Assembly (NCBI GenBank): GCA_903897145.1
Contig: CAIUAN010000057.1
Coordinates: forward strand, 62,001 to 126,000
Direction of reading: 5' to 3'
Source of the DNA: an uncultured Bacteroidia bacterium
GTDB lineage: Bacteria > Bacteroidota > Bacteroidia > Bacteroidales > Prolixibacteraceae
Length of the DNA stretch: 64,000 nucleotides
Position numbers and translations under genes: made by a program. Position 1 is the stretch's first letter, and each line of letters opens with the position of its first letter. This document shows positions 1-64,000 of this stretch, in pieces. The notes under the pieces are model-generated. The model did not search any database. It was not told where the DNA came from and saw nothing but the letters and a program-made list of their open reading frames with translations.

Positions 1-1
1 C

Positions 2-1255
2 TTCACCGTATTTGGAGGCTCTATGAGCCGAACCAATGCAAATAAGATATTAAAGATTATGGATCTTGCCATGAAAATGGGTGCTCCATTGATTGGACTA
101 AATGATTCAGGTGGTGCACGTATTCAGGAAGGTATTGAAAGTTTAGCTGGATATGCCGACATTTTTTACCGTAACGTGATGAGCTCAGGGGTAATCCCTC
201 AGATCTCTGCCATCCTAGGCCCTTGCGCTGGAGGAGCCGTATATTCCCCAGCAATAACCGACTTTATCATTATGGTTAAAGACACCAGCTACATGTTTGT
301 AACTGGTCCTGAAGTTGTGAAAGCAGTAACGCATGAGGATGTAACCAAAGAAGAACTTGGTGGTGCTTCAACCCATCACTCTGTAAGTGGTGTGGCCCAT
401 CTTACAGCCGACAGCGAAGAGCATGCCTTAATGATGATTCGTGAATTGGTTGGATATATCCCATCAAATAACCTAGAAGAGCCTCATCCCCACCCATTTA
501 CCGATGATGTTAATCGTGAGGATGAAAGTTTAAATACGCTAATCCCTGAAGATCCAAATAAAGCATACGACATCAAAGAATTGATCCATAGCATTGTTGA
601 TGATCATAACTTCTTTGAAATACAGCCTGCTTTTGCACCGAATATGATCATTGGATTTGCGCGCTTTGCAGGCCGAAGTGTTGGTATTGTAGCCAATCAG
701 CCAAATAGCCTAGCTGGAGTACTTGACATCAACTCATCCGTAAAAAGCGCTCGATTTGTTCGCTTCTGCGATGCCTTTAATATCCCATTAGTAACCCTTG
801 TCGATGTACCTGGATTCCTTCCTGGAACTTCGCAAGAATATGGTGGTATCATTCGTCATGGAGCCAAATTGCTTTATGCATATGCAGAAGCTACGGTACC
901 TAAGATTACCATCATTACTCGTAAAGCTTATGGTGGTGCTTATGATGTGATGAGTAGCAAGCACATTGGTGGTGATGTTAACTATGCTTATCCAACTGCA
1001 GAAATTGCGGTGATGGGTGCCGACGGAGCAGTAAAAATTATCTCGCGCGAGAAAATGACCGAAGCTCAATTAGCCGACAAGATTGAAGAGTACCGCGATA
1101 CCTTTGCAAACCCTTATAAAGCGGCAGAGCTTGGCTATATCGACGAGGTAATCTTCCCTGCTCAAACACGTACTAAAATCATACAAGCATTGGAAATGAC
1201 ACAAAACAAACATATGTCAAACCCATTGAAAAAACATGGAAATATTCCATTGTAA
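2..1255 (+). CDS. Acyl-CoA carboxylase carboxyltransferase (beta) subunit, 5' end cut by window
   Basis: This is the carboxyltransferase subunit of a biotin-dependent propionyl-CoA carboxylase or methylmalonyl-CoA decarboxylase. It moves CO2 between carboxybiotin and an acyl-CoA in the cytoplasm. The frame is open from base 2: the residues before the first ATG read FTVFGGS, which belongs to the conserved family core, so the gene starts upstream of the window and the ATG at 23 is internal. 417 residues are visible of a usual 510 or so. The two crotonase-like halves are recognisable by the GGARIQEG and [11 protein letters not shown] segments in the first half and the VPGFLPG and GGAYDVM segments in the second. 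A strong hairpin follows the stop codon. PccB and MmdA cannot be separated here because the biotin carrier and partner genes lie outside. Confidence 0.93.
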
Positions 1256-1284
1256 GAAATTGATTTTCAAGATATAAATTCATT

Positions 1285-1317
1285 AAAAAGCCCTGGATAG
1301 TTTATCCAGGGCTTTTT
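1285..1317. terminator. Bidirectional intrinsic terminator
   Basis: A perfect 15-bp inverted repeat (1285-1299 with 1303-1317) has a three-base loop, an A-run on the left arm and a T-run on the right. It lies between the convergent carboxyltransferase gene and the nucleoside kinase gene, so it can end transcription from both sides. Confidence 0.85.
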
Positions 1318-1340
1318 AATTTTAGTGCTCTACCACAAAA

Positions 1341-3008
1341 TTAGTAGTCGAAGCTGCTTCCACCTAAAAACTCGCGAAGGACCGATGTTGGCGGGATCTC
1401 CTCCTCAGGATAGGAATCAAAATAGGAGCAAAAAATCAGTAGTCGAACCGCTTCAGAATATTCTGGAGTATCTTCTTTTACTTGTTTAAGCAGTGGATTC
1501 GCATGCCGTTTGATCACTGCAAGCTCATAAATAAGAGCCGAATTAAACATCACATCGGCATTCTCTTGAAACGGGAAGATATGCTTCTCCTCACCTCTTC
1601 GAACACTTGGCCATCGCTGAATAGTCGTTGAAGCATCACATGCTCGATATTTGCTATCACGAATGATTCGTCTTAATAGACGGTTATCGGTAGTAGGAAT
1701 ATAGGTATGTTCGTCGATCGAGATCTGTGTTAAGGCAGAAACAAAGACTCGAAAAGTTTTAGCCGTATCAATCTTTGGCGTGAGAAGCGGATTTAAGCCA
1801 TGTATGCCTTCGATAACCAAGATGTTGTCCTTGGTCATCTTCATCGTCTTTCCATTGAATTTTCGCTGTCCCGTTTCGAAATCGTACCGAGGCACTCTAA
1901 CCTCTTCGCCAGCCATCAGTTTCAACAAAAAATCATTTAAATAGGCCACGTCTATGGCCTCCAAGGCTTCAAAGTCATAATTGCCAGCTTCATCTACAGG
2001 AGTATGAGCACGATCGACGAAGAAATCATCTACCGAGACCTGAATGGCATGCAATCCATTGACAGCAAGCTGAATACTCAAGCGCCTGCTAAATGTTGTT
2101 TTCCCTGAACTAGACGGACCAGCAATCAATACAATATTTACCTGATCTCGTTTTTCTGATATTGTGGTCGCAATTTCTGAAATTTTCTTTTCATGCAATG
2201 CCTCCGAGATTTTAATTAACTCACCATGTCGGTTCGATTTTTTCACTGCATTCAGTCGGGGCACATCTTCCACACCTAAGATCTCGGCCCATTTTTTATG
2301 CTCTCTGAAAATCCCAAAGAGCTTATCTTGCATGATAGCTGGTTCGAGATGATTTAAATTGCCAGGAATAGGAAACCGCAGCAGCAAACCATCGAAATAT
2401 TTTTCAATCTCAAAATGGGTGACATAACCAGTAGTAGGCAGCATATGGCCATAAAAAAAATTAAATTGGTTGTCAAGCTCATAAAGCGGAGCATAAATAC
2501 GACCATAATCGCGGTATAACTCAGCTTTGCGGTGCAATCCAATCGTATCTAATAGTTCTATAGCCTGTTGTGTGGGGATCATCTTCCGTGCAATGGGAAG
2601 ATTTTCCTGAACAAGCCTGCTCATTTCATTCCGAAGTAAATCAACGTCAGCCTGTGAGAGTGACTGGTCTAACTGATCGATCTCACAGTAATAACCTTTC
2701 GAAATGGCATGATCAATCTTCAGTCGAGCCTTAGGCCATATATTACGAATAGCGGTGTATAAAATGAACGAGAGGGTACGTAAATAGATCCTCTGACCAT
2801 CCCGACAGGAATAATCAATAAATTGAACCATCCGAGGCTTAACGAGCTCGTAATCCAGTGGCTTAGGTCGATGATTGACATAGGCACCTAAAATAACTTT
2901 TGGGGATTCAATCTTCAGCGATTTTGCCACCTCAGCCAAAGTTGTTCCGAGAGGAAACAGATTAATACTGTCGGAATTGACGCATTTAATCTCAATATTC
3001 TTTTTCAT
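1341..3008 (-). CDS. Nucleoside (uridine-type) kinase with TGS and ThrRS-like N-terminal domains
   Basis: This is a 555-residue cytoplasmic protein. The N-terminal ~70 residues look like a TGS domain. Residues of about 75-230 resemble the second additional domain of threonyl-tRNA synthetase, including HAISKGYYCEID and a TGYVTHFEIE segment. The C-terminal half is a phosphoribulokinase/uridine kinase P-loop domain with Walker A GPSSSGKTTFS near residue 297, VDDFFVDR, and an EGIHGLNP segment. This architecture is established for nucleoside kinases in Bacteroidota and Thermotoga. The likely reaction is phosphorylation of a pyrimidine nucleoside by NTP, but the exact substrate cannot be read from the sequence. 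It stands alone, convergent to the carboxyltransferase gene. Confidence 0.88.
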   Translation of the reverse strand: MKKNIEIKCVNSDSINLFPLGTTLAEVAKSLKIESPKVILGAYVNHRPKPLDYELVKPRMVQFIDYSCRDGQRIYLRTLSFILYTAIRNIWPKARLKIDHAISKGYYCEIDQLDQSLSQADVDLLRNEMSRLVQENLPIARKMIPTQQAIELLDTIGLHRKAELYRDYGRIYAPLYELDNQFNFFYGHMLPTTGYVTHFEIEKYFDGLLLRFPIPGNLNHLEPAIMQDKLFGIFREHKKWAEILGVEDVPRLNAVKKSNRHGELIKISEALHEKKISEIATTISEKRDQVNIVLIAGPSSSGKTTFSRRLSIQLAVNGLHAIQVSVDDFFVDRAHTPVDEAGNYDFEALEAIDVAYLNDFLLKLMAGEEVRVPRYDFETGQRKFNGKTMKMTKDNILVIEGIHGLNPLLTPKIDTAKTFRVFVSALTQISIDEHTYIPTTDNRLLRRIIRDSKYRACDASTTIQRWPSVRRGEEKHIFPFQENADVMFNSALIYELAVIKRHANPLLKQVKEDTPEYSEAVRLLIFCSYFDSYPEEEIPPTSVLREFLGGSSFDY

Positions 3009-3136
3009 AGTGTTTAATGATTAGTCGAAAGACCTCACAAGATAACGATTTCTGGCGGGATATCGAAGCCATAGGGTCTAAAATACAGGTCAGGAGAAAA
3101 CATAAAATCAGATTATTAAATTCAAAATCATGATTG

Positions 3137-3526
3137 CTAATCCAGCTGTTCCATTAAGGTATCTAAACATTGAGAAATTCCTTTCGGATCGTCATGCAAG
3201 ATGCATGTTGCAAAAGCAGCAACCGAAGTTGCCAAATCAATAACTTTCTGAATGTTCGATAGTATCTTCAGCGTCTGTTGAATTTGATGCGTAAGCTTTC
3301 TCATGATCTCTATGAATGACTCTGTATCATCAAACTGCAACAAAGTAGACTTAATAAATCCCTGTTCTGCAGCACGAAGAATGGCAATACACGAATCTGA
3401 AAGAAGCTGATCTTCCTCTTTTGAAAGGTGTTCAAAATTAACCCTTCTATAATCTTGTATAGCTGAACCCATTTCACGGAAGTGTTTGGATAGCTGGGTT
3501 AATTCAACCGCATTTAAATTGATCAT
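3137..3526 (-). CDS. Hypothetical helical protein, partner of the upstream lipoprotein
   Basis: I do not recognise this 129-residue protein. It has no signal peptide or membrane segment and looks mostly helical, with charged N-terminal residues and a hydrophobic stretch (VAAFATCIL) near residues 102-112. Its ATG overlaps the stop codon of the upstream lipoprotein gene in an ATGA arrangement, so the two are very probably co-translated and may work together. No catalytic motif is visible. Confidence 0.6.
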   Translation of the reverse strand: MINLNAVELTQLSKHFREMGSAIQDYRRVNFEHLSKEEDQLLSDSCIAILRAAEQGFIKSTLLQFDDTESFIEIMRKLTHQIQQTLKILSNIQKVIDLATSVAAFATCILHDDPKGISQCLDTLMEQLD

Positions 3527-4374
3527 AAGGCATGAAGTGAATTATACTGTATAATTAGATCTTCTAAGGCATGTATTGCCTGTGGCAGGACCTCTTTTAG
3601 TCGATTTAAGTCAGTGGAATCGAAGGAACCAAATAATTGCTGATGACCGACGACGAGATGCCTTAAAATCCGCGAATAAGCGATAAGGCGTTTTTCTAAA
3701 AATTCAAGTTCTCTAACTTTAGCATAATAGTTGGAAACCGCCTCTTGGCGATCCCAAGTCGACAGTGTCGGATCTTTTAATAAATTGAAGGTCTCAATCT
3801 TTCGGTTAAGTTTCTCTACCTCTAAAGTTTCCTTCAGGTTCTGTGATAGACTAAAATCCAAAAATTCCACCAATTGCTTAAATGGCTCTTGCCCATTCTG
3901 TAGATAGACACGAAGCTTCTGTTTTCTGTATTTTTGAGTGATTGCATTTGAGAATGTTTGCGTAATCGCACTATATGCCTTCATCTGATCGGAAGACAAT
4001 GAGATCAGTATGGAGTCATTTATTAAGTTTGCGAAAGGGATGAAATCAATATTTTTCAATGAATTAGCCGAAAGCTTAGCTAATCCAGCGAGGTAATTTT
4101 TCAAGGTGTGATACGTTAGTACCATGGCTTGATCCGCCTTCTCGCTAGACGAGCAAGGACAGATATTATTTTCCAAATCAAATGTTTGAATTGCATCCGA
4201 AAGGCAATTCTCGAGGCAAAATTGTTTAAAGCTTGTCCCAAGCTCATCAAACTTTTGAAGTCCGACAAGGCTAGCATTGGCATAACGATTGACATTCCTA
4301 AAACTTACGCAGCCAATCAGGAGAAAGCTAACAAGAATTACTAGGAGAAGTTTACCTTGAAATTTTTGCACCAT
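3523..4374 (-). CDS. Hypothetical lipoprotein, helical
   Basis: This 283-residue protein begins with a lipoprotein signal peptide: basic MVQKFQGK, a hydrophobic stretch and a lipobox ending in Cys22 (LLIGC). The rest is rich in Leu, Lys and Glu heptad-like stretches and is predicted to be helical. A further Cys cluster at residues of about 54-73 (CLENC, CPC) could form disulfides. I cannot assign a family. It is divergent from rdgB, and its stop codon overlaps the start of the next gene by four bases. The leading Cys suggests an outer- or inner-membrane anchored periplasmic protein. Confidence 0.65.
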   Translation of the reverse strand: MVQKFQGKLLLVILVSFLLIGCVSFRNVNRYANASLVGLQKFDELGTSFKQFCLENCLSDAIQTFDLENNICPCSSSEKADQAMVLTYHTLKNYLAGLAKLSANSLKNIDFIPFANLINDSILISLSSDQMKAYSAITQTFSNAITQKYRKQKLRVYLQNGQEPFKQLVEFLDFSLSQNLKETLEVEKLNRKIETFNLLKDPTLSTWDRQEAVSNYYAKVRELEFLEKRLIAYSRILRHLVVGHQQLFGSFDSTDLNRLKEVLPQAIHALEDLIIQYNSLHAL

Positions 4375-4500
4375 AATGAATAAGTCGAAACAATGACTGA
4401 TAATTTTTATAGTACGAATGAACAGGCAAATGATTACATTGAATCTCTAGTTGACATAAAACGAGTTTGAATACAAGAGATGATACAAGACGAAATAGTT

Positions 4501-4508
4501 TAATTTTG
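4501..4508 (+). promoter_or_regulatory. Candidate -7 element for rdgB
   Basis: TAATTTTG matches the Bacteroidota -7 consensus TAnnTTTG. It lies 21 bases before the ATG at 4530 and inside the longer upstream reading frame, which argues for the shorter start. No clear -33 TTTG is seen at the usual spacing. Confidence 0.5.
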
Positions 4509-4529
4509 CATGAAACAAGTAACAGGTCC

Positions 4530-5108
4530 ATGAAGCGATTAGTTTTTGCAACCAATAATGCCCATAAATTAGAGGAGATCAGACAATTAATTCCAGAGCA
4601 CTACCAAGTAAGGAGTTTGAATGATATTGGATGTGATGTAGATATTCCGGAGACCGGCACGACCCTTGAAGCCAATGCGGCGCAAAAATCGCACTACATC
4701 TGGGAGAATTACGCGATCAACTGTTTTGCAGACGATACCGGATTAGAGATTGAGGCCTTAAATAATGAGCCAGGAGTTTATTCGGCGCGTTATGCAGGAG
4801 AAGAGCGGAGTGCGCTAGCAAACATGAAAAAAGTTCTCGATTTGATGGAACATCAATCCAATCGGGAAGCTCGGTTCAGAACGGTTATTTCACTGATTCT
4901 AGATGGTGTTGAACATCAGTTTGAAGGAGTTGTAGAAGGGACTATTTCCACCCAAATGACAGGCAGTAGCGGATTTGGCTACGACCCTATTTTTGTGCCA
5001 GATGGCTATTCACGTTCCTTTGCAGAGATGTCGGCAGCCGAGAAGAACCAGGTTAGTCATCGTGGAAGAGCAGTAGAAAAGTTGATTCATTTTTTGCAAA
5101 ACCGATAG
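4530..5108 (+). CDS. rdgB: RdgB/HAM1 family dITP/XTP pyrophosphatase
   Basis: This enzyme hydrolyses non-canonical purine NTPs (dITP, XTP) to the monophosphate and pyrophosphate, keeping deaminated bases out of nucleic acids. The start at 4530 gives 192 residues opening with [16 protein letters not shown], the conserved family N-terminus with the (S/T)xNxxK motif. An earlier in-frame ATG at 4467 would add 21 residues with no family counterpart and would lie upstream of the -7 element. Other family segments are [21 protein letters not shown] and [13 protein letters not shown]. recO follows 39 bases later in the same direction, so the two may share a transcript. Confidence 0.95.
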
Positions 5109-5147
5109 GGTTAATATCCAATTATTCAACAAATAAACGATCGAAAT

Positions 5148-5873
5148 ATGCTTCAAAAAACCCGTGGAATCGTGCTACATAGTCTCAAGTATGGCGACAC
5201 AGGTCTGATTACAACGATCTATACGGAGCTTCATGGCCGGCTTTCGTTTATGATGCAAGGAACTCATGGGAAAAAGTCGGCTGTAAAAGCAAATCTTCTT
5301 CGACAGTTTTCACTTCTAGAGATGGAAGTTGATTTCAAGCCAGGACGAGATCTTCAGCGCGTAAAAGAGCTAAAGATACACACTCCATTTCAGTCCATTC
5401 CTTATGAAATAGCCAAATCAACACAAGTTCTTTTTCTAGCGGAGCTTCTGAATAAGGTGTTGCGTGAAGAAGAAGCCCACCCTGAGTTATTTGAATTTAT
5501 TTTTAGCTCAATACTAATTTTTGATCTTATGGAAGATGGAATTGGTAATTTTCATCTAATCTTTTTGCTTCAACTCACCCGATTTCTAGGGTTTGCACCG
5601 ACCAATAATTACATTCCAGATTATCCGTTCTTCGATATGATCGTTGGGAAATTCGTTTTGATGCCTCCCAACCATCCTCGGTATTTAAAAGAGCGGGGAA
5701 GTTCAACACTTCACGAACTTCTAAAAACAAACTTTCAAAACTCAAATAATGTCAAAATAGACAGTGAGTTAAGAGTCTCGATGCTCCAATTTTTGTTAGA
5801 TTATTATGAATTACACTTAGGATCTAAACTAAGTCTAAAATCATTAGAAATTGTGCGTGATATTCTTCATTAA
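5148..5873 (+). CDS. recO: DNA repair protein RecO
   Basis: RecO loads RecA on SSB-coated single-stranded DNA together with RecR in the RecFOR recombination pathway. The 241-residue product has the N-terminal OB-fold segment (TRGIVLHSLKYGDTGLI, GRLSFMMQGTHGKKS) followed by a helical C-terminal half, and its length fits the family. The Cys4 zinc site seen in many RecO proteins is not apparent; a non-zinc version is common in Bacteroidota. It follows rdgB closely. Confidence 0.93.
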   Translation: MLQKTRGIVLHSLKYGDTGLITTIYTELHGRLSFMMQGTHGKKSAVKANLLRQFSLLEMEVDFKPGRDLQRVKELKIHTPFQSIPYEIAKSTQVLFLAELLNKVLREEEAHPELFEFIFSSILIFDLMEDGIGNFHLIFLLQLTRFLGFAPTNNYIPDYPFFDMIVGKFVLMPPNHPRYLKERGSSTLHELLKTNFQNSNNVKIDSELRVSMLQFLLDYYELHLGSKLSLKSLEIVRDILH

Positions 5874-5960
5874 GTGCTACTTAGCATAACTATGTTAATT
5901 TGTCTTTAAAATTGTCTCCTCTAATTTCATTTTACGAACAAATCGACAAAAAAAAATTAC

Positions 5961-5968
5961 TACTTTTG
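5961..5968 (+). promoter_or_regulatory. Candidate -7 element for the aminotransferase-fold gene
   Basis: TACTTTTG matches TAnnTTTG and lies 26 bases before the ATG at 5995, implying a leader of about 20 bases. This supports the gene being expressed from its own promoter rather than by read-through from recO. Confidence 0.5.
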
Positions 5969-5994
5969 CAGCTAATAATGAGTTTGTGATAAAT

Positions 5995-7149
5995 ATGAGT
6001 TCGTCAAAGATTTCAACGCCTAAAAAAAATTCCTTAGCAACAATTCTTGAAATTGCTGAGGGACTAAATGCCATCGACTTAGCCATTCCTATGTCCAATC
6101 TTGCTTGCCCAGAGAAATTAATTGATCTGGTTGGCAAGTATATGAGACTTGGAAACAATGACTATTCGCCGGTAGAAGGGGTTGCAAAATTAAGAGAACA
6201 GATTATTGCCTTAGTCAACAAACAGAACAAGACCAATTTAAATCCGAATACAGATATCACCATTACCGCAGGTCAGGCGCAAGCGATGACAACAGCCATC
6301 AGCACTTTTATAAAAGAGGGTGATGAGGTTATTGTTTTTGAGCCTGTTCAAGAGTCATATGCTCCATTTATTGAGCTTAATGGTGGCCGTCCAATCTTTG
6401 TAAACCTTAAATTGCCAGATTTCAGAATTGACTGGGACGAGGTAAAAAAACTGGTCACCTCTAAGACGAGGATGATCATCATCAACAATCCTCAAAACCC
6501 AATTGGCCGAATATTCAGCGAAGAGGATCTTGATCAATTAAAACGAATGACCAACGGGACGCGCATTGTGATCCTAAGCAATGAGGTATTCGACAATATT
6601 GTTTATGATGGTGCAAAATTTAACAGCTTAGCTTCTGTTCCAGACCTTGCTGCGAAAAGCTTAATCGTCTCAAGCTTTGGACCTGCATTTAACATTACTG
6701 GCTGGGGTATTGGATATATTTTCGGACCTGAAAAATTAATGGTTGAGTTTCGTAAGATTCAGCAATTTCAAGGGTTTAGTGTAAATACACCTGCTCAGCA
6801 TGCACTGGCCGAATTCTTAGAAGATGGTCCCGATTTCGATGCCATCTGTGCGACCTATCATGCCAAGCGCGACTTGTTTCTTGAAGCCTTAAAAGGCAGT
6901 CAGTTTGAGTTTGTCCCTACTCAATCAACTTTTTATCAGATTCTGAATTACAGCAAAATATCTGACGAGACAGATGTGGAGTTTGCCTCTAAGCTAATCA
7001 TTGAGCATGGCGTTGCTACGGTGCCTTTCTCGGCTTTCCAGCATGAAAAAACAAAGCATCAGCTTATTCGCATCTGCTTTGCTAAGCCTGACGAAGTCCT
7101 ATTAGAGGCCGCAGCAAAATTAAAAAGTCTTCCTCCGAAATCTCGGTAA
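5995..7149 (+). CDS. Fold-type I aminotransferase homologue lacking the catalytic Lys (probable pseudoenzyme)
   Basis: The 384-residue product aligns throughout with class I/II aminotransferases of the methionine/kynurenine aminotransferase type. It keeps YSPVEG, the TAG helix segment, Asn168 in NPQNP, TGW-GIGY, FSVNTPAQ and the carboxylate-binding Arg359. Three cofactor residues are replaced. The Schiff-base Lys of the SFGK motif is Pro230 (SFGPAFN), the pyridine-nitrogen Asp of the (S)DEVY motif is Asn196, and the Tyr of that motif is Phe199 (SNEVF). Normal PLP transamination should therefore be impossible, yet the frame is intact. ATG 5995 is preferred over the in-frame GTG at 5986. A sensory or structural role, or binding of a PLP-amino acid adduct, is inference. 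Confidence 0.85.
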   Translation: MSSSKISTPKKNSLATILEIAEGLNAIDLAIPMSNLACPEKLIDLVGKYMRLGNNDYSPVEGVAKLREQIIALVNKQNKTNLNPNTDITITAGQAQAMTTAISTFIKEGDEVIVFEPVQESYAPFIELNGGRPIFVNLKLPDFRIDWDEVKKLVTSKTRMIIINNPQNPIGRIFSEEDLDQLKRMTNGTRIVILSNEVFDNIVYDGAKFNSLASVPDLAAKSLIVSSFGPAFNITGWGIGYIFGPEKLMVEFRKIQQFQGFSVNTPAQHALAEFLEDGPDFDAICATYHAKRDLFLEALKGSQFEFVPTQSTFYQILNYSKISDETDVEFASKLIIEHGVATVPFSAFQHEKTKHQLIRICFAKPDEVLLEAAAKLKSLPPKSR

Positions 7150-7176
7150 ATAGGAATCTTTCCAACTGTATATATT

Positions 7177-7207
7177 TTTGTGAAGCTTCGGGAAAAGATT
7201 ACTTTCG
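7177..7207 (+). promoter_or_regulatory. Promoter of tRNA-Arg
   Basis: TTTG (7177-7180), 19 bases, then TACTTTCG (7200-7207) fits the Bacteroidota TTTG-N19-TAnnTTTG promoter with one mismatch. The tRNA 5' end is 18 bases further on. Confidence 0.6.
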
Positions 7208-7224
7208 CGTTGTAAACGATTTAT

Positions 7225-7296
7225 GGCCTCATAGTTCAAGGGATAGAATAGAAGTTTCCTAAACTTTAGATTCGCGTTCGAGTCGCGGTGAGGCTA
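7225..7296 (+). tRNA. tRNA-Arg (anticodon CCU)
   Basis: A full cloverleaf can be folded: acceptor GGCCTCA/TGAGGCT, T8 A9, D stem GTTC/GAAT with an AAGGGATA loop, anticodon stem GAAGT/ACTTT with loop TTCCTAA (anticodon CCT, decoding AGG), a short variable loop, and T stem TCGCG/CGCGG with loop TTCGAGT. The discriminator is A73, and the 3' CCA is not encoded. The first acceptor pair is G1-U72. A strong terminator follows directly. Confidence 0.92.
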
Positions 7297-7297
7297 C

Positions 7298-7326
7298 AAA
7301 ACCTTCTGAATATTCAGAAGGTTTTT
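7298..7326 (+). terminator. Intrinsic terminator after tRNA-Arg
   Basis: A near-perfect palindrome (AACCTTCTGAAT/ATTCAGAAGGTT) is followed by a run of six T. It starts directly after the tRNA 3' end and separates it from the convergent terC-like gene. Confidence 0.85.
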
Positions 7327-7352
7327 TGTTGCAATAGACTTTATGCTACAAC

Positions 7353-8117
7353 CTATTTCTTCTCGTCATCAATAATCGCCGACTCGACGCTAGGGCGCAG
7401 CACCACGGGATGGTGCTTCTTTTGAATCCGCATATTCACCAGCTCGACGAGTAAGGAGAAGGCCACTGCAAAATAGACATACCCTTTTGGCACCTCAATA
7501 TGAAACCCTTCCAACACCAACATAAACCCAATCAAAATCAAAAAGGAGAGTGCTAGAATCTCCAACGTAGGATGCTTGGAGATAAACTTACTGATCTTCT
7601 CAGCAAAGAATATCATGATAAATAGTGAAATAACAACCGCAATAATCATGATTAATAGTTCACGCGTAAGTCCAACAGCCGTTAATATCGAATCAAATGA
7701 GAATACAATATCAAGCAATATAATTTGAATGATTACGCGAGATAGAGCTGACCCTCCACTTTTCTGACTCACCGCATGAATATTCTCCATCTTAGCATGG
7801 ATCTCAGCCGTGCTCTTAGCCAAAAGAAATAAACCACCAGCCAATAAAATCAGCTCTCGAATACTAAACCCTAAATCAAAAACAGTAAATAGCGGCTCGA
7901 CCAACCTAGTGGTCATCCAAGAGATAAGAGTTAATAATACGATTCGAAAAATTAATGCGATACTTAAGCCTAAACGACGAGCATATTGCTGATTCTCTTC
8001 CGGAAGACGATTGGTGACAATGGCTATGAAAATGACATTATCAACCCCTAGAACAATCTCTAAAAAGGTTAACATCAACAAAGCAATCCACGCTTCTATA
8101 CCTAAGAAAACTTCCAT
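7353..8117 (-). CDS. TerC family integral membrane protein
   Basis: The 254-residue protein has seven or so hydrophobic segments and the TerC hallmark LEIVLGVDNVIFIAI near the N-terminus, plus a second acidic membrane motif, LLDIVFSFDSILTAVGL. TerC/Alx proteins are linked to metal (Mn) export and metal homeostasis; the ion moved here is not known. The start at 8117 is chosen because it begins directly with the first membrane segment and a -7 element lies at 8186-8193, downstream of the longer frame's start at 8228. It is convergent with tRNA-Arg. Confidence 0.88.
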   Translation of the reverse strand: MEVFLGIEAWIALLMLTFLEIVLGVDNVIFIAIVTNRLPEENQQYARRLGLSIALIFRIVLLTLISWMTTRLVEPLFTVFDLGFSIRELILLAGGLFLLAKSTAEIHAKMENIHAVSQKSGGSALSRVIIQIILLDIVFSFDSILTAVGLTRELLIMIIAVVISLFIMIFFAEKISKFISKHPTLEILALSFLILIGFMLVLEGFHIEVPKGYVYFAVAFSLLVELVNMRIQKKHHPVVLRPSVESAIIDDEKK

Positions 8118-8185
8118 AATAAGACCAATACATATAGGCTCAATCGAAGAGCAATATCTCTTAATTCGCAAAAAACTAAGTTCTG

Positions 8186-8193
8186 CAAATATA
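8186..8193 (-). promoter_or_regulatory. Candidate -7 element for the terC-like gene
   Basis: Read on the minus strand this is TATATTTG, a full match to TAnnTTTG. A TCTG, one mismatch from the -33 TTTG, lies 19 bases upstream (8213-8216). It places the transcript start near 8180, upstream of ATG 8117. Confidence 0.55.
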
Positions 8194-8228
8194 AAAATAT
8201 TATACCCCATATCAGAACGATTAACCAA

Positions 8229-8547
8229 ATAACCTCTATTAACTTAAAAAACGTTTTTTTAGGTTTTTTAGACTAACTTATTGACAATTTTAGACGGATT
8301 AAGTCCCAGTAAACACGAATAAAAATCTCAGAGGCAAAAGATAAAATAAAATTTCAAATATGAAATAAATATTTGTTTATCAATATTTTACAAAGCCAAA
8401 GAAAGCATTGAATCAAATACCGCCACGATGAAACAGTCCATAAAATAAAGACAACTAGCATAGAAAATCTTGCAGTTAACGCGTGAAAGTTAATAAACAA
8501 TCGACGCCACTTTCGCCCACTCTATTTTTAGGCCATTTGAATTTAAC
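8229..8547. other. AT-rich intergenic region between divergent genes
   Basis: Together with the flanking leaders this gap between the terC-like and SPOR genes is about 460 bases. I see no open frame of useful length. It holds an A6CGT6 palindrome near 8245-8258 and a 7-bp inverted repeat CAAATAT/ATATTTG (8355-8361 and 8369-8375), either of which could be an operator. No function can be assigned. Confidence 0.4.
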
Positions 8548-8555
8548 TATATTTG
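8548..8555 (+). promoter_or_regulatory. Candidate -7 element for the SPOR gene
   Basis: TATATTTG is a full match to TAnnTTTG, 22 bases before the ATG at 8578. The -33 position holds TTTT rather than TTTG. Confidence 0.5.
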
Positions 8556-8577
8556 CATTTCAGAAAAATACAGGAAT

Positions 8578-9045
8578 ATGAGATGTTTGATCATCCTGCT
8601 TTTTAGTATACTTAGTTTCTCGGGTTTTGGTGCCCTAAATAATGTGCACCCGCCAGTCGGTAAAGAGGCGAATGCCGATTCCCTCAGGATCTGGGAGAAA
8701 CTAAATATCAAGTCCGATGCCAAAATCAATGACCTGTTGATTCAACAAGCCGAACAGGCTAAAAAAAGCGGAACAACGAGTGGCTATAGACTACAGATCT
8801 TCTTTGGATCAGGAGAAAATGCTCACAACAAAGCTCTTAAAATCAAAACTGAATTCCTTGCTGTCAATCCTGAGATTAAAGCCTATTTGCTCTTTAAATC
8901 TCCCGATTTTATTGTCCGTGTAGGTAACTGGCGCACAAAAAGTGAAGCATTAAAGATGCGAAAATCACTAACGCTCAGATTCCCAAATGCATTTATTGTG
9001 GCAGACGACATCGCAATACCCGAATTAAATAATCATACTAACTAA
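8578..9045 (+). CDS. Secreted SPOR-domain protein
   Basis: The 155-residue protein has an N-terminal signal peptide (hydrophobic residues 3-19) and a C-terminal SPOR domain from about residue 77: YRLQIFFGSGENAHNKA, a middle YLLFKSPDFIVRVGNWRTKSEA segment split by the usual turn, and a final FPNAFIV strand. SPOR domains bind denuded glycan strands of peptidoglycan and often localise proteins to the septum, so a periplasmic wall-associated role is likely. purF follows 22 bases downstream, possibly on the same transcript, although the functions are unrelated. Confidence 0.85.
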   Translation: MRCLIILLFSILSFSGFGALNNVHPPVGKEANADSLRIWEKLNIKSDAKINDLLIQQAEQAKKSGTTSGYRLQIFFGSGENAHNKALKIKTEFLAVNPEIKAYLLFKSPDFIVRVGNWRTKSEALKMRKSLTLRFPNAFIVADDIAIPELNNHTN

Positions 9046-9067
9046 TAATTAATCAGGACTATCCAGG

Positions 9068-10969
9068 ATGAGCGAACAAATTAAACATGAATGTGGAATT
9101 GCCCTGATCAGATTACTTAAACCGTTAGAATACTACCGCCTAAAATATGGCACCTGGCAATATGGAGTGAATAAACTCTACTTGCTCATGGAAAAACAGC
9201 ACAACCGAGGCCAAGATGGAGCAGGAACAATTGGTTTAAAAATAGATGTTCAGCCTGGAAAAGAATACATGTTTCGACACCGCTCGGTTGATTCAAATCC
9301 AATCAGAGACGTATTTGCGAAAATCTATAAAGAGTTCAACAACGCTGCCGTTCAGTACCCACAAAGCTTTCACGATCCAGTATGGGCGAAAGAAAACCTC
9401 CCTTTCGCAGGCGAGGTCTATATGGGACACCTTCGCTACGGAACCTTTGGTCGGAATAGCGTTGAATATACCCATCCAGTTATGCGACTCAACAACTGGA
9501 GATCACGAAGCCTCGCGCTAGCTGGAAACTTCAACCTCACCAATGTCGATGAACTTTTCGACCTTTTAGTTGGCTTGGGGCAGCATCCTAAAGGGTCAAC
9601 AGATACCGTTACAATACTTGAAAAAATTGGGCATTTCATCGACGAAGAGAATGAATTGCTATTTAGACAATACAAAAACAAAGGATTTAGTAATAAGAAG
9701 ATTACAAATCAGATTGAAGAGAATCTAGACCTTCGTAAAGTTCTTGACCGCGCTAGTCGTGATTGGGATGGTGGATATACCATTGGTGGAGTCTTAGGTC
9801 ATGGCGATGCATTTGTATTCCGCGATCCTTGGGGCATTCGTCCAGCATTCTACTACGCCGATGATGAGATCGTAGTGGTCGCCTCAGAAAGACCTGTTAT
9901 CCAGACAGTAATGAATGTTGGGTGGAAGCAGGTTAATGAAATCGAGCCGGGCAATGCGCTTATCATTAAAGCTAATGGATTAGTTTCTCATGAGAAAGTA
10001 AGGACACCGCAAGTTCGTAAATCATGCTCGTTTGAGCGGATCTATTTCTCTCGTGGCTCAGACCGCGATATCTATTTAGAGCGCAAAAAGCTTGGGTTCT
10101 TGTTAGCTCCAACCATTCTTCAAAAAATTGATCATGACCTAAAAAATACGGTCTTCTCCTACATTCCCAATACAGCTGAGACTGCATTCCTAGGCATGAT
10201 GGAAGGTATTCGAGATGAGCAGACCAAGTGGAAAAGAGAAAAAATTCGTGAGTTAGGTGCTTCTATTACAGATGCACAGCTTGATGAGATCATCTCCGTT
10301 CAGCCTCGAATGGAGAAGATTGCCATTAAAGACGTCAAAATGCGAACCTTTATCGCCGACGATTCAAGTCGAGACGATTTGGTGGGGCATGTTTACGATG
10401 TGACCTATGGCATTGTCGAGAATCATAAAGACACGTTGGTTGTTTTGGACGATTCCATCGTAAGAGGAACCACTTTGAAACAAAGTATTCTAAAGATTCT
10501 GGATCGTCTTAAACCAAAAAAGATCATCATTATCTCTTCTGCGCCTCAGATTCGTTATCCAGATTGCTATGGTATCGATATGGCTGTGCTGGTAAAGTTT
10601 GTGGCTTTTGAAGCTGCAATAGCTTTGCTCAACGAGACTGGCCAAGCAAAGATTATCAATGAGGTTTACCGTAAATGTAAGCAACAACAGACTCTTCGAA
10701 AAGAGGAGATGGTGAATTATGTAAAACAGATATACAAACCTTTTACGCCGGAGCAGATTTCAGCTAAGATAGCACAGTTGTTAAAGCCTGCAGAGTGCAA
10801 ATCAGAAGTTGAAATCGTTTATCAGAGTGTCGAGAATCTTCATCTAGCTTGTCCAAATGACTTAGGCGACTGGTATTTCACAGGCGACTATCCTACTCCA
10901 GGAGGAAATAAAGTTGTAAACACCGCGTTTATTAATTTCATTGAAGGAATTAAAGGGCGAGCGTATTAA
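9068..10969 (+). CDS. purF: Amidophosphoribosyltransferase, long Bacteroidota form
   Basis: PurF converts PRPP and glutamine to phosphoribosylamine, the first committed step of purine synthesis. The N-terminal glutaminase has Cys9 (HECGIA), to be exposed by removal of a short propeptide, with the RYGTFG and GNFNLTN segments of the glutamine site. The C-terminal phosphoribosyltransferase half has the PRPP loop VVLDDSIVRGTT. At 633 residues it is about 130 longer than the standard enzyme and has an extra C-terminal region (about residues 540-633). This long form is common in Bacteroidota, often alongside a standard PurF, so the in vivo role may differ somewhat. Confidence 0.88.
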   Translation: MSEQIKHECGIALIRLLKPLEYYRLKYGTWQYGVNKLYLLMEKQHNRGQDGAGTIGLKIDVQPGKEYMFRHRSVDSNPIRDVFAKIYKEFNNAAVQYPQSFHDPVWAKENLPFAGEVYMGHLRYGTFGRNSVEYTHPVMRLNNWRSRSLALAGNFNLTNVDELFDLLVGLGQHPKGSTDTVTILEKIGHFIDEENELLFRQYKNKGFSNKKITNQIEENLDLRKVLDRASRDWDGGYTIGGVLGHGDAFVFRDPWGIRPAFYYADDEIVVVASERPVIQTVMNVGWKQVNEIEPGNALIIKANGLVSHEKVRTPQVRKSCSFERIYFSRGSDRDIYLERKKLGFLLAPTILQKIDHDLKNTVFSYIPNTAETAFLGMMEGIRDEQTKWKREKIRELGASITDAQLDEIISVQPRMEKIAIKDVKMRTFIADDSSRDDLVGHVYDVTYGIVENHKDTLVVLDDSIVRGTTLKQSILKILDRLKPKKIIIISSAPQIRYPDCYGIDMAVLVKFVAFEAAIALLNETGQAKIINEVYRKCKQQQTLRKEEMVNYVKQIYKPFTPEQISAKIAQLLKPAECKSEVEIVYQSVENLHLACPNDLGDWYFTGDYPTPGGNKVVNTAFINFIEGIKGRAY

Positions 10970-10994
10970 GAAATTCAAAATGCAAAGATCAAAT

Positions 10995-11046
10995 TGCAAA
11001 AGTCAAAGTTCAACGTGTCTGATACGTTTGAATTTTGACCTTTGCA
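10995..11046. terminator. Imperfect inverted repeat, probable bidirectional terminator
   Basis: A 52-base imperfect inverted repeat (TGCAAA.GTCAAA.TTCAA.CGT pairing with its complement, loop about 7 bases) lies between convergent purF and the helicase gene. It could act as a terminator for both. Its AT-rich, internally repetitive composition also resembles a dispersed intergenic repeat, but no second copy was noticed in the window. Confidence 0.5.
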
Positions 11047-11059
11047 TTTTAGGCTCTTC

Positions 11060-12385
11060 CTACTTTCCCCTTTTTCTCCCCTTTGTTTTCGTGTCCCGAA
11101 GTTGAGTACTTTTCTGATTAAAGCTAAAAGCATTCTTGACGTGACGCGCTTTTTTCTCGTGAAATGCCCCTTTAAATTCTGGATTAGCCAATCGTTTTTG
11201 TCGATCAAGCTCCCGGTCAATAACTTGTTGCTCCGGTTTACTCAATGGCACCACATCAATTATCTCGGGAAGCGGCAGCTCTTCAATTTTCATCCGAATG
11301 AGCTCCTCGATATTTTTTAGGTGATAATCCTCCTCTGGACCAATAAATGAAATGGCCACCCCATCAGTATTCGCTCTTGCTGTTCGACCAATACGATGAA
11401 TATAATCTTCGTAGCGTGGAGGCAGATCAAAATTTATAACGTGAGAGATCAGACTTACATCAATACCTCTTGCCGAAATATCTGTTGAGACCAGAACTCT
11501 GACGCTTCCTGATTTAAAGGCTTCGATGGCATTTATTCGAGAGCTTTGTGCTTTGTTGCTATGTAATATTCGAACTTCTCCTTCAGTCTTGCGCTTAATA
11601 ACCTTATACACATCTTCCGCGTTTTCTTTGGTTCGAGTAAAGATTATCACCCGGGTATAGGTCTCTTCATCCAAGAGTAGGTGATTGATGAAGTTTAATT
11701 TTGTTTTAAAGTTTGGGACTCGGTAGAAATATTGTTTTACCTTATCAACAGGCGTTGCAGAAGGGGCAACCTCAACCCGTTCGGGGAAAGCCAGAAATTC
11801 ATTACTCATCTGTTCAATGCTTTCTGAGAATGTAGCTGAAAAAAGCAGGTTTTGACGACGTGGTGGAATGACTTCGAAAAGTTTATTGAGCTGTGGCATA
11901 AACCCCATATCCAACATCCGATCGGCTTCATCGACCACAAGAGTCTTAACGCTTTTCATCCCAAAAGCACCTGCACGATACAACTCCCAAAGTCGACCAG
12001 GAGTAGCTACTAAAATATCGATACCAGGTGTTATTAATTCTGCGTGTTTAGTCCAACCAATACCTCCATAGACAGCCACGTGTCGGATATTTGTAAATTG
12101 AGACAGCTCCGCAATGTCTTCGCCAACCTGAATAGACAATTCGCGCGTAGGGACTAAAATAATCGCTCGTGGATCGGTCCCTTCCGCCTTCACGAGTTTC
12201 ATCAATAAGGGAATAACGTATGCAGCGGTCTTGCCAGTACCTGTCTGGGCAATACCTAATACATCTTTTCCCGATTTAATCACGGGAATAGCTTCTGCTT
12301 GAATGGGGGTTGGCGTCACAAAACCAATCTCTTCTAATGCTTTTAAAATTGATTTCCCAATACCAAATCCTTCAAATGTTGTCAT
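11060..12385 (-). CDS. DEAD-box ATP-dependent RNA helicase, RhlE-like
   Basis: The 441-residue cytoplasmic helicase has every core motif: an F-x-x-F Q-motif region with TPTPIQ, Walker A AQTGTGKT, PTRELSIQ, TPGR, DEAD (VDEADRMLDMGF), SAT, and HRIGRTAR in the second RecA domain. The basic C-terminal tail (KKARHVKN, KGRKRGK) fits RNA binding. Such proteins remodel RNA in ribosome assembly and mRNA decay. The start is ATG 12385; a TTG six bases upstream is also in frame but less likely. It is convergent with purF and has its own promoter signal. Confidence 0.92.
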   Translation of the reverse strand: MTTFEGFGIGKSILKALEEIGFVTPTPIQAEAIPVIKSGKDVLGIAQTGTGKTAAYVIPLLMKLVKAEGTDPRAIILVPTRELSIQVGEDIAELSQFTNIRHVAVYGGIGWTKHAELITPGIDILVATPGRLWELYRAGAFGMKSVKTLVVDEADRMLDMGFMPQLNKLFEVIPPRRQNLLFSATFSESIEQMSNEFLAFPERVEVAPSATPVDKVKQYFYRVPNFKTKLNFINHLLLDEETYTRVIIFTRTKENAEDVYKVIKRKTEGEVRILHSNKAQSSRINAIEAFKSGSVRVLVSTDISARGIDVSLISHVINFDLPPRYEDYIHRIGRTARANTDGVAISFIGPEEDYHLKNIEELIRMKIEELPLPEIIDVVPLSKPEQQVIDRELDRQKRLANPEFKGAFHEKKARHVKNAFSFNQKSTQLRDTKTKGRKRGK

Positions 12386-12407
12386 TCTCAATGCTTTTAA
12401 TAGAGTG

Positions 12408-12415
12408 CAAAGTTA
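12408..12415 (-). promoter_or_regulatory. Candidate -7 element for the helicase gene
   Basis: On the minus strand this reads TAACTTTG, a full TAnnTTTG match 22 bases before the ATG at 12385. Confidence 0.5.
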
Positions 12416-12512
12416 ACTTTTCTTAGCCATTTTCAGCTTTAAGTCAACAGCGTGACAGAATGAGGGATATGAGAATAGTTAAAAGCTCTAGCGAAAGCGA
12501 AATAGCCAAATG

Positions 12513-13622
12513 CTAAATCAATTGAAATACCTTACCAGGAAGGCCAACAAGAATGCCTGCAAATTCAAGATTAAGCAATGTCGGCGAGACTTTACTCATG
12601 GGTAAGGCTGTCTTGATGCAGATTAAGTCAATGGCAGTAGGTCCATTCTCACGAAGGAGGTCAGTAATTTTTTTCTCCTCCTCATTAAATTCATAAAACA
12701 GACAAGGCTGAATTGCATCAGGGCGACTTTTTGTAGCGCTCCAATTCATAACGTATTCCAGATCTAAGAGTGACTCGATCAAGGCCGCTCGATTTGATTT
12801 AATCAGGAAATGACACCCTTCAGCATACACATCGCCTACTCGACCTGGGAAAGCAAAGACATCGCGGTTGTAGGAATTGGCAATATCAGCAGTGACTAAG
12901 GCGCCCCCTTTTTTAGCTGATTCAACCACAATAGTCGCATCTGAAAGTCCTGCAATAATACGATTTCGGCGCAAAAAATTTGTCCGCTCAATCTTTGAAA
13001 AGCTCATAAAATCGGAAACCAGACCACCTCCATTTTCAATCATCTCTCGAGCAACACCAGCATGCAAACTAGGGTAAATAGTCTCTAAACCATGGGCTAA
13101 TACTGCAACAGTTGGCAGCCCATTGCGCAAAGCCGACTTATGCGCATGAATATCAATACCATAAGCTAAGCCACTTACAATAACGATCCGATAACCCTTT
13201 TCGACCAAAGCACCAATCAGTTGATCAACCATTCGCTTTCCATATTCAGTAGCACTACGGGTTCCAACAAGACTGATCGTCTTACCCTCGTTTAGCGGTG
13301 GATTTCCTTTCACATACAATACTATGGGGGCATCAGCACAGGCTTTTAATCGCTGCGGATAATCGGCATCAAGATAGAACAGCGCCTTGATGCCATTTTT
13401 TTGCATAAACTCTACCTCTTGGCTAGCACGCGACATTAACTTAGACCTAAAAATATTTTTAGCTAAAATAGTCCCTATTCCAGGGACTAATCGCAACGTT
13501 TTCTCCTTTGATTTAAGCACCTCTTCGGCCGATCCAAGGTAGGCAATTAATGACTTTGCCGTGATACTTCCAATGCCAGGGATTAGGGATAACGCAATTT
13601 TACTGATCAACTCATTTTCCAT
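12513..13622 (-). CDS. dprA: DNA-processing protein DprA
   Basis: DprA binds incoming single-stranded DNA and loads RecA during natural transformation, and it is widespread even in species not known to be competent. The 369-residue product has N-terminal helix-hairpin-helix repeats (LIPGIGSITAK, LVPGIGTILAK), the Rossmann-like core (SLVGTRSATEYG, VSGLAYGIDIHAHK, LRRNRIIAGLSDATIVVE, GGALVTA, FAFPGRV), and a C-terminal winged-helix-like domain after residue 310. The start at 13622 (MENELISK) is preferred; an extension to 13706 adds 28 residues of no family resemblance. Two upstream minus-strand genes (dprA and the RRM gene) are 107 bases apart. Confidence 0.93.
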   Translation of the reverse strand: MENELISKIALSLIPGIGSITAKSLIAYLGSAEEVLKSKEKTLRLVPGIGTILAKNIFRSKLMSRASQEVEFMQKNGIKALFYLDADYPQRLKACADAPIVLYVKGNPPLNEGKTISLVGTRSATEYGKRMVDQLIGALVEKGYRIVIVSGLAYGIDIHAHKSALRNGLPTVAVLAHGLETIYPSLHAGVAREMIENGGGLVSDFMSFSKIERTNFLRRNRIIAGLSDATIVVESAKKGGALVTADIANSYNRDVFAFPGRVGDVYAEGCHFLIKSNRAALIESLLDLEYVMNWSATKSRPDAIQPCLFYEFNEEEKKITDLLRENGPTAIDLICIKTALPMSKVSPTLLNLEFAGILVGLPGKVFQLI

Positions 13623-13729
13623 AATGCAGAAAAGATTAGACTGGGAAATAAAGTGACCAAAAAAGCGAAAGCTAACAATCGAATAGTCGTTATGCTGGTC
13701 CAGCAATCGTCGAATGCTACGGAATAGAA

Positions 13730-14086
13730 CTAGCCCATTAATTGGTTCAAATCGCCACTTCTATTTTGGACAAATTCATGATGGCGATAACCATTTAAGT
13801 TCTGGGCCGTATTCGATTGGTTAAACTTATCGTGATCCCACAGATGGGTAGGCTGAGAATCTTTGACCAGTATAATGCTCTCTTGAAAGGAGGTTCCATT
13901 CAGTTCCGTAATCGCCTCCATTGCTTCTGCACTCTTAGGCATCTCCACAAATCCATACCCTTTTGAACGGCCAGTAAATCGATCGTAGATTATCTTACTC
14001 GAAGTCACGTAGCCATAATGAGCAAATAATTTCTGTAAATCCTGAGAAGTGGTGGTTTGGTTAAGTTGTGCAATAAATAGGTTCAC
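13730..14086 (-). CDS. Single-RRM RNA-binding protein
   Basis: This 118-residue protein has one RNA recognition motif: RNP2 LFIAQL at residues 3-8 and RNP1 KGYGFVEM at about residues 43-50, with the usual beta-alpha-beta spacing. A short Asn/Gln/His-rich tail of about 35 residues follows. Small RRM proteins of this kind are common in Bacteroidota and bind single-stranded RNA, probably as global post-transcriptional regulators. The start codon is GTG; no in-frame ATG lies nearby and the product begins exactly at the RRM. Confidence 0.88.
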   Translation of the reverse strand: MNLFIAQLNQTTTSQDLQKLFAHYGYVTSSKIIYDRFTGRSKGYGFVEMPKSAEAMEAITELNGTSFQESIILVKDSQPTHLWDHDKFNQSNTAQNLNGYRHHEFVQNRSGDLNQLMG

Positions 14087-14254
14087 AATAGTAAGTTTTA
14101 AGGGTTAAAAAAAAGTAATGGCCATCAAGGACCATCAATACGCTAGGATTAAACGTTCAAATTGATCTCGGCTTAAGACTGAATGTCAATGATTAACGAA
14201 GCATTTATTTTCTAGCGCTTAGTAAAGTTAGCTAAAACATTGGAAAAAGAGAAG

Positions 14255-14282
14255 AGGCTAATTAACCTATTTTAAATAGCCT
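14255..14282. other. Hairpin upstream of dnaG
   Basis: AGGCTAATTAA (14255-14265) can pair with TTTAAATAGCCT (14271-14282) with one mismatch. It sits 30 bases before the dnaG -7 element and could be an operator or a weak terminator. The rest of the 238-base gap between the divergent RRM and dnaG genes shows no open frame. Confidence 0.3.
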
Positions 14283-14311
14283 ACAAAAGTTTTTTGGGAA
14301 GCAGTTTTCAT

Positions 14312-14319
14312 TACCTTTG
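14312..14319 (+). promoter_or_regulatory. Candidate -7 element for dnaG
   Basis: TACCTTTG matches TAnnTTTG and ends only five bases before the dnaG ATG. If used, the mRNA would be leaderless or nearly so. A TTTG lies 15 bases upstream (14293-14296), a shorter spacer than usual. Confidence 0.45.
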
Positions 14320-14324
14320 TTCAA

Positions 14325-16280
14325 ATGATAGACCAGGGAACGATACAGCAGATACTCGATGTTGCAGAGATTGCAGATGTTGTTGGTGATTTTGTGACCT
14401 TAAAACGTCGCGGAACCAGCATGATCGGGCTCTGTCCGTTTCATAACGAGAAAACACCGTCGTTTAATGTCTCTCAAGCCAAAGGAATCTATAAATGTTT
14501 TGGATGCGGTAAAGGTGGATCATCGGTTAACTTCATCATGGAGCACGAACATCTCTCCTATACCGAAGCTTTACGCTGGTTAGCTGGTAAATACAACATT
14601 TCAATTCGCGAAAAGGAAGAAAATCCTGAAGATATTAAGGAGCGTAATGATCGGGAGAGCCAACTTATTGTTTCAGAATTTGCTCAAAAATTCTTCGATG
14701 GTCAACTTTGGGATTCAAACTCAGGGCGATTAATTGGGCTATCCTACCTCCGTCAGCGCGGAATGCGGGACGACATCATCAAGAAATTTGGGATCGGCTA
14801 TTGCCCCGAAGGGAAAGATATTATGACGAATGCCGCTCTTAAAGAGGGGTTCAAAATGGAGTTTTTGGAGAAAACAGGTCTAACCATTAAACGTGAAGAT
14901 TGGGTGCGCGACCGCTTTTCTGGTCGTATGATGTTCCCCATTCATGGCATCTCAGGACGGGTAATCGGGTTTGGCGGTCGAACACTGTCGCAAGATAAAA
15001 CAATCGCCAAATATTTAAATTCTCCAGAATCCGATATCTACCATAAAAGTCGAGTGCTATACGGTATTTTTCAAGCCAAACGATCAATTATTCAAGAGGA
15101 TAAATGCTACCTTGTAGAAGGCTATACCGATGTAACATCACTTCACCAATCGGGAATAGAAAATGTCGTTGCTTCCTCAGGCACCTCATTGACCATCGAT
15201 CAAATTCGTTTAATCAGAAGGTTTACCAATAACGTGACGATCATTTATGATGGCGATCAGGCTGGTATAAAAGCCTCGATGCGTGGTATCGATATGGTTC
15301 TTGAAGAGGGGATAAACGTCAAGGTGTTACCACTTCCAGAGGGGGAAGATCCAGACTCATTCTCTAGATCGATGAGTTCGACTGAACTGAAAGAATATAT
15401 CAAAGGCCACGAGACAGACTTTATAAAATTCAAGACCAAGCTTCTGCTTGCTGGCGTGGAGAACGACCCCATCAGTCGAGCGAAGCTTATCACAGATATA
15501 GTAAGCTCAATTGCGGTTATCCCAGCAGAGATTGTGCGTTCGGAATACTTAAAAGAGTGCAGCAGACTGCTTGACGTTCGAGAGACGGTGCTTTACAATG
15601 AGATCAGAAAGCTTAAAGTCAAGTCGGAAGATGAGATGATCAAGCATCAAGAAAGGGAACTTCTTAAGGAGGCCAATGTCAAAGCACCAATTATTAATTT
15701 GCCTTTACCAGAGGTTAATCCGTGCGAAAATGAAGAGCGAGAACTTCTCAAGTTATTGCTAAAATATGGTTCAAACCTACTCTACGAAGTTGAGAATCCT
15801 GAACAGGAAACGCCAGATCAAGTTTCAGTCTCGGATTTTATCCTTGCTGAATTAGATGCCGACCAGATGGTTTCTGTCAATCCAACCATTAAAGCCATCT
15901 TCGACGAATACCGACTTCATTTCGACACCGAAAATTTCGATGCGATTAAATATTTCGTGAACCATTCAAACCTTCAAATCAGTCAACTTATTTCCGATAT
16001 TCTATCTGAGAAAAATAAACTAAGTCAGTTTTGGCGAAAGAAAGGGAGCTTTATTGAAGAGGAGCATGAGATATTACAACAGTTAGTCCCTAAGGTCCTG
16101 CAGGAATGCAAACTGCGCTATATCTCATTCTTAATTGGCCAAGCAGAACAAGGGATCCGAAAAGCTTCTGAGGAACACAATGATGACGCTGTCCTTGAAT
16201 TTCAAACCCGATACCAAAAACTAAAAACGGTTGAAAAGCTTTTGTGTGGTCATCTGGGAAAAAGAACAATAACCTCTTAG
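14325..16280 (+). CDS. dnaG: DNA primase DnaG
   Basis: DnaG makes the RNA primers for chromosome replication at the fork, working with DnaB helicase. The 651-residue protein has the CHC2 zinc finger (Cys37, His40, Cys58, Cys61), the RNA polymerase basic and Toprim domains (EGYTDVTSLHQSG, ASSGTSLT, IYDGDQAGIKA) and a long acidic helical C-terminal region for helicase binding. ATG 14325 gives the standard family N-terminus (MIDQGTIQQILD). An NAD-dependent epimerase gene follows after 60 bases. Confidence 0.97.
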   Translation: MIDQGTIQQILDVAEIADVVGDFVTLKRRGTSMIGLCPFHNEKTPSFNVSQAKGIYKCFGCGKGGSSVNFIMEHEHLSYTEALRWLAGKYNISIREKEENPEDIKERNDRESQLIVSEFAQKFFDGQLWDSNSGRLIGLSYLRQRGMRDDIIKKFGIGYCPEGKDIMTNAALKEGFKMEFLEKTGLTIKREDWVRDRFSGRMMFPIHGISGRVIGFGGRTLSQDKTIAKYLNSPESDIYHKSRVLYGIFQAKRSIIQEDKCYLVEGYTDVTSLHQSGIENVVASSGTSLTIDQIRLIRRFTNNVTIIYDGDQAGIKASMRGIDMVLEEGINVKVLPLPEGEDPDSFSRSMSSTELKEYIKGHETDFIKFKTKLLLAGVENDPISRAKLITDIVSSIAVIPAEIVRSEYLKECSRLLDVRETVLYNEIRKLKVKSEDEMIKHQERELLKEANVKAPIINLPLPEVNPCENEERELLKLLLKYGSNLLYEVENPEQETPDQVSVSDFILAELDADQMVSVNPTIKAIFDEYRLHFDTENFDAIKYFVNHSNLQISQLISDILSEKNKLSQFWRKKGSFIEEEHEILQQLVPKVLQECKLRYISFLIGQAEQGIRKASEEHNDDAVLEFQTRYQKLKTVEKLLCGHLGKRTITS

Positions 16281-16340
16281 TTGTTGACCTAAGTAAAATT
16301 AAAAGCCGAAGTTAACGCAACTAATAAACGATAGCAAGAT

Positions 16341-17372
16341 ATGATATTTGTTACGGGTGGGACAGGCATGGTTGGAGCTCATTTACTCTATGACCTAACG
16401 CAAAAGGGAGAGAAAGTTCGTGCCCTGAAACGACCTGGCAGCCCTATCCAGAAAACAGAAAAAATATTCTCATTTTACACCTCAACACCCGAAAATCATC
16501 TGAATAAAATCGAATGGGTCGAAGGGGATATCCTAGACAAAGATGGACTGAGCGAGCTACTGGTCGGAATAACCCAAATATACCATTGTGCGGCTATTGT
16601 TTCCTTTGACGCTTCAAAGCGTGATGAGATTATCCATATCAATGGCGAAGGGACGGCCAACTTAGTCGATCTAGCTCTAACATTAGGGATCTCTAAATTT
16701 TGTCATGTTAGCTCAATTGCCGCGATTGGAGCCCCACCAGACGGTTTAGAGGCAAATGAGGAGCATCCTTGGCGTACCTCGAAAGAAAATTCAGCTTATG
16801 CCGAGAGTAAATACAATGCGGAGATGGAGGTGTGGCGCGGAACCTTGGAAGGTTTAGATGCCGTGATTGTAAACCCTTCAGTCATCATTGGTCCAGGCGA
16901 CTGGAAAACAGGGAGTTCCACACTGTTTTCCACGATCTGGAAAGGGATGAAATTTTACACATCTGGTGGAACAGGATTTGTAGATGTCAAAGATGTAGTA
17001 ACTGCGATGCAGCTATTAATGACAGAAGAAAACTGGGTTTCGGCAAAGAATCAACGCTACATCCTCAACGCCGAAAATCTTCTTTACCGCGACTGCTTTA
17101 ATTTAGTAGCCGATAATCTTAAAGTGAATCGACCTAAGATACGGGCCACAAAAACTTTATTAACGATTGGCTATCGAATAGCTGCCATCAAGAAATTTTT
17201 TACTGGAATACCAGCAGCTCTAACCCGAGAAATCGCCAAGAGTGCAAATAAGGTTAGTTTTTATGATGGGACAAAGATTGCCAAGGCCTTTAATTTCTCC
17301 TATATTTCCATAGCAGATTGCATTCAGCAGAACTCAAAAATCTTCTTAGCCGAGCATCGTCGTAAGGATTAA
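16341..17372 (+). CDS. NAD-dependent epimerase/dehydratase (extended SDR)
   Basis: The 343-residue cytoplasmic protein belongs to the extended short-chain dehydrogenases, closest in look to dihydroflavonol-4-reductase-like members. The dinucleotide-binding motif TGGTGMVG lies at residues 5-12, the catalytic Tyr-Lys pair at YAESK (residues of about 154-158), and the NPSVIIGPGD segment follows. The substrate is not known; bacterial members act on nucleotide sugars, steroids or aldehydes. It follows dnaG and precedes a lipoprotein gene in the same direction. Confidence 0.85.
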   Translation: MIFVTGGTGMVGAHLLYDLTQKGEKVRALKRPGSPIQKTEKIFSFYTSTPENHLNKIEWVEGDILDKDGLSELLVGITQIYHCAAIVSFDASKRDEIIHINGEGTANLVDLALTLGISKFCHVSSIAAIGAPPDGLEANEEHPWRTSKENSAYAESKYNAEMEVWRGTLEGLDAVIVNPSVIIGPGDWKTGSSTLFSTIWKGMKFYTSGGTGFVDVKDVVTAMQLLMTEENWVSAKNQRYILNAENLLYRDCFNLVADNLKVNRPKIRATKTLLTIGYRIAAIKKFFTGIPAALTREIAKSANKVSFYDGTKIAKAFNFSYISIADCIQQNSKIFLAEHRRKD

Positions 17373-17383
17373 CTAAATTCTGT

Positions 17384-17391
17384 TATTTTTG
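17384..17391 (+). promoter_or_regulatory. Candidate -7 element for the papain-like lipoprotein gene
   Basis: TATTTTTG matches TAnnTTTG and ends eight bases before the ATG at 17400, implying a very short leader. Confidence 0.4.
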
Positions 17392-17399
17392 ATCTAATT

Positions 17400-19286
17400 A
17401 TGAAAACAGAAGATCGTTCAATTCTCGGATTTTTAAAGCTATGCGTTATCGCAATTAACCTATTTGGCGTTAATGCATGTGGCTATTCTGCTTCTGATAA
17501 GTCAGGAACTAAAGAGATTCAAAATACCCAAATTATTTCGGATGACACGGTGATGGATGATTCGCAAGTGGTTCATTCCTTAACCCTTTCACCTAAAGAC
17601 CCAAAACCAGGAGAGCCTTTTCGAATCTTGGCTATTGGTGGACAGGAGATCAAAAAAGCAGTAATCCGAGTGATGTTTAATGGCTCTAAACTTACCTCTC
17701 AACACAGTAGGCTGGGCAATGGACTCCCATTTTGGCGAATTGATGAATTTAGTGGCGCAGAGGCCGGAAGCTACCAAGCAGAGTTGGTGGCAAACAACCA
17801 ACAAATCAAAAAGATCACTTTTATGATCGCACAAAAAAAGAGTATCTCGAATAGCCAATCGATCTGGGAGAGTTCTAAATCTTGGAGTAATGAATTGGAG
17901 TCTCTTTATTCAGCATGGGTGAATGCTCTATTTTTTGATGCCACTGAAAGCACCTCTTGGGCCGCACTTCATGAGGTGACTCAAAACAAGGATCAGAATT
18001 TTCTATATAACTACCTCTCGCTTAACGAGGATAATGGAACCGAAAAGAATAAAGTTATCATGCAGCCCGACTGTGCTGACAACCCCTTCTACCTACGAGC
18101 TTATTTTGCTTGGAAGCTAGGCCTCCCTTTTGGCTATCACGTAACCGACAGAGGTTATCTTGGTCGTGCTCCTCAAACAGGACAATGGATTACCAATAAT
18201 TCACACACGTCGAAGACACAAACAACCTTATCCTTTAATGGCTTTTTACGAAATGTGATGAATGGTGTTCATTCAGGCACTGCACGTACGGCCCTAAAAG
18301 ATGATAGCTCGGATTATTACCCGGTCGATCTGAAGCGAAATGCTTTGCGGCCTGGCATCGTTTATGCCGATCCCTATGGTCATACGCTCATACTTGTCAA
18401 ATGGATTCCTCAAACCGAAAACCATCCAGGTACACTTTTAGCTGTCGATGCACAGCCCGATAAGACGATCGCCATCAAGCGTTTTTGGAAAGGGAACTTT
18501 CTATTTAACACCTCTGAGGTTATTGGGGAACCAGGATTTAAAGCATTCCGACCAATAATCATCAAAGAAAATCAATTCTATTTACTCAATAATAAGGAGC
18601 TAACAAAGGAATCTGGGTTTATCAATTTTTCTTTACAGCAACAGAAATTAACAAACAATGAGTTTTATTTGGCGATGGAAAGAGCCATCAATCCAAAGCC
18701 ATTGGATCCAGAGACGGCGCTTCTTGATCTTATCCAGGCACTCCACGAGCAACTTCTTGTTCGAGTTAAATCAGTGGAGACGGGGGAAGTGTATATGAAA
18801 GCGCATCCTGGGGTGATTATTCCGATGCCTTCAAGAGCTGCAGGGGTTTTTCAGACTGGTGGGATCTGGGAAGATTTCTCCACCCCAAATCGCGACTTAA
18901 GGCTCCTAATTGCCATTGATGCGGTGCTTGATTTTCCAGACCGAATTGTTCAAACACCTGAAGATTTTAAAATGCCTGCGCTTCGTTCATCAACTCAAGT
19001 AAAAACTAAATTGGAAACCTTAATGAAGGAGAAGCTCAATGAGCTATTCATCACCTACACCCGAACAGATGGAGTAGAACAAAAACTTTCATTAACAGAG
19101 ATTGTGCGAAGAAGAGCTGGGTTTGAGATGGGCTATAATCCCAATGATGGGATCGAGATACGTTGGGGAGCCCCTGAAAATAGTACCGAACGGTCGGCGT
19201 GCCGCAGACACGTGCCAGCAAACCAACATGAAGCAATGAATACAGTGAGGGTCTGGTTTCAAAAGAGACTTCATCCTCCGACCTAA
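17400..19286 (+). CDS. Hypothetical lipoprotein with a putative papain/NlpC-like domain
   Basis: The 628-residue protein starts with a signal peptide and lipobox ending in Cys27 (GVNAC). The middle part carries a Cys225 in DCADNPFYLRAYFAWK at the start of a helix, His328 in DPYGHTLILVKW and Asp350 in AVDAQPD. This Cys-His-Asp order and spacing is what papain-fold, NlpC/P60-like or transglutaminase-like enzymes show, so a periplasmic peptidase or amidase activity is possible but is inference. The N-terminal ~150 residues look like a beta-sandwich; the C-terminal part is unassigned. It sits just upstream of the sugar-degradation locus, 55 bases away, but nothing ties it to sugars. Confidence 0.6.
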   Translation: MKTEDRSILGFLKLCVIAINLFGVNACGYSASDKSGTKEIQNTQIISDDTVMDDSQVVHSLTLSPKDPKPGEPFRILAIGGQEIKKAVIRVMFNGSKLTSQHSRLGNGLPFWRIDEFSGAEAGSYQAELVANNQQIKKITFMIAQKKSISNSQSIWESSKSWSNELESLYSAWVNALFFDATESTSWAALHEVTQNKDQNFLYNYLSLNEDNGTEKNKVIMQPDCADNPFYLRAYFAWKLGLPFGYHVTDRGYLGRAPQTGQWITNNSHTSKTQTTLSFNGFLRNVMNGVHSGTARTALKDDSSDYYPVDLKRNALRPGIVYADPYGHTLILVKWIPQTENHPGTLLAVDAQPDKTIAIKRFWKGNFLFNTSEVIGEPGFKAFRPIIIKENQFYLLNNKELTKESGFINFSLQQQKLTNNEFYLAMERAINPKPLDPETALLDLIQALHEQLLVRVKSVETGEVYMKAHPGVIIPMPSRAAGVFQTGGIWEDFSTPNRDLRLLIAIDAVLDFPDRIVQTPEDFKMPALRSSTQVKTKLETLMKEKLNELFITYTRTDGVEQKLSLTEIVRRRAGFEMGYNPNDGIEIRWGAPENSTERSACRRHVPANQHEAMNTVRVWFQKRLHPPT

Positions 19287-19341
19287 AAAATCACATTGCT
19301 ATAAAAACCGACTAAACAACAAACTAAAACAAGCTTGCCAA

Positions 19342-21570
19342 ATGAAAAAAATTATAACCCTGCTATGCTGCTGGTATTCGATCAGTGCCTCAGGAATTAC
19401 ACTTAAAGGATTGCCTATCTGGGAGAAAGACCATCCCATTGTTAGCACCGACTGGTTAATCTCAAAGACAACTGCGAAAAGTGCGATCTATCAAACGGAG
19501 GACGGCAAACTGGTTTTCAGCAATGGCATTACGGCACGCACGTTTACCCTGTTCCCAAATGGGGCCACCGTTGGATTAGAACTGTTAAACACCAACGAGT
19601 CGTTTATTCGATCTGTCAGACCTGAAGCAGAAGTTGAACTAGGCAGTCTAAAGTTTAAAGTAGGCGGCCTACTTGGTCAGCCTATTCACAACTATTTACT
19701 TCCGGAGTGGCTTAGCAAGATGACAACCGATCCATATGCGTTTCAGCTGGCAGACTATACAATTTCAGATGTTAAAGCTCGTTTCCCACTCAAGAAAAGA
19801 TCCACATGGATGGCCAAAGACCTACCTTGGCCATTGCCTGGCAAGGAACTAATCTTTCGTTATCAGCTAAATGATCAAGCAATTGCACTTTGGCAAGAAA
19901 AAATTCATTCCAAAGAGCACCTAGACTACTTAAAGTCAGTCGTCGTAGAGATCCATTATGAGCTATATGATGGGATGCCTGTGTTCTCTAAATGGATTAA
20001 AGTATTAAATGACTCGAAGCAGGAGATTAGGGTTAGCAAATTTAAAAGCGAAATTCTAGCAGTCCACGAAGGGGAGAATGCTGTCGATGCGAAAAAAAAG
20101 TGGGATCTTCCCAATATCACGGTCGAATCGGACTATAATTTCGGTGGTATGTCTAATGAGAGTCTATTTAATTCAAGTATTGCTTGGAACCTTGATACGC
20201 TTTATAAAACGCAAGTTAGCTATGAACTAAAAACACCCTGTTTATTAGAAGCCTATCCTAAATATGGCCCCAACCAATCTGTCAAACCAGGATCTTCCTT
20301 CGAGTCTTTTCGCATCTGGGAACTGGTACACCACAGTTTAGACCACGAAAATAAATCACTTGAGCACCGTAGAATGCTTCGCTCTTTAGCACCTTGGTCA
20401 ACAGAGAATCCAATCTTGATGCACGTTCGAGGATCTAAAGATGAGGAGGTAATAAAAGCCATTGATCAATGTGCTGAAGTTGGCTTCGAGATGGTTATTA
20501 TGACCTTTGGTAGCGGCTTTGAAGTGGAAGATCAAAGTCCCGAAAACCTTGAGCGGATGAAAAAATTAGCTGACTATGCTCATTCAAAAGGGATTGCGCT
20601 AGGCGGCTACTCCTTGCTTGCGAGTCGGAGTGTAGGTGAAGGCAATGATGTGGTTATGCCCAAGGGAATGTCTCCAACATTTGGCAATTCACCTTGTATC
20701 GAGAGCCAATGGGGAATTGATTATTTCAATAAACTATATAATTTCTACACAAAAACAGGCTTAGATATCCTGGAACACGACGGGTCGTATCCAGGTGATA
20801 TCTGCATCGCCACAAACCATCCAGGACACACTGGAGTGGATGATTCACAGTGGAATCAGCATGCACGAATCGCTCAGTTCTACCAGTGGTGCCGCGAGAA
20901 AGGGATCTATCTCAATGTGCCTGATTATTATTTCCTAAGTGGAAGTAACAAGACCGGCATGGGCTATCGGGAGACTAACTGGTCGCTACCTCGCGCTCAG
21001 CAAGAGATAATCGAGCGGCAGAATATCTATGATGGAACATGGGATAAAGCACCATCGATGGGCTGGATGTTTGTCCCACTGGTTCAATATCATGGTGGTG
21101 GAGAAGAAGCGACGATTGAACCGTTGAAAGACCATCTGCCACACTATACACAGCGACTAGCCAATCTTTTTGGCGCAGGCGTTCAAGCTTGTTATCGGGG
21201 TCCACAATTGTACGACAGTCCAGAAACTCAAGCAGTGGTGGCTAAATGGGTGGCTTTTTACAAGAAACATCGGACAGTCTTAGACGGTGATATCATCCAT
21301 ATTCGTCGACCAGATGGACGCGACTATGATGCCATTCTACATGTTGATCCAGCGGGCGTTGAGAAAGGGCTGTTAATGATTTATAATCCATTGAATGAGC
21401 CAATTACCCGCACCCTGAGTATTCCGATTTATTATACGGGATTGAATAATAAAGCGAGCATAAAGGAACAGGAAGGTACATCAAAAGATGTTCTGATTAC
21501 CCGTGATTATAAAATTAACCTGACTGTTAAAATACCTGCTAAAGGGTATCAATACTTTACTTTCAGATGA
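19342..21570 (+). CDS. Secreted glycoside hydrolase, GH-D clan (alpha-galactosidase-like)
   Basis: The 742-residue protein has a signal peptide (residues 1-17), an N-terminal beta-rich region (about 20-350), a central TIM-barrel-like region and a short C-terminal beta domain. Barrel cues are PILMHVRG, FEMVIMTFGSGFE, GIALGGYSLL and LDILEHDGSYPGD, where Asp480 is the likely nucleophile, followed by GIYLNVPDYYFLSG. This resembles clan GH-D enzymes (GH27/36 and relatives), which cleave alpha-linked sugars with retention. I cannot name the GH family or substrate. It is the first gene of a co-directional locus, and its TGA stop overlaps the next ATG. Confidence 0.65.
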   Translation: MKKIITLLCCWYSISASGITLKGLPIWEKDHPIVSTDWLISKTTAKSAIYQTEDGKLVFSNGITARTFTLFPNGATVGLELLNTNESFIRSVRPEAEVELGSLKFKVGGLLGQPIHNYLLPEWLSKMTTDPYAFQLADYTISDVKARFPLKKRSTWMAKDLPWPLPGKELIFRYQLNDQAIALWQEKIHSKEHLDYLKSVVVEIHYELYDGMPVFSKWIKVLNDSKQEIRVSKFKSEILAVHEGENAVDAKKKWDLPNITVESDYNFGGMSNESLFNSSIAWNLDTLYKTQVSYELKTPCLLEAYPKYGPNQSVKPGSSFESFRIWELVHHSLDHENKSLEHRRMLRSLAPWSTENPILMHVRGSKDEEVIKAIDQCAEVGFEMVIMTFGSGFEVEDQSPENLERMKKLADYAHSKGIALGGYSLLASRSVGEGNDVVMPKGMSPTFGNSPCIESQWGIDYFNKLYNFYTKTGLDILEHDGSYPGDICIATNHPGHTGVDDSQWNQHARIAQFYQWCREKGIYLNVPDYYFLSGSNKTGMGYRETNWSLPRAQQEIIERQNIYDGTWDKAPSMGWMFVPLVQYHGGGEEATIEPLKDHLPHYTQRLANLFGAGVQACYRGPQLYDSPETQAVVAKWVAFYKKHRTVLDGDIIHIRRPDGRDYDAILHVDPAGVEKGLLMIYNPLNEPITRTLSIPIYYTGLNNKASIKEQEGTSKDVLITRDYKINLTVKIPAKGYQYFTFR

Positions 21571-24152
21571 AAAAAATAATTTGGGTTATTCTCCTCCTGT
21601 GCACCACTCCGCTGACAGGTTTGGGGCTGGTTAACAAACGCGCGCCCCAAACTGGGACGACAGATAATCCGGTCACTGTTAACCGACCGGTAAAAGTTTT
21701 CATTCTTGCGGGGCAGTCCAACGCCGTCGGGTTTAATCATATCAAAGAGCTTCATAATTCCAAGACCTTTTTATCTGAAAACTCAGCGAATTTTTCCAAG
21801 GTAATGTTCTGGCCGGGAAGTAATGCGAGGCCTGGATTTGAAAATGCATGGACAAAACTGCAGCCAGGTGTTTCTGGAATTTCAATTGGAGAACCTTACA
21901 AAGATGGCTGCTTTGGTCCTGAAATAGGATTTGCCTTAACGCTTCAAAAACTACTGCCAGGTGATAAAATTGGAATCATAAAATATGCAGAAGGTGCGAC
22001 AGGCATCGCCCGAAGCCGGGATTATAGCGATTATATCCCTGCTCTGAAAGACTTTGACGACAAGGGACGGAATTGGCACCCGCCGGTTGAAGGGAAAGAA
22101 GGCGGATTGCTTTATAATAATCTAACAGAGAATATTCTGAAAGCCTTGAAGAGTTTGAATAATCTAGGATTGAAATACGAAATCAGCGGCTTTCTTTGGA
22201 TGCAGGGAGAGCATGAGGCCGGGATTAGCAAAAAGATGGCGGAGGATTATGGTAAATTACTTTCCCTTTTCAGAGAATCGGTACGTCACGATCTTAACAT
22301 CAAAGAACTTCCATTTATGGTGGGGGAAATTAACAGTCATACCTGGGCATTTGCTGAGATTGCCCGAAAACAGCAGACTCAGGCGTGTGAGAATGATCCT
22401 CGCAGTCTGCTGATTAAAACATCTGATCTTTCCCGGGGAAGCATCGGAGGTGCTGCACATTTCGATGCTGAAGGGATGATGACACTGGGCAATCGTTTCG
22501 CTCAGGGAATGCATACGTTTCTCTATCGCAAAGCTATTGATCCAAAGCATCCGGTAATTTCTTTTAGAACCCTTCTCGAAGAGCTCGGCGACAGATCAGC
22601 TATTACCCAATGGCCATCACCAGAATTTCGGTCATTGCAGGCAAGTAGCTATAACAGGGAATCCATAGCACCTGATAAGCCTGGTTGGTTTGCCGACAGC
22701 GACGGGGTTAGCTGGATCCGAGAAGAGATGAATATTGGCAAAAAAGAATTTGTCATTATGGAACACGACGGACCAGGTTGCATCACCCGAATGTGGACGC
22801 CATTCTTCTATTACGGTTTTAATAACCGAACCGGTCCGAATGTAAAAATTTACCTCGACGGCAATAAAATTCCCATTATAGATGAGAATTTCATTGCTCT
22901 ACTTACAGGAAAAGGGACAATCCATCCACCTTTTGCCAGCTACACAGCTCGGGCAGGAGTTTGTTTTCTACCCATCCCTTTTTCAAAAAGTTGCAAGATA
23001 ACCCTCGATGACAAAGCATTTTATAACATCATCAATTACCGAGCTTATCAGAATAGCGAAAGCGTAGAAACATTCTCAAAAGATACTTACAACAAAAATA
23101 CCGCTCTATTACAGACTACAACAGAATCATTGGCAAACCCACAACCTTACACGGAAGGGTGGCAAAAATCGATCGAAAAGACCATCAAACCGAACGATAG
23201 TTTGATGATTAAGCTACCTGAAAAAAATCATGCCATCAGGCAAATAACAATCCAGTTCAATCCCAAAAGTAGTTTGCAGACGCTTCGGTCAACGATTCTC
23301 AAAATAGCTTTCGATGGGAAACAAACTGTCTGGTGCCCGGTTGGTGATTTCTTTTGCAGTCCGGATACCATCAATCCTTTTACAACTAAAAATCTAAGCG
23401 TCTCAAGACAAGGCCTAATGACCTGCAACTGGCGAATGCCCTATTCATCCAATGCCCAATTAACCCTTATCAATCTTCAGAAACAGGAGGTCACTTTATC
23501 TGTAGGACTTAATGTAGGTGATTATAGCTGGAATGACCAGTCTATGTATTTTCATACTAACTGGCAAGATGTCGGATCGTTACCAGGCAATCATTTTTCT
23601 GATTTGAATTTTATTAGTATCACAGGAAAAGGCATTTTAGCCGGAGATGCATTGACCGTTCTATCCCCTGGCACAGGCTGGTGGGGTGAAGGGGATGAAA
23701 AAATATATATTGATGAAAATGATATCAAGCGGAGATTTCCATCGCATTTTGGAACCGGCACTGAGGACTATTATGGCTGGGCTGGAGGAGTTAACCCGAC
23801 CGGCAAAGACACCTTTTCGATGCCCTTTGGTTCGAATGTAAGAATTGGAAATCCGCTAAACCCAAAAGGATATAATATTTGTTTACGCAATCGTATTCTA
23901 GATGATATTCCTTTTAATAACCGGCTGGTATTTGATATGGAAGCTTCTCCAGGAACAGATATTCGTAATTACTGGAACCTTCTGGCTTATTCAATGGTCA
24001 CTTACTGGTACGGAATGCCAAACTCAAAGTCGAATAGGGCACCTCAGCGCGATCGGGCCAGGCAGAAGCTGATCTCAGTTTCTGAATTAGAACGGATGCA
24101 GCAATTGTTGAAAGACAGTGTGATCAGCAATATAAAGAAACCTGAGAAATGA
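21567..24152 (+). CDS. Secreted fusion: SGNH (sialate O-acetylesterase-like) esterase plus GH172/DUF2961 domain
   Basis: This 861-residue secreted protein joins two enzymes. Residues of about 41-310 form an SGNH esterase: Ser51 in AGQSNAVG, WMQGEHEAG (211-219), and His298 in AAHFDAEG. Such domains remove acetyl groups from sugars. Residues of about 340-850 form a DUF2961 domain, now GH172: GPGCITRMWTPFF, WWGEGDEK (Glu708, Glu711) and GTGTEDYY (Glu733), which hold the expected catalytic glutamates. Known GH172 enzymes act on alpha-D-fructofuranosides or alpha-D-arabinofuranosides. The ATG overlaps the stop of the preceding gene and the TGA overlaps the start of a 42-codon frame. The fusion suggests deacetylation coupled to furanoside cleavage. 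Confidence 0.82.
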   Translation: MKKIIWVILLLCTTPLTGLGLVNKRAPQTGTTDNPVTVNRPVKVFILAGQSNAVGFNHIKELHNSKTFLSENSANFSKVMFWPGSNARPGFENAWTKLQPGVSGISIGEPYKDGCFGPEIGFALTLQKLLPGDKIGIIKYAEGATGIARSRDYSDYIPALKDFDDKGRNWHPPVEGKEGGLLYNNLTENILKALKSLNNLGLKYEISGFLWMQGEHEAGISKKMAEDYGKLLSLFRESVRHDLNIKELPFMVGEINSHTWAFAEIARKQQTQACENDPRSLLIKTSDLSRGSIGGAAHFDAEGMMTLGNRFAQGMHTFLYRKAIDPKHPVISFRTLLEELGDRSAITQWPSPEFRSLQASSYNRESIAPDKPGWFADSDGVSWIREEMNIGKKEFVIMEHDGPGCITRMWTPFFYYGFNNRTGPNVKIYLDGNKIPIIDENFIALLTGKGTIHPPFASYTARAGVCFLPIPFSKSCKITLDDKAFYNIINYRAYQNSESVETFSKDTYNKNTALLQTTTESLANPQPYTEGWQKSIEKTIKPNDSLMIKLPEKNHAIRQITIQFNPKSSLQTLRSTILKIAFDGKQTVWCPVGDFFCSPDTINPFTTKNLSVSRQGLMTCNWRMPYSSNAQLTLINLQKQEVTLSVGLNVGDYSWNDQSMYFHTNWQDVGSLPGNHFSDLNFISITGKGILAGDALTVLSPGTGWWGEGDEKIYIDENDIKRRFPSHFGTGTEDYYGWAGGVNPTGKDTFSMPFGSNVRIGNPLNPKGYNICLRNRILDDIPFNNRLVFDMEASPGTDIRNYWNLLAYSMVTYWYGMPNSKSNRAPQRDRARQKLISVSELERMQQLLKDSVISNIKKPEK

Positions 24153-24277
24153 AAAAACTGATCGTTGGTCCGTTAATCTTATTTGCCATTTATGAGACAT
24201 TCTTTGGCGGCAATTGCGAAAATAATCTAACTTTAAGCGTTAAGATTCCAGCAAATGGGAACACCAATCTCAGTTAA
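24149..24277 (+). CDS. 42-codon frame, possible remnant of a deleted secreted protein gene
   Basis: This 42-residue frame starts in an ATGA overlap with the preceding gene. It begins like a signal peptide (MKKLIVGPLILFAIYETFFG) and ends NLTLSVKIPANGNTNLS, which resembles the C-terminal strand of the first gene of this locus (INLTVKIPAKGYQYF). An internal deletion that joined the start and end of a former glycosidase gene would explain this. It could also be a genuine small exported peptide. No function is claimed. Confidence 0.35.
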   Translation: MKKLIVGPLILFAIYETFFGGNCENNLTLSVKIPANGNTNLS

Positions 24278-24317
24278 AAGAACCGAAACAATAACGATCA
24301 GACTAATAAACTAAACC

Positions 24318-25559
24318 ATGAAAATCATTAAAATTATTACATTCATTCTTACGATTGGGATTTTTACATCGTGCTACAATGATCCCAAAATAGGGACTAA
24401 ACCACTAAAATATAATAAAGGAACATTTGGGTATGATGTCCAATTTATGAAAGGGAAAGATAGCCTTGTGATACTAAAAAACGGAGATGCTCAGGTAATG
24501 GTCTCTACAAAATACCAAGGCAAAGTTTTCACCAGTACGGCACAAGGGCTTAGTGGTAATAGTGCAGGCTGGATCAATTATAAAGCATTAGCATCTGATA
24601 AGATCGCTGCCCATATCAATGCATATGGGGGAGAAGATCGCATGTGGCTTGGTCCTGAAGGGGGTCAATTCTCGATATTTTTCAAACCTGGAGACAAGAT
24701 GGTCTTTGACAATTGGCAAACACCTGCAGGTCTTGATAGTGAGCCATGGAATTTGGGAGCTCATGATTCAATATCTGTTTCGATGGGCAAAGAGATGTCG
24801 TTGCAAAACTTTTCAGGCACGAGGTTTGAAGTCGCCCTATCACGCAAAGTAACCTTACTTTCAAATTCAGATCTTGCAAAAAGCTTAGATATTACTCTAA
24901 ATTCAGGAGTCAAATGGGTAGGTTTTGAATCGTCTAACACCTTAAAAAACAGAGGTACAGAGACCTGGACAAAAGAGAAAGGAACCATTAATATTTGGAT
25001 GCTCGCCATGCTTACGCCATCCCCATCTGGTGTTGTGGCGATACCGTATATACAAGGAGACGAAAAAGAACTTGGAAAAGTTGCAACCACCAACTATTTT
25101 GGAGAGATCCCAGCTGATCGAATTAAAATCGAAAAAGGGATCTTGTATTTTAAAGTCGATGGGAAACATAGAAGCAAGCTAGGTTTATCTGATAAACGAG
25201 CCACGACCTTTGCAGGAAGTTACGATTCAGAGCATCACATGCTAACGATTCTTCAATTTACAAAGCCTTTAAAAAATTCAGGTTACATCAATCAATTATG
25301 GGAAATTCAAAAAGAGCCGTTTAAAGGGGATGTTATCAACTCCTATAACGATGGCCCTTTAGCCGACGGCACACAGATGGGACCATTTTACGAAATTGAG
25401 AGCTCTTCGCCAGCGGCCTTTTTAGCGCCTGGCGAAACGCTAAATCACACCCAACGTATCTATCACTTTATTGGGGACGATGAAAGTCTTGCTAACATAT
25501 CCAACAAGGTACTAGGTGTATCAATCAACCAGCTGAATAAAGCTTTTACTAAACCCTAA
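24318..25559 (+). CDS. Hypothetical lipoprotein of the sugar locus (beta-sandwich, mutarotase-like appearance)
   Basis: The 413-residue protein has a lipoprotein signal peptide with Cys19 (IFTSC). It is rich in beta strands and contains segments such as STKYQGKVFTSTA, GWINYKAL and GGEDRMWLGPEGGQFS. These recall DUF6786-type or aldose-1-epimerase-like sandwich proteins found in Bacteroidota carbohydrate loci. The EDRMWLGPEGG segment could bind sugar. A role in sugar binding or anomer conversion at the cell surface or periplasm is inference. Its neighbours are the esterase-GH172 fusion and an epimerase. Confidence 0.6.
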   Translation: MKIIKIITFILTIGIFTSCYNDPKIGTKPLKYNKGTFGYDVQFMKGKDSLVILKNGDAQVMVSTKYQGKVFTSTAQGLSGNSAGWINYKALASDKIAAHINAYGGEDRMWLGPEGGQFSIFFKPGDKMVFDNWQTPAGLDSEPWNLGAHDSISVSMGKEMSLQNFSGTRFEVALSRKVTLLSNSDLAKSLDITLNSGVKWVGFESSNTLKNRGTETWTKEKGTINIWMLAMLTPSPSGVVAIPYIQGDEKELGKVATTNYFGEIPADRIKIEKGILYFKVDGKHRSKLGLSDKRATTFAGSYDSEHHMLTILQFTKPLKNSGYINQLWEIQKEPFKGDVINSYNDGPLADGTQMGPFYEIESSSPAAFLAPGETLNHTQRIYHFIGDDESLANISNKVLGVSINQLNKAFTKP

Positions 25560-25590
25560 GCGCCTAAGACAGTAAAAAAATAGAGATGTT

Positions 25591-26532
25591 ATGAAAATAG
25601 TAGTTATTGGCGGAACAGGGCACATTGGGACTTATCTAATTCCGAGATTGGTTTTAGATGGGCATGAGGTGATCTGTGTGAGCCGAAAAAAGAGTGTCCC
25701 CTTCCAACAAAATCCAGCCTGGGAATCCGTAACTAAGATTGCTATTGATCGTGAATCCGCAGAAAAAGAGGGCAATTTTGGGGAGCAGATCAAAAATCTA
25801 GGGGCAGCAGCAGTGATCGACTTGATCTGCTTTACACCTGAGAGTGCAAAACAACTTGTGGATGCTCTTAGAGGCCATGTGAAACATTTTCTCCATTGTG
25901 GAACTATTTGGGTTCATGGTCATAGTGAAGTAGTGCCGACAAAAGAGACTCAGCTTCGAGAACCAATTTGTGATTATGGCAAGAAAAAAGCGGCAATAGA
26001 AACCTATCTTCTTGCTGAGGCAGAAGAAAATCAGTTTCCTGTCACCATCTTACATCCAGGACATATTGTTGGACCAGGTTGGAATCCAGTAAATCCTATT
26101 GGGACCGAAAACCCAGAGGTCTTCAAACGGTTAGCTGAAGGTCTAGAAGTTGTCCTTCCCAATCTAGGGATGGAAACACTGCATCATGTGCACGCGGATG
26201 ATGTCGCTGCAGCTTTTTGTGCTGCACTAGCCAATTGGGATAATGCTGCTGGGGAGTGTTTCCATATCGTTTCAGAACAAGCGCTTACCTTACGAGGGTA
26301 TGCCAATGCAGTTTCCGCATGGTTTGGACAAAAGCCAAATCTTAGCTTCCTATCCTGGGAAAAATGGAAAGAAACAGTATCACCACTAGAAGCAGATGAG
26401 ACCTGGGACCATATTGCACATAGTCCGAATTGCAGCATTGAGAAAGCCAAACGGATGATTCACTTCAATCCACAATATACCTCCCTACAAGCTATTGAAG
26501 AGGCGGTTAACCACCTATTAAAGATTAATTAA
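25591..26532 (+). CDS. NAD-dependent epimerase/dehydratase family protein
   Basis: The 313-residue cytoplasmic protein has the Rossmann motif GGTGHIGTY near the N-terminus, a DLICFTPESA segment, a Tyr-Lys pair in DYGKKKAA, and LHPGHIVGPGW. It belongs to the extended SDR family and probably oxidises, reduces or epimerises a sugar or sugar nucleotide produced by the locus. The next gene starts three bases after its stop, so they are clearly co-transcribed. The substrate is unknown. Confidence 0.82.
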   Translation: MKIVVIGGTGHIGTYLIPRLVLDGHEVICVSRKKSVPFQQNPAWESVTKIAIDRESAEKEGNFGEQIKNLGAAAVIDLICFTPESAKQLVDALRGHVKHFLHCGTIWVHGHSEVVPTKETQLREPICDYGKKKAAIETYLLAEAEENQFPVTILHPGHIVGPGWNPVNPIGTENPEVFKRLAEGLEVVLPNLGMETLHHVHADDVAAAFCAALANWDNAAGECFHIVSEQALTLRGYANAVSAWFGQKPNLSFLSWEKWKETVSPLEADETWDHIAHSPNCSIEKAKRMIHFNPQYTSLQAIEEAVNHLLKIN

Positions 26533-26535
26533 ATC

Positions 26536-27864
26536 ATGAAAAAGATTTGTATTTTATTTTTTGCCTTGCTCATCACGCTAAATTTAAGGTCTCAAGATCA
26601 AGCATTACTCTCAAAAGAGGATTTCAGCTTCCTAAAAGAGATGACTAAGGAAGTCGTTGAACGTTCTCGCGTTTATCCAAATCAAATAGCATCAAAAGAT
26701 TTTGGAGCCAACAACAGTGGAGGTGTTTTAATTAAACCAGGAGGTAGCGAAGCTTATCCAGCCTTTTGGATTCGCGATTATGCCATGTCGATCGAAAGTG
26801 GATTTATCCCTGTTAAGGAGCAGAAACACATGCTGCTAGTTGCAGCCTCCGGACAATGCGATCAGACATGGATAACGGATGGCGGTTGCATGATCCCGAT
26901 GGGCGCCATACCGGACCATATGCGACTTGACGATAGTAAGCCTATTTATTTCCCTGGAACGTACGATTCCAAAGGACAAGGGAACAAAAAATGGGGAATG
27001 ATGCCACCCTATTGCGATCAATATTTCTTTGTTGACATGGCTTATTTCTACATCAAGAATAGTTCCTCGACGAAGTTGTTAAATGAAAAGATCAAAGGAG
27101 TTACGCTCATTGATCGACTTGAGTTAGCTTATAAAACACCTCCCACAAAGCAAGAGGGAGTGCTTGTTTACGCCACCGAAGATTTCAGAGGGGTAGACTT
27201 TGGTTTTAGAGATGTGATCACCATTACCGGGGAGTTATGTATGCCTTCAATATTAAAATATAAAGCATCATTAGAGCTTGCTGAACTTTTCGACTTGCTT
27301 AAAAATCGAGAAAAAGCAGCTCTTTATCGCAATGATGCCAAACGTCTTAAGGAGGAGATCCCTCAACATTTTTCAGACTCTCGCGGCATGCTCCTTGCCT
27401 CAACAGGGAAAAGTAAGCAAGCAGATATCTGGAGTACTGTAATGGCTATTTACTACGGAATTATCGAGGGAGAGCAAGCGCTAAATGCGTCGCGCACCAT
27501 TACCGATGGGTATAAGAAAGGTCTATTAGCGAAGAATGGAAATATTAGGCACATCTTTATTGGGGAGGATTTTAGTGAGAAATCGGCATGGGAGAAAAGC
27601 CTTGTGCAAAAAGGCGATTATCAAAATGGTGGCTACTGGGGAACGCCGACAGGCTGGGTTTGCTACACAATAGCCAAAACAGATCCTGCCGCAGCGAAGC
27701 AACTGGCGAAGGAATATATTGACAATTTGCGTGCTGGCGATTTTCGCAAAGGGGGTGAGTATGGAGAACCTTGGGAGTGCTATAATATCAAGGCCCCTCA
27801 AAACTCTATTTACATGACCACCGTAACCTCCCCTTACACCGTATTCAAAAACCACAATCAATAA
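26536..27864 (+). CDS. Secreted (alpha/alpha) six-hairpin-type glycosidase
   Basis: This 442-residue protein carries a signal peptide (MKKICILFFALLITLNLRSQ) and a helix-rich body. The segments PAFWIRDYAMSIESGF, DGGCMIPMGAIPDH, CDQYFFVDMAYFYI, ADIWSTVMAIYYGII and NGGYWGTPTGWV are typical of (alpha/alpha)6 toroid glycosidases. Asp and Glu residues at the barrel mouth (for example in WIRDY) are candidate catalytic acids. I cannot place it in a numbered GH family. It likely acts on oligosaccharides released by its neighbours. Confidence 0.6.
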   Translation: MKKICILFFALLITLNLRSQDQALLSKEDFSFLKEMTKEVVERSRVYPNQIASKDFGANNSGGVLIKPGGSEAYPAFWIRDYAMSIESGFIPVKEQKHMLLVAASGQCDQTWITDGGCMIPMGAIPDHMRLDDSKPIYFPGTYDSKGQGNKKWGMMPPYCDQYFFVDMAYFYIKNSSSTKLLNEKIKGVTLIDRLELAYKTPPTKQEGVLVYATEDFRGVDFGFRDVITITGELCMPSILKYKASLELAELFDLLKNREKAALYRNDAKRLKEEIPQHFSDSRGMLLASTGKSKQADIWSTVMAIYYGIIEGEQALNASRTITDGYKKGLLAKNGNIRHIFIGEDFSEKSAWEKSLVQKGDYQNGGYWGTPTGWVCYTIAKTDPAAAKQLAKEYIDNLRAGDFRKGGEYGEPWECYNIKAPQNSIYMTTVTSPYTVFKNHNQ

Positions 27865-27909
27865 CTAAAAATCGAAATTAATCCTTAGACTAACAAGAAG
27901 CTTAAATCT

Positions 27910-29424
27910 ATGAAACTAGCAATAACCTTACTCCTTTTAATCAGTATCACCTTTGGTGGGAATGCTCAAGATTTTAAAAAAGAAGAATTAGCTTGGGCAC
28001 GAAAAATCCGACGGGCTGAATTAAACGACCCGATGCGCCCGAATTGGCACCTCACCATCGCTGAAGGGAAAGCGATGCCTTTTGATCCCAATGGAGCAAT
28101 ATTCAAAGATGGAGTCTATCATCTTTGGTATATCTATCAAGACGAGGGAAAATGCAATTGGCAACATCTCACCAGCATCGACTTATTTCATTGGCGCTGG
28201 ATGGTCAACGACCTGAAACCTAATCCGGGCGATCCGGAACATGATATTTTTAGTGGAAACGCTTTTCTTGCGAATGATGGTAAAGTAGTCTTAGCTTACC
28301 ACGGACTTGGAACCGATGGAAACTGCGTGGCAGTTAGTGCCGACAACGAATTGAACGAATGGACGAAGCCCAAAATAAATCCTATCGCAAAACCAGGATG
28401 GGATCCACATATGTGGGTTGATGGCACCACTTATTATCAAATTTCAGGTGGTATTCCAGGAGCCAAACATCCGAACCCTCCAGTCCTATACGTAGGCGAT
28501 AGTTACGATAAACCAATGAAAAAGGTGGGTGAGTTTATGACTCATAACATGCCCGATGTAAATGACTTTGAAGATGTCTCATGTCCAGATTTTTTTAAAT
28601 TGGGAGATAAATGGGTACTTCTGTGCATCAGTCATACTCGCGGCGCTCGCTATTACATTGGCACATGGGATGGGAAACAATTTAACCCTGAGTCACATCA
28701 CCGGATGAACTGGCCAGGCGGAACCATGTTTGCACCTGAAACACTTCTCGACAGTCAAGGAAGACGTATTATGTGGGCTTGGGTGCTGGATAGAAAATCT
28801 GGACCATCGAGTGGAATGATGTCGATGCCAAGAGTATTAACACTTTCAAAAGATAAGCAATCTCTCGTCATTGAGCCGCCAAAAGAGGTCGAACAACTAA
28901 GGTACGCAGAGAAAGAAGAAAAGTCCATGCAGCTTACCGCAGGACAGACGATAAAATTAGAGCATATAGCTGGGAACAGTTTAGAGTTGAACCTAACAAT
29001 TCGACCAGGTGATGCAAAACGCTTTGGGATTAATGTTTTCTGCTCGAATGATGGTCGCGAGAAAACGCCTATCGTGATAGATCGGGTAAAAAATATTCTC
29101 CAGATTGACATGCGAACTTCTGGGCTTGACAGACCGATCTACAATGAGTTTGCGATGGCCTTTGCATCTCCAGATCCGAAGCATAATCCAGTCGTGGAGA
29201 CCGAAGAAGCACCACTGATATTGAAAGATGGAGAGAAAGTTCAAGTGCGAATATTCTTAGATAAATCGATGCTTGAAGTTTTTGTCAATGGTCGTCAATG
29301 CCTTACGCAAGTGATTTATCCAACGCAAAAAGATGCGATCGGGATAGAACTTTTTGCTGACGATGCTCCAATCAAAGTTGAAAATATGAAAGCATGGAAA
29401 TTATTCCCTGCGATGCAATGGTAA
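27910..29424 (+). CDS. Secreted GH32-like fructosidase homologue with altered acid/base motif
   Basis: The 504-residue protein has a signal peptide (1-19), a five-bladed propeller (about 40-330) and a C-terminal beta-sandwich (about 340-500), the GH32 layout of levanases, inulinases and invertases. The nucleophile motif is FDPNG (Asp59) and the DIFSGNA segment is normal. The stabilising Asp165 lies in WDP rather than RDP. The acid/base motif, normally Glu-Cys-Pro-Asp, reads SCPD (Ser224, Cys225), with Glu221 and Asp222 just upstream. It is therefore an atypical subfamily whose reaction is uncertain. The C-terminal lectin-like domain is intact (MLEVFVNGRQCLT). Confidence 0.75.
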   Translation: MKLAITLLLLISITFGGNAQDFKKEELAWARKIRRAELNDPMRPNWHLTIAEGKAMPFDPNGAIFKDGVYHLWYIYQDEGKCNWQHLTSIDLFHWRWMVNDLKPNPGDPEHDIFSGNAFLANDGKVVLAYHGLGTDGNCVAVSADNELNEWTKPKINPIAKPGWDPHMWVDGTTYYQISGGIPGAKHPNPPVLYVGDSYDKPMKKVGEFMTHNMPDVNDFEDVSCPDFFKLGDKWVLLCISHTRGARYYIGTWDGKQFNPESHHRMNWPGGTMFAPETLLDSQGRRIMWAWVLDRKSGPSSGMMSMPRVLTLSKDKQSLVIEPPKEVEQLRYAEKEEKSMQLTAGQTIKLEHIAGNSLELNLTIRPGDAKRFGINVFCSNDGREKTPIVIDRVKNILQIDMRTSGLDRPIYNEFAMAFASPDPKHNPVVETEEAPLILKDGEKVQVRIFLDKSMLEVFVNGRQCLTQVIYPTQKDAIGIELFADDAPIKVENMKAWKLFPAMQW

Positions 29425-29462
29425 TTATAAACTATATCTAACCTTTTAAAATAACACAAACA

Positions 29463-30626
29463 ATGAAGACCAACACCTTTAAAACCGTTTATCAATTTTT
29501 TTTTAGTCTAGCGATTTTTTTAGTAATCCTCTCGGGATGCCACACAAATCAGGCCTATGCCCAAGGTAGCTTAAAGGATCTCCCCTATCTCGACAACACC
29601 CAAACACGATCCATCTCGGCAGAAAATATAACCGGAGCAAAGGGTATGGGTGGCATGGCTATTCCAGATCCGACAGAGAAAAAGCCTGCGGCCTCAGGTC
29701 GGGCAGCCGACGTCCTAGGACAAGGATGGAAAGTTAAGCCATTCCTAAGAGTTAACGCTGGAGAAACGACAACCATTATGGATGTCGATGGCCCAGGGAC
29801 GATTGAGCATATCTGGATGGTAGAAGGGTTAAGCAGAGCCAATATCATCCGAATATATTGGGATGGAGAGGCTACACCATCGGTGGAAGTTCCTGCTCCT
29901 GATTTTTTTGCCGTTGGACATGAGAAATTTGCTCGCGTGAACTCGCAAGTTGTGGTTGTCAATCCTCAAAATGCACTAAACTGCTATTGGCCAATGCCCT
30001 TTAGAAAGCATTGTAAAATAACCTTCACCAATGAAGCCTCTACAGACTTGGATCTACTGGCCTTTCAGATCACCTATGCCATAAAGAAAGTAGCAAAAAA
30101 CGCAGGCTATTTCCACGCGCAATGGCGCAGGGCGACTACCGGAACGGAAAATCCATATGTTATCTTAGATGGCGTCAAAGGTAAAGGACGTTATGTAGGG
30201 ACTTTCTTATCCTGGACACAGCGTTCAAAAGGATGGTTTGGCGAAGGAGAAGTGAAATTCTTTATGGATGGTGACACAAAATTTCCAACAATTTGCGGAA
30301 CAGGAACTGAAGATTATTTCTTGGGCAGTTATGGCTTTCAAGAAGTGTATTCCACCGCCTATTCAGGTACAACACTTGCAGCATCAGATAATGGCGAGCT
30401 TCCAAATCTTTGGAGCCTTTATCGCTGGCATCTGCCTGACCCTATTTGCTTTGAAAAAGATATAAAACTTACTATTCAAGCACTCGGCTGGGGAGGCGGA
30501 AAATATAAACAGCTAGACGACGATGTTTCATCCGTTGCCTATTGGTATCAGACAGAGCCGCATCAACCATTTCCAAAACTCTTGCCGCTTGAACAACGCA
30601 AATCAGTAAAAAAAGGAAAAGAATAA
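29463..30626 (+). CDS. GH172 (DUF2961) furanosidase, exported
   Basis: This 387-residue protein has a signal sequence that could be a lipoprotein signal (LSGC, Cys26). It is a single DUF2961/GH172 domain: GPGTIEHIWMVEG, FRKHCKITFTNEA, GWFGEGEVKFFMDGD (Glu261 and Glu263) and GTGTEDYF (Glu283). Those glutamates are the expected catalytic pair region. Characterised members cleave alpha-D-fructofuranosides or difructose anhydrides, or alpha-D-arabinofuranosides. It follows the GH32-like gene by 38 bases and precedes the sugar transporter. Compared with the fusion protein at 21567 it lacks the esterase part. Confidence 0.88.
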   Translation: MKTNTFKTVYQFFFSLAIFLVILSGCHTNQAYAQGSLKDLPYLDNTQTRSISAENITGAKGMGGMAIPDPTEKKPAASGRAADVLGQGWKVKPFLRVNAGETTTIMDVDGPGTIEHIWMVEGLSRANIIRIYWDGEATPSVEVPAPDFFAVGHEKFARVNSQVVVVNPQNALNCYWPMPFRKHCKITFTNEASTDLDLLAFQITYAIKKVAKNAGYFHAQWRRATTGTENPYVILDGVKGKGRYVGTFLSWTQRSKGWFGEGEVKFFMDGDTKFPTICGTGTEDYFLGSYGFQEVYSTAYSGTTLAASDNGELPNLWSLYRWHLPDPICFEKDIKLTIQALGWGGGKYKQLDDDVSSVAYWYQTEPHQPFPKLLPLEQRKSVKKGKE

Positions 30627-30709
30627 TTAAAAAAAACCTAGTTAGCAATGGGATAAAAGTTAAATATATTAGCTTTCCAGACTAAATCAACTCAGACTTT
30701 AACTAACAA

Positions 30710-32029
30710 ATGAAAAACAATACAAACCTTAACGTGCTATTTTGGTCCATCATTGTTGCCCTTGGCGGGTTTCTCTTTGGCTTTGATACGGCAGTTATTT
30801 CAGGAGTAGAAGAGCAGATACAAAAGTTATTTCAGCTAACCCCCTTCTGGCATGGATTCACCATCTCCTCTGCTTTATTCGGAACCGTGATTGGTGCGCT
30901 AGTTGCAGGACAACCAGCAGATAAGTTTGGACGAAAGCCAATTCTGTTTATCATAGCTGGTTTATATGTGATTACTGCAATTGGCACCGCCATGGCAGGT
31001 AATGTGAGCTTGTTTATCCTATTCCGCTTCTTGGGTGGCATTGGCGTAGGGGCGTCATCTGTTGTAGCACCGATGTATATCGCCGAGATATCACCAGCTA
31101 AGATTAGGGGTAAGATGACGGCGATGTTTCAAATTAATGTGATCTCAGGAATTTTGATTGCATATATTTCGAATTACCTGTTACGCGAATTTGGCACTGA
31201 ACCTTGGCGGTGGATGCTAGGTGTGGCCGGCATACCCGCAGTACTATTCTTTCTCTTGCTATTCCTTATTCCGGAGAGTCCTCGATTTTTAATCAAAATT
31301 GGAGAGCTAGCCAAAGCAAAGGCCATCCTTGAAAAAATAGAAGTCGAAGCTGTTGATGATGAGATCCAAGAGATAAAACAAAGCATGGAGCAGACCTCCA
31401 ACGATCATTCACAACTCTTTGTCAAGAGCCATTTCAAGCCAATCTCCATCGCATTTTTAGTGGCTATGTTTAATCAATTTTCAGGGATTAATGCCATCCT
31501 TTATTATGCCCCTCGAATCTTCGAAGCAAGTGGATTAACCAATGCAGACTCTATGTTTCAGTCGATCTTAGTTGGATTAATGATGGGAGTGTTCACCTTG
31601 GTTGGCATGTTGCTAATCGACAAAGCCGGACGGAAAAAACTTTTGATCGTTGGTTCAATTGGGATGTCAACATGCCTTGGTCTAGTGGCCAGAACTTTCT
31701 ACCTCGGTGATTTTACAGGATCAGGACTATTGATTTTATTACTTACCTACATCATGTTCTTCGGATTTTCTACTGGCGCCGTTATATGGGTTTTAATTGC
31801 GGAGATATTCCCTAATAGTATCAGAGGGAAAGGGCAGTCGTTTGGAAGTTTTACCCACTGGTTATTTGCAGCAATTATAACTTTTCTGTTCCCAGTTGTG
31901 ATAAAATTGGGTGTTGGTCATGCCTTCTTATTTTTCTCACTCATGATGCTATTGCAAGCCATCGTCGTCTGGCGATATTTCCCAGAGACGAAAGGAAGAA
32001 CATTAGAAGATCTAGGAACTAATCTTTAA
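30710..32029 (+). CDS. MFS sugar porter (sugar:H+ symporter family)
   Basis: The 439-residue protein has 12 predicted membrane helices and the sugar porter signatures: GFDTAVISG in helix 1, DKFGRKP after helix 2, a second related DKAGRKK, PESPRFL after helix 6, and PETKGRTLED at the C-terminus. Family members import monosaccharides such as xylose, arabinose, fructose or glucose across the inner membrane. Its place inside the hydrolase locus suggests it takes up the released monosaccharide. No SusC/SusD pair accompanies it. Confidence 0.92.
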   Translation: MKNNTNLNVLFWSIIVALGGFLFGFDTAVISGVEEQIQKLFQLTPFWHGFTISSALFGTVIGALVAGQPADKFGRKPILFIIAGLYVITAIGTAMAGNVSLFILFRFLGGIGVGASSVVAPMYIAEISPAKIRGKMTAMFQINVISGILIAYISNYLLREFGTEPWRWMLGVAGIPAVLFFLLLFLIPESPRFLIKIGELAKAKAILEKIEVEAVDDEIQEIKQSMEQTSNDHSQLFVKSHFKPISIAFLVAMFNQFSGINAILYYAPRIFEASGLTNADSMFQSILVGLMMGVFTLVGMLLIDKAGRKKLLIVGSIGMSTCLGLVARTFYLGDFTGSGLLILLLTYIMFFGFSTGAVIWVLIAEIFPNSIRGKGQSFGSFTHWLFAAIITFLFPVVIKLGVGHAFLFFSLMMLLQAIVVWRYFPETKGRTLEDLGTNL

Positions 32030-32038
32030 TAAAGAACT

Positions 32039-33013
32039 ATGAAAATTCGCAATATCTTTCAACTACTTATGCTATCCGTAATCAGTTCTATTTCCTTTTG
32101 TGCCTGCAATCAATCGACTACAGGAAAAGCAGGTAAGCCAATTATCGAAAAGCTTGGGACCCTCGATTGCGATATGGTTGAGACCACGCCTATCGTTTTT
32201 AAAGACCAGGTTTATCGATTCGAATATGTAAGAACCAATTATTGGGATAATAAAACGGGCGATTCTTACTTTAGGTTTGTAGATCATAAAACGGGAAAAA
32301 GAACGACGCCCTTTGCCAAAGGATTTCATTTTGGAAGCGCCTCCGTAATAGATGGGATCGTCTATGTGACAGCAGTCAATAAAGGTGACGGTGAACGGAT
32401 ATCTATTTTTAAATCTACCGACCTAGAACATTGGGATTCGTGGTTAGCATTTGAACTTCCCGGATGGGGAATGTTTAATACTTCGATGATCAAAGCGAAA
32501 GATAAGTATGTTTTAATGTTTGAAGTAGGCAAACCAAAAATTGAAGCAGGTGAACCTTTTACCGCACATTTTGCGACTTCCACCGATCTTAACCATTGGA
32601 CTGTCTTATCACGTGAGCATAATTATGCCATGGATCGCTACACCGCTCCTCATTGTTTGCGCTACCTCGATGGTTATTATTACGATTTCTACCTCGAGGC
32701 CTTTAAAGGATATGAGGCAAGAGTGGTGCGTTCAAAGGATCTTATCCATTGGGAGGCTAGCCCCTATAATCCGGTGTTAAAAGCATCTCCTGAGGACAAA
32801 CTAATACTTAATAAATCATTGTCTGACAGCATATTAAACAAAATAAACATCGCCGACGATTGGAACAACTCCGATATTGATTTTTGCGAATATCAAGGCA
32901 ACCTAATTATCAATTATTCATGGGGCAATCAGTTAGGCAAGGAATTCCTCGGTGAAGCAGTTTACCGTGGCACCCAAGCTCAATTTCTAAAGGGATGGTT
33001 TCCAGAAAAATAA
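32039..33013 (+). CDS. Lipoprotein with five-bladed propeller (GH43/GH32-like)
   Basis: The 324-residue protein has a lipoprotein signal (Cys23 in FCAC). Repeated strand patterns such as ISIFKSTDLEHWDSW, AHFATSTDLNHWTVL and ARVVRSKDLIHWEAS are the blade ends of five-bladed beta-propellers seen in clans GH-F and GH-J. Asp and Glu residues suited to catalysis occur (DCDMVETTP, NNSDIDFCEY), but the catalytic set cannot be assigned. It lies nine bases after the transporter gene. It may be a surface or periplasmic glycosidase or a binding protein. Confidence 0.65.
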   Translation: MKIRNIFQLLMLSVISSISFCACNQSTTGKAGKPIIEKLGTLDCDMVETTPIVFKDQVYRFEYVRTNYWDNKTGDSYFRFVDHKTGKRTTPFAKGFHFGSASVIDGIVYVTAVNKGDGERISIFKSTDLEHWDSWLAFELPGWGMFNTSMIKAKDKYVLMFEVGKPKIEAGEPFTAHFATSTDLNHWTVLSREHNYAMDRYTAPHCLRYLDGYYYDFYLEAFKGYEARVVRSKDLIHWEASPYNPVLKASPEDKLILNKSLSDSILNKINIADDWNNSDIDFCEYQGNLIINYSWGNQLGKEFLGEAVYRGTQAQFLKGWFPEK

Positions 33014-33063
33014 GAAATTCTACTAGCCTCGTAAGCACTTTAATTGTGAATAAAAACTCTTTT

Positions 33064-35493
33064 ATGCGATTTATCCAAATCTTTCAGTCCACTCTGATTT
33101 TTCTGCTTTTGATAATAAATCCAGTTATTTCTTTAGCAGAAGGGAATGCGGTTATAATGAAGAAGGCCATCCCAATATGGGCTGAAGGTCGCGAAAAAGA
33201 GATGAATCTGAATCTAGGTTTTCGAGGTAGTTTTCAAGCGAAGAATGATCAGAAAACGATTCTTCGGATAACGGCTTCTACGCTCTATCGCGTCTCCATA
33301 AATGGTCAATATTTGGGGTACGGTCCGGCACGTGCTGGACATGGATTTTTCAGGGTCGATACTTACGATATCAGCAACAGCCTAAAATCGGGAAAGAACC
33401 TTGTAGCTGTCGAGGTGGCAGGATACAATATAAATACGTTCTATACCCTTGACCAACCCTCGTTTCTACAATGTGAAGTGGAGTCAGCAGGCAACATCGT
33501 TCTAGCGACTGCCACTGAATCTGGCTTTGAGGCATTTCAACTGAAAGAGCGGCTGCAAAAAGTAGAACGCTATAGTTTTCAGCGACCCTTCACCGAATAT
33601 TACCGATTAGGACAAGATTTCGATAAATGGAAATCAGCTGAGAATATTCATCTTGCGACGTTGAAATTAGCAGTTGTAGGTTCAGGAAAATTAATATCTC
33701 GTAACCTTTTGCTTCCCGAATTCAATAAAGTTAATCCAGTAGCATTAAGTGCAAAAGGGTCTGTCGAGAATAAAAAACCACTCAAATATTACAAAGACCG
33801 TTCCTTGTGGAATATCAATAAAAACTTTAAAGGATATAAGGAAGAGGAACTTGAAGTATCGCCTTCTCAAGATATTCAGGAAATTTCGACAAAATCACTG
33901 GTAAAGATTGCCGCTCCATTCTCAAAAAACATAAAGATTAACGCGAATGAGTTTTCATCTTTTGAGTTTAGTGCTGACCTCTCAGGTTTTATTGGAGCCA
34001 CAATTTCCTGCAAAGAAAAAACAAAGATCTATTTCTATTTCGATGAGATACTCTCAAAAGGTGATGTAAACACGAAAAAGCGGATGGCTGATGTCAACAA
34101 TCAGATTGTTTATGAACTAGAGCCTGGAACCTATAATCTCGAGTCGTTTGAAGCCTACACCTTCAAATACTTGAAAATAATTGCAGTAAAAGGTTCCTGT
34201 CTCTTACAAGATCTCTACCTTAGAGAATATGCCTATCCTGAAAATAAGAAAGCGGCGTTTAATAGCAGCAATCTGAAGCTCAATGAAATCTACAAGGCAG
34301 CAAGGCAGTCATTCAGACAAAATGCCGTTGATCTTTTAACCGATTGTCCGTCGCGCGAGCGAGCAGGATGGCTTTGCGACAGCTATTTTTCAGCCATTAT
34401 GGAGAAGGATTTTACCGGACATTCGGCGGTGGCTCATAATTTCTATGAAAACTATGCACTACCTGACAGCTTTAAGTTTCTGCCCAAAGGGATGATTCCG
34501 ATGTGCTATCCTGCCGATCATTACGATGGGTCCTTCATCCCCAATTGGGCCATGTGGTTCGTAATCCAGGTAAACGACTATGCCCAACGTGGTGGTGATC
34601 CAATACTAATCGCCAAATTAAAACCACGAGTCGAGGGTATTCTAACCTATTTTAAACAGTTTGAAAATAAGGACGGACTGCTGGAAAATCTCCAAAGTTG
34701 GATCTTTGTCGAATGGTCAAAAGCAAACAACTTCGTTAAGGATGTGAACTACCCATCCAATATGCTCTATAGCGCAGTACTTGCCAATGCTGCCGATCTA
34801 TATCATAATGAGCAGTGGCGACAAAAATCGGAACAGGTCAAGCAAACTATACTTAAACAATCGTACAACGGAACTTTCTTCGTCGATAATGCTATTCGGA
34901 ATAAAGAGGGCAAACTTGATGTTACTACCAATACAACCGAAGTTTGTCAGTATTATGCCTATTTCTTCAACATTGCCAATCCGAAGACGCATCCTGAACT
35001 ATGGAAAAAATTAACCGCCGAATTCGGACCGAACCGCGATGACAAAATAACTTATCCCAAAGTTTTCAAGGCCAATGCCTTTGTCGGAAATTATTTACGA
35101 ATGGATATTCTTTCACGCTATGGTTTAAGAAGCCAGTTAATGAAAGAGATTCAGGATTATTTCTATTCGATGGCTCAGCAAACAGGTACTCTATGGGAGC
35201 ATATGGGAGCTGAGGCCAGTTGTAATCATGGTTTTGCCTCTTATATCGGCCATGTGCTATACCGCGATGTTTTGGGAATAAGACATATCGACTACCACAA
35301 AAAAGAGATTACTATTCAGTTTAGCGATAACGAGCTATTGGAGTGTAGCGGGACAATCCCAATTGATAACAACTTTATTGAACTAAAGTGGAAACGATCA
35401 GAGAGTCAGATTAAATATACTGTCAAAGCGCCACCAGGATTTAAGGTGAGAATAGAAAATAGGGGTACGGCAAAATTGATTCGTGAGAATTGA
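33064..35493 (+). CDS. Secreted GH78-like alpha-L-rhamnosidase
   Basis: The 809-residue product has a signal peptide, an N-terminal beta-sandwich (RITASTLYRVSINGQYLGYG), a second sandwich, an (alpha/alpha)6 barrel from about residue 410 and a short C-terminal beta domain. Family features include DCPSRERAGWLCD (Asp427, Glu432) and TLWEH (Glu712), matching the general acid and base regions of GH78. The start at 33064 is preferred: the ATG at 32995 would overlap the upstream gene and put 23 residues before the signal peptide. Real substrate specificity may differ, since GH78-like proteins also act on other deoxysugars. Confidence 0.8.
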   Translation: MRFIQIFQSTLIFLLLIINPVISLAEGNAVIMKKAIPIWAEGREKEMNLNLGFRGSFQAKNDQKTILRITASTLYRVSINGQYLGYGPARAGHGFFRVDTYDISNSLKSGKNLVAVEVAGYNINTFYTLDQPSFLQCEVESAGNIVLATATESGFEAFQLKERLQKVERYSFQRPFTEYYRLGQDFDKWKSAENIHLATLKLAVVGSGKLISRNLLLPEFNKVNPVALSAKGSVENKKPLKYYKDRSLWNINKNFKGYKEEELEVSPSQDIQEISTKSLVKIAAPFSKNIKINANEFSSFEFSADLSGFIGATISCKEKTKIYFYFDEILSKGDVNTKKRMADVNNQIVYELEPGTYNLESFEAYTFKYLKIIAVKGSCLLQDLYLREYAYPENKKAAFNSSNLKLNEIYKAARQSFRQNAVDLLTDCPSRERAGWLCDSYFSAIMEKDFTGHSAVAHNFYENYALPDSFKFLPKGMIPMCYPADHYDGSFIPNWAMWFVIQVNDYAQRGGDPILIAKLKPRVEGILTYFKQFENKDGLLENLQSWIFVEWSKANNFVKDVNYPSNMLYSAVLANAADLYHNEQWRQKSEQVKQTILKQSYNGTFFVDNAIRNKEGKLDVTTNTTEVCQYYAYFFNIANPKTHPELWKKLTAEFGPNRDDKITYPKVFKANAFVGNYLRMDILSRYGLRSQLMKEIQDYFYSMAQQTGTLWEHMGAEASCNHGFASYIGHVLYRDVLGIRHIDYHKKEITIQFSDNELLECSGTIPIDNNFIELKWKRSESQIKYTVKAPPGFKVRIENRGTAKLIREN

Positions 35494-35545
35494 AAAGACC
35501 CTAACCTGAGGAATTTCACTATCTTCGGACCTTATTCGCTGAACT

Positions 35546-37774
35546 ATGCTTTCAATCCTTCGTCTAATTATCCTAAGCTGCATCCTGATGGAATCGGTCT
35601 GTGTATATGGGATAGAGAAGGCGGACTCACCTAAAACAAAAGCGGGACACACATTAAAAAAATCAGATTCGGCATCTCTTGGAACGATTAATCAAAATTA
35701 TCAAATCCACGCCAAGAAGCTTTCAGGCTCTATCAAATTAGATGGAGTCATTGATGAGGCGGATTGGAAAAAGGCAGAGTTAGCCAATAATTTTTATCAG
35801 GTTCTCCCCTATGATACAAGCCATAGTATTGCAAAGTCAGAAGTCAGAATGGCTTATGATGACAAAGCATTTTATCTAGCCGTTGTGTTTCATGATACCG
35901 TTCCTGGAAACAGACCAGTTGAGTCTTTACGCAAAGATTTCATTTTTGCGAATAACGATAATTTTTTAGTTTTTATTGACCCATTTAATGACCAGATGAC
36001 AGGATATTCTTTTGGCGTTAATGCCGCAGGAGCGCCATGGGATGGAGCGATGGGTGGCGGGGCCGTAAACCTGATCTGGGATTGTAAATGGGAATCCAAA
36101 ACGAAAAGCTATCCCGATAAATGGATTGCTGAGATGCGAATTCCATTCAAGTCTATTCGCTATAAAGAAAATGTAGATCATTGGAACATCCAATTCTCAC
36201 GACAAGATCTTAAGTTAAATGAGAAATCGGCTTGGGCTCCTGTGCCACGGCAGTTCCCAACAGCCTCGCTTGCTTATGCTGGACAAGTAAAATGGGATTC
36301 TCCACCCCCTAAATCTGGACTCAAATTAGCATTAATCCCTTATTTAGCAGGAAATACATCTCATGATTTTGAAAATAATCAACCGAGTCATTTATCTAAA
36401 AATTTCGGATTAGATGCCAAACTGGGATTATCCTCAGCCCTTAATCTCGACTTGACTTACAACCCTGATTTCTCGCAAGCAGAGGTGGATGACCAGGTAA
36501 CCAACTTAGCCCGCTTCGAACTTTATTTCCCAGAGAAGAGACAGTTTTTCCTCGAAAATAGTGACCTATTTAGTAGCTATGGGAATACAACTATTAACCC
36601 ATTCTTCTCCCGTCGCATAGGTCTTGATGCCCCTGTGAATGCTGGGGCAAGGCTTAGTGGGAAAATGGGCAAAGACTGGCGCATCGGTCTTATGGACATG
36701 CAGACTGGGCATGAAGGCGATTACCTGGCTCGGAACTTCTTTGTAAGCACTTTGCAAAAGAAAGTATTTAGTCGCTCCACCATCGGCGCCATTTTTGTGA
36801 ATAAAGAGCAGATGAATATCCCAGCGGATTGGCAAGGTAAAGAGTACAATAGAGTCGCTGGATTAGAATACAATATTGCAGGTCGAAACAATTTTCTAAC
36901 GGGTAAAATCTTTGCTCAGAAATCCTTCTCCCCCAATAGTCTAACAAACAAAGAAATCGCACAAGGTGTTAATCTAGTCTACTCGCGCAAGACCTATTTA
37001 CTTGAATTTTCTCAACTTTATGTCGGAAAGGATTTCAATGCCGAGACCGGATACGTGCCACGTCGAGATTTTATTTCGCTAGATCCGCGTGCGACCCTTC
37101 GGCATTATACCGTAAATGGTCCTTTAATCTATCATGGCGTTACCGCCGAGGTGAGCCCCATTTATCGACCTTCAGACAAATTATTAACCGACATCTCCAC
37201 TGGATTTAACTACTTCTTTGTGTTTAAGAGTCGTGAGAGAATTGAATTCAAAGCATACAATAGAAACGTCATGCTGTTGAAGGACTTTGATCCAACTAAT
37301 AAGGCAGCACATTTTCTCAATTCGGGTACTCGTTATGAATGGAACGAGTTCTCCACCTTATACAATTCAGATAATCGGAAGAATTTAAAATACGATTTCC
37401 AGGGTGGTTATGGCGGCTATTTCAACGGCTCACGCTGGTTTGCTGTCGGATCTTTCAACTACCGGTTTCAGCCTTATGGATATATCTCACTGGTATATAG
37501 CTATAACGATCTTCAGCTGCCTACGCCCTGGCAACGGACAAAATTTTGGTTGATCGGCCCCAAAGTAGATCTCACCTTTACAACAAAACTTTTCTTTACA
37601 ACCTATGTTCAATACAACCAGCAAGCGGATAACTTAAATATCAATGCCCGATTACAATGGCGTTATAAACCAGTCTCAGACCTTTATCTGGTGTATTCCG
37701 ATAATTATTTCCCAGGAATCATGACTGTTAAAAACAGGGCATTAGTTCTAAAGCTCTCCTATTGGTTTAATTGA
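35546..37774 (+). CDS. DUF5916 outer-membrane protein with N-terminal CBM9-like domain
   Basis: This 742-residue protein has a signal peptide, an N-terminal CBM9-like sandwich at about residues 50-250 (SIKLDGVIDEADWKKAE, VRMAYDDKAFYLAVVF, WIAEMRIPFKSIRY), and a long C-terminal region of alternating strands ending in an aromatic-terminated strand, as in outer-membrane barrels. Proteins of this DUF5916 type are common in Bacteroidota; their function is unknown. It follows the GH78-like gene by 52 bases. It might take part in surface glycan handling, but members also occur away from sugar loci. Confidence 0.82.
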   Translation: MLSILRLIILSCILMESVCVYGIEKADSPKTKAGHTLKKSDSASLGTINQNYQIHAKKLSGSIKLDGVIDEADWKKAELANNFYQVLPYDTSHSIAKSEVRMAYDDKAFYLAVVFHDTVPGNRPVESLRKDFIFANNDNFLVFIDPFNDQMTGYSFGVNAAGAPWDGAMGGGAVNLIWDCKWESKTKSYPDKWIAEMRIPFKSIRYKENVDHWNIQFSRQDLKLNEKSAWAPVPRQFPTASLAYAGQVKWDSPPPKSGLKLALIPYLAGNTSHDFENNQPSHLSKNFGLDAKLGLSSALNLDLTYNPDFSQAEVDDQVTNLARFELYFPEKRQFFLENSDLFSSYGNTTINPFFSRRIGLDAPVNAGARLSGKMGKDWRIGLMDMQTGHEGDYLARNFFVSTLQKKVFSRSTIGAIFVNKEQMNIPADWQGKEYNRVAGLEYNIAGRNNFLTGKIFAQKSFSPNSLTNKEIAQGVNLVYSRKTYLLEFSQLYVGKDFNAETGYVPRRDFISLDPRATLRHYTVNGPLIYHGVTAEVSPIYRPSDKLLTDISTGFNYFFVFKSRERIEFKAYNRNVMLLKDFDPTNKAAHFLNSGTRYEWNEFSTLYNSDNRKNLKYDFQGGYGGYFNGSRWFAVGSFNYRFQPYGYISLVYSYNDLQLPTPWQRTKFWLIGPKVDLTFTTKLFFTTYVQYNQQADNLNINARLQWRYKPVSDLYLVYSDNYFPGIMTVKNRALVLKLSYWFN

Positions 37775-37831
37775 TAGGAGAATTTAACATGACTTAATAT
37801 TTCGAAAAGCTAGATTAACCACATTTTGTCT

Positions 37832-37839
37832 TAATTTTG
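37832..37839 (+). promoter_or_regulatory. Candidate -7 element for the dCMP deaminase gene
   Basis: TAATTTTG matches TAnnTTTG, 22 bases before the ATG at 37862. Confidence 0.5.
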
Positions 37840-37861
37840 AAAGACTAATATTGAAATTTCC

Positions 37862-38299
37862 ATGGGATCTCCAACAGCTGAAAAACAGTTAAATTTAGAC
37901 GAACGTTACCTAAGAATGGCTACCGTATGGGCTGAAAACTCCTACTGCATTCGCAGACAAGTTGGCGCCCTATTGGTAAAAGACAAGATGATTATTTCGG
38001 ATGGTTACAACGGAACTCCATCTGGATTTGAAAATATTTGCGAAGATGAGAACAATAAAACCAAACCATATGTTCTACATGCAGAAGCAAATGCTATATC
38101 GAAGATTGCAAAATCAAACAATAGCAGTAATGGCGCTACTTTATATGTCACTTCATCGCCTTGCCTTGAATGTGCCAAACTAATTATTCAGGCAGGTATC
38201 TCGCGCGTGGTATTTTCAGAACCATATCACTTAAATGATGGCGTAGAGCTGCTGGAAAGAGCAAAAATTTCGGTCACCCAAGTTGAGCTTTCGCGCTAA
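37862..38299 (+). CDS. dCMP deaminase family protein
   Basis: The 145-residue cytidine-deaminase-fold enzyme has the zinc and catalytic residues His73-Ala-Glu75 and Cys101-x-x-Cys104, and a GYNGTPSG segment typical of dCMP deaminases (ComEB type). It would deaminate dCMP to dUMP, feeding thymidylate synthesis in the cytoplasm. The length is normal. The S41 protease gene follows 57 bases later; this pairing is frequent in Bacteroidota, though the functions are unrelated. Confidence 0.9.
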   Translation: MGSPTAEKQLNLDERYLRMATVWAENSYCIRRQVGALLVKDKMIISDGYNGTPSGFENICEDENNKTKPYVLHAEANAISKIAKSNNSSNGATLYVTSSPCLECAKLIIQAGISRVVFSEPYHLNDGVELLERAKISVTQVELSR

Positions 38300-38356
38300 G
38301 CATAACCCAGGATTCAATCTAGGATTTTAATAGAATTAGACTATCAGAAAAATAAA

Positions 38357-39985
38357 ATGGACAAAAGAACACGTAGAATTATAATTTGGGCCCCAATAGT
38401 ATTGGTTTTCACCATTTCAATAGGCATTTATCTAGGGATAAAATTACAAAGCCAACGGCAGTCAGTAACGAGAAATTTCTTGTTAAACAATGCCAATAAG
38501 ATTGGATTAATCCTCAACCTGGTTGAAAAGAATTATGTCGACACTGTAGATTCAAAGCGAATTATTGAAAATGGAATACCTGAAATACTAAAGCAACTAG
38601 ATCCGCACACAGTTTATATTCCAGCTAAAGACATGGTTGAAGTGACTGAAGAGATGGCAGGAAACTTCAGTGGTATTGGGGTACAGTTCTCTATTCAGAA
38701 TGACACGATCATGGTGATTGATGTTATTTCTGGTGGCCCATCACAAAAACTTGGAATCCGAGCTGGTGATCGAATTGTGCGTGTTAATGACTCGATCATG
38801 GCTGGAGTAAAAGTTACAAATGATAAAGTTCTTAAGAAATTGCGTGGCGTTAAAGGGACCAAAGTTAAAGTTGGAATTGCTCGAAAAGGGTTCGCTGAAC
38901 TAATAGCTTTTGATATCATAAGAGGCGAAATACCATTAAACAGTGTTGATGTAAGCTATATGATCAACGCGCATACTGGCTTCATAAAGGTAGGTCGATT
39001 TGCGGAAAAGACCTACGAAGAGTTTATGAATGGGATTGACAAACTAGATAAAGCTGGGGCCGACCAGTTAATTATTGATTTAAGAGGGAACCCAGGAGGT
39101 TATCTTGGTGCCGTAATTTCGATGGTTAATGAGTTTCTAGATTTGGGTGAGCTGGTGGTTTACACCGAAGGGAGAACACAGCCCAAGAGAACTTTCAATG
39201 CAGAGAAAAAAGGGGCTTTCTTTGGAAAGAAAGTCATTGTTTTAGTGGATGAATATTCGGCTTCGGCGAGCGAAATTTTCGCGGGAGCTATTCAAGATAA
39301 CGATCGAGGTACCATCATTGGTCGCCGTACATTCGGGAAAGGACTCGTGCAAGAACAGGTTCCATTTTACGATGGATCAGCAATTCGCTTAACCGTAGCA
39401 CGCTACTACACCCCATCGGGACGTTGTATTCAGAAGTCCTATAAAAATGGAGTTGAGGAGTATAATGGAGATATCAAACGTCGATATACCCATGGTGAAT
39501 TAGAACAAAAAGACAGTATTCACTATGCTGATACGAAGAAGTACTATACTCGTAAAAACAGAGTAGTCTATGGTGGTGGTGGTATCATGCCTGATATATT
39601 CATCGCTGCTGACACCTCAGGGATGTCACCATACTATTCTAAAATCGTGATGAAAGGATTGATCTATCAATATGCATTTGAGTTTTCGGATAACCACAGA
39701 GCAGAACTTGGTCAACTTAAGACAGGTAAGGATTTTGAGAAGTATTTAACAGAGAGACACATCTTATCGCTGTTTGCTGAATTCGCAGCTAAGAAAGGAA
39801 TTATTGCAGATTCAAAATCCTTATCACTCTCAGGAAAAATTATCGAGACACAATTAATGGCCTATATTGCACGGAATTTAATTGGCGAGGTTGGATTTTT
39901 TGATGTGATCAGTAACATAGACAACACTTTACTAGAAGCGATAAAAGCTTTAGAAACAAAAAATAAGCTGGTTCAATCGAACTAA
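38357..39985 (+). CDS. S41 family C-terminal processing protease (CtpA-like)
   Basis: The 542-residue protein has an N-terminal membrane anchor or signal (residues 10-29), a helical segment, a PDZ domain at about 95-180 (GIGVQFSIQND, GIRAGDRIVRVND) and the S41 protease core. The core has the substrate-binding DLRGNPGGYLG, the serine motif YSASASE (Ser301-Ser305) and the general-base Lys328 in FGKGLVQ. Such proteases trim or degrade periplasmic proteins from their C-termini. Its C-terminal ~100-residue extension is usual in Bacteroidota members. Confidence 0.93.
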   Translation: MDKRTRRIIIWAPIVLVFTISIGIYLGIKLQSQRQSVTRNFLLNNANKIGLILNLVEKNYVDTVDSKRIIENGIPEILKQLDPHTVYIPAKDMVEVTEEMAGNFSGIGVQFSIQNDTIMVIDVISGGPSQKLGIRAGDRIVRVNDSIMAGVKVTNDKVLKKLRGVKGTKVKVGIARKGFAELIAFDIIRGEIPLNSVDVSYMINAHTGFIKVGRFAEKTYEEFMNGIDKLDKAGADQLIIDLRGNPGGYLGAVISMVNEFLDLGELVVYTEGRTQPKRTFNAEKKGAFFGKKVIVLVDEYSASASEIFAGAIQDNDRGTIIGRRTFGKGLVQEQVPFYDGSAIRLTVARYYTPSGRCIQKSYKNGVEEYNGDIKRRYTHGELEQKDSIHYADTKKYYTRKNRVVYGGGGIMPDIFIAADTSGMSPYYSKIVMKGLIYQYAFEFSDNHRAELGQLKTGKDFEKYLTERHILSLFAEFAAKKGIIADSKSLSLSGKIIETQLMAYIARNLIGEVGFFDVISNIDNTLLEAIKALETKNKLVQSN

Positions 39986-40110
39986 AAAGCGATACGTAAC
40001 CAAAGATTTTTTACTAAAATAAAGTCAAAAAGATAGATCTTCGGTGGGCAGTTCAAGACGAGTTAAGAGCTCAGAATTAGGACATAGCACAAGTGTTCCG
40101 AATATTTTCG

Positions 40111-40118
40111 TACATTTG
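40111..40118 (+). promoter_or_regulatory. Candidate -7 element for the cold-shock-domain gene
   Basis: TACATTTG matches TAnnTTTG, 43 bases before the ATG at 40162. Confidence 0.5.
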
Positions 40119-40161
40119 CAAAACCAAGATCAATTAAATTCCCGTTAAATAACCAATTTCA

Positions 40162-40608
40162 ATGGCAAAATCGCAAGATACTTTCAACAAAAAGGAAAAA
40201 GAAAAAAAACGTTTAAAGAAACGCCAAGAGAAAAGTCTAAAAAAGGAAGATCGTAAGACCAACTCAACAGGTAGTGATTTTGAAAGTATGCTTGCCTATG
40301 TCGATGAGAACGGAAATCTAACTGACACCCCACCGGATCCATCAAAGAAACGAAAAGTCAACGCCAGCACCATCGAGATAAGTGTTCCGCGTCGCGAAGA
40401 GGAAGAAGAGATCGCTGTCAGAATTGGACGAATCGACTTCTTTAATGATTCAAAAGGTTACGGTTTTATCAAGGAACATGAGACAAACGAGAAATATTTC
40501 GTCCATATAAATGGCTTACTTGACGATGTCAAAGAGGGCGACGTAGTTAATTTCGAACTTGAAAGAGGTCTTAAAGGTCTTAATGCTATTCGGGTTAAAA
40601 AAGTATAA
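40162..40608 (+). CDS. Cold-shock-domain RNA-binding protein with charged N-terminal extension
   Basis: The 148-residue protein joins a Lys-rich N-terminal tail (residues 1-35), an acidic linker and a C-terminal cold-shock domain from about residue 88. RNP-like motifs are KGYGFIKE and KYFVHINGL. The domain binds single-stranded RNA or DNA, and the basic tail should add affinity. This architecture is recurrent in Bacteroidota. Its stop codon is only two bases from the stop of the convergent GNAT gene, with no terminator between. Confidence 0.88.
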   Translation: MAKSQDTFNKKEKEKKRLKKRQEKSLKKEDRKTNSTGSDFESMLAYVDENGNLTDTPPDPSKKRKVNASTIEISVPRREEEEEIAVRIGRIDFFNDSKGYGFIKEHETNEKYFVHINGLLDDVKEGDVVNFELERGLKGLNAIRVKKV

Positions 40609-40610
40609 CC

Positions 40611-41783
40611 TTAGTCATTGAGATTTTTCTGGAAGATCCTAAATCGTTTATAGACCTGACCACCCATCCGCTCCATCTCTGCACGAACCTTGGTATTAGT
40701 CTCTAATTCAAGGTGAGAATCCATAAATCTTTTCCCTTCGGCATAAGCCGAGGCCAAAACTCGAGCACCCATCATCACATCAAGACCCTTTCCTCTATAG
40801 GCAGGATGAATTCCAGCAAGAAGCAAGTTTAACTGTTTTGTTTTCCGAGCTGCCGCGAAGATCTTAAAAATCCCAAATGGAAACAATTTCCCTTTCGCCG
40901 CCTGTATCCCATCCCCAATATGTGACATTCCAATGATAAACGCGACAACCTCTTGCTGCTCATTGACAATTAACTTGATAAACCTTGGATTAATCAAAAA
41001 CAGATAACGGTTGGCAAAATCATCCATCTCCTTTTGGGAAAACGGGGTAAACCCATAGATATCGACAAACGTGACATTTAAAAGTTCTAAAACGTCGTAG
41101 ATATAAGGCTTAACTTTTTTACGCGAGGTAAACTCTAGTACTTTTAAATTTGGATTATTGCGGATAGCACGCTCTTCCACCTTCTGATGAAACTCAGGCA
41201 TAACCTCTGGAATATCGACTAAATATACCACAAGGTCTATCTCCTTAGTAAACGCATTTTTCTCCAATTGCTCCACTTGATAGGGGAAGTTGCAATTCGA
41301 AGAGATCACGACAGGCTGATCATAACCTTCAATAAGAAACCCTTGCGGATCTTTATCAGAAAAAGCTAACGGACCGATCATCCGCTCCATCCCTTTTGAT
41401 CGTCCCCAATTAGCGATGGCATCTATTAAAGCCTTCGCTACTTGATCGTCGTTCCAAGTTTCAAAAAAAGCGAAACGGATATTTTTCTCATTGTGCTTCT
41501 CATTGTATTTTAAATGGATGATTCCCATGATACGACCCACAACTTTTTTGTCCTGATAGGCCATTAAAAGAACCGTTTCGCAAGACTGGAATGACTTATT
41601 TAACTTCGGACTGAAGAATTCCCAATCGTCCATATAAATGGGAGGTACCCAGTTCGCATGATCTTTATGTATCGCAGCAGGCAGATGAATAAATTGCCTA
41701 AGATCACCCTTTGAGCTGACCTCATGAATGAGAATATCTTTGCCATCAGCACTATTTACAACGAAATCTTCTATCTGAGCCAT
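40611..41783 (-). CDS. GNAT-fold N-acetyltransferase-like protein
   Basis: The 390-residue cytoplasmic protein shows GNAT-like features: an N-terminal domain with MAYQDKKVVGRIMGIIH and a C-terminal domain with the acetyl-CoA-loop-like segment GIHPAYRGKGLDVMMGARV. Family proteins of this length are common in Bacteroidota and are not characterised; the acyl acceptor is unknown. A candidate -7 variant (TAGTTTG on the minus strand, 41816-41822) lies 33 bases upstream of the ATG. Confidence 0.7.
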   Translation of the reverse strand: MAQIEDFVVNSADGKDILIHEVSSKGDLRQFIHLPAAIHKDHANWVPPIYMDDWEFFSPKLNKSFQSCETVLLMAYQDKKVVGRIMGIIHLKYNEKHNEKNIRFAFFETWNDDQVAKALIDAIANWGRSKGMERMIGPLAFSDKDPQGFLIEGYDQPVVISSNCNFPYQVEQLEKNAFTKEIDLVVYLVDIPEVMPEFHQKVEERAIRNNPNLKVLEFTSRKKVKPYIYDVLELLNVTFVDIYGFTPFSQKEMDDFANRYLFLINPRFIKLIVNEQQEVVAFIIGMSHIGDGIQAAKGKLFPFGIFKIFAAARKTKQLNLLLAGIHPAYRGKGLDVMMGARVLASAYAEGKRFMDSHLELETNTKVRAEMERMGGQVYKRFRIFQKNLND

Positions 41784-41933
41784 ACCCTACTATTTTACGT
41801 TTATGCAAACTATCGTGCAAGATATTCGATTTTAGTACAACAAGCAAATTCTCCCACAAGATAAGGCTAACGCTTTAACTATTTGAGAACTCAAAAAAAA
41901 TCGAACACACATAGCGGATAAAGAATAACTTGT

Positions 41934-41941
41934 TACTTTTG
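41934..41941 (+). promoter_or_regulatory. Candidate -7 element for sodB
   Basis: TACTTTTG matches TAnnTTTG. It lies about 130 bases before the ATG, so the leader would be long and would include the FNR-like palindrome at 41972-41989. Confidence 0.45.
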
Positions 41942-41971
41942 TCATAGTCCTTAAAATACAATCGTAATTTT

Positions 41972-41989
41972 ATTTGATGTGTATCAAAT
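41972..41989. promoter_or_regulatory. FNR/Crp-type palindrome upstream of superoxide dismutase
   Basis: ATTTGAT-GTGT-ATCAAAT is a perfect 7-bp inverted repeat with a 4-base centre. Its core TTGATnnnnATCAA (41974-41987) equals the FNR consensus. It lies about 33 bases after the -7 element and 80 bases before the sodB start, so a bound regulator would more likely repress from that promoter. The regulator gene is not in the window. Confidence 0.5.
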
Positions 41990-42069
41990 CAAGAATACAA
42001 TTCACTTATTAAGGAGAACATTATTCAAATTTATTCGTTAAATTAATATACACTTTAAATACTTTTATT

Positions 42070-42669
42070 ATGAGTTTTATCTTACCAACGCTCCAATATG
42101 ATTATAAGGCATTAGAACCTTATATTGATGCGCAGACCATGGAAATCCACCATTCAAAACATCATGCGGCTTACACCAACAATTTAAATGGCGCTCTTGA
42201 GACAAGCGATTTAAAAGGGAAAAGCATTGAAGCAATCATTGAGAATGCATCAAAAGTGGCTCCAGTAATTCGCAACAATGGTGGCGGTTTTTACAATCAT
42301 GGTTTATACTGGGATATCATGACGCCAGGTGGTCCTGAAGGCCCACAAGGGAAACTTCTAGAAGCTATCAATGGTTCTTTTGGCACCTTCGATGCTTTCA
42401 AAGAATCGTTTACAAAAGCTGCAACAACACGCTTTGGCAGTGGTTGGGCTTGGTTAGTACAAAAGGGTGATTCATTAGTTGTGAGTTCAACTCCAAACCA
42501 AGACAATCCATTAATGGACGTAGCTGAAGTTCAAGGATCTCCAATCTTAGGAATCGATGTTTGGGAACATGCATATTACCTAAAATATCAAAACAGAAGA
42601 CCAGAATATATTGAGGCTTTCTTTAAGGTGATCAACTGGAACGAAGTAGCAAAACGCTTTAAGGCATAA
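42070..42669 (+). CDS. sodB: Superoxide dismutase, Fe/Mn type
   Basis: This enzyme converts superoxide to oxygen and hydrogen peroxide in the cytoplasm. The 199-residue protein has the N-terminal helical hairpin with EIHHSKHHAAYTNNLN (metal ligand His27), the second ligand in FYNHGLYW, and the C-terminal DVWEHAYYLKYQNRRPEY with Asp and His ligands. Fe and Mn use cannot be told apart with certainty. It is a single gene followed by a strong terminator. Confidence 0.95.
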   Translation: MSFILPTLQYDYKALEPYIDAQTMEIHHSKHHAAYTNNLNGALETSDLKGKSIEAIIENASKVAPVIRNNGGGFYNHGLYWDIMTPGGPEGPQGKLLEAINGSFGTFDAFKESFTKAATTRFGSGWAWLVQKGDSLVVSSTPNQDNPLMDVAEVQGSPILGIDVWEHAYYLKYQNRRPEYIEAFFKVINWNEVAKRFKA

Positions 42670-42689
42670 AACCTTTGGCCTGCAAGTAG

Positions 42690-42732
42690 TAAGCCTTCAG
42701 CATTCATTTGTAATGCTGAAGGCTTATTTTTT
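42690..42732. terminator. Bidirectional terminator between sodB and the yqeY-like gene
   Basis: A perfect 15-bp stem (42690-42704 with 42712-42726, loop CATTTGT) is followed by a T-run. It ends sodB, and on the other strand the dcw-ftsZ-yqeY operon. Confidence 0.88.
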
Positions 42733-42736
42733 ATCC

Positions 42737-43186
42737 TTAAGCCAGTAAAGCTTTTACTTTTTCAGAAATCAGACGACCATCAATTTTGCCTGCAAGCTCT
42801 TTAGACGCAAGCCCCATTACCTTACCCATATCTTTGATCAAGGTGGCACCAGAGGCTTGAATAATAGCGGTAATTGCAGCAGTCAATTCAGCATCATCCA
42901 TCTGTTTAGGAAGATAACTATCTAAAATCTTTACCTGTGCCATCTCTGGCTCATAAAGATCCAATCGATTTTGTTGTTTATAGATATCCGCAGAATCGCG
43001 ACCTTGTTTTGCTAACTTTGCAATTGCTTTAATAGCTACATCATCCTCTAGATCATCGGCTCCACTCTTCGCAGTCTTTGCCTCTAGCAAAACTTTTTTA
43101 ATGTTACGTAGCGTCTCGAGTTTTTCTTTGTCGCGGGCCAACATCGCTAATCTGATATCTTCACTGATCTGGTCGAATAAGTTCAT
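42737..43186 (-). CDS. GatB/YqeY domain protein
   Basis: The 149-residue protein is the stand-alone YqeY domain, homologous to the C-terminal tRNA-binding tail of GatB: KLETLRNIKKVLLEAK, a middle QGRDSADIYKQQNR segment and a final ASKELAGKIDGRLISEKVKALL. The role of free YqeY proteins is unclear; a link to tRNA is assumed from GatB. It is the last gene of the dcw operon, 76 bases after the second ftsZ and just before the terminator. Confidence 0.9.
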   Translation of the reverse strand: MNLFDQISEDIRLAMLARDKEKLETLRNIKKVLLEAKTAKSGADDLEDDVAIKAIAKLAKQGRDSADIYKQQNRLDLYEPEMAQVKILDSYLPKQMDDAELTAAITAIIQASGATLIKDMGKVMGLASKELAGKIDGRLISEKVKALLA

Positions 43187-43262
43187 CTTTATGTTTTTAG
43201 TGTTGTTGAAATAAAAGCTAATTCACGATTCGTAATTCTATGTTAGGTTCATCGCAAATTTC

Positions 43263-44654
43263 TCAATCTGCCTTATCATGCAGGAAAGCGTTATTTTTAC
43301 GCAACTTAGGACCTTCATCGGGATTGTCAGATAACGAATATCTAGAAATCTCTTGAGAAGGACCTTTTGCTTTTCTTCGCTCGTAAGCTGGTATTTTAGT
43401 TAGCTCATCGATATAATCATCCGGTTTATTATAAAAATCAACATGCATCACGCGTTTAGCCTCTTCTGAAGTGCCATCACCAAATGGATCGATTCGGATT
43501 GGAGGATAGAGTTGTTTTATGATATCATCCTTTTTGTCGACTGCGGACTCCGTAAAGACCGGATATTTAGGAGCAGTGACGGCATCGTATTCGAAGAAGT
43601 CATCAGGAAAAGATGTTTGATCGTCGAGGAGTGGAATTTTCTCACGCAAAGGCTGCGTGCCCCCATTGAGTTCAACAATTGAGCTAGTCTTAAATCCTGT
43701 AGCAATAACAGTTACGCAAATTGAGTCGCCTAAATCTAGATCCACAGCAACGCCATAAATTAGATCTGCATTATTCCCGGCTTGATTTTGGACATATTCA
43801 TTAACGAGGTTCATCTCATCCATGGTAACTTCTTGCGATTCACCAGAGGTGATATTTACCAAGATATTTTTTGCACCTCGGATATCATTATTATTCAGAA
43901 GTGGGGAGTTAAGCGCCCCTTCAACAGCTTTCCAAGCTCGGCTCTCGCCATTGGCTTTATACGAACCCATGATCGCCACACCTGAATTTTGCATCACGGT
44001 ACGGACATCTTCAAAATCGACATTGATAAATCCTGGACAGGTAATGATCTCTGCAATACCTTTTGCTGCAATTGCTAAAATATCATCTGCCTTTTCAAAC
44101 GCTTTTGAGATTGGAAAATCACCATAGATTTCCCGTATTCGTTCGTTATTTATGATTAATAATGAGTCAACATGGTCTTCTAATTCCCGAATCCCTTCAA
44201 TCGCTTGTTGAATACGTAATCGACCTTCATTACGGAAAGGAATTGACACAATGCCAATGGTGAGTATCTTGCGATCACGAGCCGCTTGAGCAATAATTGG
44301 AGCAGCCCCTGTGCCCGTTCCACCACCCATTCCAGCGGTAATAAAGACCATCTTTGTATTTCCATCGAGTAATTTATCAATATCGACTAAGTTCTCAATT
44401 GCCGATTCACGTCCCACATCAGGTTTGTTCCCTGCACCTCGTCCTTCTGTTAATGCAGAACCAAGCTGAACCTTATAAGGCACTGGACTATTCACCAATG
44501 CTTGCGCATCGGTATTACACACCGCAAAATCAACATCTTTGATCCCTTGTCGGTACATGTGGTTGACTGCATTACCACCGCCACCGCCAACACCGATAAC
44601 TTTAATAATTTTCTCCCCGGTGGTTGGTAAATCAAACTCAATTAAATCACTCAT
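43263..44654 (-). CDS. ftsZ: Cell division GTPase FtsZ, second tandem copy
   Basis: The 463-residue tubulin homologue has GVGGGGGNAVNHM at residues 21-33, the tubulin signature ITAGMGGGTGTGAAP, IPFRNEGRLR, and T7 loop NVDFEDVRTVM with the GTP-hydrolysing Asp. Nothing essential is missing. After the core there is a moderately long acidic linker and a C-terminal end reading NNAFLHDKAD, quite unlike the tail of the upstream copy. The core is clearly paralogous to that copy and 33 bases downstream of it, so both are likely made from one transcript. This copy looks the more canonical of the two in its central segment. Confidence 0.95.
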   Translation of the reverse strand: MSDLIEFDLPTTGEKIIKVIGVGGGGGNAVNHMYRQGIKDVDFAVCNTDAQALVNSPVPYKVQLGSALTEGRGAGNKPDVGRESAIENLVDIDKLLDGNTKMVFITAGMGGGTGTGAAPIIAQAARDRKILTIGIVSIPFRNEGRLRIQQAIEGIRELEDHVDSLLIINNERIREIYGDFPISKAFEKADDILAIAAKGIAEIITCPGFINVDFEDVRTVMQNSGVAIMGSYKANGESRAWKAVEGALNSPLLNNNDIRGAKNILVNITSGESQEVTMDEMNLVNEYVQNQAGNNADLIYGVAVDLDLGDSICVTVIATGFKTSSIVELNGGTQPLREKIPLLDDQTSFPDDFFEYDAVTAPKYPVFTESAVDKKDDIIKQLYPPIRIDPFGDGTSEEAKRVMHVDFYNKPDDYIDELTKIPAYERRKAKGPSQEISRYSLSDNPDEGPKLRKNNAFLHDKAD

Positions 44655-44687
44655 TATATTCTTGTTTTATTGTAAATAGTATGCGTA

Positions 44688-46106
44688 TTATCTTTTAATC
44701 TCGACATCATCCTCATCCTCATTAAATAGTGCACCAAATTGTCGGTTAAACCAGCTTCCTATTGGTTCATTGCCATCCTTGATTTTAGGAATCAGTGTTT
44801 TCTTCGTATTACGTTCCTGACGAGCTGACTCAACTTCCTTCTCATCTTTTCGGACAGTAAAAGGCTCGGCGTCAAATTCTAAGATTGAACGCTCAGGTTC
44901 TGGAGTATATGTTGGTGCTTCTATTGGCGCTGGTGCTGAAACTTGAACAGGTTCAGGTGAAGGTTGAGAAATCGGCTGAGTTACTGTTGGTGTCGGTCTG
45001 TATTCAGGGACGATCTGCGGAGGGTCTTCTCGCTCAATAATCACAGATTCTGAATCTTCAAATCGATCATATACTGGGACCACCACATTCTCTCGAATAG
45101 GTTCTGGACGCAGAATACGATTTGGATTAATCTCAAATCCTGTGGCAATAACAGTAACACTAATCTTGTTTCCAAGTTTCGCATCGTAGCCATTACCCCA
45201 GATAATATTTGCATTATCACCAGCTGCATTTTGCAGATAATCAATAATATCGCCAATCTCGCCCATGCGTACTTCCTCTTCACCAGAGGTAATGTTAAGA
45301 AGTATATTTTCAGTTCCAAAAATATCGTTACTATCCAAAAGTGGTGATCGAAGTGCCTCTTCGGCGGCCCGAGTGGCTCTATTTTCCCCTTCGGCAAATC
45401 CTGTTCCCATAATAAAGACGCCGCTATCGCGAAGGACGGTGTTTACATCGGCAAAATCAATGTTGATATTACCGTGGAGTGTAATAATTTCCGCACAACC
45501 TTTAACAGCCGCTGCGACGATATTATCGGCTTGAGCAAAAGCCTCTCGAGCAGGCAGGTCTCCATAAACCTTATGTAAGTTTTCGTTGCTAATAACCAAT
45601 AAACTATCGACATAACGCTGCAATCTCTTGATCCCCTCAACAGCTTGTTCATAACGCAATCGGCCCTCTTTTATAGATGGAAGTGTTACAACGGCAATGG
45701 TCAGGATATCCATCTCACGGGCAAGCTGTGCAATCACAGGAGCTGCGCCCGTACCTGTTCCTCCGCCCATTCCTGCGGTGATAAAGACCATTTTCGTTCC
45801 AGTCTCCAGAACGGCCCGAATCTCAGCAAGATTTTCAATCGCTGCTTGCTCGCCTCGTTTGGGTTTATTTCCAGCCCCTCGCCCTTCGGTCAATGAGACG
45901 CCAAGTTGAACCTTAACGGGTACTGGGCTATTCACAAGAGCTTGCGCATCGGTATTACAGACCAAAAAGTCAACGCCTGCGATCCCTTTCAGGAACATAT
46001 GATTAACAGCATTTCCTCCGCCGCCACCAACACCTACGACTTTGATTATTGATTGGTAATCGTGTTGAAAACCAAAGGTCAATAAATCTTCTGAATCATC
46101 TTTCAT
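44688..46106 (-). CDS. ftsZ: Cell division GTPase FtsZ, first tandem copy
   Basis: The 472-residue protein carries GVGGGGGNAVNHM at residues 25-37, ITAGMGGGTGTGAAP and a T7 loop NIDFADVNTVL with its Asp, so it should bind and hydrolyse GTP. It differs from the second copy in LPSIKEGRLRYEQ, in the helix after the T7 region, and most strongly in the C-terminal part. That part is a Pro-rich linker (about residues 355-410) followed by a tail with GSWFNRQFGALFNEDEDD. FtsZ tails bind FtsA and other partners, so the two copies may be recruited differently. It follows ftsA by 18 bases. Confidence 0.95.
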   Translation of the reverse strand: MKDDSEDLLTFGFQHDYQSIIKVVGVGGGGGNAVNHMFLKGIAGVDFLVCNTDAQALVNSPVPVKVQLGVSLTEGRGAGNKPKRGEQAAIENLAEIRAVLETGTKMVFITAGMGGGTGTGAAPVIAQLAREMDILTIAVVTLPSIKEGRLRYEQAVEGIKRLQRYVDSLLVISNENLHKVYGDLPAREAFAQADNIVAAAVKGCAEIITLHGNINIDFADVNTVLRDSGVFIMGTGFAEGENRATRAAEEALRSPLLDSNDIFGTENILLNITSGEEEVRMGEIGDIIDYLQNAAGDNANIIWGNGYDAKLGNKISVTVIATGFEINPNRILRPEPIRENVVVPVYDRFEDSESVIIEREDPPQIVPEYRPTPTVTQPISQPSPEPVQVSAPAPIEAPTYTPEPERSILEFDAEPFTVRKDEKEVESARQERNTKKTLIPKIKDGNEPIGSWFNRQFGALFNEDEDDVEIKR

Positions 46107-46124
46107 ACGATTAACTTATTGATT

Positions 46125-47453
46125 TTATAATTTTTCGTCATCTTCTTCAGTCATCAACGTACTGATCCCCTCTTTTGCGCGGCCAAAAAGATCTGTAACC
46201 ATCATTTTAAGCCCCGAGCCATGACCTCTACTAGAAGACTTTGAACGGCTCTCCTCTGGAGTGTCGCTAACGATCATTCCAGCAGGGAAATTATGAAATC
46301 TTGCCTGGTTAAGACCAGTGACCAGCAATCCAATAAGTGTTGCCGATTGACCATTCATAATTTGATCCATAAAGAGCTGCTCTTTTATGGAGAGAATTGG
46401 TTTACCATAACGCACTTCAAAACCAGTCATATAGCTAACAAGTTTATCAATTCCACGCATATTTGAACCACCTCCAGTAAGCACAATGCCTGCACCAAGT
46501 TTACTTACTAAATTCGTTGAATCGAGTTGATAATTAACCCCTTCAAGAATCTCTTCTAGTCGCGCTTGAATAATCCCAGAGAGATTTCTAAAACTAATCT
46601 CCTTTGCATGCCAACCCTTTACCTCGGGGATCTGAGCAAATTTATTCTCAGGAACTATTTCAGAAAAGGCATACCCACATTGAATCTTTACCATTTCGGC
46701 ATGGCGCGGAATAATGTTACATCCTTCACGAATATCATTTGAGATCACGTTACCTCCAAAAGGAAGCTCAGCGATCAAGCGTAATTTGTTTTCATAATAA
46801 AGCGATATGCCTGTCGTCCCTGCACCAAAGTCAAGCAATACAACGCCAGCTTCTTTCTCGTCATTTGAAAGGAATCCAGCACCTTGAACATATGGATTCA
46901 CAAATGATCCAGCTAGCTCACAACCAGCCTTTTCAATGCTACGTCGAAGATTCTGCTCGTAGGTCTCAGGAGCGGAAATAACCTTAAACTTCCCTTCGAC
47001 ACGACGGCCAGTCATCCCAACAGGATTATTGATCCCATGCTCACCATCGATGCAATATTCTTCGACTGAGAGGTGGTAATTTTTCTCTCCAGCGACAGCG
47101 GCATAACGCTGAGCCTCTGCTGTCAGCGAGTTTATTAAGCCTGTTGTTACCTCTCCTTGCTCAGTCATTCGATAGCCATCAACCTGGCGATTGGTAATCT
47201 TCTGACCCGAAATTCCAGCATAAACCTTCTTAACTTTTAGCTTGAGTGTTTGCTCCAAAACGCCAATGACTTTACCAATAGATACTGCAGCCTCGTCGAT
47301 ATTGACCACGACTCCATTTCGAACACCCTGCGTGAGGGTCTCAGAAAACGCAATGACTTCCAGTTTTCCATCTATGGTATAACGACCAATGGCTCCTCTT
47401 GTCTTTGAAGTTCCAATATCAATTGCGGCAACTAGTTCTCTTGTAAAATTCAT
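46125..47453 (-). CDS. ftsA: Cell division protein FtsA
   Basis: FtsA is the actin-like protein that tethers FtsZ to the membrane and recruits later division proteins. The 442-residue product has the phosphate-1 segment AAIDIGTSKTRGAIG, the inserted 1C domain, VLLDFGAGTTGISLYY (phosphate 2) and IVLTGGGSNMRGI (adenosine). The C-terminal end (MMVTDLFGRAKEGIST) could form the amphipathic membrane-targeting helix. It lies between ftsQ and the two ftsZ genes with short spacers. Confidence 0.95.
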   Translation of the reverse strand: MNFTRELVAAIDIGTSKTRGAIGRYTIDGKLEVIAFSETLTQGVRNGVVVNIDEAAVSIGKVIGVLEQTLKLKVKKVYAGISGQKITNRQVDGYRMTEQGEVTTGLINSLTAEAQRYAAVAGEKNYHLSVEEYCIDGEHGINNPVGMTGRRVEGKFKVISAPETYEQNLRRSIEKAGCELAGSFVNPYVQGAGFLSNDEKEAGVVLLDFGAGTTGISLYYENKLRLIAELPFGGNVISNDIREGCNIIPRHAEMVKIQCGYAFSEIVPENKFAQIPEVKGWHAKEISFRNLSGIIQARLEEILEGVNYQLDSTNLVSKLGAGIVLTGGGSNMRGIDKLVSYMTGFEVRYGKPILSIKEQLFMDQIMNGQSATLIGLLVTGLNQARFHNFPAGMIVSDTPEESRSKSSSRGHGSGLKMMVTDLFGRAKEGISTLMTEEDDEKL

Positions 47454-47459
47454 ATGTAA

Positions 47460-48212
47460 TTATTTTTTTGTACAGACAATCTGATTGTGATAGGCAATGT
47501 TGATGGTTTTATAAATACTCCAACCACCATTTTTAAACCCATCGGTATATAATGCTTTAAGATTTCTAAATTTCAACTGAAAATCGTCAGGATCGCCAAA
47601 AAGGATAACCTGTTCTCCTACTCGAGGGATCATAGAAAGCTCACCTACGGCGTTCACATAGATCTGATCAATCTGGGATCGCAGAAACTTATCTCCGTTG
47701 ATGTATGTAATCAGTGGAAGCAACTTCGTCCGCGCAAATTCTGGCGAGACAATACCTCCAACGATCAATACTCGAGGCGTATAACGTGGTGACCAGTCAA
47801 TAACCTTACCTAGCTTATCCATGTAAAATTCATGACCGGATCCTGTGACGCGAAACACTGGCTCGCGCTGTTTTAATCTTACCACCAAGGCACCGCAGCT
47901 CTTCTCGCCGTCGTCATACACATTCGTATACACTTGAACTTCTTCGATCGCGTGAATCTTGCGGAGGCCATCTTCGATTTTTCGAAGATTGATGGCATCG
48001 ATTGGTTTCCCAAATATTTGATAATGATTTCGACGAACCCACTGACGGATATCGCTATTTTGCACAAATTGTTGTTTTGCAGAATCCGAAATATCGACCA
48101 CTACATCGACGCAACGCAGCTGTTTTGTCTTATGTATCGAAAAGCCCAATGATAAAAACAAGATTATCATCGGAGCGATCCAGAGGGCAATATTTCCAAT
48201 CTTTTTAAACAT
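47460..48212 (-). CDS. ftsQ: Cell division protein FtsQ/DivIB
   Basis: The 250-residue protein has an N-terminal membrane helix (residues 8-27), a POTRA-like segment (LRCVDVVVDISDSAK to VQVYTNVYDDG) and the beta domain VRLKQREPVFRV to FYMDKLGKVIDW. FtsQ links FtsB and FtsL to the septal synthase complex in the periplasm. Sequence conservation is low in this family, so position supports the call: it overlaps murC by eight bases and precedes ftsA. Confidence 0.88.
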   Translation of the reverse strand: MFKKIGNIALWIAPMIILFLSLGFSIHKTKQLRCVDVVVDISDSAKQQFVQNSDIRQWVRRNHYQIFGKPIDAINLRKIEDGLRKIHAIEEVQVYTNVYDDGEKSCGALVVRLKQREPVFRVTGSGHEFYMDKLGKVIDWSPRYTPRVLIVGGIVSPEFARTKLLPLITYINGDKFLRSQIDQIYVNAVGELSMIPRVGEQVILFGDPDDFQLKFRNLKALYTDGFKNGGWSIYKTINIAYHNQIVCTKK

Positions 48213-49593
48213 GTTCTATAGACGTAAGATAGTTAACAATAGGCTCAATGAGTCTATCGATGTCACCTGCTCCTAAGGTTAGTAATATATCAGTATCATA
48301 CTTCACTAGGAGCTCCGGTAGATCACTCTTCTGGCAACGCACTTTACTGGTTGATTTCATCTGATTTAAGATCAGCGCTGAGTCGACACCCTCCATAGGC
48401 AATTCTCGGGCTGGATAGATCTCCATAACCAAGGCATTATCTAACAGATCGAGCGCCTCCGCAAATTCAGATGCAAAATCTTTAGTCCGTGAAAACAGAT
48501 GGGGCTGGAAAATTCCCGTTACCCGTTTACCCGGATAAAGGTCTCGAACCGAGCGAATAGTCGCTTCGAGTTCACGCGGATGATGCGCATAGTCATCGAT
48601 ATAGATCGTCTTCTTGCCTGAAAATTGAATATCAAAACGCCTCACCACACCACTGTAGATATTAAGTGACGAGCGAATCTCCTCCTGTGTAACTCCACTT
48701 AATAGAGCCATCGCACAAGCAGCAACTGCATTTTCGACATTCATCAAACCTGGATAGTTCAATCTCAAATTTGGAATCGTTCCGAAAGGAGTCTTCAGAT
48801 CGAAATGATAAGCACCTTCGATAATCCGAATCGCGGAAGCTTCAAAATCGGCAGATTCTCGAATAGAATAAGTGTAATAGGTAATTTTTTCGTTTACTGT
48901 TTTATCCAGCGCTAATCCATGTCGATAAAGCAAAGTGCCACCAGCCACAATTTGAGATATAAAATCGCCAAAAGCCCTAATCACCGATTCATGATCCCCA
49001 TAGATATCCAAATGGTCAGCATCCATCCAGGTAATAACGGCTAATTCAGGATGCAATTGTAAAAATGAACGATCAAATTCATCGGCCTCAACGACGATAT
49101 AAGGACTATTATTATCTGGTAAGAGGAGATTCGTCTGATAATTTTTTGATATCCCACCCATAAAAGCAGAGCAATCGACATGCGACTGTTTAAGCAGATG
49201 AGCGGTCATGGTGGTTACTGACGTTTTACCATGTGTTCCCGCAATTGCGATGCAGCGTTTTCCTGCAGTAAGCAAGCCTAGAACAGCGGATCTTTTATAC
49301 ATCGAAAAACCGTTGGCCGTAAAATAGATATACTCGGCAAAATCAACTGGAACAGCGGGGGTATAGATAACAACTGTTGTGCTTATTTCAGCCAATGTCG
49401 GCACTAAAGAGAGATCATCGGAATAGTGAATCGGAATACCTTCTTTTTCAAGATCCAAGGTTAATGATGAGGGCGTTTTATCATAACCATCCACGTCCTT
49501 CCCAATAAACTGGAAATAGCGAGCCAAAGCGCTCATGCCGATCCCTCCAATACCTAATAAGTAAACTCTTTTTATCTTCGTGATATCTATCAT
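48205..49593 (-). CDS. murC: UDP-N-acetylmuramate--L-alanine ligase MurC
   Basis: MurC adds L-Ala to UDP-MurNAc in the cytoplasm using ATP. The 462-residue enzyme has the N-terminal GIGGIGMSALARYF Rossmann loop, the ATP loop AGTHGKTSVTTMTAH, a VVEADEFDRSFL segment and DDYAHHPRE in the C-terminal domain. It overlaps murG by four bases (ATGA) and ftsQ by eight, consistent with translational coupling inside the dcw operon. Confidence 0.96.
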   Translation of the reverse strand: MIDITKIKRVYLLGIGGIGMSALARYFQFIGKDVDGYDKTPSSLTLDLEKEGIPIHYSDDLSLVPTLAEISTTVVIYTPAVPVDFAEYIYFTANGFSMYKRSAVLGLLTAGKRCIAIAGTHGKTSVTTMTAHLLKQSHVDCSAFMGGISKNYQTNLLLPDNNSPYIVVEADEFDRSFLQLHPELAVITWMDADHLDIYGDHESVIRAFGDFISQIVAGGTLLYRHGLALDKTVNEKITYYTYSIRESADFEASAIRIIEGAYHFDLKTPFGTIPNLRLNYPGLMNVENAVAACAMALLSGVTQEEIRSSLNIYSGVVRRFDIQFSGKKTIYIDDYAHHPRELEATIRSVRDLYPGKRVTGIFQPHLFSRTKDFASEFAEALDLLDNALVMEIYPARELPMEGVDSALILNQMKSTSKVRCQKSDLPELLVKYDTDILLTLGAGDIDRLIEPIVNYLTSIEHV

Positions 49594-50699
49594 TTCCCCT
49601 TATTTAATAGTGATGCTATAACCTCCACGATATCTGCTGTTGCATTTGGGGTGGCTAGCTTTTTAATATTCTCTGAAAGTTCTTTTCTCCGAGATTTATC
49701 GATCAGTAAATTTAACGCAGCAGGGATTAGTGTCTCCACAGCCTCTGAATCTGTGATCAAGATAGCCGCCTCTTTTTCCACCAATGCGCGCGCATTAAAA
49801 GTTTGATGATCTTCTGAGACATTTGGTGATGGAACTAGAATCGTTGTTGCACCAACCGCGCAAAGCTCCGATATCGTTCCTGCTCCAGCTCTTGAGACTA
49901 CAATATCTGCTAACGAATAGGCAAGATCCATGCGCGAAATAAATTCCATCACGCGAATATTCTCCACTGGATGTTCTTTCATCTTTGCCTCAATGTCTGC
50001 AAAATAATACTTGCCCGTTTGCCAGATTACCAAGGCGTCCGAATCATTTAGTAAGTCAAGATTTGCAAGGACACTTTGATTTAATACACGGGCACCCAAG
50101 CTACCCCCGACAATAAGTATAACTGGTCTTTCGGAAGTAAGATTAAAATATTTTTTAGCCTCATCCGATTTTGGGACTATTGATGTTAGACCTTTACGAA
50201 TCGGGTTCCCGGTAAATACAATTTTTGAAGCGGGGAAGAAACGTTCCATCTTATCATAAGCCACACAGATCTTGTGTGCTTTCTTACCCAGTATTTTATT
50301 GGTTACGCCTGCAAAAGAGTTTTGTTCTTGCAGTACGGTTGGAATACCCAGACTTTCTGCGACTCGAAGTACAGGACCGCTGGCATATCCTCCTACACCA
50401 ATCACCGCATCAGGACGGAAGTCGCGAACCACTTTACGTGCCTTGAGCATCGCACGGATCAGCTTCGGAATAAATAACAGATTACGCCAAAGCTCCCCTC
50501 GGTGGAAGCCAGCCACCGGAAGTCCAATGATGGAATAGCCTGCTGCCGGTACTTTTTCCATCTCCATCTTACCTTCAGCACCTACAAATAATATTTCGCT
50601 ATCAGGAAAACGGCTCTTCAATCCATCCGCAATAGATAAGGCAGGGAAGATATGTCCCCCCGTACCACCACCACTAACGATAAATTTTAGACTGCTCAT
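49590..50699 (-). CDS. murG: Lipid II synthase MurG
   Basis: MurG transfers GlcNAc from UDP-GlcNAc to lipid I to make lipid II on the inner face of the membrane. The 369-residue GT28 protein has the N-terminal SGGGTGGHIFPALS loop, GGYASGPVL, LQEQNSFAGVTNK, a second glycine loop VGGSLGARVLN, and RAGAGTISELCAVG with the sugar-nucleotide-binding Glu. Two bases separate it from ftsW. Confidence 0.96.
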   Translation of the reverse strand: MSSLKFIVSGGGTGGHIFPALSIADGLKSRFPDSEILFVGAEGKMEMEKVPAAGYSIIGLPVAGFHRGELWRNLLFIPKLIRAMLKARKVVRDFRPDAVIGVGGYASGPVLRVAESLGIPTVLQEQNSFAGVTNKILGKKAHKICVAYDKMERFFPASKIVFTGNPIRKGLTSIVPKSDEAKKYFNLTSERPVILIVGGSLGARVLNQSVLANLDLLNDSDALVIWQTGKYYFADIEAKMKEHPVENIRVMEFISRMDLAYSLADIVVSRAGAGTISELCAVGATTILVPSPNVSEDHQTFNARALVEKEAAILITDSEAVETLIPAALNLLIDKSRRKELSENIKKLATPNATADIVEVIASLLNKGK

Positions 50700-50701
50700 T
50701 T

Positions 50702-51922
50702 TTATTTTTTTGTCAATGCACTATCATCGTCAGGCAATACTCCGCCTGGCATAAAATTATTCTCAACCTCTAACTGAGAGGCTTTATCTGTTTCCGCGCT
50801 TACGCTAAGAATTAATCCAACCGTCAACGCGGTGAATAGTTGTGAGGTTCCTCCCCAGCTTATCCAGGGCAACGGTTGTCCAGTAACGGGCATAGCCCCC
50901 GATGATACCGACATATTTATCAGGGCCTGCAACATAATGATCGTCACAGCTCCCGTGGCTAAAAAGGTTGGAAATGTTCGATTACACTTTCGTATAATTA
51001 TACCACCGCGCGTGAGAAAAATCAAATAAAATAAAGGGACCAATATTCCACCAATAAGACCATATTCTTCAATGATAATTGAATAGATAAAGTCGTTATA
51101 AGCAGCTGACATGAAGTTGCTTATCTTACTCTTACCCGCTCCAACGCCCGTTATCCCCCCTCGATGGATGGCTATCATGGCAAAATCATCCTGTGATAAA
51201 CCTTTCTCTTCTGCTTTTTCGCCTCCGTGAATATGTCGTTCTATTCGACCTCGAACCGTCTGAAGACGGCCGATATTAGGCAATAAGGGCGCCATAAGGT
51301 AGACTAGAACCACCAATGCTATTCCACTTAAAAAAACTAAACCTAGGAATCGATAAGGGACTCGTCCTACCCACATCATGATAATGGTAGTTCCAAAAAG
51401 TAACACGGCCGACGAGAAGTTTGCTACAGATATCAAGGCGCATAGCGCACCAATACCCGCAATGATCTTTATGGCTGATAAGTGTAGAAGTTTTGGATCA
51501 TTCTGACTATTGGCAAGATGGCGAGCCACCCAAAGCACAATGGCGACTTTGGCAAGTTCCGCAGGTTGAAAACTAATAAAACCAAGCGGCAAAGTTCGTC
51601 CGGTCCCTTCGCCACCTCGACCAAATAACAAACCAGCAATTACAACTAAAATGGCGAGAACAAAAACGCCATTGGCAACCTTACTGTAAGCGCGCACTGG
51701 AACGGCATTCAGCATACCTATGATAATACCATACCCTAATGCTTGAAATAACAGCTGACGCAAGAAATAATGGGAGGTGTTACCATGAGCCTGGCGATAA
51801 GCTAAAGCGCCCGTTGAACTGTATACAACAAGAAGCGAAAGGCAGGTCAATGCGACAAGAATCGCCCAGATGACCTTATCACCTTTAATGTATTTTTTTA
51901 ATTCGCCAGTATCTATATTCAT
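50702..51922 (-). CDS. ftsW: Septal peptidoglycan polymerase FtsW
   Basis: FtsW is the SEDS-family glycosyltransferase that polymerises lipid II at the septum together with FtsI. The 406-residue protein has about ten membrane segments and the family motifs LPLGFISFQPAELAKVA, HRGGITGVGAGKSK, and VTGQPLPWISWGGTSQL at the C-terminal side. It has a short N-terminal cytoplasmic tail (ELKKYIKGDK). Its position between murD and murG is the usual dcw order. Confidence 0.95.
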   Translation of the reverse strand: MNIDTGELKKYIKGDKVIWAILVALTCLSLLVVYSSTGALAYRQAHGNTSHYFLRQLLFQALGYGIIIGMLNAVPVRAYSKVANGVFVLAILVVIAGLLFGRGGEGTGRTLPLGFISFQPAELAKVAIVLWVARHLANSQNDPKLLHLSAIKIIAGIGALCALISVANFSSAVLLFGTTIIMMWVGRVPYRFLGLVFLSGIALVVLVYLMAPLLPNIGRLQTVRGRIERHIHGGEKAEEKGLSQDDFAMIAIHRGGITGVGAGKSKISNFMSAAYNDFIYSIIIEEYGLIGGILVPLFYLIFLTRGGIIIRKCNRTFPTFLATGAVTIIMLQALINMSVSSGAMPVTGQPLPWISWGGTSQLFTALTVGLILSVSAETDKASQLEVENNFMPGGVLPDDDSALTKK

Positions 51923-51934
51923 TATTTATGGATC

Positions 51935-53275
51935 CTAAAGATTACGTACTGCTTCCTTAAATTGCTGACCACGATCTTCGTAATTTTTAAATAAGTCAAA
52001 ACTTGCGCAGGCAGGTGATAACAATACAGCATCCCCTTTTTCAGCTAAAAAATAAGCGCTTCTTACAGCCTCTTCCATGCTTTTAGCGTCAACCATCTCT
52101 TTCCCAAGCCCTTCAAAAGCGCTAAAAATTTTCTGATTATCAATCCCTAAACAAACGATTGCCTTAACTTTATCTTTCACTAAATCCATTAATTCAGCGT
52201 AATCATTCCCCTTGTCCACACCGCCAACAATCCAGACAACAGGCGACTGCATACTCTCGAGTGCATACCAAACGGAATTTATATTTGTTGCCTTTGAGTC
52301 ATTGATAAACTCAATATTATGAACACGCAAGAAACGTTCAAGTCGATGCTCAACACCTTGGAAATCGCTCAGACACTCGCGAATACTCTCCTTCCGAAGA
52401 TTTAAGATACTACCTGAAATGCCCGCGGCCATCGAGTTGTATAAGTTATGTTTTCCTTGCAGTGCTAAATCGTAAATTGTCATATCGAACGTGTTATTAT
52501 TTACATTAATTTTTAAAGTCTCTTTCTCTAGCCATCCCCCATGCTCGAAAATTTCGGTATTCGAAAAGGGGATTATTTTGCTCTTAATCGTGCGCTTATC
52601 AAGTTCAGCTCGAATCAGCGGATCATCGGCGCAATAAACAAACCAATCATCCGAGGTTTGATTTTGTGTGATTCTCATTTTTGAATCGACATAATTTTGC
52701 ATCTTATATTCATACCGATCCAGATGATCAGGGGTGATATTCAATAATATGGCGATATCAGCACGAAACTCAAACATGCCATCTAACTGATAACTCGATA
52801 ACTCTAATACATAGTAATCAAACTCCTCTTCTGCAACCTGAAGGGCAAAACTCTTCCCAACATTTCCAGCAAGTCCAACATTTAATCCAGCTCTTTTGAG
52901 AAGTTCATACGTCAGCAGCGTAGTCGTTGTCTTCCCATTACTCCCCGTTATGCAGATCGTTTTTGCCTTCGTATAACGACCCGCAAATTCGATCTCTGAA
53001 ATAATAGGAGTGCCTAACTCCATTAATTTTTTGATGATTGGTGCGGTATCTGGTATTCCAGGACTTTTAATCACCAAGTCGGCTTTTAGTATTTTAGCCT
53101 CCGTATGCTGTAGCTCTTCAAATTGAAATCCGTGAGCATTTAATATTTCTTGATATTCGTCTTTTATTTTGCCAAAATCAGACAGAAAGACTTCGAACCC
53201 TTTTTGAGCTCCAAGAATCGCGGCACCTACGCCACTCTCCCCTCCACCTAATATGACCAATCTGTTCTTCTCCAT
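51935..53275 (-). CDS. murD: UDP-N-acetylmuramoylalanine--D-glutamate ligase MurD
   Basis: MurD adds D-Glu to UDP-MurNAc-L-Ala. The 446-residue protein has the N-terminal UDP-binding GGGESGVGAAILG, the ATP loop ITGSNGKTTTTLLTYE, the LELSSYQLDG segment, NITPDHLDRY, and NDSKATNINSVWYALES typical of MurD. The order with mraY upstream and ftsW downstream is standard. Confidence 0.96.
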   Translation of the reverse strand: MEKNRLVILGGGESGVGAAILGAQKGFEVFLSDFGKIKDEYQEILNAHGFQFEELQHTEAKILKADLVIKSPGIPDTAPIIKKLMELGTPIISEIEFAGRYTKAKTICITGSNGKTTTTLLTYELLKRAGLNVGLAGNVGKSFALQVAEEEFDYYVLELSSYQLDGMFEFRADIAILLNITPDHLDRYEYKMQNYVDSKMRITQNQTSDDWFVYCADDPLIRAELDKRTIKSKIIPFSNTEIFEHGGWLEKETLKINVNNNTFDMTIYDLALQGKHNLYNSMAAGISGSILNLRKESIRECLSDFQGVEHRLERFLRVHNIEFINDSKATNINSVWYALESMQSPVVWIVGGVDKGNDYAELMDLVKDKVKAIVCLGIDNQKIFSAFEGLGKEMVDAKSMEEAVRSAYFLAEKGDAVLLSPACASFDLFKNYEDRGQQFKEAVRNL

Positions 53276-53278
53276 TGA

Positions 53279-54529
53279 CTAACGCATTTTAAGAGTTGCG
53301 ATGGTTAAGACAGCAAGAATAATTCCCACGATCCAAAATCGGGTTACAATTTTAGCCTCCGGAAAACCCTTTTTCTGGAAATGATGATGCAGTGGTGACA
53401 TCAGAAAAACTCTCCGACCTTCTCCAAATTTTCGTTTGGTATATTTAAAATAGGCGACTTGAATAATCACCGAAAGGTTCTCAACCAAGAAGATGCCACA
53501 TAATAATGGGATCAAAATCTCCTTACGGATAATAATTGCAAAGACGGCTAAAATACCACCTAAGGTTAGGCTACCGGTATCACCCATAAATACTTGAGCA
53601 GGATAGGAATTATACCATAGGAATCCAATGCAAGCGCCAATAAAGGCGGACATAAACACGGTGAGCTCTCCACTATAAGGGATATACATAATATTCAAAT
53701 ATCCAGCATAAATCATGTTACCCCCGAGATAAGCAAATACCCCCAGCGTAGCACCGCTAATGGCGGACGCTCCCGTAGCTAAACCATCTAATCCATCGGT
53801 TAGATTCGCGCCATTTGAAACAGCTGTAATGATAAATATTGCGACGATACCATAAAGAAGCCATGCCCATTTCTCGGCCTGATCACCCAAGAACCACAAC
53901 ATCCACTTGTAATCAAATTCATGGCTTTTGACAAATGGAATGGTCGTACGGGTGGTCTTCATCTCCTTAGTCATATAATGTGCCTCCTTTTTACCAGTCT
54001 CTGGATTGACCAAAGACTCTGTTTTGGCGCGACCACGATCATCATAAATTTTCTCCTTTATTGTAACATCGTGACTCAGATAAAGCGTTGTGGCAACAAT
54101 AATTCCTAGCGATACTTGACCTATTATCTTAAACTTGCCTGCTAATCCCTCCTTATCCTTAAGAAAAACCTTAATATAGTCATCGGCAAACCCTATTAAG
54201 CCAAGCCATATCGTTGTGATTATCATCAAGACGATATAGATATTGTCAAGCTTTGCGAAAAGTAAGGTTGGAAGTAAGATAGAAGCGATGATGAGTAATC
54301 CACCCATGGTCGGGGTTCCTTTTTTCTGCATCTGTCCTTCAAGACCAAGATCACGAATCTCTTCGCCAATCTGCTGACGCTGAAGCATATAAATAATCTT
54401 TTTCCCCGCGATCGTCGAAAAAAGCAACGCGAAAATCACCGCCATTGCCGAACGGAAAGAGATATAATTAAACATCTGTGCTCCAGGGAAGCCAAATGAT
54501 TCGAGATATTTAAACAACGGTATCAGCAT
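53279..54529 (-). CDS. mraY: Phospho-N-acetylmuramoyl-pentapeptide transferase MraY
   Basis: MraY attaches phospho-MurNAc-pentapeptide to undecaprenyl phosphate, giving lipid I at the inner membrane. The 416-residue protein has about ten membrane helices, the Asp-rich [21 protein letters not shown], and the [12 protein letters not shown] loop. An extra hydrophilic insert (about residues 150-200) makes it some 55 residues longer than the E. coli enzyme; such an insert is usual in Bacteroidota. Confidence 0.95.
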
Positions 54530-54532
54530 AAC

Positions 54533-55999
54533 CTAATTTGGATTTGTTAACCTAAAAATTTCACGTACTACTTCGCGATCATCAAAATGATGTTTAACCC
54601 CTTTGATCTCCTGATAATCTTCATGACCTTTCCCAGCAATAAGAATGATATCTCCTGGTTTAGCCATGATACAAGCCGTTCGAATAGCCTCTTTTCGATT
54701 GGTAATGCACATCACCTGTGCTGATTTATTCGGAGGAACGCCAGCAAGCATCTCCGAAATGATAACCTCAGGATCTTCAGACCGAGGATTATCAGAGGTA
54801 AGAATAACCTTCGTGCTAGCCTGGGCTGCTTCGAAAGCCATCTCAGGACGTTTAGTCTTATCGCGATCCCCGCCTGCTCCAACTACTGTGATGAGTGTTT
54901 CGTTCCCCGTTCGAACCTCATTAATGGCCCCTAAAACATTCTTAATTGCATCTGGCGTATGAGCATAATCAACAACAGCAAAAATTCCCATGGAAGATTT
55001 GAAGGTCTCAAAACGACCATCGACAGGCTTTAATAGGCTAATGATCCGCAACACCTCTTCGCGATCAGCTCCGAGTGAAAGTGCGGTACTGTAGACGGAT
55101 AATAGGTTGGAAGCGTTAAAATTTCCAACAAAATGAGTCCAGACTTCGGTCCCATCCAACGAGATTAGCATCCCATCAAAATGGCTCTCCAAGACTTTAA
55201 CTTTGAAATCGGCTAAGGTCTTAACAGCATAGGTGAGCTTTTTTGCCTTTGTATTTTGAAGCATGAACATCCCATTCTTATCGTCTAGATTCGTAATGGC
55301 TAATGCAGTCTCCGATAGATTATCAAAGAATTTCTTTTTTGCATTCCGATATTCTGCAAAGGTCTTATGGTAATCAAGATGATCATGAGTAAGATTAGAG
55401 AACACACCGCCATCAAATTGAATGCCAGCTACCCGATCCTGATCGATGGCATGCGAACTAACCTCCATAAAGCAATAGGTGCAGCCAGCTTCAAGCATGG
55501 CAGACATAAGCTGTTGAATCTGCAACGGATCGGGTGTTGTATGCGTTGCCACAACAGGCTGATCATCGATGTAATTGCAAACAGTAGATAATAGTCCAAC
55601 CTTATGACCCAGTTCTCTATAAAGTCGATATAGCAAGGTTGCCGTTGTCGTTTTTCCATTGGTGCCTGTGATCCCAACGATCTTTAAATGCTCCGATGGA
55701 TTTCCAAAAAAGTTAGAAGATATTTGTCCAAACACAAAAGAGACTTTTGACGTTTGGATATAGGTTATCGTTGGATCTAAATGTTCTGGCAGGATTTCGC
55801 AAAGTATCGCCACCGCCCCACTTTTGATGGCGGCAGGAATAAACAGATGACCATCGACAGCAGAACCTGTCAAGGCAGCAAAGAGCGTTCCGGGAGTCAC
55901 CTTACGCGAATCGAAAGCCAACGCTTCAACCGCACAGTTTTTATTCCCAACGATTTGAACCTCTAAAACCCGATTTAATAACTCAGCTAAATTTTTCAT
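54533..55999 (-). CDS. murE: UDP-MurNAc-L-Ala-D-Glu--meso-diaminopimelate ligase MurE
   Basis: MurE adds the third amino acid to the stem peptide. The 488-residue enzyme has the ATP loop GITGTNGKTTTATLL, EVSSHAIDQDRVAG, NLTHDHLDYH, and the DNPRSEDP motif that selects meso-diaminopimelate rather than lysine. Normally murF follows murE, but here mraY follows directly four bases on, so murF must lie elsewhere, as is often seen in this phylum. Confidence 0.95.
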   Translation of the reverse strand: MKNLAELLNRVLEVQIVGNKNCAVEALAFDSRKVTPGTLFAALTGSAVDGHLFIPAAIKSGAVAILCEILPEHLDPTITYIQTSKVSFVFGQISSNFFGNPSEHLKIVGITGTNGKTTTATLLYRLYRELGHKVGLLSTVCNYIDDQPVVATHTTPDPLQIQQLMSAMLEAGCTYCFMEVSSHAIDQDRVAGIQFDGGVFSNLTHDHLDYHKTFAEYRNAKKKFFDNLSETALAITNLDDKNGMFMLQNTKAKKLTYAVKTLADFKVKVLESHFDGMLISLDGTEVWTHFVGNFNASNLLSVYSTALSLGADREEVLRIISLLKPVDGRFETFKSSMGIFAVVDYAHTPDAIKNVLGAINEVRTGNETLITVVGAGGDRDKTKRPEMAFEAAQASTKVILTSDNPRSEDPEVIISEMLAGVPPNKSAQVMCITNRKEAIRTACIMAKPGDIILIAGKGHEDYQEIKGVKHHFDDREVVREIFRLTNPN

Positions 56000-56011
56000 T
56001 GACCTGACTAT

Positions 56012-58147
56012 TTAACTTAATACAAGAACAACACTCTGTCCTCGTTGTGCTTTTGAACCGGCTTTAACCGATTGTGTTTTAACTTTTCCTCTCCCACGTA
56101 CCGATACACGAAGACCACTTTTTTCCAATAGATAAACGGCATCAGTAGCTCCCATCCCCTTGACATTTGGGACCATACCAGGTTTTACTTCTCGACTCTC
56201 TAGGGCAAGACCATCTTCATCTGGTTTAGCCTCTACCCATTCCGATTTGGTAAATGAGAATCCATTGAGGATGTTTAACTCATCTAGAACGCCAGCGATA
56301 TCTTTCTTCCGTCCAGCGGTTAGACCTGGTATATCGTTCTCGATCTTCCGCTCTGGAGCTTCAACCAGATCTTCCTTGAGACCAAGTTCATACGTATATA
56401 CATAATCAGAGATCTGTTTAAATACTGGACCAGCTACTGAAGCACCATAATAATCTGCTCCTTTGGGATCATTGATCACTACGATACACGAATATTTAGG
56501 GTTATCGGCCGGGAAATAGCCGGCAAAAGATGACTGATAAATTTTTTGTCCCCCTTTGGTGTACCCCTCTTTATTGTTCGCAACCTGAGCAGTACCACTC
56601 TTACCTGCAATCTTATATAAACTCGTCTCCAACGCTTTGGCTGTTCCATTAGTGACAACACCTTCAAGCATTGACTTCGCCATACGTAACGTTCTTGAGG
56701 AGCAGATCGACCATTTTAATTTTTCTGTTCCTATCTTCTCCTTATAGGATCCATTTTCAGTAACCCCCTTAACCAATCGAGGCTTCATCATCACACCGCC
56801 ATTAGCCACTGCATTGTAAAATGTCAGCGTCTGCATGGGTGTTACTTTTAATTCATACCCATAAGATATCCATGCCATTGAAATTCCAGACCAGGTGCTA
56901 GTCCCAGGCTCATTGATATAGGGCTTTGCGGCTCCTTGTATTCCGAGGTTGAGCTCTTCGAACATCCCCATCTTACGCACCCTTTTGATAAACCCTTTTT
57001 CATCTCCTGCGTAGGAAGTGGTGATTAATTTAGCAATGCCAATATTGGATGATAATTCAAAGGCATGCTTGGCGGTTATCGTTCCGTGGCCCCCTTTTTT
57101 ATAGTCGCTATCATGAATCTCCATCCCTTTGTATTTCCAAATCCCTTTCCCCGTTTCGACCATGGTTGCCGTATCGATCTTCCCATCTTCAAAAGCCGCC
57201 ATCAAAGAGGCTAGCTTAAAGGTTGATCCAGGCTCAGAACATCCGGCATTTCCAATGGCATAATTCTGATATCCACCGATTAATTGTCCCTGCTTATTCA
57301 CTCCAAAATTGGATATTGCCTTAATATCTCCAGTCTTAACCTCCATAAGAATTGCAGTACCATAGGCGGCCCTACTTTTCTGCATTTGCATCTTCAGCGC
57401 ATAGGTCACCTGATCTTGCATCCGAACATCTAACGTTGTGATGATATTCTTACCTGCCGAAGGATCATCCTTGCTAATTACAAACCATCGACCCGACATA
57501 TTTTGTTTTACCGCTACGCCATCCTCTCCTTTCAGCTGCTCCTCAAAAGATTGCTCCAGACCAAACGCTCCGGCATTGCCTGAGGCACCTTCTGCTCCAC
57601 TCTTTGTTAGCTTACCCAACGTACGATTGGCCATATCTCCAGCTGGATAGACACGCTCATCAGACTGCTCTGGCATTAATCCACCATTATTTCTTCCGCG
57701 ACGTAAGATTGGGAACTTACGTACTTGCTGTAAATCGGCATAAGAGATCTTGTTAGGATAGATCAGATAATAGTGTTTTTGTTGATTATAAGCCCGTCGT
57801 AGCTCGGCACGATATGTCCCAGCTGATTTATCTTTAAAAAATCGCGAAAGACATAATGCCAGGGAGTCTACTTTACTGGCAAAATCCTTAGCTAATCCAG
57901 GAGCCCCCATATCCATTCTTAACTCATAATAAGGGACCGAAGTAGCCATTGGACTGCCATCGGAGGCTAAAATATCTCCACGTCGCGCGGTTAAAGGAAA
58001 CTCCTTAATCTCTAACTTCTGAGCCTCCCTATCCCACTTCGCAGTGTGTTGAATAATAAACACACGAATAACAATGTACACACAGAAAAGTGCTACGAGG
58101 GCATAAAATACGCCAAATCGCGACAATAATTCTTTCCTTATTTCCAT
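56012..58147 (-). CDS. ftsI: Septal transpeptidase FtsI (PBP3) with C-terminal PASTA domain
   Basis: FtsI cross-links septal peptidoglycan in the periplasm. The 711-residue class B penicillin-binding protein has a short cytoplasmic tail, one membrane helix (about 15-32), a pedestal domain and the transpeptidase motifs STFK (Ser308, Lys311), SSN and KSGTAQ. A C-terminal PASTA domain (about residues 645-711, PNVKGMGATDAVYLLEKSG) is present; E. coli FtsI lacks one, but PASTA-bearing forms are common in Bacteroidota. ftsL lies immediately upstream. Confidence 0.95.
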   Translation of the reverse strand: MEIRKELLSRFGVFYALVALFCVYIVIRVFIIQHTAKWDREAQKLEIKEFPLTARRGDILASDGSPMATSVPYYELRMDMGAPGLAKDFASKVDSLALCLSRFFKDKSAGTYRAELRRAYNQQKHYYLIYPNKISYADLQQVRKFPILRRGRNNGGLMPEQSDERVYPAGDMANRTLGKLTKSGAEGASGNAGAFGLEQSFEEQLKGEDGVAVKQNMSGRWFVISKDDPSAGKNIITTLDVRMQDQVTYALKMQMQKSRAAYGTAILMEVKTGDIKAISNFGVNKQGQLIGGYQNYAIGNAGCSEPGSTFKLASLMAAFEDGKIDTATMVETGKGIWKYKGMEIHDSDYKKGGHGTITAKHAFELSSNIGIAKLITTSYAGDEKGFIKRVRKMGMFEELNLGIQGAAKPYINEPGTSTWSGISMAWISYGYELKVTPMQTLTFYNAVANGGVMMKPRLVKGVTENGSYKEKIGTEKLKWSICSSRTLRMAKSMLEGVVTNGTAKALETSLYKIAGKSGTAQVANNKEGYTKGGQKIYQSSFAGYFPADNPKYSCIVVINDPKGADYYGASVAGPVFKQISDYVYTYELGLKEDLVEAPERKIENDIPGLTAGRKKDIAGVLDELNILNGFSFTKSEWVEAKPDEDGLALESREVKPGMVPNVKGMGATDAVYLLEKSGLRVSVRGRGKVKTQSVKAGSKAQRGQSVVLVLS

Positions 58148-58149
58148 AG

Positions 58150-58491
58150 TTATTCTTTCCCTACATATATTTTACGTGGAGGCTCTTTTGAAGTCTCCAA
58201 CTCGATTCCACTCTTTTTTACACGATCTAGAATTACGGACTGACGACTCAATTTCATCACATCGGCAGCCGTAGAGATCGATCGTGATCTCAACTCAACA
58301 AGGGTATCTTCTAAGGCTGTCATCTCCCGAATAACCTTTTCCGATTTATATTTAACAGAGATATTGACTACCAACAGCGCAAAAATCATAAGCAACAGAA
58401 TTCTATTCCGAAGAAACCAATCGCTTTCAAAGAACCTGCCATTGAGAACCTCACGTATTCCTACCTTTTTACGTTGCTTCGTTTCGACCAT
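58150..58491 (-). CDS. ftsL: FtsL-like cell division protein
   Basis: The 113-residue bitopic membrane protein has a basic cytoplasmic tail (KQRKKVGIREVLNG), one membrane helix (about 30-47) and a short periplasmic coiled coil (EKVIREMTALEDTLVELRSRS). FtsL homologues are too divergent for a motif, so the call depends on topology and on location between rsmH and ftsI. The ATG shares its first base region with the rsmH stop (one-base overlap). Confidence 0.85.
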   Translation of the reverse strand: MVETKQRKKVGIREVLNGRFFESDWFLRNRILLLMIFALLVVNISVKYKSEKVIREMTALEDTLVELRSRSISTAADVMKLSRQSVILDRVKKSGIELETSKEPPRKIYVGKE

Positions 58492-59390
58492 TATTTTTTC
58501 TCCGCTATTCTTAATTTAGCACTACGTGCCCTAGGGTTTCTTGCTATCTCCTTATCGCTCGGCAGAATAATCTTTCGATTTATAAGCTCGAAAGGGGAAT
58601 TAAGATTGCCAAAAAAGTCGGCCTCTTGTTTCCCGTCTATTCGTCCAGAACGCATAAAATTTTTGACTAATCGATCTTCTAAGGAGTGATACGACAACAC
58701 CACTAGTCGGCCACCAGGCTTCAGGATGTCAGTGGTGCTTTCCAAAAAATCGCGCAACACCCCAATCTCATTATTCACCTCAATACGTAACGCTTGAAAG
58801 ACCATGGCGAGATATTTTTTCTCAATCTTAACCGGCACACAAGGCTCTATAACTTTTAGAAACTGACCTATTGTCGTAATTGGCTCTTGCTCGCGAGCTG
58901 CTGTAATTAACGATACCAAATGGCGCCAATTCTTGATCTCACCATACTCTTGAAAGATCGTCCAAAGCTGTTCCTCGCGATATTCGTTGATCACTTTTGA
59001 AGCATCTAAAGACGATGACTGGTTCATGCGCATATCTAGGTTCCCTTCAAAGCGGAATGAGAATCCGCGGTCAGGAACATCAAAATCATGTGACGAAACG
59101 CCTAAGTCGGCTAATATGCCATCCACCGTGTCAATCTGATGATACTTTAAGAAATGGCGCAGATATTTGAAGTTATGGCGGACAAAAAGAAGGCGATCAT
59201 CCGCAATCAGATTATCTGTGGCATCAATATCTTGATCAAATGCAACGAGTGTGCCACCTTCTAATTGCTCGAGGATCTTGGCCGAATGACCACCACCTCC
59301 GTAAGTTACGTCGACGTAGATACCACCGGATTGAATGTTTAACCCTTCAATACTCTCATCGAGCAACACCGGCACGTGATATTCGTCCAT
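58491..59390 (-). CDS. rsmH: 16S rRNA (cytosine1402-N4)-methyltransferase RsmH (MraW)
   Basis: RsmH methylates N4 of C1402 in the P-site of 16S rRNA using SAM. The 299-residue protein has HVPVLLDESIEGL, the SAM loop VDVTYGGGGHSAKIL, ILADLGVSSHDFD with FSFRFEGNLDMRMN, and LSYHSLEDRLVKNF near the C-terminus. Its place directly after mraZ at the head of the dcw cluster is typical. Confidence 0.96.
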   Translation of the reverse strand: MDEYHVPVLLDESIEGLNIQSGGIYVDVTYGGGGHSAKILEQLEGGTLVAFDQDIDATDNLIADDRLLFVRHNFKYLRHFLKYHQIDTVDGILADLGVSSHDFDVPDRGFSFRFEGNLDMRMNQSSSLDASKVINEYREEQLWTIFQEYGEIKNWRHLVSLITAAREQEPITTIGQFLKVIEPCVPVKIEKKYLAMVFQALRIEVNNEIGVLRDFLESTTDILKPGGRLVVLSYHSLEDRLVKNFMRSGRIDGKQEADFFGNLNSPFELINRKIILPSDKEIARNPRARSAKLRIAEKK

Positions 59391-59409
59391 CTAGTCTATG
59401 TCTTACAAA

Positions 59410-59871
59410 TTAAAAACTATCCATTGGTCCACCTAACAACTCTTTATACAATCGGGCATAATCCTCATCACTTAAACGAGAATCGTTATGACGACCAGGT
59501 TCCCATAACCTCATTCGACTCCCTTGACCCGTGAATACCGCCTCTTTAACTATTCCGGCATACTCGAGCATCTCATCTGGAATGTTCAGACGCCCATTAT
59601 CTGCCATGGTAACTTTTACAATCTCTTCATAATAACGCGAAAGCATCTTGCTCTGTATCGGGTCATCCTGATTCAGTCGGCGACGTAAACGCTCAACCTT
59701 CGCCAACCAAGTCGAATGAGGATAAATATTTAAACACTTATCATAAACATCCTTCTCAACCACATACAAAAATTCCAACGCCTCACCCATCTCCTTTTTA
59801 AAAGGAGAAGGCAACACCACACGGCCTTTGCCGTCAATAGTTACAGGATATAGGTTAGAAAATGAAATCAT
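59410..59871 (-). CDS. mraZ: Transcriptional regulator MraZ
   Basis: MraZ is the AbrB-fold regulator that binds direct repeats upstream of the dcw operon and controls it. The 153-residue product has two MraZ half-domains: DGKGRVVLPSPFKKEM near residues 11-26 and DNGRLNIPDEMLEYAG near residues 83-98. ATG 59871 (MISFSN) is preferred; an ATG six bases upstream and a TTG at 59889 are also in frame. It heads the operon, and four 10-bp repeats lie 39 bases upstream. Confidence 0.93.
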   Translation of the reverse strand: MISFSNLYPVTIDGKGRVVLPSPFKKEMGEALEFLYVVEKDVYDKCLNIYPHSTWLAKVERLRRRLNQDDPIQSKMLSRYYEEIVKVTMADNGRLNIPDEMLEYAGIVKEAVFTGQGSRMRLWEPGRHNDSRLSDEDYARLYKELLGGPMDSF

Positions 59872-59909
59872 CTGCATATAGCTTTCCAATAGTATGTAAA
59901 AATAATCAT

Positions 59910-59949
59910 TTTACACATCATGACAAACTATGACACTTCATTACACAAG
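59910..59949 (-). promoter_or_regulatory. Four 10-bp direct repeats, candidate MraZ operator
   Basis: On the gene strand the repeats are CTTGTGTAAT, GAAGTGTCAT, AGTTTGTCAT and GATGTGTAAA, head to tail with no gaps. MraZ operators are known as 3-4 direct repeats at 10-bp period (TGGG type in E. coli, AAAGTG type in Mollicutes), and the TGT core here fits that layout. A TAGTTTG, one base short of the -7 consensus, overlaps the third repeat (59924-59930), so binding could block the promoter. Confidence 0.65.
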
Positions 59950-60309
59950 TATTTTCTCAACATTTTGTTGATAAGCACCCCAATAAATGTTCATAACTTG
60001 TCAGCTTATGTTCACAAGGTCACTTCGATTAGATTTTGTGATGCGCATAAACCTTAACAAATAAAGGAATTAATAGATTAATAGAGGGGATCCAACGTTT
60101 CATAATATAACTGTAAATTAAGTTAACCATTTTATTTTCAGCAGAGTGGCTAAACGTTCGATTTTCGGCAGATCAAACACAAAGTAAATGATGAACCAAT
60201 CTTATTTGAATGTGAAAATTCACCAAGGAAAGGATCTAATCCACGAAATTAAGTAGTGTATATATGTCAATTTTAATTTACTTTGGGAAAGGAAACATAG
60301 ACCAAACCG
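59950..60309. other. Intergenic region between mraZ and the acyltransferase gene
   Basis: I see no credible gene here. It contains the palindrome CAACATTTTGTTG (59958-59970) and two copies of ATGTTCAYAA (59987-59996 and 60008-60017) spaced 21 bases apart, which would lie on the same face of the helix. TACTTTG (one base short of TAnnTTTG) near 60281 may serve the downstream gene. Confidence 0.35.
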
Positions 60310-61143
60310 ATGAATTCAGAAGAACCTATAGAAAGTCTTAAGCCCATTGTAATTAAAGAGTTGGTCGCGGCAAAAAATCCGAGCCTAGCAAATAAGATCC
60401 CAGGTTTCATCTATTTGATAATCAATAAATTGATTCACATCGAGCAGGTCAATGCCATCATCGAGAAATTTGGCCATTTGCGTGGGGTTCCTTTTATCGA
60501 GGCCATACTGCTCTATTTTGAAGTTAGCGTGAAGTACAAGGGGGAAGAAAATCTTCCCAATTCAGGAAGATTTATTTTTGCTTCAAACCATCCTTTGGGT
60601 GGCTTTGATGGAATATTGCTTATAAAAGCAGCCTCTGATCGTTATGGGCATTCACTATCCATAACTAGAGATGAGCTAAAGAGGATTCCACCACTGGCGG
60701 ATCTATTTATTCCCATCAATAAATTTGGAGGTCAACGGCAATCAATCGACCTCATACATGACGCCTATAAGTCAGACAGTCAGATTCTTATATTTCCTGC
60801 AGGGCTGGCTTCGCGCAAAACAAAAGGAGTCATAGCTGACCTTCCCTGGCAGAAGCATTTTATCCAAAAATCAATCGAGCATCAACGTGATGTGATACCG
60901 GTTTTTATTAGCGGGAAAAACTCCTGGTTTTTCTATGCGCTAGCCAACTTTCGGAAATGGATAGGGATGAAGACGAATCTAGAGATGTTTTTGCTTCCAG
61001 ATGAGATGTTTCGCAACAGAGGCAAAACATTTACGATAACTTATGGAAAGCCAATTTCTTGGAAGGATTTCGATCGAAAAAAATCACATTTAGAATGGGC
61101 TAGTCACGTTCGGGAAGAAGTTTACAAACTCAAATCGAACTAG
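60310..61143 (+). CDS. glsA: Lysophospholipid/aminolipid O-acyltransferase, GlsA-like
   Basis: The 277-residue membrane-associated acyltransferase has the family motif as NHPLGGFDG (His and Asp five residues apart, as in the Bacteroidota aminolipid enzymes), LFIPINKFGGQR, and IFPAGLASRK. Paired with the GNAT-type gene downstream, it fits the glsA/glsB (OlsA/OlsB-like) pair, in which GlsB N-acylates glycine and GlsA adds the second acyl chain to its hydroxyl group. The order here is O-acyltransferase first. Ordinary phosphatidic-acid synthesis is the alternative. Confidence 0.72.
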   Translation: MNSEEPIESLKPIVIKELVAAKNPSLANKIPGFIYLIINKLIHIEQVNAIIEKFGHLRGVPFIEAILLYFEVSVKYKGEENLPNSGRFIFASNHPLGGFDGILLIKAASDRYGHSLSITRDELKRIPPLADLFIPINKFGGQRQSIDLIHDAYKSDSQILIFPAGLASRKTKGVIADLPWQKHFIQKSIEHQRDVIPVFISGKNSWFFYALANFRKWIGMKTNLEMFLLPDEMFRNRGKTFTITYGKPISWKDFDRKKSHLEWASHVREEVYKLKSN

Positions 61144-61186
61144 AACAAATAGTTAGATAGCTATACCTTACCTTAGTTATTATTAC

Positions 61187-61194
61187 TATTTTTG
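61187..61194 (+). promoter_or_regulatory. Candidate -7 element for the glsB-like gene
   Basis: TATTTTTG matches TAnnTTTG, 25 bases before the ATG at 61220, so this gene may also have its own transcript. Confidence 0.4.
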
Positions 61195-61219
61195 AAAGGT
61201 TAATTCAATTGTTTGAAAA

Positions 61220-62191
61220 ATGAAGGAAATACATCCTCCAATTGCACGCGATCTTATTGAAGCCGAGTTGACGCCTGATAAATTTCAGCGGAAAACGAAC
61301 AAAGCGGAGAATGAGATTTATATCCTAACCCATCATGATTCACCTAATATCATGTTGGAGATTGGTCGTTTGCGCGAATTAACCTTTCGTGCTGCTGGCG
61401 GAGGAGTTGGAGAAGAGGTTGATATTGATCATTATGACACAAGAGATGAGCATCCATATAAGCAGCTTATCGTTTGGGATCCAAGCAGAAAAGAGATTCT
61501 AGGGGGCTATCGATTTATCCATTGCGCAGGAATTTCACGTGATAAAACCGGTGAAGTACCTCTAGCGACAGCCCACTTATTCAATTTTTCGGATGAATTT
61601 ATTGAAGATTATTTACCCTACGTGATTGAATTAGGTCGTTCATTTGTGCAACCCGAATATCAATCGAGTAAAGCTGGAGCAAAGGCCTTATTTGCATTAG
61701 ATAATCTTTGGGACGGACTAGGTGCGCTGATGATTGACCATCCCGATATTCGTTATTTCTTCGGGAAAGTAACCATGTATACGCATTACAACATCCATGC
61801 ACGGAATTTAATCCTTCACTTTTTTGAACTATTCTTCCCCGATCCTCAAGGTTTGGTAACCCCTAAAAAGCGGATGCCGATCAACGCTGATTCAACGCAT
61901 CTCGACGAGCTATTTGTGGGGAAAGAGTATGACGAAGCTTATAAAATACTATCTGCAGAGGTTCGAAGTCATGGAGAGAATATTCCCCCTTTGATCAACG
62001 CCTATATGAGTCTTACGCCATCTATGCGGGCCTTTGGGACCGTTATCAGCGATGAGTTTGGCGATGTGGAAGAGACGGGTATTTTATTGGACATCGACGA
62101 CATGTATGATACGAAGATCGATCGACATGTTGGCACCTATCTCGAGGAACTTGCGGATAAGTTAGAGAATCCAAAGGTCAGATTTCAATAA
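61220..62191 (+). CDS. glsB: Amino acid N-acyltransferase (hemolysin/OlsB-GlsB family)
   Basis: The 323-residue protein belongs to the GNAT-fold family often labelled hemolysin, which includes OlsB and the Bacteroides glycine N-acyltransferase GlsB. Typical segments are IGRLRELTFRAAGGGVGEEVDID, LGGYRFIHCAG, ELGRSFVQPEYQSS, and DNLWDGLGALM. It would transfer a 3-hydroxyacyl chain from acyl-ACP to the amino group of an amino acid, probably glycine in this phylum. It lies 76 bases after the O-acyltransferase gene. Confidence 0.75.
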   Translation: MKEIHPPIARDLIEAELTPDKFQRKTNKAENEIYILTHHDSPNIMLEIGRLRELTFRAAGGGVGEEVDIDHYDTRDEHPYKQLIVWDPSRKEILGGYRFIHCAGISRDKTGEVPLATAHLFNFSDEFIEDYLPYVIELGRSFVQPEYQSSKAGAKALFALDNLWDGLGALMIDHPDIRYFFGKVTMYTHYNIHARNLILHFFELFFPDPQGLVTPKKRMPINADSTHLDELFVGKEYDEAYKILSAEVRSHGENIPPLINAYMSLTPSMRAFGTVISDEFGDVEETGILLDIDDMYDTKIDRHVGTYLEELADKLENPKVRFQ

Positions 62192-62244
62192 ACCACTCTT
62201 CGAAAAAATTATTTCCCTTCAACAATAAAACAGTCAGAGTTCGA

Positions 62245-62880
62245 TCAGGGAGCCAGACGTGCAAGTGTCCAGGCTGATTCTTTGCGCGAAAACAACAATC
62301 GATCGTGCAATCGATTAGAGCGACCTTGCCAAAATTCAATTTTAACTGGATCGATCAGGAAACCTCCCCAAAAAGCAGGCCTAGTTAATGGCTGAGTAGC
62401 TGTCTCATCCTGCTGACTCGTCCACAGTTTTTCGAGATAGGCTCGATCGGGAACCACCTTACTTTGCGCGGAGATCACCGCACTTAAGCGACTCTCAAAT
62501 GGACGGCGATTAAAATATTCATCCGAAACGGCATCCGAGGTGCGCTGAGCCACCCCTTCAATCCGCACCTGACGTTCGAGTTCAGGCCAATGAAACAGCA
62601 GAGCGACATGTTGATTTTCGGCTATCTCTTCCCCTTTTCGACTTTCATAATTTGTAAAAAACCCAAAGCCATTTTCCGAGAAGGCTTTAAGAAGCACCAC
62701 CCGAGTAGATGGTATGCCAAGCTTGGTTGCCGTGGCTAAAACCATGGCGGTTGGCTCATTCACTTTCGCTTCGAACGCTTCGTTTAGCCAGCTTTCAAAT
62801 TGGTTCATCGGATTTGAGTCCACCTGTTGCTCATCTAAAACCTTCAGTCGGTAGTCTTTTCGAATATCTGCTAATTCCAT
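62245..62880 (-). CDS. pdxH: Pyridoxine/pyridoxamine 5'-phosphate oxidase
   Basis: PdxH is an FMN enzyme that oxidises pyridoxine or pyridoxamine phosphate to PLP in the cytoplasm. The 211-residue protein has the usual blocks: PTAMVLATATKLGIPSTRVVLLK, FFTNYESRKGEEI, ALLFHWPELERQVRIEG, and the C-terminal WQGRSNRLHDRLLF that binds PLP. It is convergent with the glsB-like gene. Confidence 0.95.
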   Translation of the reverse strand: MELADIRKDYRLKVLDEQQVDSNPMNQFESWLNEAFEAKVNEPTAMVLATATKLGIPSTRVVLLKAFSENGFGFFTNYESRKGEEIAENQHVALLFHWPELERQVRIEGVAQRTSDAVSDEYFNRRPFESRLSAVISAQSKVVPDRAYLEKLWTSQQDETATQPLTRPAFWGGFLIDPVKIEFWQGRSNRLHDRLLFSRKESAWTLARLAP

Positions 62881-62998
62881 GGGTTTGCTTTTTAACGATA
62901 ACGTCTTAACCTCTAAAAATGTTGCTAATTACAAATTAAAACTAGGCTATCGGGTGCTAAATTACTGAAAAAACCTTGATTATCTGAAACATTACTCA

Positions 62999-63029
62999 TT
63001 TGATAAGTAGCAAAATATCTATACCTTTG
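62999..63029 (+). promoter_or_regulatory. Promoter of the coiled-coil protein gene
   Basis: TTTG (62999-63002), exactly 19 bases, then TACCTTTG (63022-63029) is a full match to the Bacteroidota promoter. The ATG at 63065 follows 35 bases later. Confidence 0.75.
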
Positions 63030-63064
63030 TGACATAGAAACCTTTTTTGACTCGAGAAAACACC

Positions 63065-63958
63065 ATGGAAGACCACAACATATTCAACTCCAAGGAGAAT
63101 AAAAATAATCTAATCGTTATTGCCTTATCCACCTTATTAGTGGTGTTAGCGATTGTATTTTTCTGGCAACGGAATTCTTACCAGGCCGATGCTGCCTTAA
63201 TTAAAGCCGATAAAGATTCTATTGCGACTGAGTTGACTAAGATGGTGACCAATTACAATTCGATAAAATCGGAAAACGACTCGTTAAATAAGACCATTGG
63301 TTATGCGCAGAGCAAAGTAAAGGATCTACTCACGGAGGTTGAGCAAGTAAAGAATGCGAGCTACAAACAAATCAGTCAATACCGCAAGGAGGTAACCACT
63401 TTACGAGGTATTATGCGGGATTACATCGTTCAGATTGACAGTTTGAATCAGAAGAATCAGCGATTGATGGCTGAGAATTTGAATGTCAAGCAGCAGGTTA
63501 CTGAAGCGAAAACAGAAAATAAGCAGTTACAAGTTGAGAAGAAAAAGTTAGAGCAGACGGTTAGCTTAGCGGCTCAGTTAGAAGCTACTGGTCTTCGTGC
63601 CTATGGGATTACGGCCAAAGGAAAAGAGATGTCGAGGTCTAGTCGGATTGAGAAAGTAAAGATTGATTTCACGTTAAGCAAGAATTTAACGGCGAAGCGT
63701 GGAACGAAGAACCTTTATGTTCGCATTCAGCGTCCCGACCAGATATTGCTAATGAGATCGGAGAAAGATCTTTTCAAGTTTGAGGATATGAAGATCCCTT
63801 ATTCGGCGATGCGTGAGGTTGAGTATGAAGGTGAAGAGTTACAAGTAAGCATCTATTGGGATAATTCAAAATCGGCACCACTTGCTGCTGGGAAATATGC
63901 CGTCGATATTTTTGCTGATGGTCGCAACATTGGGACGACCTCTTTTGATGTCAGATAG
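63065..63958 (+). CDS. Membrane-anchored coiled-coil protein
   Basis: The 297-residue protein has a short cytoplasmic tail, one membrane helix (about residues 17-35) and a long heptad-rich coiled coil (about 40-180: Leu, Lys, Glu and Gln repeats). A C-terminal beta-rich domain of about 100 residues ends ADGRNIGTTSFDVR. I do not recognise the family; similar proteins in Bacteroidota are uncharacterised. ATG 63065 is chosen because it lies just after the matched promoter; the in-frame TTG at 63047 is less likely. A role in the periplasm or envelope is inferred from topology only. Confidence 0.7.
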   Translation: MEDHNIFNSKENKNNLIVIALSTLLVVLAIVFFWQRNSYQADAALIKADKDSIATELTKMVTNYNSIKSENDSLNKTIGYAQSKVKDLLTEVEQVKNASYKQISQYRKEVTTLRGIMRDYIVQIDSLNQKNQRLMAENLNVKQQVTEAKTENKQLQVEKKKLEQTVSLAAQLEATGLRAYGITAKGKEMSRSSRIEKVKIDFTLSKNLTAKRGTKNLYVRIQRPDQILLMRSEKDLFKFEDMKIPYSAMREVEYEGEELQVSIYWDNSKSAPLAAGKYAVDIFADGRNIGTTSFDVR

Positions 63959-64000
63959 GTTTATGACTCTATTTTTTTGGTTTAAAGGTCTAATTACAGA

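Follow-up and report, generated by a model that had tools for sequence, protein, structure and literature searches.

A lysine-less relative of KAT/YbdL aminotransferases, maintained behind recO in the family containing Prolixibacter

Results

An aminotransferase relative behind recO

The window analysed here is a 64,000-nucleotide stretch of a contig from an uncultured Bacteroidia bacterium. Downstream of rdgB and recO it carries an uninterrupted open reading frame for a protein of 384 residues (Table 1) whose homology to KAT/YbdL aminotransferases spans its full length. The top PDB-chain match in phmmer was YbdL (1u08, E 1.4e-77), and the NCBIfam model for methionine aminotransferase, PRK09082, scored 410.8 bits, slightly below its cutoff of 420. 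A Lys-bearing relative from the Bacteroidota (L046) aligns with the window protein over 363 residues at 49% identity and with zero gaps, and the protein is predicted by structural modelling to adopt the fold-type I aminotransferase fold. Directly 3' of the gene lies a tRNA-Arg (anticodon CCT, 7225-7297, forward strand), the sole tRNA that ARAGORN found in the window.

Table 1 Features of the pseudo-aminotransferase locus (positions in the window)
Feature	Position	Strand	Basis or remark
rdgB (Ham1 family), conserved farther upstream	4467..5108	+	TTG start as listed mechanically; later ATG may be the true start
recO, conserved neighbour upstream	5148..5873	+	Pfam RecO_N, RecO_C
TACTTTTG, candidate box fitting the Bacteroidetes -7 box TAnnTTTG	5961..5968	+	Motif match
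Pseudo-aminotransferase gene, KAT/YbdL family, Lys-less	5995..7149	+	384 aa; ATG at 5995, stop at 7149
Codon 95, Ala for Thr of the phosphate cup	6277..6279	+	Canonical-set conservation; role presumed
Codon 119, Gln for ring-stacking Tyr/Phe	6349..6351	+	Role presumed
Codon 168, kept Asn	6496..6498	+	Substrate-carboxylate Asn
Codon 196, Asn for pyridine-N Asp	6580..6582	+	YbdL and L046 alignments
Codon 199, Phe for O3' Tyr	6589..6591	+	YbdL and L046 alignments
Codon 230 (CCT), Pro for PLP Schiff-base Lys	6682..6684	+	YbdL and L046 alignments
Codon 238, Gly for phosphate-binding Lys	6706..6708	+	Canonical-set conservation; role presumed
Codon 359, kept substrate-carboxylate Arg	7069..7071	+	Alignments

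The cofactor site is dismantled and the carboxylate pair is kept

A sequence-only reading of this DNA had described an intact gene of 384 codons in which the PLP Lys, Asp and Tyr are all replaced and Asn168 and Arg359 are retained. The reading frame and two independent alignments bear this out. With YbdL residues counted along the phmmer alignment to the 1u08 chain, Pro230, Asn196 and Phe199 face Lys236, Asp202 and Tyr205, and the gap-free L046 alignment gives the same pairing. The YbdL comparison that the same reading had proposed also places the true Lys nowhere else in the protein; misalignment or a displaced Lys is ruled out by the gap-free L046 alignment together with the absence of a newly conserved Lys nearby.

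The replacements extend to Gly238, Ala95 and Gln119, at positions that we take, from KAT/YbdL structures, to be those of the phosphate-binding Lys, the phosphate-cup Thr and the stacking Tyr. All 46 canonical sequences carry Lys or Arg at position 238, and all 46 carry Thr at position 95. Where the canonical set is conserved, the losses thus take in most of the cofactor site: over 119 sites conserved in at least 90% of the 46 sequences, six of eight cofactor-contact sites are changed in the window protein and 31 of 111 other sites (Fisher p 0.011), and nine family members tested one by one gave p from 0.0002 to 0.059, values to be read as indicative because five catalytic residues served to pick the canonical set and the cofactor contacts were listed by analogy with KAT/YbdL structures rather than computed. 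Not all of the 18 lost sites touch the cofactor; 29, 50, 60 and 281 are among several that do not. QGFPDF, the N-terminal substrate loop, is altered as well.

The two substrate-side residues are both present in the window protein. We take Asn168 to correspond, by motif, to Asn185 of human KAT-1, and Arg359 to its Arg398. In human KAT-1, Asn185 hydrogen-bonds the carboxylates of bound ligands and Arg398 contacts them (PMC4926479).

Lysine loss is universal among family homologues

We surveyed 140 genomes of the family containing Prolixibacter, using E 1e-40 as the homologue threshold. A homologue was found in 81 of them, and every one of the 81, each checked, carries a Lys-less copy (81 distinct proteins). 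Together with one named contig (L039) these form the set of 82 sequences to which the following counts refer. Lys stands at the Schiff-base position in none of the 82; position 230 is instead Pro in 64, Ala in nine, Thr in four, Ser in two, and His, Asp and Arg in one each. At position 199 Phe has taken over in 77 and Tyr remains in three, and position 196 is Asn in 34, Asp in 43 and another residue in five. Gly occupies position 238 in 74 sequences, with Lys or Arg in none, while Thr is found at position 95 in four; position 119 is Tyr or Phe in 45 and Gln in 26. Asn168 is retained in 81 of the 82 and Arg359 in 79, two of the remaining three being cut off by contig ends. The position of Tyr57, presumably contributed across the dimer interface, holds Tyr or Phe in 76.

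The relatives share the Lys loss that the sequence-only reading had pointed to, but the three losses were not the single coordinated event that it described. Loss of the Lys is universal in the family and loss of the Tyr nearly so; the change from Asp to Asn came later, in one inner clade, and a simultaneous loss of all three residues is rejected. In the window protein's group, a lineage has conserved an enzyme homologue that lacks the catalytic residues. The pseudoenzyme occurs in two named Prolixibacter strains (contigs L044 and L045, with proteins identical to L077 and L022 of the family set). The other 59 of the 140 genomes gave no homologue at E 1e-40, and 42 of these belong to the 103 genomes with a completeness of at least 90%, so the job of the pseudoenzyme is dispensable at the genus level. 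One Lys-less protein of 401 residues (L041) contains a tandem duplication of about 13 residues inside its open frame, near the substrate-side strand (the TKSTIYQL region).

Among the matches listed, only one of the 140 family genomes (G012) has a second, canonical copy at E 1e-40 (L129), and at least ten have a further match at 28-32% identity, four of which (L133-L136) all keep the Lys; at most 13 candidates were scored per genome, and weaker paralogues may be missed. In the window's own genome, 97% complete, no canonical KAT was found that could partner or replace the pseudoenzyme, the other matches to the protein there being 20-30% identical.

KAT enzymes reportedly work together with omega-amidase (PMC9309667). 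Of the 140 family genomes, 118 contain an omega-amidase relative, which does not track the pseudoenzyme. Co-loss of the two is unsupported: the relative also occurs in pseudoenzyme-free genera (g11), and it was not found in the four genomes of another genus (g12), which do carry the pseudoenzyme.

Strong purifying selection

Selection was estimated by NG86 from pairs of family Lys-less proteins with at least 72% protein identity, a pair being usable when dS lay between 0.02 and 2. Of 456 pairs, 143 were usable and gave a median dN/dS of 0.043, with values from 0.005 to 0.09; the pairs share ancestry and hence are not independent. The canonical set gave a median of 0.041 (range 0.02-0.123; 16 usable of 34 pairs), and pairs within the genus gave 0.039 (37 usable of 136). 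In 135 of the 136 genus pairs, dN of the pseudoenzyme was also below that of the neighbouring recO. The gene thus evolves under purifying selection, as conserved pseudoenzymes do, and shows neither the broken frame nor the neutral dN/dS of a pseudogene. A dN/dS comparison was among the checks suggested from the sequence, and its outcome, with the 81 of 81 Lys-less copies and the comparison with recO, supports the view put forward there of a selected non-catalytic role rather than decay.

The recO neighbourhood

The fetched flanks of 84 of the 90 distinct Lys-less sequences contain recO (80 of 82 in the family, four of eight elsewhere); of the two family sequences that do not show it, one (L097) lies at a contig end. 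Among 63 Lys-bearing relatives, by contrast, at least three have recO nearby and at least 27 an omega-amidase-like nitrilase, some of the flanks being short, and no such nitrilase was found in the flank of any of the 90 Lys-less sequences. After loci targeted through recO had been added, recO stood beside 85 of 91 Lys-less and eight of 69 Lys-bearing genes. The pairing is not universal in the order. None of 30 further recO loci (L187-L216) has a homologue within the stretch retrieved, these having been picked because none was known beside their recO, and the stretch for L202 ends right behind recO.

The usual order in the family is rdgB, a gene of about 770 aa, recO and the pseudoenzyme, with 72-219 bp between the last two where both are seen. 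Of 114 loci compared, 57 carry the gene of about 770 aa upstream of recO, as a rule with rdgB on its other side. It is absent from the window, where just 39 bases (5108-5148) separate rdgB from recO.

Upstream of the pseudoenzyme gene, TACTTTTG fits TAnnTTTG, which we take to be the Bacteroidetes -7 box. Of 85 recO-linked Lys-less genes, 79 have this motif in the 130 bp before them, whereas mononucleotide shuffles gave a mean of 8.7 of 85. Three of the 85 showed the complete -33/-7 pattern, and the window is not among them. The suggestion that the gene has its own promoter is therefore plausible as far as the -7 box goes; the full pattern does not back it in the window.

Phylogeny and relatives in other families of the order

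We built a careful tree of 72 rows under LG+C20, with 20 rows from the family. The family rows form one clade (support 100/99). The change from Asp to Asn fits a single event at the base of an inner clade holding L081, L044, L036, L001 and L014, with two changes at site 196 in all among the family rows.

Relatives in other families of the order show several intermediate and alternative states. The Lys site is Glu in L164, L165, L166, L171 and L173, Arg in L168 and L172, and Ile or Val in L156 and L184, where Arg359 has also become Gly; six sequences (L162, L163, L176, L178, L181, L183) keep the Lys and have lost Asn168 or Arg359. Three recO-linked sequences from another family of the order (L153, L182, L185) retain all five canonical residues and possibly offer a view of the ancestral state. 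The recO-linked proteins with Glu (L164, L165, L171) or with Ile or Val (L156, L184) possibly represent separate losses.

In a quick tree all eroded relatives from the order join the family clade with SH-aLRT 98, but under LG+C20 support for this grouping is just 67/42, and we do not claim a single origin for them. On either tree the Lys state requires at least four changes. The order-level sample comprised 40 matches (20 of the best and 20 mostly low-scoring) of the 142 genomes with a match, together with L187-L216; because these loci were hand-picked rather than random, they show that such forms exist, and we give no frequencies for the order. At the class level a match at E 1e-95 was present in 207 of 395 genomes, counted irrespective of Lys state.

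Discussion

The window protein is maintained and fold-competent, and it lacks the residues to hold PLP. We consider it a pseudoenzyme descended from a KAT/YbdL-type aminotransferase that has lost transaminase chemistry, a reading of the sequence to which we give a probability of roughly 85%. Covalent and most non-covalent binding of PLP would have been lost, and transamination with it, leaving the protein presumably free of the cofactor. The predicted fold is kept, together with the Asn/Arg pair that grips a substrate carboxylate; the gene sits behind recO, and strong purifying selection preserves it in the family. Very probably, then, the Lys-less protein does some job other than transamination.

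What that job might be can be framed in two ways that we guess, from the sequences, to be about equally likely: binding of a carboxylate ligand or binding of a partner. Tentatively, the protein may be a dimeric, PLP-free binder of an amino or keto acid that senses, buffers or signals to a partner. Ligand binding through Arg359 and Asn168 is guessed because both are retained, and the changed QGFPDF loop makes it less likely that the ligand is the old substrate. A PLP adduct is disfavoured for the window protein, which has lost the residues for phosphate binding and ring stacking. Elsewhere in the family, the Asp kept at position 196 in 43 of 82 sequences and the aromatic stacking residue in 45 could let a B6 vitamer bind weakly and non-covalently. 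The partner-binding alternative, which we hold just as tentatively, is a scaffold whose fold is kept for an enzyme, for RecO or for a regulator, with Asn and Arg kept for structure alone. It is in keeping with a fold and many non-pocket residues that persist while the cofactor site is dismantled, and with recO flanking 80 of 82 family genes. That linkage may, however, be inherited gene order: the pseudoenzyme gene has a separate promoter-like box, and the catalytically intact L153, L182 and L185 also sit beside recO, which shows that linkage is not tied to loss.

Other explanations fare worse against the same evidence. Altered chemistry, which would either dispense with PLP or use an amino acid or free pyridoxamine phosphate as co-substrate, would make use of the retained substrate Asn and Arg and would account for selection that matches in strength that on the active enzyme; it is improbable given seven different residues at position 230, no conserved replacement, and loss of the phosphate-binding Lys and Thr too. 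By analogy with LCB1/LCB2, the protein might be catalytically dead and pair with an active aminotransferase in a heterodimer, which the conserved aromatic at the Tyr57 position would allow, but the window's genome shows no KAT-clade partner and the second canonical copy in G012 stands alone among the matches listed, making this a very improbable arrangement. Functionless decay could be read into the drift of the Lys site to seven residues and into the more eroded forms L131 and L132. We reject it as barely credible: dN/dS does not exceed 0.09 in any of the 143 usable pairs, dN stays below that of recO in nearly all genus pairs, and frames are full-length in 80 of 82 sequences, the two exceptions (L119 and L126) running into contig ends.

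A bolder version of the ligand-binding reading, which we regard as doubtful, is that a PLP-free aminotransferase descendant was fixed anciently and family-wide as a dedicated amino- or keto-acid receptor, with erosion repeated in the order's other families. The Arg359/Asn168 clamp would then read a metabolite and the dimer convey the signal, an enzyme having turned into a cofactor-free sensor.

The closest known proteins are YbdL, the E. coli methionine aminotransferase (1u08), and the KAT/glutamine transaminase K clade. Compared with these, the window protein has the Schiff-base Lys, pyridine Asp, O3' Tyr, phosphate Lys and Thr and stacking Tyr replaced, and its gene lies by recO, whereas an omega-amidase-like gene flanks at least 27 of the 63 Lys-bearing relatives. 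Fold-type I subunits without the catalytic Lys are familiar from LCB1 of serine palmitoyltransferase and GcvPA of glycine decarboxylase, each paired with an active paralogue; the absent Lys is shared, but an active close paralogue was not found in the window's genome (97% complete). In ColD, a His replaces the PLP Lys, acts catalytically and still uses the cofactor. The window protein resembles it in having the Lys of a fold-type I protein replaced, but its family shows no single conserved replacement.

Inactive aminotransferase relatives are already on record. Alt2 of S. cerevisiae is described as lacking transaminase activity and as evolutionarily retained, its function being unknown (PMC5960717, PMC3458083). 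It resembles the window protein as an inactive relative kept in evolution, the inactivity of the latter being our reading, but it reportedly retains its catalytic residues and still makes a Schiff base with PLP (PMC5960717, PMC3458083). Rv3778c of M. tuberculosis is a Lys-less relative of PLP enzymes that its authors call likely noncatalytic; it is kin to cysteine desulfurases and comes from another lineage, and the section devoted to it gives no selection test or lineage-wide survey (PMC12910592). In titles and abstract beginnings of the open literature we found no description of this Lys-less group from the Bacteroidota.

Automatic annotation would probably call these proteins aminotransferases and place them in metabolic models, although they very probably cannot transaminate. 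Among their relatives the states grade from intact recO-linked proteins through partly eroded ones to those whose cofactor site is wholly lost, so that the change from PLP enzyme to pseudoenzyme can be traced and tested.

Other features of the window

Two further regions of the window, both on the reverse strand, drew attention. Adjacent open reading frames of 129 and 283 aa at 3137-4374 have zero Pfam matches, and the longer has a lipoprotein-like start. A cell-division cluster contains tandem FtsZ-family open reading frames (43263-44654 and 44688-46106), both of which match Pfam Tubulin/FtsZ and FtsZ_C.
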